Below are positions 1 to 40,757 of a stretch of DNA of 40,757 bases, in pieces; position 1 is the first letter of the stretch, and each line of letters begins with the position of its first letter. The notes below the pieces were generated by a model that ran no database searches, had not been told where the DNA came from, and worked only from the letters and a program-made list of their open reading frames with translations. The translations under genes were made by a program, and so were the position numbers. The stretch lies in contig JAAYBF010000021.1 in the NCBI GenBank assembly GCA_012718975.1, positions 1 through 40,757 on the forward strand. The letters run 5' to 3'. The DNA comes from Solirubrobacterales bacterium. GTDB lineage: Bacteria > Actinomycetota > Thermoleophilia > Solirubrobacterales > Thermoleophilaceae.

Positions 1-1
1 C

Positions 2-394
2 CGGCTGCGGGCCGCCGCCGGGCCGAGGGTCCCGATGGCCGCGATGACGCTCTACGACCCGTTCCTCGCCTCCTGGTTCGACGGCCCGGGCGGCAAGCTG
101 ATCGCCAAGGTCTCCCAGGACCTCGCGCGCGACCAGGTCAACGCGGTGCTGATCCGCGCATTTCGCAGGCACGGGTTCGAGATCGCCGACGTCGCCAGGC
201 GGATGCGCACCTACGCCCCGTTCTCGACCGACGGCGAGTCGACCGGCACCCCTCCCCTCCCGGTCCGCCGGATCTGCCGCCTGACGTGGATGTGCGCCCC
301 CGCCCCGCGCGGCCCGGACATCCACGCCAACAAGGCCGGCTACCGCCTGATCGCCGCCACCTTCGCCAGGACGATCGGCAGAGCCGCCCGCTGA
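2..394 (+). CDS. SGNH/GDSL-type hydrolase, C-terminal part (5' end outside window)
   Basis: The reading frame is open from the window edge, so only the last ~130 residues are present. They contain a VPMAAMTLYDPFL stretch and, near the end, the block DIHANKAGYRLIA. In SGNH hydrolases the terminal D-x-H pair supplies the catalytic Asp and His and is followed by a helix of just this kind. The nucleophile Ser block must lie upstream of the window. The family hydrolyses esters or lipids and is often secreted; the substrate cannot be told from this fragment. An internal ATG at 35 exists, but the homologous frame clearly continues upstream of it, so it is not the true start. The middle (about 65-90) is unusually rich in Pro, Arg and Cys. 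Confidence 0.7.
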   Translation, partial: RLRAAAGPRVPMAAMTLYDPFLASWFDGPGGKLIAKVSQDLARDQVNAVLIRAFRRHGFEIADVARRMRTYAPFSTDGESTGTPPLPVRRICRLTWMCAPAPRGPDIHANKAGYRLIAATFARTIGRAAR

Positions 395-406
395 GCGCCG
401 GAGGGC

Positions 407-412
407 TATAGT
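407..412 (+). promoter_or_regulatory. -10 box of tRNA-Gly promoter
   Basis: TATAGT lies 11 nt before the mature tRNA 5' end, giving a predicted start about 5 nt upstream of the tRNA. No convincing -35 box is seen at the usual spacing. The upstream hydrolase ends at 394, so this is the only gap in which the tRNA promoter can sit. Confidence 0.45.
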
Positions 413-423
413 TGTCGTCCCCT

Positions 424-497
424 GCGGCTGTAGCTCAGTTGGCTAGAGCGTCTGCTTGCCATGCAGAAGGTCGTCGGTTCGAATCCGATCAGCCGCT
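424..497 (+). tRNA. tRNA-Gly (anticodon GCC)
   Basis: A full cloverleaf can be drawn. The 7-bp acceptor pairs GCGGCTG (424-430) with CAGCCGC (490-496). The D arm has GCTC/GAGC, the anticodon stem TCTGC/GCAGA encloses loop TTGCCAT with anticodon GCC, and the T arm is GTCGG-TTCGAAT-CCGAT. The discriminator base is T, as expected for bacterial tRNA-Gly. CCA is not encoded. A factor-independent terminator follows 12 nt downstream, so it is a single-tRNA unit. Confidence 0.96.
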
Positions 498-508
498 CCT
501 CACGAAGA

Positions 509-528
509 CCCCGCTCCGGCGGGGTTTT
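509..528 (+). terminator. Rho-independent terminator after tRNA-Gly
   Basis: CCCCGC (509-514), loop TCCG, GCGGGG (519-524), then TTTT. It is a compact 6-bp GC stem with a tetraloop and a short T tract, the clearest intrinsic terminator in the window. Confidence 0.88.
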
Positions 529-544
529 CGCGTTCTAGCGCGCC

Positions 545-823
545 TCACCGGATCGCCTCCGGGTCGATGCGGGCGTCGCGGAGGTCGACGCGGGCGCCGC
601 GGAGGGTGACGCCCTCGGCGCGGAGGCGGGCGAGCTGGCGGTCGCCCTTGGGGGCGGAGCCGTCGGCGCGGACGACACGCCACCAGGGCACCGTGTCGCC
701 GACCCCTGCGAGGACGCGGCCGGCGTGGCGGGGAGCGCCGGGCGACAGGTCGCCGTAGGTGGTCACCAAGCCGGCCGGGACGCGGCGGACGCGGTCGAGG
801 ATCGTGTCCGCCGCGAGGGCCAC
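545..823 (-). CDS. Alkyltransferase-like protein (ATL, MGMT family)
   Basis: A 92-residue single-domain protein with the DNA-binding fold of O6-alkylguanine-DNA alkyltransferases: IxxxVPAGLVTTYGDL, then RHAGRVL, then the active-site block. The acceptor Cys of the PCHRV motif is replaced by Trp (PWWRVV), which defines ATL proteins. These bind O6-alkylguanine and hand it to nucleotide excision repair instead of demethylating it. GTG 823 is chosen because it lies just past the stop (829-831) of the upstream reductase and gives the usual ~90-100 aa length. No strong ribosome-binding site is seen, so translation is probably coupled to the upstream gene. Confidence 0.85.
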   Translation of the reverse strand: MALAADTILDRVRRVPAGLVTTYGDLSPGAPRHAGRVLAGVGDTVPWWRVVRADGSAPKGDRQLARLRAEGVTLRGARVDLRDARIDPEAIR

Positions 824-828
824 AGCGA

Positions 829-1470
829 TCAGCGTCGAGCCCGATAGAGCAGATGGGTGACGCCGGGCGCCTCGACCGCCTCGACCTGCTCGAGCCCGGT
901 CCCCGCGCCCGCTCCGTTCGCGAACAGGCGCTCGCCGTCGCCGAGCAGCACCGGCGCCACGCTGATCAGCAGCTCGTCGACCAGCCCCGCCGCCAGGTAC
1001 TGGTTGACGACGTCGGCGCCGCCGGAGAGCGCGACGTCGCCGCCGCCCGCGGCCGCGCGCGCCGCGTCGAGCGCCGCCTCGATGCCGTCGGTGACGAAGG
1101 TGAAGGTCGTGGAGCCCTTGACCAGCGGCGGACGGGCGTGGTGGGTGAGCACGAACACCGGGTGGCCGAACGGGGGCTCGTCGCCCCACCAGCCCTCCCA
1201 CGCCGGCTCGGCCCACGGCCCGGGCCCACCCCCGAACATCCTTCGGCCCATGATCGTCGCGCCGATGCCCTCCAGCGACCCCTCCATCACCGCCGTGCTC
1301 GCGTTCACCTCGCCGCCGTCGCGGCCGTGGGTGGCGCGCCAGGCCTCGAGCGCCAGCGCCCACTCGTGCAGCGCCTCCCCGCCCTCGCCGAGCGGCGCGC
1401 TCACGCTCTGGTTCGGCCCGGCGACATAGCCGTCGAGCGACATCGATATCCGCAACCTCAACTCCGCCAC
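829..1470 (-). CDS. Dihydrofolate reductase family protein (RibD C-terminal domain)
   Basis: A 213-aa protein with the RibD-C/DHFR-like fold. SMSLDGYVAGP comes near the N-terminus (about 10-20), IMGRRMF in the middle, and FVLTHHARPP, LSGGADVVNQYLAAGLVDELLIS and PVLLGDGERLF later. Related proteins reduce pterin- or pyrimidine-like compounds with NAD(P)H, but most are uncharacterised, so the substrate is unknown. The start is GTG 1470, because a strong GGAGAGGAG-type ribosome-binding site (1475-1485) ends 4-5 nt upstream. It is first in a two-gene unit with the ATL gene and is divergent from the PadR regulator at 1615, which may control it. Confidence 0.85.
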   Translation of the reverse strand: MAELRLRISMSLDGYVAGPNQSVSAPLGEGGEALHEWALALEAWRATHGRDGGEVNASTAVMEGSLEGIGATIMGRRMFGGGPGPWAEPAWEGWWGDEPPFGHPVFVLTHHARPPLVKGSTTFTFVTDGIEAALDAARAAAGGGDVALSGGADVVNQYLAAGLVDELLISVAPVLLGDGERLFANGAGAGTGLEQVEAVEAPGVTHLLYRARR

Positions 1471-1578
1471 AGCGCTCTCCTCTCCGACAGGCTCGCCCGT
1501 CACCAAACCGTCCGATTGTCTCTGAGACCGCGCGCCCCGCGCGATCTCATCGCGCAGCAGGCTGCGGCGCACCGCCGC

Positions 1579-1607
1579 TCGACAATAGGAAGCTATCTTC
1601 CTATACT
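1579..1607 (+). promoter_or_regulatory. padR promoter with operator between -35 and -10
   Basis: The -35-like TCGACA (1579-1584), 17-nt spacer and -10 TATACT (1602-1607) place the transcription start at about 1614-1615, the A of the ATG. A perfect inverted repeat, ATAGGAAG (1585-1592) - CTAT - CTTCCTAT (1597-1604), fills the spacer and overlaps the -10. Autoregulation by PadR is the natural reading. Confidence 0.7.
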
Positions 1608-1614
1608 TCGGCGA

Positions 1615-1983
1615 ATGCCGCGACGCAAGCCGGGAACCCTGTTGGCGCTCGAGAGCGAGATCCTCGCGACGGCACTGGCGATGCGCCGGGACGGCGAGCC
1701 GGCTTTCCATGGGTTCGCGCTCGCGCGGCGGCTCAAGGACGAGCGCGGGTCTCGATCGCTGACCGCGCACGGGACCCTCTACAAGGCGCTCGGACGGCTC
1801 GAGGGATTCGGACTGCTCACCTCCCGCTGGGAGGACGGCGAGATCGAGGGCCGGCCCCGGCGGCGGCTCTACGAGCTCAGCGGCCGCGGCGCCGAGACGG
1901 CCGAGCGGGCGCTCGCCGAGCGGCGAGCGAAGCCCTCCCCACATGCCGCGACCGCGTCGCGACCCGTCGGGAGACCGGCATGA
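1615..1983 (+). CDS. PadR-family transcriptional regulator
   Basis: A 122-aa winged-helix protein. An N-terminal helix (LESEILATALAM) is followed by FHGFALARRL, then the recognition segment HGTLYKALGRLEGFGLL (about 45-62), and the beta wing with RPRRRLYELSGRG (about 73-86). This is the PadR pattern. The ATG at 1615 sits at the predicted transcription start, so the mRNA is probably leaderless. The stop overlaps the ATG of the next gene by 4 bp (ATGA), the usual arrangement of PadR regulators with a small membrane protein. It is divergent from the reductase/ATL pair. The ligand is unknown. Confidence 0.9.
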   Translation: MPRRKPGTLLALESEILATALAMRRDGEPAFHGFALARRLKDERGSRSLTAHGTLYKALGRLEGFGLLTSRWEDGEIEGRPRRRLYELSGRGAETAERALAERRAKPSPHAATASRPVGRPA

Positions 1984-2588
1984 AGCCCGAGCGCATCGCC
2001 GCGCTCGTGCTGCGCTGGGCGTGGCTCTACACCCGCAACCTGCCCGAGCCGGCCGGCGGCGACCGCGTCGCCGAGATCGAGGCGGACCTCCACGATCACA
2101 TCGCCGACGCGCGGGCCGCTGGCGCCGGCGACCGGCACATCGCGCGCGAGATCGCGTCGCGGGCGCTGCGCGGAGCGCCCGCCGACCTGTCTTGGCGCGC
2201 CCAGGCGCGCGCACGACCGACCGCGAAGGGAGCCGGGATGCACCGACCCGCCCGCCGATCCGCCGTCCGGGTCGCGCTCGTCACCGCGGGGGTGCTCGCG
2301 ATCCCGCTCACCGGGATGGCCGTCAGCGACGAGGTCCGCTGGAGCGCCGCCGACTTCGTCTTCGCGGCCGTGCTGCTCGCCGGGACCGGGGCGCTGCTCG
2401 AGCTGGCGCTGCGCCGGCCGCGCAACCTCGTCCTGCGCCTCGCCGCGGTCGCGATCGGCGTCGCGGCGGTCGCCCTCGGCGAGGCCGACGACGCGCCGGG
2501 CCTCGTCCTGTTCGGACTGCTCGCGATCGCCGCGGCGGTGGCCCTGACCCTTCGCCGGCGCGTCCGGCCCGACCCCCGCTCCGGATAG
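1980..2588 (+). CDS. PadR-associated membrane protein
   Basis: A 202-aa protein. Residues ~1-75 are a soluble helical region (RIAALVLRWAWLYTRNLP, then an acidic/His helix with EIEADLHDHIADAR) resembling the N-terminal prefix often found on permeases or HAAS-type proteins linked to PadR genes. Residues ~95-190 contain about four hydrophobic segments and the protein ends in an Arg-rich tail. It is translationally coupled to padR through an ATGA overlap. By analogy it may sense or regulate membrane state together with PadR; the sequence does not show a function. Confidence 0.75.
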   Translation: MKPERIAALVLRWAWLYTRNLPEPAGGDRVAEIEADLHDHIADARAAGAGDRHIAREIASRALRGAPADLSWRAQARARPTAKGAGMHRPARRSAVRVALVTAGVLAIPLTGMAVSDEVRWSAADFVFAAVLLAGTGALLELALRRPRNLVLRLAAVAIGVAAVALGEADDAPGLVLFGLLAIAAAVALTLRRRVRPDPRSG

Positions 2589-2619
2589 AAGCGGGCCGAT
2601 CCGGGTACGCGCTCGGCGG

Positions 2620-2841
2620 ATGGAGCGCGAGATCGCCACGATCACCCCCTACCGCGACGGGCCGCTGCTGGTGCGCGGCCCGGTCCGGCTGCTCGACCAG
2701 GACGGCGCCGAGATCGACGTCGGCCGCGAGACGATCGCGCTCTGCCGCTGCGGGAAGTCGCGCACCCGGCCGTTCTGCGACGGCACCCACAAGCTGACCC
2801 GATTCAGCGCGCCGAGCGGCCGCGAGGCCCGCGGCGGGTAG
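2620..2841 (+). CDS. CDGSH iron-sulfur domain protein
   Basis: A 73-aa protein with the exact CDGSH signature C42-x-C44 ... PFC53DGTH57. Three Cys and one His bind a [2Fe-2S] cluster, as in mitoNEET-type proteins. The first ~40 residues form the small beta region usual for bacterial single-domain members. The role is probably electron transfer or cluster sensing. Its stop (2839-2841) directly abuts the stop of the convergent heme-oxygenase-like gene, with no spacer. Confidence 0.93.
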   Translation: MEREIATITPYRDGPLLVRGPVRLLDQDGAEIDVGRETIALCRCGKSRTRPFCDGTHKLTRFSAPSGREARGG

Positions 2842-3864
2842 TCAGGCCGCGACCGGCGCCGCGGCCGCCCGCGGCGGCAGCAGCGACGACTCGTCGCGCT
2901 CCCAGGCCGACATGACCGCCGCCGCCCAGCGCCCGTCGAGCTCGGCGAGCGCGCGGGCACCCCAGATCACGTCGGCGGCGAGCTGCGGCTGCTGGCGTGC
3001 GAGGCCGCCGGCGAGGTCGACCGCCGCGATGTTCTCGTGGACGGCGTCGGCCTCGACGTGCTCGTCGAAGAAGTCGGTCGCGGCGCCGTCGTAGCCGAGC
3101 CGGCGCAGCCCGTCGCCGTAGCGGCGGTTGGGGATCGAGGAGGTCATCTCGAAGAGGGCGAGGTGGCCGACGATCGCGCCGCGCCAGCGGCGGTGCAGGC
3201 CCAGCAGCGACATCAGGTTGACGGTCGCCAGCGTGGCGCCGGGGATCACGTCGAGGTAGGCGTTCGGGGTCGAGTCGAGCCCGAACGCATCCATCGAGCG
3301 GGCGAACAGGGTCGCGTGGATCCGCTCGGCGCGGCCGCCGCCGTACTCGTCGGCCTGGATCTCGACCAGTGCGGCCTTCGGCGCGCCGTGCAGCCGCGGC
3401 AGCGCCCAGGAGTGCGGGTCGGCCTCCTTGAGCTGGTAGGCGGAGCGGTGGACGAGGAACTCGACCGCCTGCTCGGCCGTCGCCCGCCGCTGGAGGAAGC
3501 GCGACAGGGACGGGCCCTCGTCGGCCTCGGCGATCGCGCGCAGGGCGAGGTCCATGTCGCGGGCGTCGGGGGCGTCGCCGGGCGGGCCGACCGCGCCGAG
3601 CAGCGCGTGCTCGAAGACGGTCTCGAGCGCGGCCCGGGCGGCGAGCACGCCGGGGTCCCACTCGAGGCGGTCGTCGATGCCGGGCAGGCCGCCGTAGTGC
3701 AGCTCGTAGCAGCAGTAGAGCGCGAGCTGGAGGTCGTCGTCGGCGAGCGGATCGCCGACCGCGGCGAGCTCCGGCGGTGACCCGACGGCGGCGCCGGGAC
3801 CGCGAGCGAAGCTCTCGAACAGCCACTCGGAGATCGGGCCGCGCGCGGCCGGCATCGCTTTCAT
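2842..3864 (-). CDS. Iron-containing redox enzyme family protein (heme-oxygenase-like fold)
   Basis: A 340-aa protein, mostly helical, with acidic/His helices typical of the heme-oxygenase-like diiron superfamily. Near 60-80 is LYCCYELHYGGLPG, in mid-protein HSWALPRL and EIQADEYGGGRAERIHATLF, and towards the end EMTSSIPNRRYGDGLRRLG followed by FFDEHVEADAVHENIA. These E/D-x-x-H patterns could bind iron. Substrate and reaction are not known. In other actinobacteria I recall such proteins next to CDGSH and HemK2/MTQ2-type genes, the same neighbours as here. The start codon at 3864 is only ~100 bp from the divergent methyltransferase start. Confidence 0.75.
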   Translation of the reverse strand: MKAMPAARGPISEWLFESFARGPGAAVGSPPELAAVGDPLADDDLQLALYCCYELHYGGLPGIDDRLEWDPGVLAARAALETVFEHALLGAVGPPGDAPDARDMDLALRAIAEADEGPSLSRFLQRRATAEQAVEFLVHRSAYQLKEADPHSWALPRLHGAPKAALVEIQADEYGGGRAERIHATLFARSMDAFGLDSTPNAYLDVIPGATLATVNLMSLLGLHRRWRGAIVGHLALFEMTSSIPNRRYGDGLRRLGYDGAATDFFDEHVEADAVHENIAAVDLAGGLARQQPQLAADVIWGARALAELDGRWAAAVMSAWERDESSLLPPRAAAAPVAA

Positions 3865-3961
3865 GTGGCGGCATTACCCGCGGCCGACGGCTCCAACCAT
3901 GGGACGCCCGAGCCCGGGACCGCGGTTTCCCGGACGGCGCCTGCGGGAAGCAGTGGCCGCG

Positions 3962-4642
3962 ATGCGACTCGCCGTACCTCCAGGGGTGTTCCGCCCGCGC
4001 AGCGACAGCTGGCTGCTGGCGCGCTGGGTCCGCGCGGAGGTCCGGCCCGGCGCCGCCGTCGCCGACGTCTGCACCGGCAGCGGGCTGCTCGCCGTCACCG
4101 CGGCGGTGGCGGGAGCCGGCACGGTCGCGGCGGTCGACGTCTCGCGACGTGCGGTCGTCGCGGCGCGCGTCAACGCCCGCCTGAACGGAGTGCGCGTCCG
4201 GGCGCTGCGCGGCGACCTGCTCGAGCCCCTCGACGCCGAGTCGTTCGACCTGGTCGTCAGCAACCCGCCCTACGTCCCCGCCTCTACCGACGAGCTGCCC
4301 GCCGCCGGCCCGGCGCGCGCCTGGGACGCGGGCCGCGACGGGCGCGCCCTGCTCGACCGGATCTGCTCCCAGGCGCCGGCGCGGCTGCGCCCCGGCGGAG
4401 CGGTCCTGCTCGTCCACTCGAACGTCGCGGACGCCGACCGCACGCTCTCCCTCCTGCGCGACCGGGGACTGACCGCCGACGTCGTGGAGCGTGCCCCCGG
4501 ACCGCTCGGGCCGCTGCTGCGCGAGCGGCGCGCGGCGTTGGAGCGGCGCGGCCTGCTCAACCCGGCCGCCGCCGGCGAGGAGCTGCTGGTGATCCGTGGT
4601 TGGCTGCCCGCCGCGGCGAGTCGTCGAGCCGGTCTCGGTTGA
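3962..4642 (+). CDS. HemK2/MTQ2-family protein methyltransferase
   Basis: A 226-aa class I SAM-dependent methyltransferase. The opening PPGVFRPRSDSWLLA is typical of the HemK2/MTQ2 group. The SAM motif I DVCTGSG is at 35-41, an acidic AAVDVS strand end near 60, and the N-glutamine/adenine methyltransferase motif NPPY at 101-104 inside VVSNPPYVPAS. The family methylates side-chain amides (for example the GGQ Gln of release factors); the bacterial substrate of this subgroup is not settled. ATG 3962 is chosen because homology begins there. ATGs at 3863 and 3899 are in frame but would add a Pro/Arg-rich leader and overlap the divergent gene. Confidence 0.82.
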   Translation: MRLAVPPGVFRPRSDSWLLARWVRAEVRPGAAVADVCTGSGLLAVTAAVAGAGTVAAVDVSRRAVVAARVNARLNGVRVRALRGDLLEPLDAESFDLVVSNPPYVPASTDELPAAGPARAWDAGRDGRALLDRICSQAPARLRPGGAVLLVHSNVADADRTLSLLRDRGLTADVVERAPGPLGPLLRERRAALERRGLLNPAAAGEELLVIRGWLPAAASRRAGLG

Positions 4643-4666
4643 CATATTCCGAAATCGGCATATATT
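4639..4666 (+). promoter_or_regulatory. arsR promoter and operator
   Basis: A consensus TTGACA (4639-4644), 16-nt spacer and TATATT (4661-4666) put the transcription start at the ATG at 4674. A near-perfect dyad ATATTCCGA (4644-4652) - AA - TCGGCATAT (4655-4663; one mismatch) fills the spacer and touches both boxes. This is a good candidate for the ArsR operator. The -35 overlaps the stop codon of the methyltransferase gene. Confidence 0.75.
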
Positions 4667-4673
4667 GCGGAGC

Positions 4674-5060
4674 ATGGCACGCGCAGCGACCACGGCCGAC
4701 GCCTTCACCGCGGTGGCCGATCCCCGGCGGCGGGAGATCCTCGATCTCCTCGCGGCCGACGAGCGGTCGGTGAGCGAGCTGGTCGCCGCGACAGGCCTCC
4801 CCCAGCCCCAGGTCTCCAAGCACCTGCGGGTCCTGCGCGAGGTCGACGCCGTCGCCGTCCACAAGGACGGCCGCCGCCGGCTCTACCGGGTCGACGGCGC
4901 CGCGCTCAGGCCGATCTACGACTGGGTCAAGGCCTACGAGCAGACCTGGCAGGAGCGCTTCGACCGGCTCGACGACGTGCTCCACGACCTCAAGCGAAGA
5001 GACCAAGGAGCAGACGATGGCGACGACGAGCGGCACCGCCAAGGTCACCACGATCGGTGA
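4674..5060 (+). CDS. ArsR-family HTH regulator
   Basis: A 128-aa protein with the ArsR winged helix: AFTAVADPRRREILDLLA, then VSELVAATGLPQPQVSKHLRVLRE as the helix-turn-helix (about 38-62), and the wing HKDGRRRLYRVDG. The motif DPRRREIL and the following AHSA1 gene are typical of the non-metal ArsR group (SdpR-like), and no metal-binding Cys cluster is seen. ATG 4674 is at the predicted transcription start, so the transcript looks leaderless. Its 3' end overlaps the next gene by 44 bp, giving tight coupling. Confidence 0.93.
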   Translation: MARAATTADAFTAVADPRRREILDLLAADERSVSELVAATGLPQPQVSKHLRVLREVDAVAVHKDGRRRLYRVDGAALRPIYDWVKAYEQTWQERFDRLDDVLHDLKRRDQGADDGDDERHRQGHHDR

Positions 5061-5514
5061 CACGAAGATCCTCATCGAGCGCGAGCTCGACGCGCCCAGG
5101 CACCTCGTCTACGAGGCGTGGACGACGCCGGAGCTGGTCGCGCGCTGGTGGCCGTCCGACCGCGGGACGTCCGTCTCGACCGAGATCGACCTGCGCGTCG
5201 GCGGCCGCTGGCGTTACGTGATGCGGACCCCCGACGGCACCGAGGTCGCCTTCCACGGCGAGTACCGCGAGATCGTGCCGAACGAGCGGCTCGTCTCGAC
5301 CGAGGCGTTCGAGGGCATCCCCGACGCCGACGAGCACGCCAGCCTCAACACCCTCACGCTGACCGAGATCGACGGGCGCACCAAGCTCGAGATCCTCGTC
5401 GAGCACCCGACCAAGATGGGTCGCGACATGCATATCGAGTCCGGCATGGAGGGCGGCCTGCAGGACGCGCTCGACCTGCTCGAGGAGATCGCGGCCGAGC
5501 GGGCGCGCGGCTGA
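5017..5514 (+). CDS. SRPBCC/AHSA1-family protein
   Basis: A 165-aa protein with the AHSA1 (Aha1 C-terminal-like, START superfamily) fold: IERELDAPRHLVYEAWTTPELVARWW at the N-terminus, DLRVGGRWRYVMR in the middle, and a final amphipathic helix GGLQDALDLLEEI. These proteins bind hydrophobic ligands in a deep cavity; the ligand is unknown. The start is supported by AAGGAG 5-6 nt upstream, inside the end of arsR. The ArsR-AHSA1 overlap is a common operon, and the pair probably form a small ligand- or stress-responsive unit. Confidence 0.92.
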   Translation: MATTSGTAKVTTIGDTKILIERELDAPRHLVYEAWTTPELVARWWPSDRGTSVSTEIDLRVGGRWRYVMRTPDGTEVAFHGEYREIVPNERLVSTEAFEGIPDADEHASLNTLTLTEIDGRTKLEILVEHPTKMGRDMHIESGMEGGLQDALDLLEEIAAERARG

Positions 5515-5589
5515 CCGATCGCCCAACCGCCCCCGCCGGGCGCCCGTACCACTCCCCGACACGGCAACTGATCAAGAAAGTGGGAGTCC

Positions 5590-6222
5590 ATGATCCGCAA
5601 CATCCGTCTGCTTACGGTCATGTCGCTGATTGCGGCGCTGGCGCTCGGCCTGGCGGCCTGCGGCGGCGACGATGACGACGACTCGTCCGGCGCCGGCGCG
5701 ACGAGCGCGATGACCGAGACCGACGACTCGGCGATGGCGGCGACGCTCATGCTCAACGGCGAGGAGACGGTGCTGGCGCTCGACGCCGACACCGCGGGCG
5801 TCCTCGAGGAGAACCAGGTGACCGTCGCACCCGTGGCGCCCGCGACCGCCGGCGACGCGGGAATCGCGTTCCCGATCACCGGTGGCGAGGTCGACTCCGA
5901 GTCGCTCGCCGGGACGATCGACCACTCCGGCGGCCTGAAGTTCTCGGCCGGCGGGACCGAGGTCGAGCTGACCGACTTCGTGATCGACACCGAGGCCGGG
6001 ACGCTGACCGCGACGCTGCCCGACGGCACGCAGCTGACGACGCTGGACGTCGATCTCAGCGGCCTCGAGCGCTCCGACGAGGGCGGCGCGATCGTCCTCA
6101 CCGGCATCGCCACCACCCTCACCGGCGACGCGGCGACGGCACTCAACGACGCCTTCTCCGTCGAGCTGTTCGAGGGCGGCCTTCCGATCGGCGAGGTCAC
6201 CGTGCGCGCTACCGCCGGCTGA
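5590..6222 (+). CDS. Secreted lipoprotein, HtaA-like domain
   Basis: A 210-aa protein with a type II signal peptide: a basic start, a hydrophobic core, lipobox LAAC with the acylated Cys at 24, then an Asp-rich linker (about 27-45). The mature part contains FPITGGEVD, GTIDHSGGLKFS and LTDFVIDTEAGTLTATL. This recalls HtaA-type domains, which in corynebacteria bind heme; the Tyr and His of classical heme ligation are not obvious here. It is therefore called HtaA-like from pattern memory only. A GTGGGAG ribosome-binding site precedes the ATG. A strong hairpin follows the stop, and the metal-linked cobW gene lies just downstream. Confidence 0.6.
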   Translation: MIRNIRLLTVMSLIAALALGLAACGGDDDDDSSGAGATSAMTETDDSAMAATLMLNGEETVLALDADTAGVLEENQVTVAPVAPATAGDAGIAFPITGGEVDSESLAGTIDHSGGLKFSAGGTEVELTDFVIDTEAGTLTATLPDGTQLTTLDVDLSGLERSDEGGAIVLTGIATTLTGDAATALNDAFSVELFEGGLPIGEVTVRATAG

Positions 6223-6233
6223 CCCGCTCCCCC

Positions 6234-6267
6234 GCGCCGGCCGGGCTCCCGTCCGCCCGGCCGGCGC
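6234..6267 (+). terminator. GC-rich hairpin terminator (no T tract)
   Basis: A perfect 13-bp stem, GCGCCGGCCGGGC (6234-6246) with GCCCGGCCGGCGC (6255-6267), and an 8-nt loop. It starts 12 nt after the lipoprotein stop and ends before the cobW control region. Hairpins without a T tail are common terminators in actinobacteria. Confidence 0.7.
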
Positions 6268-6285
6268 ACCCCCGGGGCGCCGGCC

Positions 6286-6334
6286 GCGAGCCTAGCAGCT
6301 ATTGAGAATGATTCTCAATAGCTGCTAGGCTCGC
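6286..6334 (+). promoter_or_regulatory. Zur/Fur-box-like perfect palindrome with cobW promoter
   Basis: The 24-bp arms (6286-6309 and 6311-6334) around a single G at 6310 match perfectly. The core TTGAGAAT-G-ATTCTCAA (6302-6318) has the 7-1-7 form of Zur/Fur boxes. A -35-like TTGAGA (6302-6307) lies in the core and a -10 TAGGCT (6326-6331) in the right arm, 18 nt apart. The predicted start is the ATG at 6338, so a bound repressor would cover the whole promoter. Confidence 0.8.
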
Positions 6335-6337
6335 CGC

Positions 6338-7549
<1,212 letters not shown>

Positions 7550-7737
7550 GCCAGAGCCCACGAGGTCGAGACCGGCAGGACCGCGACGTGGGTACGAGAT
7601 CGACCATTTCGGCACGAAACGCTCTTCCATTTCGTCAGTCTCGAGCTCGCCGCCTCGGCAGCGAGGAGTAGAAGCCCGTCACCCCGGGCAACCTCAGAGC
7701 GGCGGGAGCATCAACCCGGACCGAGAGGAGCCAGCGG

Positions 7738-7905
7738 ATGGCGACGGAGCGCAGCGGAGGTGGCATCGGGGGCATCAGCCTCGGAGGCATCCTGGTGATC
7801 GTGGGCATCGTGGTGATGCTCGTCTGGAGCATCTGGATCGGACTGGTGATCGCGCTGATCGGCCTGATCGCCTTCGGCGGATTCGCGCGCGGACGCTGGT
7901 ACTGA
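7738..7905 (+). CDS. 55-aa membrane protein
   Basis: A short gene with a good ribosome-binding site (GAGAGGAG at 7723-7730, 7 nt before ATG). The 55-residue product begins MATERSGGGIGGI. It is strongly hydrophobic from about 14 to 50, enough for one long or two short membrane helices with a Trp-Ser-x-Trp turn near 30, and ends RGRWY. The composition and start signal argue that it is real. The function is unknown. The 188-bp space before it holds a small TTTCG-GCA-CGAAA dyad (7607-7619) but no clear promoter. Confidence 0.65.
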   Translation: MATERSGGGIGGISLGGILVIVGIVVMLVWSIWIGLVIALIGLIAFGGFARGRWY

Positions 7906-7964
7906 CCCCGCCGCCCTCCCCGCCGCCCTCCCCGCCGTCGTCCCCGCCGCGGTCGCGCGGCGGC

Positions 7965-7970
7965 TAGGCT
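7965..7970 (+). promoter_or_regulatory. -10 box for leaderless lipoprotein gene
   Basis: TAGGCT is followed by 6 nt and then GTG 7977, the same hexamer and spacing as in front of cobW. No ribosome-binding site is present, so a leaderless mRNA is likely. Confidence 0.6.
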
Positions 7971-7976
7971 GGCTCG

Positions 7977-8840
7977 GTGGCCGGGAGGGTCCTCAGGGCG
8001 CTTGCGCTCGGCGCGGCGGCGGTCGCGCTGGCGATCGGCTGCGGCGACTCAGGCGGCGACGAGACGGTCCCAACCGCGGCCGGGACCGCGGCCGACCCGG
8101 ACCTCGACGCCTTCCCTCGCCCCGAGCCCGGGCAGTCGCCGGCGGCGCTCGCCCAGGCGGCGGGCGCACGGCCGGCCGGCCTGGACCTGCTGACCACCGT
8201 CCACCCCGCCGGGCACTCCCGCTTGGCGTTCACCCTCGAGCGCGACGGACGTCGCGTCACCGGACCGACCGCCGTCTACGCCGTCCCCGCCGCCGATCGG
8301 GACGAGGTCGCCGGCCCGCTTCCCGCGCCCGGCACCGAGCTGCGAACGGCCACCGGCCACGAGGCGACCGTGTACGAGGTCGCGGCGGTCGACCTCCACC
8401 ACCGCGGTCGCTACGACCTGATCGCCCTCACCCGCCAGGGCGGCGACCTGCTCGCCGCCCGCGCGACCATCGACGCCGTCCCGCCGCGTCGGGCAGCAGG
8501 GCCGGCGGTCGGCGAGCCCGTCCCCCTGCCCGCCCCGCTCGCCGCGCAGGCCCGCGGCCGCCCGGCGGCGCTCGTGCTGGGCGGCGACTGCCGCGGCCGC
8601 GACTGCTTCGACCTGGCCGCCGCGCTGCGCCAGGCGACGCTGACGCTCGGCGACCGGGTCGCGATCCTCCACCCGCAACGCGCCGTCGAGCGGCGGCTGC
8701 GCCGGCGCCTGCGCCTCTCCCCCGCCCCCTGGCTGCTGACCGTCGACGGCGACGGCCTGCTCGCCGCCCGTCTCGAGGGCGCGGTCGCTCCCGCGACCGC
8801 CGAGCGGGCGCTCCAGGCGGCGATCGTCCGCGGCGGCTGA
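7977..8840 (+). CDS. Lipoprotein of unknown function, possible thioredoxin-like C-terminus
   Basis: A 287-aa protein with a short signal peptide and lipobox LAIGC (Cys 22), so it is probably anchored outside the membrane. The middle region (about 60-160) has beta-strand-like segments with no family I recognise. The last ~100 residues (AALVLGGDCRGRDCFDLAAALRQ ... PWLLTVDGDGLLAARLEG) read like a thioredoxin-type fold with two Cys spaced C-x4-C, then a Pro before the next strand. A redox role is inference only. GTG 7977 is chosen because the -10 box TAGGCT lies 6 nt before it. It is convergent with the exporter gene, with stops 6 nt apart. Confidence 0.6.
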   Translation: MAGRVLRALALGAAAVALAIGCGDSGGDETVPTAAGTAADPDLDAFPRPEPGQSPAALAQAAGARPAGLDLLTTVHPAGHSRLAFTLERDGRRVTGPTAVYAVPAADRDEVAGPLPAPGTELRTATGHEATVYEVAAVDLHHRGRYDLIALTRQGGDLLAARATIDAVPPRRAAGPAVGEPVPLPAPLAAQARGRPAALVLGGDCRGRDCFDLAAALRQATLTLGDRVAILHPQRAVERRLRRRLRLSPAPWLLTVDGDGLLAARLEGAVAPATAERALQAAIVRGG

Positions 8841-8846
8841 GCGCGC

Positions 8847-10550
8847 TCAGGCGCCGGCCGCGGGCGCGGTGCCGGCGGAGCCCGCCCGCGGCGGGCCTCC
8901 CGCGCGGGCGGCCTCCGGCGCCGCCGCCGTCAGGGCGCGTCCGGGTAGCCGCCGGGTGAACCACAGCCCGAGCAGGGCGAAGACCGCGACTGCCCCGATC
9001 GCCCGCCTCAGCCCGTCGAGCTGCGCCTCGCCGTAGTCGGCGGCGATCGCCGTCGCCTGCGCGGGCGTCGCGCCGCCCGCGACCACCGCCTCCTCGACAG
9101 CGTCGACGGTCGTCACCTCGACCCCGCCCGACACCGCCGCGACCAGCTCCTCGCGCACCGGCGCCGGAATCTCCGGATTCGCCTCCACTCGCTGGACGAA
9201 CCCGGAGGTCAGCGCCGCGATCAGCACCGCGCCGATCAGCGCCGTGCCGAGCGAAGCCCCGAGGTTCTGGGCGGTGCCCTGCAGGCCGCCGGCCTCGTTG
9301 GTCTTCTCCGGCGCGACCGACGACATGACCACGTTGCCCAGCTGGGAGAGCAGCAGCCCCGCCCCGACGCCGAACAGGGCGAGCGCCAGGCCGAAGGTGC
9401 CCTCGTCCAGCTCGACGTCGATCGTGCCGAGCAGCACCGCGGCGGCGACCGCGATCGTCACCAGCCCCGCCTGGGCGACCCGCTTCGGCGCGAAGCCGGC
9501 GGCGAGCCGCGGCCCGGCGAGCGCCGCGACGAACATCGCGACCGACATCGGGAACAGCCGCTTGCCGGTCTCGAACGCGTCGAGGCCGAGCACGAGCTGC
9601 AGGTAGACGGGCAGGACGAAGAAGGTGCCAAGCAGCGTCAGCTGCTGCATCGTCAGGGTCGCCAGCCCCGCCCGCAGGGTCGGGATGCGCAGCAGCGTGC
9701 GGTCCAGCAGCGTGTCGCGGCCGAGCCGCTCGAGCCGCTCCTCCCAGGTCGCGAACGCCGCCAGCAGGGCGAAGCCGGCGAGCATCAGGAACGGGACTAC
9801 CGAGAAGCCGAACGGCGTGATCTCGGTCCCGCCGACGGTCAGCGCACCGCGCGGCTCGATCAGCCCCCACTCGCTGCTCATCAGGATCCCGTAGACGATC
9901 AGCCCCAGCCCGGCGGCCGACAGCGCGACGCCGGCCAGGTCGAGCCGCGGCGGGTTCGCGACCGGGCCGGCGCGCACGACCCGCCGGCGCACGAGCAGGA
10001 TCCCGATCACGATCGCCGTCTCGGCGGCGAAGACGTAGCGCCAGCTCAGCTCGGTGGTCACCCAGCCGCCGATCAGCGGACCGGCGGCCACCGCCGCGCC
10101 CGCGACGCCGCCGATGATCCCGAACGCCAGCGCCCGCTGGGCGCCCTGGTAGGTGGCGGCGATCAGCGACACGATCGCCGGGATCACCAGCGCCGCCCCG
10201 AGCCCCTCGATCAGCGACCAGCCGACCAGCAGCACCCCGAGGTTCGGGCTGAGCGCCGTCGTCAGCGAGCCGACGCCGTAGATGCCGAGCCCGAGCGCGA
10301 ACGCGCGGTCGCGGCCGAGGATGTCGCCGAGCTTCGCGCCCGCGAGCATCATCGCCGCCATCACCAGCGTGTAGGCGGTGATCGCCAGCTGGACGCCCTG
10401 GATCGTCGTGTCGAGGTCGGCGACGATCTGCGAGATCGACACGTTCATGACGCTGCTGTCGAGCACCATCACGAACTGGGCCGCGGCGAGGACGGCCAGC
10501 GCCCCCCAGCCGACACGGGCCGGACTGTCCGGATGCTCGGGCGCGCCCAT
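8847..10550 (-). CDS. MFS multidrug exporter (DHA2/EmrB-QacA type)
   Basis: A 567-aa protein with about 14 hydrophobic segments. It opens with AAQFVMVLDSSVMNVSISQI, the first helix typical of the DHA2 family. GAKLGDILGRDRAF is the motif A loop between helices 2 and 3. Helix 5 has GGVAGAAVAAGPLIGGW (the antiporter motif C pattern), and near 400 comes GVGAGLLLSQLGNVVMSSV. It should export drugs or lipophilic compounds by proton antiport. A TAGTGT -10-like box (10560-10565) lies 9 nt before the ATG, so any leader is only a few bases. It is divergent from the gene at 10633; no regulator gene is adjacent. Confidence 0.92.
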   Translation of the reverse strand: MGAPEHPDSPARVGWGALAVLAAAQFVMVLDSSVMNVSISQIVADLDTTIQGVQLAITAYTLVMAAMMLAGAKLGDILGRDRAFALGLGIYGVGSLTTALSPNLGVLLVGWSLIEGLGAALVIPAIVSLIAATYQGAQRALAFGIIGGVAGAAVAAGPLIGGWVTTELSWRYVFAAETAIVIGILLVRRRVVRAGPVANPPRLDLAGVALSAAGLGLIVYGILMSSEWGLIEPRGALTVGGTEITPFGFSVVPFLMLAGFALLAAFATWEERLERLGRDTLLDRTLLRIPTLRAGLATLTMQQLTLLGTFFVLPVYLQLVLGLDAFETGKRLFPMSVAMFVAALAGPRLAAGFAPKRVAQAGLVTIAVAAAVLLGTIDVELDEGTFGLALALFGVGAGLLLSQLGNVVMSSVAPEKTNEAGGLQGTAQNLGASLGTALIGAVLIAALTSGFVQRVEANPEIPAPVREELVAAVSGGVEVTTVDAVEEAVVAGGATPAQATAIAADYGEAQLDGLRRAIGAVAVFALLGLWFTRRLPGRALTAAAPEAARAGGPPRAGSAGTAPAAGA

Positions 10551-10632
10551 CGTGTGGGAACACTACGGCGGCCAGCGGCGTCCAGGAAGGGAACCGCCGT
10601 AGCTCACCGCCGCAGGGCATAAGGTGGGAGCG

Positions 10633-11091
10633 ATGGCCTACTCCTCCAGCGAAGGGCGCGGCGAGCTGATCGACACCCTGGCGAGCGCGATCGACGAGCT
10701 CGGCTACGCGCTCGCCGCGCTCGGCGCCGCCTACGAGCAGCTCGACAACGCCTCGGCCGACACCCTCGAGGAGGACCTCTTCGGCCCCGCCCAGCGCGCC
10801 TACGGCCGCGCCCAGCGGGCGCTCTCGGGCTTCGCCGCCCGCCACGGGCTCGAGGGCCGGACGTTCGCCCCCCAGGAGGCCGGCCTGCCGTCGACCGGCC
10901 CGAAGGGGTTCGTCGAGAACGCCGCCGACGCGCTGTCGGTCGCCGCCGGCCGGCTCGCCGAGGTCCAGGACGCCCCGGCCGCGCTCGAGGTCGGCGACGC
11001 CGAGCTGCGCGCCGCGATCGCCGAGGTGCGCGCGCTCGTCGACCCGCTCTCCCAGCGCGCACGCGAGCTGATCCGCCGCCTCGGCCGCTGA
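10633..11091 (+). CDS. Conserved helical protein of unknown function
   Basis: A 152-aa protein, almost entirely alpha-helical and alanine-rich, with heptad-like stretches at about 10-75 (ELIDTLASAIDELGYALAALGAAYEQLDN) and 95-150. There is no signal peptide, membrane segment or enzyme motif. The ATG at 10633 is preferred over GTG 10624 because the -10-like TAAGGT (10620-10625) lies 7 nt before it, which fits a leaderless start; GTG 10624 would lie inside that box. It may be an oligomeric or binding protein. The next gene on the other strand ends only 9 nt away. Confidence 0.6.
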   Translation: MAYSSSEGRGELIDTLASAIDELGYALAALGAAYEQLDNASADTLEEDLFGPAQRAYGRAQRALSGFAARHGLEGRTFAPQEAGLPSTGPKGFVENAADALSVAAGRLAEVQDAPAALEVGDAELRAAIAEVRALVDPLSQRARELIRRLGR

Positions 11092-11100
11092 GCGCGGGGC

Positions 11101-13332
11101 TCAGGCGACGACGCGCAGGTGGCGGAACGGCCGTCCGCGCAGCTCGCGCACGACCGCGTCGACGAGCCGCTCCTGGCTCTGCACGACGCCGTCGGTGATC
11201 GCGTCGATCACCGAGCGCTTGCGCTGCAGCAGTTCGGCCATCGTCTCGTCGATCGTCTCCGGCGCGAGCAGGTACCAGGCCGTCACCGCGCTCTCCTGTC
11301 CGATGCGGTGGAGGCGGTCCTCGGCCTGGTCGTGGCGCGCCGGCGTCCAGTCGAGCTCGAGGAACGCGACGTTCGAGGCGCGGGTGAGCGTGATGCCCTG
11401 AGAGGCCGCGCGCATCGAGCAGACCATCAGCTGCGGCCCGTCCTCGGCCTGGAAGGAGTCGACCGCGCGCTGGCGCGCGAAAGACGAGTCGGCGCCGAGG
11501 ATGTGGACCGCGCCGGGGAAGCGGTCGAGCACCGCCCGCTGGATCTCGACGTGCTCGGCGAAGACGACCAGCGCCTCGCCGGACTCGAGGAAGTCGCCGA
11601 TCCAGGCGAGCGCCGTCGGCAGCTTGCCGCGCGCGGCGAGCTGGCGCAGGTTGTTGAGCCGCACGAGCTGCTCGGCGCGCAGCGCGGCGGCGATCTTGGC
11701 GTCGAGGGTGCCGAGGTCGAGCGGCAGCGACTGCAGCCAGGCGACGACGTCCTCCTCGGCGAGCCTGTACTCGTGCTCGTTGGAGAGCAGCACCGGCACG
11801 GTGTCGCGCCGCTTGGCCGGCAGCTGCGGCAGCACCTCGGCCTTGGTGCGGCGCACGTAGCAGACCGCGCGCAGGTTCCAGTGCAGGCGGTCGTCGCTGC
11901 CGGCGGTGCGGAAACGGCGGGCGAGCCGGGCGCCGCTGCCGAAGTCGGCCAGCCGGCCGAGCACCCGCAGCTGGGAGATCAGCTCGTCGGTGCGGTTGAG
12001 GATCGGCGTTCCGGTCAGCGCGAGGCGCAGAGCGCCGTCGGGCAGGCCCTCCGCCAGCTCGAGCGCGGCCTTGGTCCGCCCGGCGCGCGGGTTCTTGACG
12101 TAGTGGGACTCGTCGAGCACCAGCGCCCGCGGCCGGCGGACGAGCAGCTGCTCGAGGTGGGCCTCGAGGATGTCGTAGTTGAGGACGACGATGTCGGCGG
12201 CGAGCGCCTCCTCGGTCCAGGCCTCGTCGGTCCGGCCCTCGAGCACCGCGACGGTGCGGCCGGGCAGCCAGTGGAGGCTCTCGCGCCGCCAGGTGAGCTT
12301 CATGCTCGCCGGGCAGACGACGACGGCCGGGAAGCCCCCGTCGGCCTCGAGCGTCGCGAGCGCCTGGACGGTCTTGCCGAGGCCCTGCTCGTCGGCGATG
12401 AACGTCCGCCGGCGGTCGAGCGCGTAGCGGACGCCGGCGCGCTGGAAGGGGTGCAGCTCACCGCCGAGCGCGAGGTCGAGCTCGGCGTCGTCGGCGTGCG
12501 AGAGCGCGACCGTCGCCGACGCGCGGTCGTACTCGTCGGCGAGCTCGTCGAGCAGCTCGCGGGCGCGCTCGTCGAGGCGGACGCGCGGGTGGTCGGCGAG
12601 GAAGGCCGTGAGGTGGCGCGCGAGCGCCGGGTCGGCCGGGACGGCGACGCCCATCGCCGCGCCGCGGTTGAACACGCGCGCCGAGCGCGGCACCGCGCGC
12701 GCCTCGGGCAGCTCCTTGAAGTCGCGTGCGGGCGCCGGGTCCCAGACGGTGTAGAGGGCCAGCTCCGGCTCGCCGTCCTCGCCGATCTCGGCGGCCAGCT
12801 CGGCCGGCGCGGGGTCGTCGCCGGCGGCAAGCGTGCGCAGGCAGGCGCGCGCGAGGTCGTCGACGCGGGCGCCGTCGAGCGTTGGCAGGTCGGCGGCGGC
12901 CTCGGCGGCGCTCGCGAACGGGAACACGAGCCGGTCCTCGGCGACGGCGATCCCGCCCTCCAGCCCGCTGTCGGGGGGCTCGCCGGAGACGGTGCGCACC
13001 ACGAAGGCGCCGGCACCCTCGTGCATGATCACCGACACCAGCGCGCGCCAGCGGTCCGAGTCGGCCAGCCAGCCCTCGACCTCGGGCTCGACGACGAGGT
13101 CGGGGAAGCGCTCGATCAGCTCGGTGACGGGTCGCGCGGCGGCCAGGTCGGCCGGCACCCGCCACTGCTTGCGCCGCCAGTCGAACCAGCGGCCGGGCAG
13201 CGCCTTGACGGCCTCGTTGAGCTCCTCGTCGAAGGGGAAGTCGAAGACCAGCTCGCGCGCGTCGCGGTCCTCCGCGCGCAGCGATATCCGGCCCGGAGCC
13301 CGATCTCGCTCGCTGTCGACGGGGGACTGCAC
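11101..13332 (-). CDS. SNF2-family helicase with HARP-like N-terminal domain
   Basis: A 743-aa superfamily 2 ATPase. Residues ~28-75 (VFDFPFDEELNEAVKALPGRWFDWRRKQWRVP) match the HARP module of SMARCAL1-type annealing helicases. The ATPase has ADEQGLGKTVQA (Walker A, about 313-324), DESH as motif II, LTGTPILNR as motif III, and QAEDRLHRIGQ as motif VI near the C-terminus. It probably remodels stalled forks or rewinds single-stranded bubbles. It follows the RNase HI gene by 56 bp on the same strand, suggesting shared work on R-loops or replication intermediates. The start is GTG 13332, with a -10-like TAATCT 9 nt upstream that may give it its own promoter. Confidence 0.9.
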   Translation of the reverse strand: MQSPVDSERDRAPGRISLRAEDRDARELVFDFPFDEELNEAVKALPGRWFDWRRKQWRVPADLAAARPVTELIERFPDLVVEPEVEGWLADSDRWRALVSVIMHEGAGAFVVRTVSGEPPDSGLEGGIAVAEDRLVFPFASAAEAAADLPTLDGARVDDLARACLRTLAAGDDPAPAELAAEIGEDGEPELALYTVWDPAPARDFKELPEARAVPRSARVFNRGAAMGVAVPADPALARHLTAFLADHPRVRLDERARELLDELADEYDRASATVALSHADDAELDLALGGELHPFQRAGVRYALDRRRTFIADEQGLGKTVQALATLEADGGFPAVVVCPASMKLTWRRESLHWLPGRTVAVLEGRTDEAWTEEALAADIVVLNYDILEAHLEQLLVRRPRALVLDESHYVKNPRAGRTKAALELAEGLPDGALRLALTGTPILNRTDELISQLRVLGRLADFGSGARLARRFRTAGSDDRLHWNLRAVCYVRRTKAEVLPQLPAKRRDTVPVLLSNEHEYRLAEEDVVAWLQSLPLDLGTLDAKIAAALRAEQLVRLNNLRQLAARGKLPTALAWIGDFLESGEALVVFAEHVEIQRAVLDRFPGAVHILGADSSFARQRAVDSFQAEDGPQLMVCSMRAASQGITLTRASNVAFLELDWTPARHDQAEDRLHRIGQESAVTAWYLLAPETIDETMAELLQRKRSVIDAITDGVVQSQERLVDAVVRELRGRPFRHLRVVA

Positions 13333-13388
13333 GAACAGTCGAGATTAGTGGGCCGCGCCGACTGCCGCCGATCCGACCGTCGCGGCGG

Positions 13389-13808
13389 TCAGCGGGCCTG
13401 CAGCCGGGCGTCGAGCGCCTCGTTGACGAGCGCGTCGGCGCGGGTGTTGTGCTCGCGGCGGACGCTGCGCACGGTGGCGCTCTCGAAGCCGCGCAGCGCC
13501 TCGAGCGCCTCGAGGTAGAGCGGCTTGAGGCCGGCGTGCTTGACGCGGTAGGCGCCGGAGATCTGCTTGGCGACCAGCTCGGAGTCGTTGATCACCTCCA
13601 CCTCGCGAGCGCCGAGCTCGCGCGCCAGCTCCAGGCCGAGCAGCAGGGCCCGGTACTCGGCGACGTTGTTGGTCTCCACCCCGATGTAGGCGCCGCGCTC
13701 CAGCAGCACGTTGCCGTCGGTGTCGGCGGCGACCGCGCCGGCGGCAGCCGGGCCCGGATTGCCGCGCGAGCCGCCGTCGACGTTGACGACGACCTTCCCG
13801 ACCGCCAC
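13389..13808 (-). CDS. rnhA: RNase HI family protein
   Basis: A 139-aa single-domain RNase H fold with the DEDD-type active site. D11 lies in the motif DGGSRGNPG, E51 in NNVAEYRAL, D75 in INDSEL, and D125 in HNTRADALVNEAL, with H120 just before. It cleaves RNA in RNA-DNA hybrids; the DGGSRGNPGPAA type is the shorter actinobacterial/archaeal form. GTG 13808 directly follows the TGA (13811-13809) of the upstream 68-aa gene, so translation is probably coupled. A second RNase H (rnhB) is encoded at 26011. Confidence 0.92.
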   Translation of the reverse strand: MAVGKVVVNVDGGSRGNPGPAAAGAVAADTDGNVLLERGAYIGVETNNVAEYRALLLGLELARELGAREVEVINDSELVAKQISGAYRVKHAGLKPLYLEALEALRGFESATVRSVRREHNTRADALVNEALDARLQAR

Positions 13809-14015
13809 TCAGCCGCCCGCCGGGACGTCGATCGGCGGGAAGCTGCCCTTCGGCCGCCGGCGGCGGCGGTCGGTCATCGGGTCGTGGGTGCCGGGCGCCC
13901 CGCCCTGGGCGCGCCGGTCGACGATCACCTCGACGTTGGGCTCGTCGCGGTAGTAGTCGACGAGCTTGTCGAAGAGCTCGTCCTCCAGCGCACGCGGGAC
14001 CACGCAGTAGATCAC
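13809..14015 (-). CDS. Conserved 68-aa protein of unknown function
   Basis: Starts at GTG 14015, which overlaps the TGA of the zinc-ribbon gene (GTGA). AAGGAGGAG lies ~7 nt upstream, one of the strongest ribosome-binding sites in the window. The product begins MIYCVVPRALEDELFDKLVDYYRDEPNVEV, a compact beta-alpha-beta start, then a basic RRRRRPKG stretch and a Pro-rich end. The position between a zinc-ribbon protein and RNase HI, with tight coupling on both sides, suggests a shared nucleic-acid role; no family is recognised. Confidence 0.65.
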   Translation of the reverse strand: MIYCVVPRALEDELFDKLVDYYRDEPNVEVIVDRRAQGGAPGTHDPMTDRRRRRPKGSFPPIDVPAGG

Positions 14016-14791
14016 GTCGTAACTCCTCCTTGCATGACCAGCCGGCCCTCCTCGTCGAGGCCGGCGTTCCACTCTCGCAGCGGCTCGGCGATGTCGGCGA
14101 TCTCGTCGCCCTTGTCGAGCAGCGTCACCGCCTCGGCGGTGTCGCCGAGGTCGATCCGGTAGCGGTACCAGGACAGCTCCCAGGCGACGACCACGACGAC
14201 GGCGCTCGGCGCCTCCGGGTCGGGGATCGCCGTCGCCCACGGGAAGCCGAGCGTGCGCGTCAGCCCCGCCGCGGTGCGTTGGTGCTCGGAGGCGTTGAAG
14301 AGGTCGAGCGCGCGCTCGACCTTCGCCTCGGCGGTCGTCGGCACGGCGCGGACGTGGCGCGGGTCCTTCGGCCGCTCGCGCCGGCGCGGCGGGGGCGCGG
14401 GCTGCTGCTCGGGCTCGTGCTCGGGCTCCCCGTCGAACGGCATGCCCTCGCGCTCGCGCGAACGGTCGCGGTAGATCTCGGCGTCGGCGGGCGGCGCGGG
14501 CTCCCCCGCCGGAGCGGGCGGCGCCGGACGGTCCTGGTCGCCGCGGCGGCGCATGAGGCGTCCCAGCAGCGCGCGGCGCTCGGGTTGACGGCCGGCGCGG
14601 GTCGGCATGTCGTCGGCGGCGGACTCGCGGATCCAGCCGGCGTGCTCCGCGCGGACGAAGCACAGCTCGCAGACGAGGTTGCGGTGCCCGCCCGGAGCGA
14701 GGTAGGTCTCGGTCCGCTCGCCCTTGAGGATCGTGCGGCCGCACACCTCGCAGGAGAGCGGATCGTGGAACGGGCGCAGCTCCTTCTTCAC
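14012..14791 (-). CDS. Zinc-ribbon protein of unknown function
   Basis: A 259-aa protein. Two CxxC pairs (C14/C17 and C41/C44) frame an N-terminal zinc ribbon. Residues ~60-150 are a charged, Pro/Arg/Glu-rich linker. The C-terminal ~110 residues form a conserved-looking domain: AKVERALDLFNASEHQRTAAGLTRTLG, a hydrophobic strand AVVVVVAWELSWYRYRID, then a helix and VMQGG at the end. The start is GTG 14791, because TAGCAT (14799-14804) lies 7 nt upstream, giving a leaderless start. It heads a coupled unit with the 68-aa protein and RNase HI. A regulatory or RNA-binding role is possible but unproven. Confidence 0.65.
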   Translation of the reverse strand: MKKELRPFHDPLSCEVCGRTILKGERTETYLAPGGHRNLVCELCFVRAEHAGWIRESAADDMPTRAGRQPERRALLGRLMRRRGDQDRPAPPAPAGEPAPPADAEIYRDRSREREGMPFDGEPEHEPEQQPAPPPRRRERPKDPRHVRAVPTTAEAKVERALDLFNASEHQRTAAGLTRTLGFPWATAIPDPEAPSAVVVVVAWELSWYRYRIDLGDTAEAVTLLDKGDEIADIAEPLREWNAGLDEEGRLVMQGGVTT

Positions 14792-14844
14792 CCCGCCGAT
14801 GCTACTGACCGGCCGCGGCCGGACGCCGACGCGCAGGCCGGTGC

Positions 14845-15195
14845 TCAGGCCGGCGTCCCGAGCGCCGTCTCGAGGCTCGGATGGACCGGCGCCACCGCGC
14901 GCACGTCGGTCAGCTCCAGCACCCGCCGCAGCGGGGAGTCGTCGGGCATCACGATCCGCAGCTGCTGGCGCCGGCGCCCGAGCCGCCGCGCCAGCTCGAA
15001 CAGCAGCTCGATCGCCGCCGAGTCGAGGTAGACGGTCTCCGACAGCTCCACCACGAGCCCGTCGGTGTCGTCGCCGACGGTCCGCGTCAGCTCCTCGCGC
15101 ACGTGGGGGCAGTTGCCCATGTCGAGCTCGCCGGCGATCCGCGCGACAGTCCACTGCCCCACCCGCTCGAGCGCGATGTCGGCGGCTGTGCCCAC
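14845..15195 (-). CDS. STAS-domain protein (anti-sigma factor antagonist type)
   Basis: A 116-aa single STAS domain. It contains VARIAGELDMGNCPHVREEL, VVELSETVYLDSAAIELLFELARRL with a Ser in the usual phosphorylation position (DSA), and a final strand/helix RVLELTDVRAVAPVHPSLETAL. Such proteins bind anti-sigma kinases when unphosphorylated and so free a sigma factor. The GTG start is 3 nt after the stop of the sigma gene, so the two are co-translated. No anti-sigma kinase gene is present in the window. Confidence 0.87.
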   Translation of the reverse strand: MGTAADIALERVGQWTVARIAGELDMGNCPHVREELTRTVGDDTDGLVVELSETVYLDSAAIELLFELARRLGRRRQQLRIVMPDDSPLRRVLELTDVRAVAPVHPSLETALGTPA

Positions 15196-15198
15196 CGG

Positions 15199-15990
15199 CT
15201 ACTCGACCGCCGCCAGCGTGTCCCCCTGAAGCTTGGACTTCAGCCGCAGGACGGCCTTGGTGTGCAGCTGGGAGACGCGCGACTCGGTCACGCCGAGGAC
15301 CTCGCCGATCTCGCGCAGCGTCAGGTTCTCGTAGTAGTAGAGCGCGATCACGAGCTTCTCGCGCTCGGGAAGCCGCGCGATGGCGTCGGCGAGGCTGTCC
15401 TTCATGTCGCTGATGTCGAGCTCGCGAACCGGGTCCGCGGCGTCGGGGTCGGCGATCGTGTCCAGCAGCGACACCTGGTCTCCGGAGGAGTCCGAGACCG
15501 TCCACAGCTCGTCGAGCGCGACCACCGACGAGTTGGCGATCTTGACCAGCGACTCCTGGAACTCGTCCTGGCTGACGCCGAGCGCGGCGGCCATCTCGGC
15601 GTCGGTCGGGGCGCGCTGGAGCTTGTTCTCGAGCTTGGCGTTGACCTGCTCGATCTCCCGCGCCTTCGCCCGCACCGAGCGCGGCACCCAGTCGAGCGAG
15701 CGCAGCTCGTCGATAATCGAGCCCTTGATCCGCGTGACCGCGAACGTCTCGAAGCGGATCTCGCGGTCGGGGTCGAACCGCTCGATCGCCGAGATCAGCC
15801 CGAGCAGGCCGTAGGAGATCAGGTCGGCCTCCTCGACGTGCGCCGGCAGCCCGCTGGAGACGCGGCCCGCGACGTACTTGACCAGTGGCGAGTACGCGAG
15901 GACGAGGCGCTCACGCGCCTGCTGGTCGCCATCGTTGCGATAGCGACTCCAGAGGTCCTTCAGCTCGATCGCCTTGAGGTTCGTCTCCAC
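15199..15990 (-). CDS. RNA polymerase sigma factor, WhiG/FliA family
   Basis: A 263-aa sigma-70-type factor with regions 2, 3 and 4. Region 2 has LVLAYSPLVKYVAGRVSSGLP, ADLISYGLLGLISAIERFDP and FETFAVTRIKGSIIDELR. The LDWVPRSVRAKAREIE block is diagnostic of WhiG/FliA. Region 4 has LPEREKLVIALYYYENLTLREIGEVLGVTESRVSQLHTKAV. The GTG start has a near-ideal ribosome-binding site, GAGGTGATC (15998-16006), complementary to the 16S 3' end and overlapping the stop of the recombinase gene. No flagellar genes are seen here, so a developmental or stress role is as likely as motility. Confidence 0.94.
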   Translation of the reverse strand: METNLKAIELKDLWSRYRNDGDQQARERLVLAYSPLVKYVAGRVSSGLPAHVEEADLISYGLLGLISAIERFDPDREIRFETFAVTRIKGSIIDELRSLDWVPRSVRAKAREIEQVNAKLENKLQRAPTDAEMAAALGVSQDEFQESLVKIANSSVVALDELWTVSDSSGDQVSLLDTIADPDAADPVRELDISDMKDSLADAIARLPEREKLVIALYYYENLTLREIGEVLGVTESRVSQLHTKAVLRLKSKLQGDTLAAVE

Positions 15991-16004
15991 CCGTCCTGAT
16001 CACC

Positions 16005-16934
16005 TCACGCACGCGGATGCGCCTGCGCATATGCCTTCCTGAGCCGTTTCGACTCTACCCGAGTGTACGTTTGGGTCGTGCTCAGCGACTCGTGCCCGAG
16101 CAGCTCCTGGATCGCCCGCAGGTCCGCGCCGCCGTCGAGCAGGTGGGTCGCGAAGGAGTGGCGCAGCGCGTGCGGGGACGCGGCGGCCGCCACCCCGGCG
16201 GCCCGCAGCGCGTGGCGCAGCCGCCTCCGCACGTCGCCGGTGGTGAGCCGGCGACCGGTGCGGGAGAGGAACAGGGCCGCCTCGGCCGGGCCGTCGCCGC
16301 CTGCCGCGAGCGCGCCGCGGCCGCGGCCGAGGTAGGCGTCGATCGCCCGCCAGGCCGGCTCGCCGACCGGGACCACGCGCGTCTTGGAGCCCTTGCCCTC
16401 GACGCGGACGGCCTCGCCGTCGCGGTCGAGGCTGGCGAGATCGAGGCCGACGAGCTCGGCGGCGCGCAGGCCGGACGAGTAGGCGAGCTCGAACAGCGCG
16501 CGGTCGCGCAGCGCGAGCGGGCCGTCCACGGGCAGGCCGTCGAGCAGCCGCTCGACCTCGGTCCGGCTCAGCACGGTCGGCAGGTCGCGGTCGCGCTTGG
16601 GGGCCGACACGAGGTCGCCGGGGCTGGCGTCGAGCTCGCCGCGCTCGAGCAGCACGCGGTAGAAGGCGCGGATCGCCGCGAGCTTGCGCGCGACGGTCGA
16701 GCGCGAGTTGCCGCGCTCGGAGAGGACGCCGGCGTAGCGGCGCAGGGCGCGCGGGTCGACGGCTGTCGGGGCGAGGTCCTGGGCGGACGCCCAGACGGCG
16801 AGCTGGCCGAGGTCGGAGCCGTAGGCTCGGCGGGTCAGCTCGCCGAGCCCGCGCGTGCGCAGGGCGGTGTCGAACGTCGCCAGCGCGCGGCGCCAACTAG
16901 GGTGGACGGCCGTGTCGGTCTTCTTCGTCAACAC
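16005..16934 (-). CDS. Site-specific tyrosine recombinase XerC/XerD
   Basis: A 309-aa recombinase. The N-terminal SAM-like domain (about 13-95) includes TRRAYGSDLGQL and RSTVARKLAAIRAFYR. The catalytic domain has R157 (SSGLRAAEL), K181/K184 (GKGSKT), H255 and R258 (HALRHSFATHLL), H281 (LGHES) and Y290 (TQTYTRVE), so all active residues are present. It should resolve chromosome dimers at dif. GTG 16934 or TTG 16931 can start it, and either overlaps the first codons of the divergent gene at 16912. Its stop lies in the ribosome-binding site of the downstream sigma gene. Whether it is XerC or XerD cannot be decided here. Confidence 0.92.
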   Translation of the reverse strand: MLTKKTDTAVHPSWRRALATFDTALRTRGLGELTRRAYGSDLGQLAVWASAQDLAPTAVDPRALRRYAGVLSERGNSRSTVARKLAAIRAFYRVLLERGELDASPGDLVSAPKRDRDLPTVLSRTEVERLLDGLPVDGPLALRDRALFELAYSSGLRAAELVGLDLASLDRDGEAVRVEGKGSKTRVVPVGEPAWRAIDAYLGRGRGALAAGGDGPAEAALFLSRTGRRLTTGDVRRRLRHALRAAGVAAAASPHALRHSFATHLLDGGADLRAIQELLGHESLSTTQTYTRVESKRLRKAYAQAHPRA

Positions 16935-17184
16935 TCAGGACGGGCGCGTCGCGACGCGCTCCCAGCTCGTCGACGCGGGCCATGCCGACGAGTACTCCAA
17001 GCCGCTGGCGCCCTGGCATCCGATCCAGGGGCCGGGCGAGGAGTCGACCCTCTGGTACGCGGTGCTGCGCAGGCGTGAGCGCGGGATCTTCATCGGCACC
17101 CTGTGCATTCGCCACACCGACCGCCACGCCTCCCTGATCGCCGCCGGCTGGGAGGACATCCCAGTCGACGACATCCACCCCTGA
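16912..17184 (+). CDS. Conserved small protein of unknown function
   Basis: A 90-aa soluble protein beginning with a hydrophobic strand SVFFVNTQDG, then charged segments and RGIFIGTLCIRHTDRH. It ends DIPVDDIHP. No motif is recognised. GTG 16912 is chosen because the -10-like TAGGGT (16898-16903) lies 8 nt upstream, fitting a leaderless start; a longer version from 16855 would run into xerC/D on the other strand. Its stop is 3 nt from that of the convergent L,D-transpeptidase. Confidence 0.55.
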   Translation: MSVFFVNTQDGRVATRSQLVDAGHADEYSKPLAPWHPIQGPGEESTLWYAVLRRRERGIFIGTLCIRHTDRHASLIAAGWEDIPVDDIHP

Positions 17185-17187
17185 GGG

Positions 17188-18273
17188 CTACCCGATGTAA
17201 ATCGGCGCGCCGACCTCTACGCGGTCGTAGAGGTCGGTCACGTCGGTGACCGACATGCGGATGCAGCCGTGGGAGGCGGCGGTGCCGAGCGAGCCGATGT
17301 CGTCGGTGCCGTGGATGCCGACGCCGTCGTAGATGCCGAGCCAGCGTGCCTTGAGCGGGTTCTCGGGGACGCCGCCGGGGATGACCTGGCCGGCGAGGTC
17401 GCCGGCCCAGTCGCTGTTGGGGACGGTCCAGACGGGGTCGACGGCCTTGTTGGCGATCTCGAAGAGGCCGCGCGGGGTGTCGTAGCCCTGGGCGCCGAAG
17501 GCGACGGTGTAGGTCTTCTCGAGCTCGAGGCCCTTGTAGAGGCGCAGCTCGAAGCTGGCGTGGTCGGCGACGAGCACGGTCGGGTACTGCTTGGCGAGCT
17601 CGGCGGTGGTGACGGCGGGCTTGGTCCGCTTGACGGGAACCTGGACGGTCCGCTCGGCGGGCGAGAGCAGCGCGGCGCCGACGGCCTGGCGCAGCGCGCG
17701 GCGGCGGACGGCGAGGCCGTCCTGCTCCTTGACGGCGTCCAGCGACGGGAAGTCGAGCGTGGCGTCCTGGGGCTCGCGGTCGACGTTCTCGGCGACGCGG
17801 CGGACGAGGTCGCCGGCGGCCTTCGGCGAGTAGGTCGCGCTGACCGAGACTTCGATGTCCTCCTGTCCGCCGGTGATGTCGCGCGCGACGCGGCTGAGGA
17901 TGCCGCCCTCGCGGCTGGCGGCGACGGCGGCGTCGACCATGCCGTCGACGTCGGCCTCGACGCCGGCGTCCTCGGCGGAGAGCGTGAAGCGGGTCTTGCC
18001 GTGGGCGACCGCGATCGGCTGCTCGATCCGGGCGGCGACGGCGCGTTCGATCCGGTTGCGGGCCTGGTCGGCGGTGAGGCCGCCGACGGGGACGCCACCG
18101 ATCGTGACGCCCTCGGCGATCTTGTCGTCGCGGGAGGAGTCGTAGGCGTAGACGCCGACCGCCCCGCCGATCAGCATGGCGACCAGCACGGCGACGAAAG
18201 TGAAGAGCTTGCTTCTCAAGTTGGCGTCTTTCCCTCCGACCGCCGTTCGGGGCCGAGGGTCCAGTGTAGGCAT
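17188..18273 (-). CDS. L,D-transpeptidase (YkuD) with membrane anchor
   Basis: A 361-aa protein. A signal-anchor helix (about 24-45) is followed by a peptidoglycan-binding-4-like region (about 55-195, beginning EGVTIGGVPVGGLTADQA) and a C-terminal YkuD catalytic domain. The catalytic block is IHGT...SHGCIRMS, with His 335 and Cys 337. It should form 3-3 peptide cross-links or attach proteins to peptidoglycan outside the membrane. ATG 18273 is given as start. TTG 18219, preceded by GGAGGG (18232-18237), would remove 18 residues and also leave a clean anchor. It is divergent from the alpha/beta hydrolase. Confidence 0.9.
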   Translation of the reverse strand: MPTLDPRPRTAVGGKDANLRSKLFTFVAVLVAMLIGGAVGVYAYDSSRDDKIAEGVTIGGVPVGGLTADQARNRIERAVAARIEQPIAVAHGKTRFTLSAEDAGVEADVDGMVDAAVAASREGGILSRVARDITGGQEDIEVSVSATYSPKAAGDLVRRVAENVDREPQDATLDFPSLDAVKEQDGLAVRRRALRQAVGAALLSPAERTVQVPVKRTKPAVTTAELAKQYPTVLVADHASFELRLYKGLELEKTYTVAFGAQGYDTPRGLFEIANKAVDPVWTVPNSDWAGDLAGQVIPGGVPENPLKARWLGIYDGVGIHGTDDIGSLGTAASHGCIRMSVTDVTDLYDRVEVGAPIYIG

Positions 18274-18408
18274 GGTGTCGGCGTTCTCACAGGGGTTCGG
18301 CTGTCCTGCAAGCGGTCCTGCAAGCGATCTTGCGCGTTTGCGGCGAGGGCCGGCCGGCCCGGGGACCGCGCGTCGGGCCGGACGCTCTGGGGTACCGTTA
18401 CGTCTCCG

Positions 18409-19410
18409 ATGGCCAGCACCAGACATCCGCCACGTCCCGCCCGCCGCCGCGACGCCGCCCGCGCCGGCGACGACTACGGGCTCGGCGACAGCCCGGACTG
18501 GCGGACGGTCGACTGGGCGTCTGCGCTGCACACGGTGGAGATCGCCGGCGCGCCGGTCAACTACGTCGATCTCGGCGAGCAGGGCGAGCGCCGGCCGATC
18601 GTCTTCGTCCATGGGCTGAGCGGCCAGTGGCAGAACTGGCTGGAGAACATCCCCCGCTTCGCGCGCGAGCGGCGGGTGGTGGCGCTCGACCTGCCGGGCT
18701 TCGGCCGCTCGCCGATGCCGCGCGAGCCGATCACGATCGACTTCTACGGCCGGGTCGTGGCCGAATTGTGCGACCGGCTCGGCCTCGCGCCGGCGGTGCT
18801 GGTCGGCAACTCGATGGGCGGCTATGTGGCGGCGGAGGTGGCGATCGCCGCCCCGCACGCCGTCGAGCGGCTGATGCTCGTCTCCTCGGCGGGGATCTCC
18901 CAGCGCGAGGCGCCGCGCGGCCGGGTGCTGCGCGTCGGGCGGCTGATGACCTACGGCACGCGCAGCTCGACGGCGCAGCGGCGGGCGCTGGCGGCGCGGC
19001 CGGGGACCCGCCACCTGATCCTGTCGATGGTCGTTCGCCATCCGACCCGGCTGCGCCCGGACGTGACGCTCGAGGGGCTGATGAAGGGCTCCGGGAAGCC
19101 GGGGTTCTACGACGCGCTGACGACCTGCCTCGACTACGACTTCCTCGAGCGGCTGCCGGAGATCGGCTGCCCGACCGAGGTGGTGTGGGGCCGTCAGGAC
19201 GCGATCATCCCGGTGCGTGACGCCGACCGCTTCGTCGAGCTGATCCCCGGCTCGCGCAAGGTGGTGATGGAGGACACCGGACATGTGGCGATGATCGAGC
19301 GGCCGGTGACCTTCAACGACGAGCTGCAGCGCTTCCTCGAGCACGAGGTGGCGCCGGGCGAGCTGTCGCGCGGGCGGGGCGGCGCGGCCCGCGGCGACCG
19401 CGTCGTCTGA
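18409..19410 (+). CDS. Alpha/beta-hydrolase fold protein
   Basis: A 333-aa hydrolase. Oxyanion motif VHGLSG is near 68, nucleophile elbow GNSMGG has Ser 135, acid D264 lies in WGRQDAIIP and base H292 in DTGHVAMIE, so the catalytic triad is complete. The cap region lies at about 165-245. It is closest in pattern to C-C bond hydrolases and ester hydrolases of this fold; the substrate is unknown. An Arg/Pro-rich leader of ~40 residues precedes the domain, without a signal peptide. A -10-like TACCGT lies 10 nt before the ATG. It is convergent with ilvD, only 3 nt between stops. Confidence 0.85.
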   Translation: MASTRHPPRPARRRDAARAGDDYGLGDSPDWRTVDWASALHTVEIAGAPVNYVDLGEQGERRPIVFVHGLSGQWQNWLENIPRFARERRVVALDLPGFGRSPMPREPITIDFYGRVVAELCDRLGLAPAVLVGNSMGGYVAAEVAIAAPHAVERLMLVSSAGISQREAPRGRVLRVGRLMTYGTRSSTAQRRALAARPGTRHLILSMVVRHPTRLRPDVTLEGLMKGSGKPGFYDALTTCLDYDFLERLPEIGCPTEVVWGRQDAIIPVRDADRFVELIPGSRKVVMEDTGHVAMIERPVTFNDELQRFLEHEVAPGELSRGRGGAARGDRVV

Positions 19411-19413
19411 GCG

Positions 19414-21087
19414 TCAGTCGAGCAGCGCGCCTGCGGCGGCGGAGCCGACGTGGCGGGCGTAGCGGCCGAGGACCCCGGCCGAATAGCGCGGCGGCGGGGG
19501 CTCGTAGGCGGCGACGCGGCGCTCGATCTCGGCGGCGTCGAGCTCGACGTTGAGCTCGCGCGCCTCGACGTCGAAGACCACGGTGTCGCCCTCGGCGATC
19601 GCGGCGATCGGGCCGCCCTTGGTCGCCTCGGGCGCGACGTGGCCGGCCATGAAGCCGTGGGTGGCCCCCGAGAAGCGGCCGTCGGTGAGCAGCGCGACGG
19701 TCTCGCCGAGCCCCTCCCCCTGGATCGCGGCGGTGACGGCGAGCATCTCGCGCATGCCGGGGCCCCCGGACGGGCCCTCGTTGCGGATGACGACGACGTC
19801 GCCGTCGGCGATCGCGCCGGCCTTGACGGCGGCGAAGGCGTCCTGCTCGCCCTCGAAGACGCGCGCCGGGCCGCGGTGCAGGCGGCGGCCGTGGCCGGCG
19901 AGCTTGACGACGCAGCCGTCGGGGGCGACGTTGCCGCGCAGGATCGCGAACCCTCCGCGCGGGGCGAGCGGGTCGGAGACCGGCCGCACGACGTCCTGGC
20001 CGTCGGCCTCGGCGGCGGCGTCGGCCTCCTCGCCGATCGTGCGGCCGCCGACGTTGAGCGTCTCGCGGTGCAGCAGCCCGGCCTCGTCGAGGCGGCGGGC
20101 GATCAGCGGCATCCCGCCGGCGCGCCAGAGGTCGGGCGCGACGTAGCGGCCGAACGGCTTGAGGTCGGCGAGCAGCGGCGTCGCGGCGGCGATCCGGTCG
20201 AAGTCGTCGATGTCGAGCGCGACCCCGGCGGAGGCGGCGACGGCGAGCAGGTGCAGGACGACGTTGGTCGAGCCACCGGTCATCGCGGCGGCGGCGATCG
20301 CGTTCTCGAGCGCCGGGCGGGTGACGATCCGGCTGGCGCGCACGTCCTGGCGGACCAGGTCGACGACGAGCCGGCCGACGTCCTCGGCGACCTGTCCCTT
20401 GCGGCCGTCCTCGGCCGGGACGAGCGAGCTGCCCATCGCGGAGATGCCGAGCGTCTCGAAGGCGAGCGCCATCGTGTTGGCGGTGAACTGTCCGCCGCAG
20501 GCCCCCGCGCCGGGCGAGGCGACGTCCTCGAGCTCGCGCAGCTCGGCAGCGCTCATCTTGCCGGCCGCGTGGGCGCCGACGCCCTCGAAGACCTCCTGGA
20601 TCGTGACGCGCTCGCCGCGGAAGCTGCCGGGCGCGATCGAGCCGCCGTAGAGCATCACGCTCGGCAGGTCGAGCCGGGCGAGCGCCATCACGCAGCCGGG
20701 GCCGGTCTTGTCGCAGCCGGCGAGCGCGACCAGCCCGTCGAACATGTGGCCGCGCGCCATCAGCTCGATCGAGTCGGCGATCACCTCGCGGCTGGCCAGC
20801 GAGGCGCGCATCCCCTCGGTGCCCATCGTGATCCCGTCCGACACGGCGATCGTGTTGAACTCCATCGGGGTCGCCCCGGCAGCGCGGACGCCGTCCTTGA
20901 CGCGCTCGGCGAGCCGGCGCAGGTGGAAGTTGCAGGGCATCGCCTCGGTCCAGGTGTTGGCGATGCCGACGATCGGCCTGCTCAGCGCCTCGTCGTCGTA
21001 GCCGATGCCCTTGAGGTAGGCGCGGGCGGCCGCGCGGTCGGGGCCGTCGAGCTGGACGCGGCTGCGGGCGCGCGGATCGACGGTCAC
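19414..21087 (-). CDS. ilvD: Dihydroxy-acid dehydratase
   Basis: A 557-aa enzyme of normal length for IlvD. The iron-sulfur cluster ligands are C52 (MPCNFH), C125 ([10 protein letters not shown]) and C197 ([14 protein letters not shown]). The signatures [22 protein letters not shown] and, near the C-terminus, [23 protein letters not shown] are all present. It dehydrates 2,3-dihydroxy acids in isoleucine and valine synthesis. GTG 21087 overlaps the upstream stop by 4 bp (GTGA), so it is the last gene of the comM-dprA-thiD unit; no other ilv gene is nearby. Confidence 0.96.
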
Positions 21088-21683
21088 GCCGCGCGCGCTC
21101 CGGCGCCGGCGCCGCGCAGCCGCTCCCACTCGCCGAGCCGCCAGAGGTCGCGGCGGACGTGGGCGGGGTCGTGCTGGCGGCCCACGAGGTGCATGTTGGC
21201 GCGCGCGATCAGCCGCGCCTCGTCGGAGGTGAGCGCCATCCACTTGGCGAGCACGTCGTCGGATGCGGGCAGCCGGGTGCGGCCGCGCTCGCCGGCCACG
21301 TCGGGGAAGTCGACGCAGTACTCGCTGAGCAGGCGGCCGCTGTCGGGCTCGTAGGCGACGATCGGCCGGTGCGGGTAGACGAGGTAGGCGTAGGGCGCGG
21401 GGCCGCCGCCGGGCGTGTCGGGCAGGCGGCGGCCGTCGACCCGGACGAAGCCGAGGTCGCGGTACATCTCCCACTCCTCGTCGTCGACGCAGGAGCGCAG
21501 CAGCTGGCGGGCGCGCTGCTCGGCGCGCCGCTCGCGGCCCGGGTCGAAGCCGGCGGGCGCGGCCGCGGCGCGCGCCGCGCGGCGGGCGCGCAGCCGGGTG
21601 CGGGCGCGGGCGGCGAGCGTCCCGGCGCCGACGAAGGCGGCGAGCGCGGCGACGACGAGGCCGAGCGTGAGCAGCCCGATCAC
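21084..21683 (-). CDS. Membrane-anchored protein of unknown function (199 aa)
   Basis: One N-terminal membrane helix (about 2-24) is followed by a highly basic Arg/Ala region (about 25-60) and a soluble domain. That domain contains [54 protein letters not shown] and [20 protein letters not shown]. No known family is recognised. Start and stop overlap the neighbours by 4 bp (GTGA) on both sides, so it is translated with the 79-aa gene and ilvD. Confidence 0.65.
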
Positions 21684-21919
21684 CGGCTGCCTCCCGAGGC
21701 GCGCGGGAAGAAGATGACGCGCTCGGCGTCGGCTGGGACGTCGTCCCAGGCCCGCACCATCTGGGCTTCGCGACGGCTGCCGCCGGCGCGCTCGGTCGGG
21801 ACGGCCGCCCACATGCCCTCGTCGAGCTGGCGGCGGAACTCCTCGATCAGCTGCCGCTCGTCGGCGCGCACCCTCGGGTCGCCCTCCGCGAGGAGGACCT
21901 CGCCGTGGCCGGGCTTCAT
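21680..21919 (-). CDS. Small conserved protein of unknown function (79 aa)
   Basis: The product runs [28 protein letters not shown] to [15 protein letters not shown]. It is a charged alpha-helical protein with a hydrophobic strand near the end and no motif. The ATG at 21919 is 20 nt from the strong AGAGGAG ribosome-binding site. In frame, an ATC at 21934 lies at the ideal 7-nt distance, so the true N-terminus may begin [11 protein letters not shown] from a rare codon. A CATAAT hexamer inside the end of thiD (21995-22000) could be an internal promoter. Confidence 0.55.
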
Positions 21920-21996
21920 CCGCAGGAACTTGATCGCCGATCTCCTCTGACCGTTCTCGGTGCCGCGACGCCCTCCGCGGGCGCGGACCGCCCCGA

Positions 21997-22820
<824 letters not shown>

Positions 22821-22824
<4 letters not shown>

Positions 22825-23933
22825 CGCCGCGGCAGCATAGGCGCAACGACCGCCCAGCCGGCGAGCCCGTCGCGGCGCACGATCCCGCGCAGCTCGAGCC
22901 GCGCGAGGACCAGGCGCGCCGCGTCGGCGCCGACGCCGGCGTGGCGGGCGCTGGCCTCGAGATCGGCGCCGGACTCGACGGCGTCGAGCAGCCGCCGCTC
23001 GACCGGGTCGAGCCGCGGCGGCTCCAGCACCGGCAGCCGGCCCTCCCCCGCCCCGGCGCCGAAGACCTCGTCGAGCACGTCGGCGGCGTCGCGGACGAGC
23101 GCGGCTCCGTCGCGCAGCAACGCGTTGGCCCCGGCCGCGACCGGTGTGGTCACCCGACCCGGGAGCGCCCCGACCACCCGGTCGAGCTGGGTGGCGAAGC
23201 CCGCGGTGATCAGCGTCCCCGAGGCTGCGGCCGCCTCCACGACGACCGTCATCCGGCCGAGCGCCGCCATGATCCGGTTGCGCGCCGGGAAGCTCCAGCG
23301 GTAGGGCCGCTGGCCGGGCGGCAGCTCCGAGACGAGCAGGCCGCGCGCGGCGATCTCGCGGTGGAGGTCGCGGTGGCGGCGCGGATAGACGTAGTCGGGA
23401 CCGCCGGCGAGGACCGCGACGGTGTCGCCGTCGGCGGCCAGGGCGCCGCGGTGGGCGGCGCCGTCGACGCCGAGCGCCATCCCGCTGACCACCGTCAGCC
23501 CCGCGGCCGCGACGCCCCGCCCGAGCGCGCCCGCCTGCTCGATCCCGTAGGGCGTCGGATCGCGCGTGCCGACGATCGTGATCGCCGGCTGCTCGTCGGC
23601 GCTTGCGAGCAGCTCGGTGCGGCCACGGCAGAAGAGGACCGCCGGCGGGTCGGCCAGCTCCCGCAGCAGCGCTGGAAAGCCCTCGTGGTGGCGGCAGACG
23701 GCGGCGACCCCCGCTGCGCGGAGGTCGGCCCGCGCGCGCCGCACCTCGAAGCGGCCGAGGAAGGCCAGCGCCTCCTGCTTCCCGTCGGAGTCGAGGGCGG
23801 CGGCGAGCTCGTGGTCCTCCAGCGCGAGGACCCCGGCCGGCCGGTCGGGTCGCCCGAGCGCACTCTGGATGCGGCCGGCGAGCAGCCCGACGAGATAGCC
23901 GCGCCGCAGGCAGGCGTCGCAGGTGCCGTTCAC
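22821..23933 (-). CDS. dprA: DNA-processing protein DprA
   Basis: A 370-aa protein. A short Cys-containing start (CDACLRRGYL) leads into a helical N-terminal region, then the Rossmann-like DprA core: VGTRDPTPYG, VVSGMALGVDGAAHRGAL, LAGGPDYVYPRRH, SELPPGQRPYRWSFPARNRIMAAL and EAAAASGTLITAGFA. A winged-helix DML1-like tail (about 310-365) follows. It loads RecA on incoming single-stranded DNA during transformation. GTG 23933 overlaps the comM stop by 4 bp. The comM-dprA pair suggests a competence-type DNA-handling operon. Confidence 0.94.
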
Positions 23934-25453
23934 CGCGCCGCCCCCCGCGACCAGCCGCCGGTCGCCCGGTAGGCGAGCGCCTCGGCCACGTGCTCGGCTT
24001 CGATCGTCGCGGAGCCCGCGAGGTCGGCGACCGTGCGCGCGACGCGCAGCACGCGGTCGTGGCCACGGCCGGTGAGCAGGCCGGCGTCGAGCGCCCGCGC
24101 GAGCTGCGCCGAGGCACGTCCCGCGCCGTCGGCGAGCGCGCGCGTGGCTGCCGCGCCCAGCTCGCCGTTGCAGGTCGGCCCGCACCCGCCCAGCCGCGCC
24201 GCCTGGCGCTCGCGCGCGGCGACCACCCGCGCGCGGACGGCCGCGCTGCGCTCGCCCGCCGGCGACCGGGCCGCGAGCGCGGTCGCCGACAGCGCGCCGA
24301 CCTGGCAGACGAGGTCGATCCGGTCGATCAGCGGCCCGCTGAGCCGGTCGCGGTAGCGCTCGCGGGCGACCGGCCCACACTCGCAGCGCTCGCCGCCCGC
24401 GCCGCAGGCACACGGATTGGCCGCGGCGACCAGCAGCGCCCGCGCCGGGAAGCTGAGCGCGACCTGGCCGCGGACGATCTCGACGCGACCGCTCTCCAGC
24501 GGCTGGCGCAGCGCCTCCAGCGCCGCCCGCGCGAACTCCGGCAGCTCGTCGAGGAACAGCACCCCGCGGTGGGCGAGCGTGATCTCGCCGGGCCGCGGCC
24601 GGGCGCCGCCGCCGACCAGCCCGGAGGCGGAGACGGTGTGGTGGGGCGCGCGGAACGGCCGCGTGCGCGCCAGCCGTCCGTCGCCGCTGCCGGCGACGCT
24701 CTGGACGCGGGTGATGTCGAGCGCCTCGGCGACCGTCGGCGGGGGCAGGATGCCCGGCAACCGGCGCGCGAGCATCGTCTTGCCGGCCCCCGGCGGACCG
24801 ACCATCAGCAGGCTGTGGCCGCCCGCGGCGGCGATCTCGAGCGCGCGCCGGGCGTCGTCCTGGCCGCGCACGTCGGCGAGGTCGGGCGCTGGCGGACCGC
24901 CCCCGCCACCCGTGGCACGCGGACGCGGCGGGTCGGGCCGCCAGCGGCCGTGCAGCAGCTCGACGAGGTGGCCGAGGGTCGGCACAGCGCAGACCTCGAG
25001 GCCGTCGACGAGCGCCGCCTCGCAGGCACTGCCCGGCGCGACCACGAGCCGCCGCAGCCCAGCGGCCGTGCAGCCGAGGGCGATCGCCAGCGCGCCGCTG
25101 ACCGGACGCAGCTCACCTCCCAGCGACAGCTCGCCGGAGACCGCGCAGCCGGCGAGCGCCTCGGCCGGCACCTGGCCGCTGGCCGCCAGCAGCCCGACGG
25201 CGATCGCGAGATCGAAGCTCGCGCCGGCCTTGCGCACCCAGGCCGGCGCGAGGTTGACCGTCAGGCGCTGGAGCGGGAACTCCAGGCCGGAGTTCAGCAG
25301 GCCCGCCCGGACCCGCTCGCGCGCCTCGCGGACCGTCGCGTCGGGCAGGCCGACGACGGTGAACGCGGGCAGGCCGCGCCGGACGTCGACCTCGACCGCG
25401 ACGGCGCGGGCGTCGACCCCCTCGAGGGCGAAGGTGGGAACGGTGGCGAGCAC
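23930..25453 (-). CDS. comM: ComM/YifB-family Mg-chelatase-like AAA ATPase
   Basis: A 507-aa protein. The N-terminal Lon-protease-like domain (1-170, with GLPAFTVVGLPDATVREARERVRAGLLNSG) is followed by an AAA+ core with Walker A GPPGAGKT (219-226), RAPHHTVSASGLVGGG, Walker B LFLDELPEF, and a Cys-rich NPCACGAGGERCECGP insert. ComM promotes branch migration during natural transformation. GTG 25453 is chosen over upstream codons because conserved sequence begins there and TAGCGT (25461-25466) lies 7 nt upstream, with CTGAAA as a possible -35 17 nt further. The transcript is therefore probably leaderless, and this gene heads the six-gene operon to ilvD. Confidence 0.94.
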   Translation of the reverse strand: MLATVPTFALEGVDARAVAVEVDVRRGLPAFTVVGLPDATVREARERVRAGLLNSGLEFPLQRLTVNLAPAWVRKAGASFDLAIAVGLLAASGQVPAEALAGCAVSGELSLGGELRPVSGALAIALGCTAAGLRRLVVAPGSACEAALVDGLEVCAVPTLGHLVELLHGRWRPDPPRPRATGGGGGPPAPDLADVRGQDDARRALEIAAAGGHSLLMVGPPGAGKTMLARRLPGILPPPTVAEALDITRVQSVAGSGDGRLARTRPFRAPHHTVSASGLVGGGARPRPGEITLAHRGVLFLDELPEFARAALEALRQPLESGRVEIVRGQVALSFPARALLVAAANPCACGAGGERCECGPVARERYRDRLSGPLIDRIDLVCQVGALSATALAARSPAGERSAAVRARVVAARERQAARLGGCGPTCNGELGAAATRALADGAGRASAQLARALDAGLLTGRGHDRVLRVARTVADLAGSATIEAEHVAEALAYRATGGWSRGAAR

Positions 25454-25460
25454 GGCGGAG

Positions 25461-25489
25461 ACGCTAGGCCGGCCCGACCCGCGTTTCAG
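25461..25489 (-). promoter_or_regulatory. comM operon promoter
   Basis: On the minus strand CTGAAA (about 25489-25484), a 17-nt spacer and TAGCGT (25466-25461) precede GTG 25453 by 7 nt. It faces away from the yraN promoter, which uses the same -10 hexamer and spacing. Confidence 0.55.
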
Positions 25490-25590
25490 CACGCTCGAGT
25501 GACAGCCGTGCGCCGTCCGCGGCCGCGGACGGCACCGCCCTGTAACGGCGTTCGCCCACATGCGCGCCGCAGCCGCCTAGCGTCCCGGCG

Positions 25591-25980
25591 ATGGCCTCCA
25601 CAGCGCACCGCGCCCGCCTCGGCGCCGCCGGCGAGCGGATCGCCTGCGCCCACCTCGAACGGGCCGGCTACGCGCTGGTGGAGCGCAACTGCCGCTGCGG
25701 CCGGCTCGGCGAGATCGACGTCGTCGCCCGCCGCGACGGCTGCCTCGTCTTCTGCGAGGTCAAGACGCGCCGCGCCGGCACCGTCGCCGGACCGGACGGG
25801 CCGCTGGACGCGATCGGCCCCGCCAAGCGCCGCCGGCTGCGCCGCCTCGCCGCGGAGTGGCTGCGTACGCGCGAGCTCCCCGGCCCGCGGCCGGCGGCGA
25901 TCCGCTTCGACGCGATCGGCATCGTGCTCGACCGCCAGGGGGAGCTGCTCGCCCTCGACCACGTCGAGGACGCCTTCTGA
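25591..25980 (+). CDS. yraN: YraN/UPF0102-family endonuclease-like protein
   Basis: A 129-aa protein with the restriction-endonuclease-like fold of UPF0102. It opens GAAGERIACAHLERAGYALVERN, then GEIDVVARRDGCLVFCEVKTR carries E41, D43, E56 and K58, the PD-(D/E)xK-type site. It ends with a strand pair FDAIGIVLD. Members lie beside rnhB in many bacteria, as here, and are suspected to act in DNA repair or recombination. TAGCGT (25578-25583) is 7 nt before the ATG, so the mRNA is probably leaderless. Confidence 0.9.
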   Translation: MASTAHRARLGAAGERIACAHLERAGYALVERNCRCGRLGEIDVVARRDGCLVFCEVKTRRAGTVAGPDGPLDAIGPAKRRRLRRLAAEWLRTRELPGPRPAAIRFDAIGIVLDRQGELLALDHVEDAF

Positions 25981-26010
25981 CGGCGGACGCGCCGCCTATG
26001 ATCGGCCGGC

Positions 26011-26679
26011 GTGGCATCGACTCGGCGCAAATCGACGGCGAGGCTGTCCGGGCGGCGGCTGTTCGCCTTCGACCGTGAGATCGGCAGTCGCTTCGTCGCC
26101 GGCGCCGACGAGGCGGGCCGCGGCTGCCTCGCCGGGCCGCTGGTCGCCGCCGCCGTCCTGTTCGACCTCGATCGGCTGACGCTCGCCGACCGCCGCGCGC
26201 TCGCCCGCCTCAACGACTCCAAGCAGCAGACCGAAGCCGGCCGCGAGGAGCTCTACCCGCTGGTGATGCGCGCCTGCGCCCGCACCGCCGTCGTCTCGCG
26301 CTGCGTGCGGGCGATCGACGGCCGCGGCCTGCACGTCAGCAACCTCGACGCGCTGCGCGCCGCGCTGCGGCGGGTCGCCGTCCCGGGCACCGTCTGCCTC
26401 GTCGACGGCTTCCGGGTCCCCCCGTTCGAGCACGAGCAGCGGGCCGTCGTCGACGGCGACGCCCGCAGCGCCGCGATCGCCGCCGCCTCGGTGCTAGCCA
26501 AGGTCACCCGCGACCGCTACATGCGCCGCGCCGCCGAGCGCCACCCCGAGTGGGGCTTCGACGGCCACGTCGGCTACTCGACGCCGGAGCACCGCGCCGC
26601 GATCGCCACCCACGGCGTCTCCCCCCTGCACCGCCTCTCGTTCAACTCCACCGCCTACGCCCAGCTCTCGCTCGGCTGA
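26011..26679 (+). CDS. rnhB: Ribonuclease HII
   Basis: A 222-aa RNase HII. The motif GADEAGRGCLAGPLVAAAV gives D33 and E34. LNDSKQ, VCLVDGF (third acid), and AAASVLAKVTRDRYM and YSTPEH all follow in order. It removes single ribonucleotides and RNA from RNA-DNA hybrids. GTG 26011 follows the -10-like TATGAT (25997-26002) by 8 nt, so a separate leaderless transcript is possible, although yraN ends only 30 nt upstream. It is convergent with lepB. Confidence 0.95.
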   Translation: MASTRRKSTARLSGRRLFAFDREIGSRFVAGADEAGRGCLAGPLVAAAVLFDLDRLTLADRRALARLNDSKQQTEAGREELYPLVMRACARTAVVSRCVRAIDGRGLHVSNLDALRAALRRVAVPGTVCLVDGFRVPPFEHEQRAVVDGDARSAAIAAASVLAKVTRDRYMRRAAERHPEWGFDGHVGYSTPEHRAAIATHGVSPLHRLSFNSTAYAQLSLG

Positions 26680-26698
26680 CGGGCACCGCCGGCTCGCG

Positions 26699-27304
26699 CT
26701 AGAGCCCGCCCCACTTCGACGGCGGCCAGTAGGTGGCGAACGCGTTGCCGATCATGTTGTCGCGCGGGACCGGACCCCACTCGCGGCTGTCGGCGCTCGC
26801 GCCGCGGTTGTCGCCGAGCATGTAGTACTGCCCCTCCGGCACGACGATCGGGTCGGGCATGTCGCAGAGCGCGCACTGCCCGTCGGGGATGATGTAGGGC
26901 TCGTCGAGCGGCTCGCCGTTGACGATCGCGCGGCCGTCGCGGATCGCGATCCGGTCGCCCGGCATGCCGATCACCCGCTTGATGAAGTTGGTGTCGGACT
27001 TGCCCGGCGTCGAGCTCGGGCACGGCTGGTCGGCCGGGTGGCTGACGCCGCACATCCCCTCGTCGGCACCCTGCGGCGGCTTGAAGACCATCACGTCGCC
27101 GCGCTCGGGGTCGCTGAAGCGCATGCTGATCCGGTCGACGAGCACCCGCTGGCCGACCTCGAGCGTCGGCACCATCGACTCGCTCGGGATCCGGAACGGC
27201 TTGACGAGGAACGCCTGGATCGCCAGCGCCACTCCGAGCGCGATCGCGACGATCACGACCAGCTCGATCAGCGATCCGCCGGCCTTCTTACCCTCCCGGG
27301 CCAT
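26699..27304 (-). CDS. lepB: Signal peptidase I
   Basis: A 201-aa membrane protease. One N-terminal membrane helix (about 11-34) is followed by the catalytic block FRIPSESMVPTL with Ser 43, the general base Lys 109 in NFIKRVIGMPGD, and GDNRGASADSREWGPV near the end. Residues 80-105 form an insertion with two Cys (C85, C95) that may make a disulfide outside the cell. It removes signal peptides from secreted proteins. It is the last gene of the rpsP-rplS block, 22 nt after the rplS stop; placement beside rplS is common in actinobacteria. Confidence 0.95.
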   Translation of the reverse strand: MAREGKKAGGSLIELVVIVAIALGVALAIQAFLVKPFRIPSESMVPTLEVGQRVLVDRISMRFSDPERGDVMVFKPPQGADEGMCGVSHPADQPCPSSTPGKSDTNFIKRVIGMPGDRIAIRDGRAIVNGEPLDEPYIIPDGQCALCDMPDPIVVPEGQYYMLGDNRGASADSREWGPVPRDNMIGNAFATYWPPSKWGGL

Positions 27305-27326
27305 CGGAGCGGCCGGCCGTCTTCCG

Positions 27327-27896
27327 TCAGGCGTCCGGCTTGCCGGCGTCGTCGTCCGGCTGCTCGGCCGCGGCGTCCTCGGACGCCTCCGCCTCCGGCG
27401 CGTCGGCGGCCGCCTCGGCCTCCGGCTCGGCGGGCGCCTCCGACTCGGGCGCCTCGGCGGTCTCCGCCGCCTCGGCCTCGGCCGGATCCGGCGCGTCGAC
27501 GACCGCGTCGCTCTCCGGCGGCGGCATCACGCCCTCGAGGTCGTCGTCGGCGCTGAAGCGGCGCTCGCGCACCCGGGCGCCGCGACCGACGCGGTCGCGC
27601 AGGTAGTAGAGCTTCGCCCGGCGGACATCGCCGCGGGCCGCGACCTCGATCTGCTCGATCTTCGGCGAGTGGACCGGGAACGTCCGCTCGACACCGACGC
27701 CGAAGGACTGCTTGCGCACGGTGAAGGTCTCGCGCGCACCGCTTCCCTGGCGCTTGATCACCACGCCCTCGAAGACCTGGGTCCGCTTGCGATTGCCCTC
27801 GACGACCTGGAAGTGGACGCGCAGGCGGTCGCCGGCCTGGAACTTGGGCACGCGGCGCAGCTGCGCGCGCTCGATGGTGTCGATGACTGAGGTCAT
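27327..27896 (-). CDS. rplS: Ribosomal protein bL19 with long acidic C-terminal tail
   Basis: A 189-aa protein; bL19 is normally ~115 aa. Residues 1-115 are standard: [68 protein letters not shown] and [20 protein letters not shown]. The remaining ~75 residues are Ala/Glu/Pro/Asp-rich and disordered in character, with no Arg and a single Lys. L19 sits at the 30S-50S interface. The first codon lies behind a ~50-bp gap from trmD; TAAGCT at 27944-27949 on the minus strand may be a -10 for a leadered transcript. Confidence 0.95.
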
Positions 27897-27947
27897 GGCA
27901 ATGAAAAGGCGCGACCGGCCGGACGGCGCGTCGCGCGGCGGCGTAGC

Positions 27948-28619
27948 TTAGCGGAGCCGGCGCCGGCTCTGCTCCGCGCGCCACTCGCGGACCCTCCCGT
28001 GGTCGCCCGAGCGCAGGATCTCAGGCACCTCGTGGCCACGCCAGGAGGCCGGCCGCGTGTAGTGCGGATACTCCGGCGCGCCGCCCAGCGCCGCCGAGAA
28101 GGACTCCTCCAGCGCGCTGTCCACATGGCCGAGCGCGCCCGGCAGCTTGCGCAGCACCGCGTCGCAGACCACCATCGCCGCCAGCTCGCCGCCGGCGAGC
28201 ACGTACGGCCCGATCGACACGACGTCGGTGGCGAGCTGGTCGTGGACACGCTCGTCGAAGCCCTCGTAGCGTCCGCACAGCAGCGCCAGCTCCTCCTCGG
28301 CCGCCAGCTCCTGGACGAGCGCCTCGTCGAGCTGGCGGCCGCCCGGCGCCAACGCGATCACCCGCCGCCGGCCACGGCCGGCGACCGCGTCCTCGCCCCA
28401 GCGGGCCGCCAGCGCCGCCTCGACGACGTCGACCCGGATCACCATGCCGGCGCCGCCGCCGTAGGGCGTGTCGTCGACCTGCCCGGCCGACAGCGGCGTC
28501 GTCGCGCGCAGGTCGACGGTCTCGAGCCGGTGGCCGAGCGCGAGCGCGTTGCGGACGTGACGCTGGCCGCGGAACCAGTGAAACCAGTCCGGGAACAGCG
28601 TGAAGACGTCGATGTTCAA
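27948..28619 (-). CDS. trmD: tRNA (guanine-N1)-methyltransferase
   Basis: A 223-aa SPOUT methyltransferase, slightly short for TrmD. It begins NIDVFTLFPDWF, with DTPYGGGAGMVIRVD, then the trefoil-knot SAM site LLCGRYEGFDERV and SIGPYVLAGGELAAMVV, and ends with PHYTRPASWRGHEVPEIL. It methylates G37 of tRNAs to prevent frameshifting. The start is TTG 28619, which overlaps the rimM stop by 4 bp (TTGA); no ATG or GTG fits the conserved N-terminus. Confidence 0.95.
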   Translation of the reverse strand: MNIDVFTLFPDWFHWFRGQRHVRNALALGHRLETVDLRATTPLSAGQVDDTPYGGGAGMVIRVDVVEAALAARWGEDAVAGRGRRRVIALAPGGRQLDEALVQELAAEEELALLCGRYEGFDERVHDQLATDVVSIGPYVLAGGELAAMVVCDAVLRKLPGALGHVDSALEESFSAALGGAPEYPHYTRPASWRGHEVPEILRSGDHGRVREWRAEQSRRRLR

Positions 28620-29089
28620 GGCGCGTCCGCCCGGTCCAGCCCGAGGAAGCGGCGGTCGACCTCGATCCGCCGCCGCTCCAGGTCGACCGCGCGCACCGCG
28701 TCGCCGACCAGCGGCACCAGCGCGCCCCCGTCGAGCTCCAGCACGTCGCACGACGGCGCGGCGACCACGCGCGTCACCGTCCCGACGCCGGCGACCTCGC
28801 AGCCGACGAGATCCTCGGCCAGCCACTCCCCCTCCGCCAGCTCCTGCTCGACCAGCAGCGCCGCCCCGGAGACCGCCGCCGCGTCCTCGCGAGCTGCCAT
28901 CCCGGCGAGCCGGACCAGCGGCCGCGAGTCGGTGCCGGCCCGGCGCTCGACCGTCCGCGCGCGGCCCTCGAGCCAGACGACCGTGCCCGGCGCCAGCGGA
29001 TCGGCGGGGCGCTCGACGTGGAAGCTGCCGTCGAGTCCATGCGGCCGGCCGACGACACCGGCGGTGACCAGGCGCCGCTCGCCCGCCAC
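28616..29089 (-). CDS. rimM: Ribosome maturation factor RimM
   Basis: A 157-aa protein. The N-terminal beta-barrel starts VTAGVVGRPHGLDGSFHVE, the RimM signature. The C-terminal PRC barrel includes EWLAEDLVGCEVAGVGTVTRVV and ALVPLVGDAVRAVDLERRRIEVD. It binds S19 and helps 30S head assembly. GTG start, 7 nt after the khpA stop; its stop overlaps the TTG of trmD. Confidence 0.93.
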   Translation of the reverse strand: MAGERRLVTAGVVGRPHGLDGSFHVERPADPLAPGTVVWLEGRARTVERRAGTDSRPLVRLAGMAAREDAAAVSGAALLVEQELAEGEWLAEDLVGCEVAGVGTVTRVVAAPSCDVLELDGGALVPLVGDAVRAVDLERRRIEVDRRFLGLDRADAP

Positions 29090-29096
29090 GGAAGCC

Positions 29097-29333
29097 TCAG
29101 ACGTCGACGACGTCGATCAGGACGCGCTCGCCGCGGCGCGTCGCGGAAGCCTTCAGGACCGTGCGCAGCGCCGAGATCGTGCGGCCGCGCCGGCCGATCA
29201 GCCGTCCCGCCTCGTCGGGCGGGACGTGCAGCTCGAGGACGGTGGTGCCGTCCTCCTCCTTGAACGAGTCGACCCGGATCGCGTCGGGGTCGTCGACGAG
29301 GCCGCGGGCCAGGTAGGCGAGCAGCTCCTCCAC
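29097..29333 (-). CDS. khpA: KH-domain RNA-binding protein KhpA
   Basis: A 78-aa single KH domain (type II): MEELLAYLARGLVDDPDAIRV, then PPDEAGRLIGRRGRTISALR with the GxxG loop GRRG at 47-50, and a final strand VLIDVVDV. It binds RNA and in firmicutes works with KhpB in cell-wall control. It lies between rpsP and rimM, its usual place. GTG start, 8 nt after the rpsP stop. Confidence 0.93.
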   Translation of the reverse strand: MEELLAYLARGLVDDPDAIRVDSFKEEDGTTVLELHVPPDEAGRLIGRRGRTISALRTVLKASATRRGERVLIDVVDV

Positions 29334-29341
29334 CGCGGTCG

Positions 29342-29851
29342 CTACGGGTTCTCGTCGGCGTCCGCGGGCGCCTCGGACTCGTCCGCCGCGACATCCTCGG
29401 CGGGCACGTCGACGGAGGCGTCCTCGCCGGGACCGGCCGCATCGGCCTCGGGGGCGGCATCGCCCTCGGCGGTAGCCTCGGGGGCCGCGTCGCCCTCGGC
29501 GGCCGACTCGGCCTCGGCCGCGGGCGCCGGCTCGGCGGCGGCCTCCGGCTCAGGCTCCGAGCGGGTCGCCGGAACCGGCTCGGGCGGCGGACCGCCGGCC
29601 GGCTTCTCGACGCCGGTGTTCTCGGCCCTGATCAGCTTCTTGACCGTGTTCGACGGCTGCGCGCCGCGGTCGAGCCAGTGCTGCAGGCGCTCGCGGTCGA
29701 TCTGGATCCGCGACGGCTGGGTCTGCGGGTTGTAGTGGCCGATCGTCTCGATCGTCCGCCCGTCACGCGGGGAGCGGCCGTCGGCGACGACGACTCGCCA
29801 GATCGGGTTCTTCTTTGAGCCGACGCGCGTCAGCCTGACTTTTACGGCCAA
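29342..29851 (-). CDS. rpsP: Ribosomal protein bS16 with long acidic C-terminal tail
   Basis: A 169-aa protein, about double the usual S16. Residues 1-80 are standard: [71 protein letters not shown]. The rest (about 85-169) is Glu/Ala/Pro/Asp-rich, with an internal EGDAAPEA repeat. The start is TTG 29851: the conserved N-terminus begins there and no ATG/GTG is in reach. GAGAGAGA lies immediately upstream as ribosome-binding site. It is first in the rpsP-khpA-rimM-trmD run. Confidence 0.95.
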
Positions 29852-29899
29852 GTTCTCTCTCTGATCGGGGGTTCGAACGGCAGCTGCAGCGACGGAACG

Positions 29900-31228
29900 T
29901 TAGCGGCCCGAGGCGATCTGCGCCAGCGAGGGCATCTTCCCGCGCGCCATCTGCTTCATCAGCTTGCGCATCTGAGCGAACTGCTTGACCAGCTGGGAGA
30001 CCGCCTGGACGTTCGTCCCCGACCCCGCCGCGATCCGCCGCCGGCGCGATCCGTCGATGATCTTGGGGTTCGCGCGCTCCTCCGGGGTCATCGACGTGAT
30101 GATCGCCTGCAAGCGGTCCAGCTCCTTGTCGTCGACGCTCAGCGACCCGAGCTGAGAGCCGACCCCGGGCAGCATCTTCAGCAGGTTCTGCAGCGGCCCC
30201 ATGCTGCGCACCTGCTGCATCTGCTCGAGGAAGTCGTCGAGGGTGAACTGGTCGCGGCGGATCTTGCGCTCGAGCTCCTGGGCCTGGCGCTCGTCGATCC
30301 GCTGCTCGGCCTTCTCGATCAGCGTCAGGACGTCGCCCATGCCGAGGATCCGCTGGGCCATCCGGTCCGGGTGGAAGCGCTCGAACGCGTCGAGCTTCTC
30401 GCCGGTCGAGGCGAACAGGATCGGCTTGCCGGTCAGCGCCTTGACCGACAGCGCCGCGCCGCCGCGCGCGTCGCCGTCGAGCTTGGACAGGATCACGCCG
30501 TCGAACTCGGCCGCCTCGGCGAACGCCTCGGCGACGTTGACGGCGTCCTGGCCGGTCATCGAGTCGACGACCAGCAGCACGTCGTGGGGCTTGGTGCGCT
30601 TCTTGACCTTGGCGAGCTGGTCCATCAGCTCGGCGTCGACGTGCAGGCGGCCGGCGGTGTCGACGATCAGCACGTCGCGCCGCTCGGCGCGCGCCTGGCC
30701 GAGCGCCCACTCGGCGACGTCGACCGGGTCTCGCCCCGTCCCCTGCTCGTAGACGGTCGCCCCCGCCCGCTCGCCGACCGTCTTGAGCTGGTCGACCGCC
30801 GCCGGTCGCTGCAGGTCGCACGCCGCGAGCGCGACGTCGAGGCCCTTCTCCTCCTTGAGGTAGCGGGCCAGCTTGCCGCAGGCGGTCGTCTTGCCCGAGC
30901 CCTGCAGCCCGGCCATCAGGATCACCGTCGGGCCCGACTTCGAGAGCACCAGCTCGCGGCCCGAGCCGCCCATCAACTCAGTCAGCTCGTCGGCGACGAC
31001 CTTGACCACCTGCTGGCCGGGATTCAGCGACTCGAGCACGTCGGCTCCCGTCGCCCGGTCCTTGACCGCGGCGGTGAACTGCTTGACGACCTTGAAGTTG
31101 ACATCGGCCTCGAGCAGCGCCAGGCGGACCTGGCGCATCGCCTTGGCGACGTCCTCCTCGGTCAGCGCGCCGCGCGAGCGGACGTCGCCCAGCGCGCCCT
31201 GCAGCCGCTCTCCAAGCGTCTCGAACAC
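29900..31228 (-). CDS. ffh: Signal recognition particle protein Ffh
   Basis: A 442-aa SRP54 GTPase. The N domain (1-95) includes LLEADVNFKVVKQF. The G domain has GLQGSGKTT (107-115), DTAGRLHVD, TKLDGDARGGAALS and GEKLDAFERFHPDRMA. The Met-rich M domain (about 320-442) has LEQMQQVRSMGPLQNLLKMLPG and SRRRRIAAGSGT for signal-peptide and 4.5S RNA binding. GTG 31228 is chosen: TAGCCT (31236-31241) lies 7 nt upstream, a leaderless start. It works with FtsY (32727-33731). Confidence 0.96.
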   Translation of the reverse strand: MFETLGERLQGALGDVRSRGALTEEDVAKAMRQVRLALLEADVNFKVVKQFTAAVKDRATGADVLESLNPGQQVVKVVADELTELMGGSGRELVLSKSGPTVILMAGLQGSGKTTACGKLARYLKEEKGLDVALAACDLQRPAAVDQLKTVGERAGATVYEQGTGRDPVDVAEWALGQARAERRDVLIVDTAGRLHVDAELMDQLAKVKKRTKPHDVLLVVDSMTGQDAVNVAEAFAEAAEFDGVILSKLDGDARGGAALSVKALTGKPILFASTGEKLDAFERFHPDRMAQRILGMGDVLTLIEKAEQRIDERQAQELERKIRRDQFTLDDFLEQMQQVRSMGPLQNLLKMLPGVGSQLGSLSVDDKELDRLQAIITSMTPEERANPKIIDGSRRRRIAAGSGTNVQAVSQLVKQFAQMRKLMKQMARGKMPSLAQIASGR

Positions 31229-31267
31229 GGCAGTCAGGCTAGCTCGATCGGGGCCCGGCGGGCGGCG

Positions 31268-32167
31268 TCACGGAGACGGCCGATCGCGGCCGTCGGGCTT
31301 GGGCAGCCGGTCGACGACCTCACCGAGCCGGCCGAGCGCCTGGGTGAACTCGCTCGGGACGATCCACAGCTTGCTCGCCTCGCCGTCGGCGATCTCCGGC
31401 AGCTTCTGCAGATACTCGTAGGCCAGCAGCTGCTCGCTGACGCCGCCCTTGTGGATCGCGTCGAAGACCGTCTGGATCGCCTCCGCCTCGCCCTGGGCCT
31501 CCAGTATCTGCGACTCGCGCAGGCCCTCCGCGCGCAGGATCGCGCTCTGCTTCTCGCCCTCCGCCGTCAGGATCTGCGACTGCTTGACGCCCTCGGCGGT
31601 CAGGATCGCGGCGCGCCGGTCGCGCTCGGCGCGCATCTGCTTCTCCATCGCCTCCTGGATCGTCGCCGGCGGGTCGACAGCCTTGAGCTCGACGCGGTTG
31701 ACGCGGATCCCCCAGCGGCCGGTCGCCTCGTCGAGCACCGCGCGCAGCGCCGCCGAGATCTGGTCGCGCGAGGTCAGCGTGTCCTCGAGCGTCATCCCGC
31801 CGATCACGTTGCGCAACGTCGTCACGGTCAGCTGCTCGATCGCCGAGATGAAGTCGGCTATCTCGTAGATCGCCGACTTCGGGTCGGTCACCTGGTAGTA
31901 GGTGACCGTGTCGATGTTGATCACCAGGTTGTCCTCGGTGATCACCGGCTGCGGCGGGAACGACACCACCTGCTCGCGCAGGTCGACCAGCGGCTTGACG
32001 CGATCGACGTAGGGCACGATCAGCGCCAGCCCGGCGTCGAGGGTGCGGTTGTAGCGGCCCAGCCGCTCGACGATGCCCGCGCGCGCCTGCGGGACGATCC
32101 TCACCCCCTGCGCGATCGTCACCAGCACCACCAGGGCGATGACCCCAAGCACGATCAGCGTCGCCAT
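31268..32167 (-). CDS. SPFH/Band 7 membrane protein (QmcA/stomatin type)
   Basis: A 299-aa protein. One N-terminal membrane helix (about 3-20) is followed by the Band 7 domain: GIVERLGRYNRTLDAGLALIVPYVDRV, VITEDNLVINIDTVTYYQVTDP and TTLRNVIGGMTLEDTLTSRDQI. A coiled Ala/Glu helix (about 175-240) has AERDRRAAILTAEG and repeated QSQILTAEGEKQSAIL units. Such proteins form large oligomers in membrane microdomains. AGGAGG lies 5 nt before the ATG. The nfeD-like gene is 9 nt upstream, and the pair is a classic operon. Confidence 0.93.
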   Translation of the reverse strand: MATLIVLGVIALVVLVTIAQGVRIVPQARAGIVERLGRYNRTLDAGLALIVPYVDRVKPLVDLREQVVSFPPQPVITEDNLVINIDTVTYYQVTDPKSAIYEIADFISAIEQLTVTTLRNVIGGMTLEDTLTSRDQISAALRAVLDEATGRWGIRVNRVELKAVDPPATIQEAMEKQMRAERDRRAAILTAEGVKQSQILTAEGEKQSAILRAEGLRESQILEAQGEAEAIQTVFDAIHKGGVSEQLLAYEYLQKLPEIADGEASKLWIVPSEFTQALGRLGEVVDRLPKPDGRDRPSP

Positions 32168-32176
32168 ACCAGCCTC

Positions 32177-32611
32177 CTAGCCCAATCCGTTCGAGACGAG
32201 CGCCGTCGCGCCCTCGATCTGAACCACCTGTACCCGCGCGCCGGGCTCCAGCACCTCATCCTCGTCGTAGGTGCGCGCGCTCCACACCTCGCCCGCCAGC
32301 TTGACGCTGCCGCCGTCGACGTCGACGCGCTCCAGCACCACCGCCCGCGAGCCGACCAGCGCCGCCGTCCCGGTGCGGATCCGCGCCGGGGTGCGCAGAT
32401 GCCGGCGCGCGATCGGCCGCAGCACCCCAAGCGAGGCAATCGAGGCGACGATGAAGACCAGCAGCTGCAGCGCCGTGCCGGCGCCTGCCAGTGCCGCGAC
32501 ACCCGCGATCACCGCCGCGATCGCGATCGGACCCATGAAGAACGACAGCGAGACGATCTCGCCGACCGCGAGCAGGCCCGCGGCCACCATCCAGATCACC
32601 CACGCCGACAT
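32177..32611 (-). CDS. NfeD-like membrane protein
   Basis: A 144-aa protein. Three to four hydrophobic segments (about 4-75) are followed by a C-terminal OB-fold (about 80-142: GTAALVGSRAVVLE, GSVKLAGEVWSARTYDEDEVLEPGARVQVVQIEG). This short NfeD1b form pairs with Band 7 proteins. TAGGAT (32618-32623) lies 6 nt before the ATG, so the operon mRNA is probably leaderless. Confidence 0.92.
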   Translation of the reverse strand: MSAWVIWMVAAGLLAVGEIVSLSFFMGPIAIAAVIAGVAALAGAGTALQLLVFIVASIASLGVLRPIARRHLRTPARIRTGTAALVGSRAVVLERVDVDGGSVKLAGEVWSARTYDEDEVLEPGARVQVVQIEGATALVSNGLG

Positions 32612-32655
32612 GACCCGATCCTACCCGGGCCGGCTACCGCCGCCGGCCTCGCGCC

Positions 32656-32702
32656 GTGAGAGCGACTTCTGCGACATGACAGGTCGCAGGTGTCGCCCTC
32701 AC
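32656..32702. repeat. Imperfect hairpin between ftsY and nfeD-like gene
   Basis: The outer arms GTGAG (32656-32660) and CTCAC (32698-32702), middle arms GCGAC (32662-32666) and GTCGC (32692-32696), and inner arms TGCGAC (32670-32675) and GTCGCA (32683-32688) nest to a long stem-loop. It lies 25 nt past the ftsY stop and may be its terminator. The GCGAC/GTCGC repetition could also mark a dispersed palindromic repeat. Confidence 0.5.
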
Positions 32703-32726
32703 CCGGCACGGCCCGTCGCGCGAGAT

Positions 32727-33731
32727 TCAGTCGAGGATCGCCGCCGCGAAGTCCGCCGGGTCGAACGGGCGCAGGTCCTCGATCGACTCGCCGATCCCGA
32801 TCAGCTGCACCGGCACGCCCAGCTCCTGGGCGATCGCCAGCGCGATCCCGCCCTTGGCCGTCCCGTCCAGCTTCGTCAGGACGATCCCGTCGATCGGCAC
32901 CGCCTCACGGAACATCAGCGCCTGACGCAGGCCGTTCTGGCCCGTCGTCGCGTCGATCGTCAGCAGCGTGTGGTGCGGCGCCTCCGGGATCCGCGCCGCG
33001 ATGACCTTGCGCACCTTCGTCAGCTCGTCCATCAGATGCTGCTGGGTGTGCAGGCGGCCCGCGGTGTCACACAGCACCACATCGTGCCCGCGCGCCTTCG
33101 CCGCCTCGATCGCGTCGTAGATCACCGAACCCGGATCCGAGCCCTCGCGGCCCCGGACGATGTCGCAACCCGCCCGCTCCGCCCACACCTCCAACTGCTC
33201 GGCCGCCGCCGCGCGGAACGTGTCGCCCGCCGCCAACAGCACCGACCGGCCCAGCTCGCGCTGCAGATGCCAGGCGACCTTGCCGATCGTCGTCGTCTTC
33301 CCCGTCCCGTTCACGCCGACCATCAGGATCACCGTCGGCTGGGCGCCGAGATCGATCCTGTCGTCGCCGACCCGGGCGGTCTCCGCCAGCAGCTCACGCA
33401 GCCGGCGCGTCAGGTCCTCGCCGCTCTCCAGCTCGCCGCCGGCCGCCTCGCCCTCCAGCCGCTCCACGATCGCCGCCGTCGTCGGAGCTCCGACGTCCGC
33501 ATAGATCAGCGCCTCCTCCAGCCGCTCGAACGCCTCGTCGTCCAGCCGCTCGAACATCGTCGCCTGGATCTCCGCGCCCAGCGCCTGACGGGTCTTCGAC
33601 AGGTTCTCGCGCAGCCGCTTGAAGAACCGCCGCTTCGGCCGCCCCTCCCCCGGCTCCTCCACCGCCTCCGGCTGCGCCACCGCGATCGGCTCGCCGCCGA
33701 CCACGAAGAGATCGTTCCACTCGCGTGCCAC
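32727..33731 (-). CDS. ftsY: SRP receptor FtsY
   Basis: A 334-aa SRP-type GTPase with a short N-terminal extension (about 45 residues, acidic then RPKRRFFKRLRENLSKTRQAL). The NG domain follows: GVNGTGKTTTIGKVAWHLQ, AAGDTFRAAAAEQLEVWAERAG, DTAGRLHTQQHLMDELTKV, TKLDGTAKGGIAL, and GIGESIEDLRPFDP at the end. It receives the SRP-ribosome complex at the membrane. GTG 33731 is chosen because TATCCT (33740-33745) lies 8 nt upstream; longer in-frame forms would run into the repeat region. Confidence 0.95.
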   Translation of the reverse strand: MAREWNDLFVVGGEPIAVAQPEAVEEPGEGRPKRRFFKRLRENLSKTRQALGAEIQATMFERLDDEAFERLEEALIYADVGAPTTAAIVERLEGEAAGGELESGEDLTRRLRELLAETARVGDDRIDLGAQPTVILMVGVNGTGKTTTIGKVAWHLQRELGRSVLLAAGDTFRAAAAEQLEVWAERAGCDIVRGREGSDPGSVIYDAIEAAKARGHDVVLCDTAGRLHTQQHLMDELTKVRKVIAARIPEAPHHTLLTIDATTGQNGLRQALMFREAVPIDGIVLTKLDGTAKGGIALAIAQELGVPVQLIGIGESIEDLRPFDPADFAAAILD

Positions 33732-33883
33732 GGCGCGAGAGGATAGGGCGGAAGGGCGGGTCGGACGTCCTCGGGTCTGGCGTTGGTTGCCCGCGGGTCC
33801 TGTCTCCGGTGACGAGCCTTCGTGCTCGGCTTCGCTTAGCGCTCTCCCGTTGGTCGCGGTGCCGGCTTCCGCGGGAGGGTCTT

Positions 33884-34507
33884 CGGGAGAAGCTCCGCGC
33901 TTCGCCTGCGCGCGAAGGTCGACACCGTCGACACCCGCGGAGGCCAACGGTGGAGGGGCGCTACGCGCCGACCCTTCCTTGGGTGGGAGCGGAAGCCTGG
34001 AGCGTGGGCTCGTCCTTGGGCTTCGGGTCCGGCGTTTACCGGTCTTCTGTGAGCCCACCCGTCGTTTCTGGCCTTCCAGGCGCCGGTCCGACGTTTGCCG
34101 GTCTATACACGGCAAACGATGGATGGGCTGAGAGATAGCCGGGAGATGATGGATGGACCCTGAAACGGCCGGGAACCGCGGGGCGGTGAAGGTGGGCTCG
34201 GCGACGAGGCCCAATGGCCTCCGCTCAGGAGCGCGGTGAGAGTTACGGCCAATATTTGGCCGAAACTCTCACCCGAGCTTTCGAAGGCCGGAAAACAGCG
34301 GGCGGCGCCGCACCCGGGAGCGAAACGGGCACACCAACCCCGCCCCAAACCGCACCCCTCCCTACCCAGCCAACCGAACCCCGTCCCAACCCTCCCCCGC
34401 CCGCGCCGAGCGGAACGCCACCCGCACACGACCCTCGCCCGCCCGCCCGAGCGGAACGCCACCCGCCCCCAACCCTCGCCCGCCCGCCCTAAACCAAACG
34501 CCACCTG
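33884..34507 (+). repeat. Large intergenic repeat, copy A
   Basis: The gap 33732-34547 holds no gene I can support. From 33884 it matches the reverse complement of 40030-40757. The first ~76 bp differ at only about 2 positions; then come blocks such as the ATGATGGATGGACCCTGA run, GGTCCGACGTTTGCCGGTC and GGAAAACAGCGGGCGGC. A 39-bp palindrome lies at 34235-34273. The end is a C-rich tail with GAGCGGAACGCCACCCG at 34408 and 34449 (41-bp unit) and a decayed third unit at about 34490. No transposase, tRNA or rRNA is present. The 152 bp between 33732 and 33884 may be part of the same element, but copy B runs out of the window there. Confidence 0.85.
34235..34273. repeat. 39-bp palindrome in repeat copy A
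   Basis: The 18-bp arms 34235-34252 and 34256-34273 lie around TAT and end with CTCTCACC. There is one mismatch (A at 34245 where copy B has T). As RNA it would form a long, stable hairpin. Confidence 0.85.
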
Positions 34508-34547
34508 AAACCAACCCGCGCACGCCCGCCCAGCGGGCCGCGGGCCG

Positions 34548-37500
34548 CTAGGCCGCGCCGGAGGCGGCCGCCGGGGCGGGTGCCTCGAAGAGGCCCTCGC
34601 CGGCGCGGCCGGAGAGCTTGCGGGAGACGACGCGGGAGATGCCGTCACCGCCCATGCTGACGCCGTAGATGCGGTCGGCGGCGTCCATCGTGCGCTTCTG
34701 GTGGGTGACGACGATGAACTGGGCGCGGTCGGAGTAGCGGCGGACGAGCTGGAGGAAGCGGTCGACGTTGAGGTCGTCGAGCGCCGCCTCGACCTCGTCG
34801 AGGACGTAGAACGGGCACGGGCGGGCGAGGAAGACGGCGAACATGAAGGCGAGCGCGACGAGCGACTTCTCGCCGCCGGACATCAGCGACAGCCGCTTCG
34901 TGGACTTCCCGGCCGGCGTCACCTCGATCTCGACACCGGGCTCCGACGCCGCCGGCCGCGCCGCCGACTCGTCCGGCGTGTCGTCGGCCTCCGCCGTGCC
35001 GTCGCCAGCCTGGTCGCCGCCGCCGCCGTCGGCCGCCTCGCCGCCGAGCACCGGCCGCGGGCCCTGGTCGGGCTGGACCAGCCGCAGCCGGCCGCGGCCA
35101 CCGGGGAACAGGTGGGCGGCTACCTCCTCGAAGTTGCGCGCCGCCGCCTCGTAGGTCTCCTCGAAGCTCTCGCGGATCCGCTTGTCGGTGTCGCGGATCA
35201 GGGTCTGCAGCTCCGCCAGCGCGCCCTCGAGATCGGAGCGCTGGCCCTCCAGCTCCTCGACGTGGGCGAGCGCCTCCTCGTACTCGGCCGCCGCCAGCGG
35301 GTTGACCGGGCCGAGCTGCTCGCGGCGGCGGCCGAGCCGCTCGATCCGCTTCGCCAGCTCCGCGCGCCGGTCGTCGTCGAGCGGCCCCTCCGCCGGCTCC
35401 GCGGGCAGGCCCAGCCGCTCGGCGACCGCCGCGAGCTCGTTGCCGGCGTCGGCGGCCTGGTCGCGCAGCTGCTGGGCGGCGACCTCGGCGCGCGTCACCC
35501 GCTCGCCGGCGTCGCGCAGCGCGCGCTGGACCTCGGACTCCTGGTGGGCGCACGCGCGCAGCTCGGCCGCCGTCCGCTCGCCGGCCGCCGCGCCGGCGGC
35601 GTGCTCGGCCTCGATCGCGGCCACGCGCTCGGAGACGGCCCCCGCGGCCTCCTCGAGCGCGGCGGCGGCCTGCTCGGCGGACTCGGCGAGACCGCCGTCG
35701 CGCTCGATCCGGCGCCGTAGCCGGCCGGCCCGCTCGAGCCGCTCCGCGTGCTCGCGGGCTGCGCTCTCGGCCATCCGGCGCTCGGCGCGCAGCTCGGCCG
35801 CCAGCTCGGCGCGGCGGACAGCGTCGGGGCCCTCGTCGGGGCTCTCGCTGCGCTGCTCGATCAGCCACTCCGCGCGCCGGACCGCCTCGACGGCCGCCTC
35901 GACCTCGCGGGCAGCGGCGCGGACGGCGGTCTCGGCCTCGTCGCGCCCGCGGTCGGCGGCGAGCACCCGCTCGGCGGCCGCGTCGACGACCGCGCGCGCC
36001 TCCGTCTCGGCCTGGATCGCCCGCTCCGAGACCGCGACCAGCTCGTCGCGGCGGTTGCGCTGCTCGAGCACCCGCTCGGCGCCGCCGGCCGGAGCCTGGC
36101 GCAGGTCGCCGGCGGCGGGCCGCCAGACGCGGCCGGCGCGCGTGACCGCCACCCCTGCGAAGCCCTCCGGCACCGCGGCGAGCGACTCGACGACCCAGAC
36201 ACCGGCGAGCAGCCGCCGCGCCAGCTCCGCGGCCGGGCCGTCGGCGGCGACGCGGTCGAGCAGCCGCTCGGCGTCGGCCGCGGGCGCGGCGTCGTCGGCG
36301 GCCGCGCCGCTCGCGCCCGCCACGAGCACGTGGCCGCCCTCGTCGCCGGCGCCGTCGAGCAGCCGCTCGCCGTCGCCGACCGACTCGACCACCCCGGCCC
36401 CCAGCCGCGGACCGAGCGCCGCCGCGAGCGCAAGCTCGTAGCCCGGCTCGACGCGCAGCTGCTCGGACAGCGCGCGGGCGCCGCCGGGCGCGCTCTCGGA
36501 GGCGCGCAGGTACTGGTTGACGGCGGCCAGGTCGGCGCCGACGCGCGCCGCCTCGTTGCGGGCGGCCTCGGCCGCCCGCTCGGCCTCGCGCCGCTGCGCG
36601 CGCGCGGCGTCGGCGGCCCGCTCGGCCGCGGCGAGCGCGTCGCGGCGCTCGTTGGCGACCAGCTCCAGCTCGCCGCGCCGCTTCGCCGCGGCCTCGCGCT
36701 CGGCGCGCAGCTCCGCCAGCTCCTGCTCGAGCCGCTCCTTGCGGCGCCCCTCGAGCGCCTCCAGCTCGGCCTCGAGCTCGGCGATGCGGGCGTCGGAGCC
36801 GGCCTTCGGGTCGCCGGCGGCGGCGATCGCGGCCTCGAGCTGCTCGAGCTCCTCGGAGCGCCGGCCACGCCCCTCGACCGCCGCGCGGCCGAGCTCGCGT
36901 GCACGGTCGAGCCGCATCGCGATCCGCTCGGCGGCGCCGCGGGCGGCGTAGAGGCGGCCCTGGATCTCGTCGCGCAGCCGGCTCTGCTCGGCGAATGCCT
37001 GCTCGGCCCGCTCGCGCCGGCGGGCGACCTCGGCGAGCTGGCCGTCGGCGGTCTCGCGCTCGTCGCGGGCGGCGGCGACCGCCCGCTCGGCGTCGGCGAG
37101 CCGCTCGCTCGCCGAGCGGACGGCGTCGCGCGCCAGCTCGTAGCGCGCCTCGGCGGTCTGGCGCTCGAGCCGCTCGTGCAGCTCGGCCGCCTCCGCCTGG
37201 CGCTTGAGCGGCCGCAGCCGCCCGCGCGCCTCGCGCTCGACATCGAGCGCCCGCGACAGGTTCTCCTGGGTGCGCTCGAGCTTGAGCTGGGCGCGGCGGC
37301 GGCGCTGGCGATGCTTGCCGAGACCGGCCGCCTCCTCGATCAGCATCCGCCGCTCGCGCGGGCGCGACAGCACGATCGACTCGACCCGGCCCTGGGAGAC
37401 GACCGAGTGCATCTCCTTGCCGAGCCCGGTCTCCGAGAGCACCTCGGCGATGTCGGAGAGCCGGCAGCGGGCGCCGTTGAGACGGTACTCGCCGTCGCCG

Positions 37501-37820
37501 TCGCGGTCGAGGCGGCGGACGATCGAGATCTCGCTGAACTCCGACTCGCCGCGACCGCCGGAGTTGTCGATCACGACCTCTACCTCGGCCGTCGCGGAGC
37601 CCTTGACCCCGTGGCCGCCGGCGAAGATGACGTCCTTCATCGACTGACCGCGCACCGCCAGCGGGCTCTGCTCGCCGAGCGCCCAGAGGATGGCGTCGGT
37701 GATGTTCGACTTGCCGGACCCGTTCGGGCCGACGACGACCGAGACGCCCGGCCCGAAGTCGAGCGTCGTGCGGGTCGGGAACGACTTGAAGCCCTTCATC
37801 GAGATGGCCTTGAGGTGCAT
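34548..37820 (-). CDS. smc: Chromosome segregation protein SMC
   Basis: A 1090-aa SMC. The N-terminal head has Walker A GPNGSGKS (31-38), GRVESIVLSRPRERRMLIEEAAGL comes near 150, then two long coiled-coil arms flank a hinge (about 450-600). The C-terminal head has signature LSLMSGGEKS (977-986) and Walker B FYVLDEVEAALDD (about 1004-1016). A 40-45-residue Gly/Asp/Glu/Ala insertion (about 919-962) sits in the C-terminal head before the signature. It condenses and segregates chromosomes with ScpAB. The ATG overlaps the rnc stop by one base (TGATG). It ends just beside repeat copy A. Confidence 0.95.
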   Translation of the reverse strand: MHLKAISMKGFKSFPTRTTLDFGPGVSVVVGPNGSGKSNITDAILWALGEQSPLAVRGQSMKDVIFAGGHGVKGSATAEVEVVIDNSGGRGESEFSEISIVRRLDRDGDGEYRLNGARCRLSDIAEVLSETGLGKEMHSVVSQGRVESIVLSRPRERRMLIEEAAGLGKHRQRRRRAQLKLERTQENLSRALDVEREARGRLRPLKRQAEAAELHERLERQTAEARYELARDAVRSASERLADAERAVAAARDERETADGQLAEVARRRERAEQAFAEQSRLRDEIQGRLYAARGAAERIAMRLDRARELGRAAVEGRGRRSEELEQLEAAIAAAGDPKAGSDARIAELEAELEALEGRRKERLEQELAELRAEREAAAKRRGELELVANERRDALAAAERAADAARAQRREAERAAEAARNEAARVGADLAAVNQYLRASESAPGGARALSEQLRVEPGYELALAAALGPRLGAGVVESVGDGERLLDGAGDEGGHVLVAGASGAAADDAAPAADAERLLDRVAADGPAAELARRLLAGVWVVESLAAVPEGFAGVAVTRAGRVWRPAAGDLRQAPAGGAERVLEQRNRRDELVAVSERAIQAETEARAVVDAAAERVLAADRGRDEAETAVRAAAREVEAAVEAVRRAEWLIEQRSESPDEGPDAVRRAELAAELRAERRMAESAAREHAERLERAGRLRRRIERDGGLAESAEQAAAALEEAAGAVSERVAAIEAEHAAGAAAGERTAAELRACAHQESEVQRALRDAGERVTRAEVAAQQLRDQAADAGNELAAVAERLGLPAEPAEGPLDDDRRAELAKRIERLGRRREQLGPVNPLAAAEYEEALAHVEELEGQRSDLEGALAELQTLIRDTDKRIRESFEETYEAAARNFEEVAAHLFPGGRGRLRLVQPDQGPRPVLGGEAADGGGGDQAGDGTAEADDTPDESAARPAASEPGVEIEVTPAGKSTKRLSLMSGGEKSLVALAFMFAVFLARPCPFYVLDEVEAALDDLNVDRFLQLVRRYSDRAQFIVVTHQKRTMDAADRIYGVSMGGDGISRVVSRKLSGRAGEGLFEAPAPAAASGAA

Positions 37821-38521
37821 CAGGTCCGCCCTCCCCCGAAGTCCTCGAGCGCCTGCTCGGCGGCCTCCTGCTCGGCCAGCTTCTTCGTGCGGCCCTCGCC
37901 GCGACCCAGCTCGCTGCCCTTGACGCGGGCGGCGATCACGAAGTGGCGGTCGTGCGGCGGCCCGGACTCCTCGACGACCGCGTAGTCGACGACCTGGCCG
38001 CGGCGCGCGAGGCGCTCCTGCAGCACGGACTTGAAGTCGGCCGAGCGGTTGACCGCGATGTCCATCTGCTCGGCGAACGCCGCTACCACCGCGGGCGCCA
38101 CCCGCTCGTAGCCACAGCCGAAGTAGACGGCGCCGATGACCGCCTCGCACACCGACGCGAGCACCCTCTCGCTGGTGAGCAGCGCGTCGAGGCCGTGCTC
38201 GTCGCCGTCGGGTGCCTGCGCGCGCAGCCGCTCGTCGAAGCCGAAGTCGCGCGCCACCTGCGCGCAGGCCGAGCCGCTGACCGCCTGGGCGCGGACCTTG
38301 GTGAGGCGCCCGACGCCGTAGGAGGCAAGCAGCGGGTAGAGGTGGGTAGAGACCGCGAGCGCGAGCACGGCGTCGCCCATGAAGGCGAGCCGCTCGTAGG
38401 ACTCGGGCCGCGGACGGGTCCACGAGGCGTGGCTGAAGGCCTGCCGGACCAGCTCCGGCGGCGTGGCGTCGAGGAGGTCCGCAAGGGTCTCGGCCTGCTC
38501 AGTCGTCGGCGCGCTCGACAT
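37820..38521 (-). CDS. rnc: Ribonuclease III, with altered catalytic residues
   Basis: A 233-aa protein. The RNase III domain (1-150) has YERLAFMGDAVLAL (usual form NERLEFLGDSVL) and SERVLASVCEAVIGAVYF (usual LADxxEAxIGA). The dsRNA-binding domain (about 160-230) has DFKSVLQERLARRG and GEGRTKKLAEQEAAEQALEDF. Of the four metal ligands known from the E. coli enzyme (E41, D45, D114, E117), two are changed: Ala 46 for E41 and Ser 123 for D114. D50 and E126 remain. It starts inside the acpP end (23-bp overlap) and its stop overlaps smc. It should process rRNA, if active. Confidence 0.9.
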   Translation of the reverse strand: MSSAPTTEQAETLADLLDATPPELVRQAFSHASWTRPRPESYERLAFMGDAVLALAVSTHLYPLLASYGVGRLTKVRAQAVSGSACAQVARDFGFDERLRAQAPDGDEHGLDALLTSERVLASVCEAVIGAVYFGCGYERVAPAVVAAFAEQMDIAVNRSADFKSVLQERLARRGQVVDYAVVEESGPPHDRHFVIAARVKGSELGRGEGRTKKLAEQEAAEQALEDFGGGRT

Positions 38522-38753
38522 GGGCGTACACGTAGTCGGCCGCCTGGCCGACGGTCAGGATCTTGGCCGCCTGGTCGTCGGGGATGCGGATCCCGTAGTG
38601 GTCCTCCAGCTCGACGGTCAGCTCGACCAGGTCGAGCGAGTCGGCCTCGAGGTCCTCGCGGAAGCGGGTCTCCTCGCGGATCGCGCCCGCGTCGACCTCC
38701 AGCTCGGACGCGAGGTGCTCGCGGATCCGGCTCAGGACGTCGGCGCGGTCCAC
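38499..38753 (-). CDS. acpP: Acyl carrier protein
   Basis: An 84-aa protein. Helix 1 is VLSRIREHLASELEVD. The phosphopantetheine site is LEADSLDLVEL with Ser 39, and the end YGIRIPDDQAAKILTVGQAADYV matches ACP. It carries growing fatty acids. GTG 38753 is chosen: a GGGGAGGGG purine run lies 5 nt upstream and conserved sequence begins there. It follows plsX and overlaps rnc by 23 bp. Confidence 0.94.
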   Translation of the reverse strand: MDRADVLSRIREHLASELEVDAGAIREETRFREDLEADSLDLVELTVELEDHYGIRIPDDQAAKILTVGQAADYVYAHVERADD

Positions 38754-38799
38754 GCGGCCCCTCCCCACGGCCGGCGGCGGCCGCTGTCGATGCGTCGCA

Positions 38800-39795
38800 T
38801 CATTCGCGGCTGACGCTACCAGCGGCGGCGGACCGCAGAGCCCCACCGGCCGCCAGCGCGGCGGCGGTGCGCTCGACCATGCGCTCGTCGACCGCACGCC
38901 GCGCAAGGCCGATCGCCGACGCGAGGCCAACCGGCCCGAAGCTGCCGTGGCCGATCACCACCGGTCGTCGCAGCCCGAGCAGGATCGCGCCGCCGACCGC
39001 CTCGGGGTCGAGCCGGGCGCGCAGACCGTCGACCGCGCCCCGGATCAGCAGGCCCCCCACGGTCGCGACCGCGCTCGAGCGGATCGCGCCACGGATCGCC
39101 TCACGGGTGACCTTCGAGGTCGCCTCCATCGTCTTGAGCGCGACGTTGCCGGTGAAGCCGTCGGTGACGACCACGTCGACGGCCGCGCTCGGCAGGTCGA
39201 ACCCCTCGACGTTGCCGGCGAACGCCAGCTCGCCGGCCGCCAGCCGCTCGTGCGCGGCGCGGATGTCCGGCGTGCCCTTCCCCGCCTCGGCGCCGACCGA
39301 CAGCAGGCCGACGCGCGGACGATCGACGCCCTCGACGTGCTCCATGAACGCGACGCCCATGTAGGCGAACTGGACGAGGTGCTCGGGCCTGACCTCGACG
39401 TTCGCGCCCGCGTCGAGCAGCAGCACCCGCCCGGCCGGCAGCGGCAGCAGCGCGGCGATCGCCGGGCGGTGGACGCCCTTGATCCGCTTGACCGCAAGCG
39501 TCGCGGCCGCGAGCGTGGGGCCGGTCGCCCCGGCGCTGACGAGCGCGTCGGCGCGACCGTCGGCGACCGCCGCCGCGGCCTGGACGATCGACGCCTCGGG
39601 ACGCCCGCGGACCGCCCGCACGGGCTCCTCGTCGCCGCCGATCCGCTCGGGGGCGTCGACGACCTCGACGTTGCCCTCGGACGGGCCGAGCCGGTCGGCC
39701 GGGCCGAACAACAGCACCCGCTCGCCGCTGCGACGCGCGCCCTCGGCGACCGCCTCCGGCCCCGCGTCGGCGCCGTTGGCGTCGACCGCGATCAC
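38800..39795 (-). CDS. plsX: Phosphate acyltransferase PlsX
   Basis: A 331-aa enzyme beginning IAVDANGADAGPEAVAEGA (usual VDAMGGDxAP; here the Met-Gly-Gly is Asn-Gly-Ala). VSAGATGPTLAAATL, LLDAGANVEVRPEHLVQFAYMGVAF, VGLLSVGAEAGKGT, VVVTDGFTGNVALKTMEA and GHGSFGPVGLASAI follow. It makes acyl-phosphate from acyl-ACP for phospholipid synthesis. GTG start; the rpmF stop is 9 nt upstream. Confidence 0.94.
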   Translation of the reverse strand: MIAVDANGADAGPEAVAEGARRSGERVLLFGPADRLGPSEGNVEVVDAPERIGGDEEPVRAVRGRPEASIVQAAAAVADGRADALVSAGATGPTLAAATLAVKRIKGVHRPAIAALLPLPAGRVLLLDAGANVEVRPEHLVQFAYMGVAFMEHVEGVDRPRVGLLSVGAEAGKGTPDIRAAHERLAAGELAFAGNVEGFDLPSAAVDVVVTDGFTGNVALKTMEATSKVTREAIRGAIRSSAVATVGGLLIRGAVDGLRARLDPEAVGGAILLGLRRPVVIGHGSFGPVGLASAIGLARRAVDERMVERTAAALAAGGALRSAAAGSVSRE

Positions 39796-39804
39796 CGCGG
39801 CCGG

Positions 39805-39999
39805 CTACTCGTCGTCGACGTCAGGCGCCTGGACGACGACCTGGCGGCCGGCGTAGGACCCGCACTCGCCGCACACGCGGTGCGGCAGGCGCGGCGCGCC
39901 GCACTTCGGGCAGGTCGACAGGCTCGGCGGCACGATCTTGTGCTGCGAGCGGCGCTTGTTCGTGCGCGAGTGCGACTGTCGTTGCTTGGGGACGGCCAT
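39805..39999 (-). CDS. rpmF: Ribosomal protein bL32, zinc-ribbon form
   Basis: A 64-aa protein: AVPKQRQSHSRTNKRRSQHK at the N-terminus, then CPKC (30-33) and CGEC (43-46), two CxxC pairs that bind zinc, and an acidic end. It is a late-assembling 50S protein. It heads rpmF-plsX-acpP-rnc-smc. A TACACT -10-like box (40010-40015) lies 10 nt before the ATG, with no clear ribosome-binding site. The yceD-like gene usually found upstream is not adjacent; repeat copy B lies there instead. Confidence 0.95.
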   Translation of the reverse strand: MAVPKQRQSHSRTNKRRSQHKIVPPSLSTCPKCGAPRLPHRVCGECGSYAGRQVVVQAPDVDDE

Positions 40000-40029
40000 G
40001 AGCCGGTGCAGTGTACACGGGGGCCCGCG

Positions 40030-40757
40030 TCGGAGTGGCGTTCCGCTCGGGCGGGTGAGGGTTGCGGGCGGGTGGCGCTCCGCTCGGGGCGGGTGGCGCT
40101 CCGCTCGGCGCGGGCGGGCGAGGGTTGCGGGCGGGTGGCGCTCCGGGCGAGGGTCGCGGGCGGGTGGCGCTCCGCTCGGGGCGGGCGGGCGAGAGTCGGG
40201 ACGGAGCTCGACTGGCTGGGTAGGGAGGCGTGCGGTTCGGAGCGGGGTTGGTTCGACCGTTTCGCCCCCCCCGATTCGAGCGCCGCCCGCTGTTTTCCGG
40301 CCGCCGAGAGCTCCGGTGAGAGTTTCGGCCAATATTTGGCCGAAACTCTCACCGCGCTCCTGAGCGGAGGGCGTTGGGCCTCGGCGCCGAGCCCACCTTC
40401 ACCGCCCCGCCGCTTCCCGTCTTCAGGGTCCATCCATCATCTCCCGGCTATCTCTCAACCCATCCACCGTTTACCGCCCATAGACCGGCAAACGTCGGAC
40501 CGGCGCCGGGCGGCCGACAAACGTCGGGCTGGTCGCATGTGGGGCCGGAGAACATCGGCCTAGGAGCGCCGGCAAGCGGCGGCCGACCCCACAGAACACA
40601 GGAAACGCCGGACCCCAAGCCCAAGGTCGAGCCACATTCCAGGCTCCCGCTCTCCCACACAAGGAACGGCCGGCGCGCAGCGCCCCTCCACCGTTGGCCT
40701 CCGCGGGTGGCGACGGTGTCGACCTTCGCGCGCAGGCGAAGCGCGGAGCTACTCCCG
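40030..40757 (-). repeat. Large intergenic repeat, copy B (inverted, cut by window end)
   Basis: Reverse-complement match to 33884-34507. It holds the perfect 39-bp palindrome at 40315-40353, the shared GTCCGACGTTTGCCGGTC block and the low-change segment at 40682-40757. Between these blocks copy B has ~65 extra bases, roughly 40505-40590. The tail nearest rpmF carries five GTGGCG-containing units (40035, 40072, 40093, 40135, 40164). There is no gene from 40000 to 40757 that I can support; long open frames here are a by-product of GC bias. The element reaches the window edge, so its outer end is not seen. Confidence 0.85.
40315..40353. repeat. 39-bp perfect palindrome in repeat copy B
   Basis: The 18-bp arms GGTGAGAGTTTCGGCCAA (40315-40332) and TTGGCCGAAACTCTCACC (40336-40353) lie around TAT. 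They match perfectly. Both copies share the same core, and copy A has lost one base pair. Confidence 0.92.

Follow-up and report, generated by a model that had tools for sequence, protein, structure and literature searches.

The question raised by this locus is why a Zur-type box in front of zigA, a gene for a zinc metallochaperone, lies at the centre of a perfect palindrome that is far longer than the box itself. The palindrome spans 49 bp (6286-6334) and reads GCGAGCCTAGCAGCTATTGAGAAT-G-ATTCTCAATAGCTGCTAGGCTCGC, with two 24-bp arms that match without a mismatch around a central G at 6310, the same position and sequence as given in the initial annotation. If one mismatch is allowed, the inverted repeat extends to 6283-6337 (27-nt arms, 96%) and abuts zigA, ending at 6337, directly upstream of the start codon (ATG, 6338). 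The runner-up perfect palindrome in the window (the whole 40.8-kb stretch of DNA analysed here), with a spacer of 0 or 1, had 11-bp arms, and the longest in 60 simulated windows of the same dinucleotide content had arms of 13 bp. The number of palindromes with 24-bp arms expected anywhere in such a window is about 5e-8, and the chance that 14 additional bases beyond a 21-bp box would be mirrored at a given box is about 8e-8. The palindrome is real and lies far outside chance. Genome-wide statements are based on pattern searches, while the PWM scan and the palindrome census covered the 40.8-kb window. The initial annotation had proposed looking for further copies in the genome; a pattern search allowing up to three mismatches returned no other copy of the palindrome arm, and the core had one other good match, at znuA. 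Membership of a repeat family or mobile element was rejected on the same uniqueness of the arm and on the lack of any plasmid or viral-contig match.

The gene downstream, named cobW in the initial annotation, occupies 6338-7549 on the plus strand and encodes a COG0523 zinc metallochaperone GTPase of 403 aa with the domains PF02492 and PF07683; its product scored 647.5 bits against the ZigA family model NF038288, above the curated cut-off of 600. The core of the palindrome, TGAGAATGATTCTCA at 6303-6317, has the symmetric 7-1-7 architecture of actinobacterial Zur boxes. Using a PWM built from the orthologue boxes, which includes the core site itself, the core scored 30.5 bits compared to 8.3 bits for the next best site in the window, and no second, overlapping box was detected there. 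Only two good 7-1-7 boxes were found in the 3.2-Mb genome (94% complete): the one before zigA and a second, CGAGAATCATTCTCA, situated just upstream of a ZnuA-family lipoprotein gene (znuA). Standard targets of Zur include genes for zinc uptake and those of COG0523 (PMC6103462). The placement of the box is likewise that of a Zur operator, as it overlaps the predicted promoter and stands before zinc-scarcity genes, namely zigA and znuA here and zigA in the wider order, where a comparable box was present close to the start of zigA at 17 of the 19 other orthologue loci (of the remaining two, one had no box and the other a 5' end that could not be placed). Since the znuA box lies beside the only Fur-family gene detected in the genome and the zigA box recurs at those 17 loci, the Zur-type reading of the core is well supported by comparison, and with it the earlier proposal of a Zur/Fur-like core at the promoter of this COG0523 gene. 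In Streptomyces coelicolor, the Zur box also has a 15-bp symmetric core (TGA..AT.AT..TCA) overlapping the promoter of a zinc-scarcity gene (PMC5472717), whereas here a further 14 bp on either side continue the symmetry, free of mismatches, and the promoter is mirrored. The same pattern applies to ZigA/COG0523 genes under Zur: the protein scores above the ZigA cut-off and the box lies over the promoter as at the orthologues, whereas the predicted leaderless promoter is mirrored on the other strand and no divergent znu gene adjoins it. The locus is a switch of a known kind with an unusual layout; its zinc-control part is ordinary.

The only Fur-family gene that we found (L105:5720-6172, on contig G000:C32, minus strand) is convergent with znuA, and this regulator gene and znuA also lie side by side elsewhere in the family, in several genomes. 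Scored against Fur and Zur models, its protein stayed below every cut-off and came closer to the Fur ones; it carries an Ala aligned with the metal-site Cys79 of S. coelicolor Zur. We infer that this protein is the repressor acting at the zigA box, and that its metal would be zinc, as judged by its apparent targets. Two further loci, separate from znuA (G000:C95:6778-8795 and G000:C64:68122-70542), each hold a pair of ABC-3 metal permease genes, and no convincing Zur-type box was found at either.

A promoter for zigA can be read from the right half of the palindrome. A putative -35-like element, TTGAGA (6302-6307, plus strand), lies within the box, and a -10-like element, TAGGCT (6326-6331, plus strand), follows 18 bp past it and 6 nt before the ATG, in a module also seen at other Zur-type promoters. 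The initial annotation had placed the -35 in the box core and the -10 in the right arm, and these elements do sit there, but both are weak matches to the Escherichia coli consensus and a sigma-70 scan detected nothing. The arrangement of the right arm, box-TAGCTGCTAGGCT-N6-ATG, is a promoter module that recurs elsewhere. Across the genome, GCTAGGCT-N6-RTG occurred 42 times with one mismatch allowed. A reversed-pattern control gave more matches than the pattern itself in this G+C-rich genome and was uninformative, so the motif was tested by whether coding frames follow it: 23 of the 30 cases examined opened frames of coding-type composition, whereas the share was 36% over all RTG triplets in those stretches. 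On this basis, the motif looks like a common leaderless -10 of the organism, and the zigA transcript is probably leaderless, with both its promoter and its start site predicted. In Mycobacterium tuberculosis, mRNAs without a leader are abundant (PMC3898074). Elsewhere in the window, a second exact case, GCTAGGCT-N6-GTG at 7963-7979, precedes an ORF at 7977.

Comparison with related boxes set the two arms apart. The order of box, spacer and TGCTAGGCT seen in the right arm also occurs before zigA at two other loci (box-TTAGCTGCTACGGT-N6-ATG in G120 and box-TTTATTGCTAGGCT in L088), before a ZnuA-like gene at a third (box-CTAACTGCTAGGCT-N6-GTG in G165) and at the znuA of the source genome (box-CTATGCTGCCAGGC), suggesting that the right arm is ancestral. 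The mirrored left arm has no counterpart at the znuA box or at the boxes of related genomes, and distant orthologues possess the box and lack the mirrored arm; the left arm thus appears to be derived and is not conserved. zigA itself was found neither in the four genomes of the same genus nor in the other genomes listed for the family, and was possibly gained by the source lineage, from within the order or from elsewhere. Within the genus, the region of the neighbouring AHSA1 gene can be aligned to G002 (74%), but similarity stops before the palindrome.

Taken as one explanation, we consider it rather probable that a Zur-type operator over a leaderless zigA promoter acquired its mirrored arm through a template switch. 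The operator would be a 7-1-7 site of about 21 bp that overlaps the predicted promoter. When zinc is ample, a metal-loaded dimer of the Fur-family protein would sit over the -35 region and block RNA polymerase; when zinc is scarce, the dimer would leave and ZigA would be made. At least 14 further mirrored bases on each side would lie outside this operator. The right arm would be the working promoter, comprising spacer, TGCTAGGCT and start, and the left arm a reverse-complement copy of it. This copy most likely arose in a single step, during replication, as a strand folded back on itself at the palindromic operator and served as its own template. In such a quasipalindrome template switch, the polymerase, on reaching an imperfect inverted repeat, copies from the nascent strand, and in E. 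coli, template switching makes imperfect repeats more perfect (PMC7202029). The identity of the arms exceeds functional need: 14 of 14 outer positions are mirrored at the zigA palindrome, compared to 2 to 8 of 14 at other boxes of the family and order. A template switch is favoured over additional Zur dimers because even bases neutral to the promoter are mirrored, and independent selection for two promoters explains the symmetry poorly because bases of little importance to a promoter are mirrored as exactly as important ones; a single copying event accounts for it well. As in described products of template switching, a local inverted repeat would have been perfected, including bases without evident function, whereas here the enlargement would start at an operator and span a whole promoter (PMC7202029). 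A template switch is the most likely origin; the same-genus genomes, in which no zigA was found, hold no form of the locus from before the copying. Here it may be possible to read how an operator palindrome seeded its own enlargement and, in a single step, gave rise to a co-regulated promoter facing the other way; confirmation would tie the origin of bidirectional promoters to template-switch mutation.

As a by-product, a template switch would have created a second, leftward promoter, identical to the first and sharing its operator. Because the symmetry is perfect, the same promoter faces left, with a putative mirror -10-like TAGGCT at 6289-6294 and, from symmetry, a mirror -35-like element at 6313-6318, both on the minus strand. 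TAGGCT is thus found on each strand around one centre. The leftward start is predicted near 6282, so that the two predicted starts lie about 56 bp apart. This opposite-strand promoter had not been reported in the initial annotation. It may be a by-product or a relic, and the latter leads to the main rival of the template switch: a relic of a divergent znuA/zigA pair, or a working bidirectional promoter, in which one Zur-type box served two mirrored leaderless promoters with a leftward partner such as znuA, the symmetry being kept or homogenized since both sides were promoters. Relatives lend this some weight, as the closest orthologue (L085, 72%) has a single box between divergent znuA and zigA, and in L088, L091 and L096 the znu genes are divergent from zigA with one or two Zur-type boxes; the znuA promoter of the source genome resembles that of zigA, and bidirectional promoters of symmetric sequence are widespread in bacteria (PMC12825309). 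However, the two sides are not mirror copies in those relatives, and in other genomes of the family znuA lies beside the regulator gene, without zigA. At the locus itself, the left neighbour, a lipoprotein gene at 5590-6222 on the plus strand, is co-directional with zigA, the leftward ORF at 5214-6269 had no family match, and a G+C-rich hairpin (6234-6267, 13-bp arms) between the lipoprotein gene and the palindrome would fall early in any leftward transcript, within about 50 nt of its start. We hold a relic or working bidirectional promoter to be possible, though unlikely. Like known bacterial bidirectional promoters, the palindrome offers RNA polymerase two orientations through its symmetry, whereas here the symmetry is perfect around a repressor box and one side has no evident gene (PMC12825309, PMC10268837). 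That the locus is a symmetric, Zur-type-controlled bidirectional leaderless promoter at which a leftward transcript, or competition between polymerase orientations, forms part of the zinc control of zigA seems improbable to us.

Several minor features were recorded around these promoters. The lipoprotein encoded at 5590-6222 has a sub-threshold match to HtaA, a haem-uptake domain. Between 6234 and 6286, two overlapping G+C-rich inverted repeats perhaps mark the end of the upstream transcription unit; no T run was seen at these repeats or at the 6234-6267 hairpin. The ORF at 5214-6269 was considered as a leftward gene and rejected for its lack of a family match. In the divergent znu/zigA pairs of L085, L088, L091 and L096, both sides often look leaderless.

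The outer arms might alternatively have been selected as an enlarged operator that binds more Zur dimers, either two or oligomers at high zinc. Zur binds znuABC of E. coli as two dimers (PMC6103462), and Zur footprints in S. coelicolor widen at high zinc; that spreading is one-sided and unconnected with a palindrome, however (PMC5472717), and the outer arms here contain no box-like sequence and are missing at the znuA box and at related boxes. The two overlapping dimer sites offered in the initial annotation as a cause of the symmetry accordingly found no backing, and we regard an enlarged operator as quite doubtful. The RNA hairpin suggested alongside them fared worse. A hairpin or cruciform with a role in expression, such as on RNA reading through from the lipoprotein gene, would draw on a very stable fold (a single strand of the 6283-6337 repeat folds at -29 kcal/mol, z -11), but the zigA mRNA is unlikely to contain it, since its predicted start lies beyond the repeat. 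The arms are not conserved, and there is no terminating T run; no intrinsic terminator was predicted. Such a role is highly improbable. Equally hard to credit is an assembly or library artefact in the form of a fold-back chimera, which the draft state of the assembly (265 contigs) might invite, given that the repeat occurs once only and is flanked, within a long contig, by unique sequences unrelated to each other, where a fold-back chimera would usually carry on the inverted copy.

In a survey of 97 zigA loci, milder extensions of the arms were seen around or next to the boxes of two other bacteria, 19 bp in Marinomonas and 17 bp in Algicola, and extended palindromes at zigA boxes may therefore recur, to judge from these loci. 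In Marinomonas communis (L054:2932-2972), an independent Zur-type box upstream of zigA lies in an inverted repeat with 19-bp arms and a 3-nt spacer; the Algicola case, with its 17-bp arms, is at the zigA locus L055. The M. communis repeat runs towards the ribosome-binding site.
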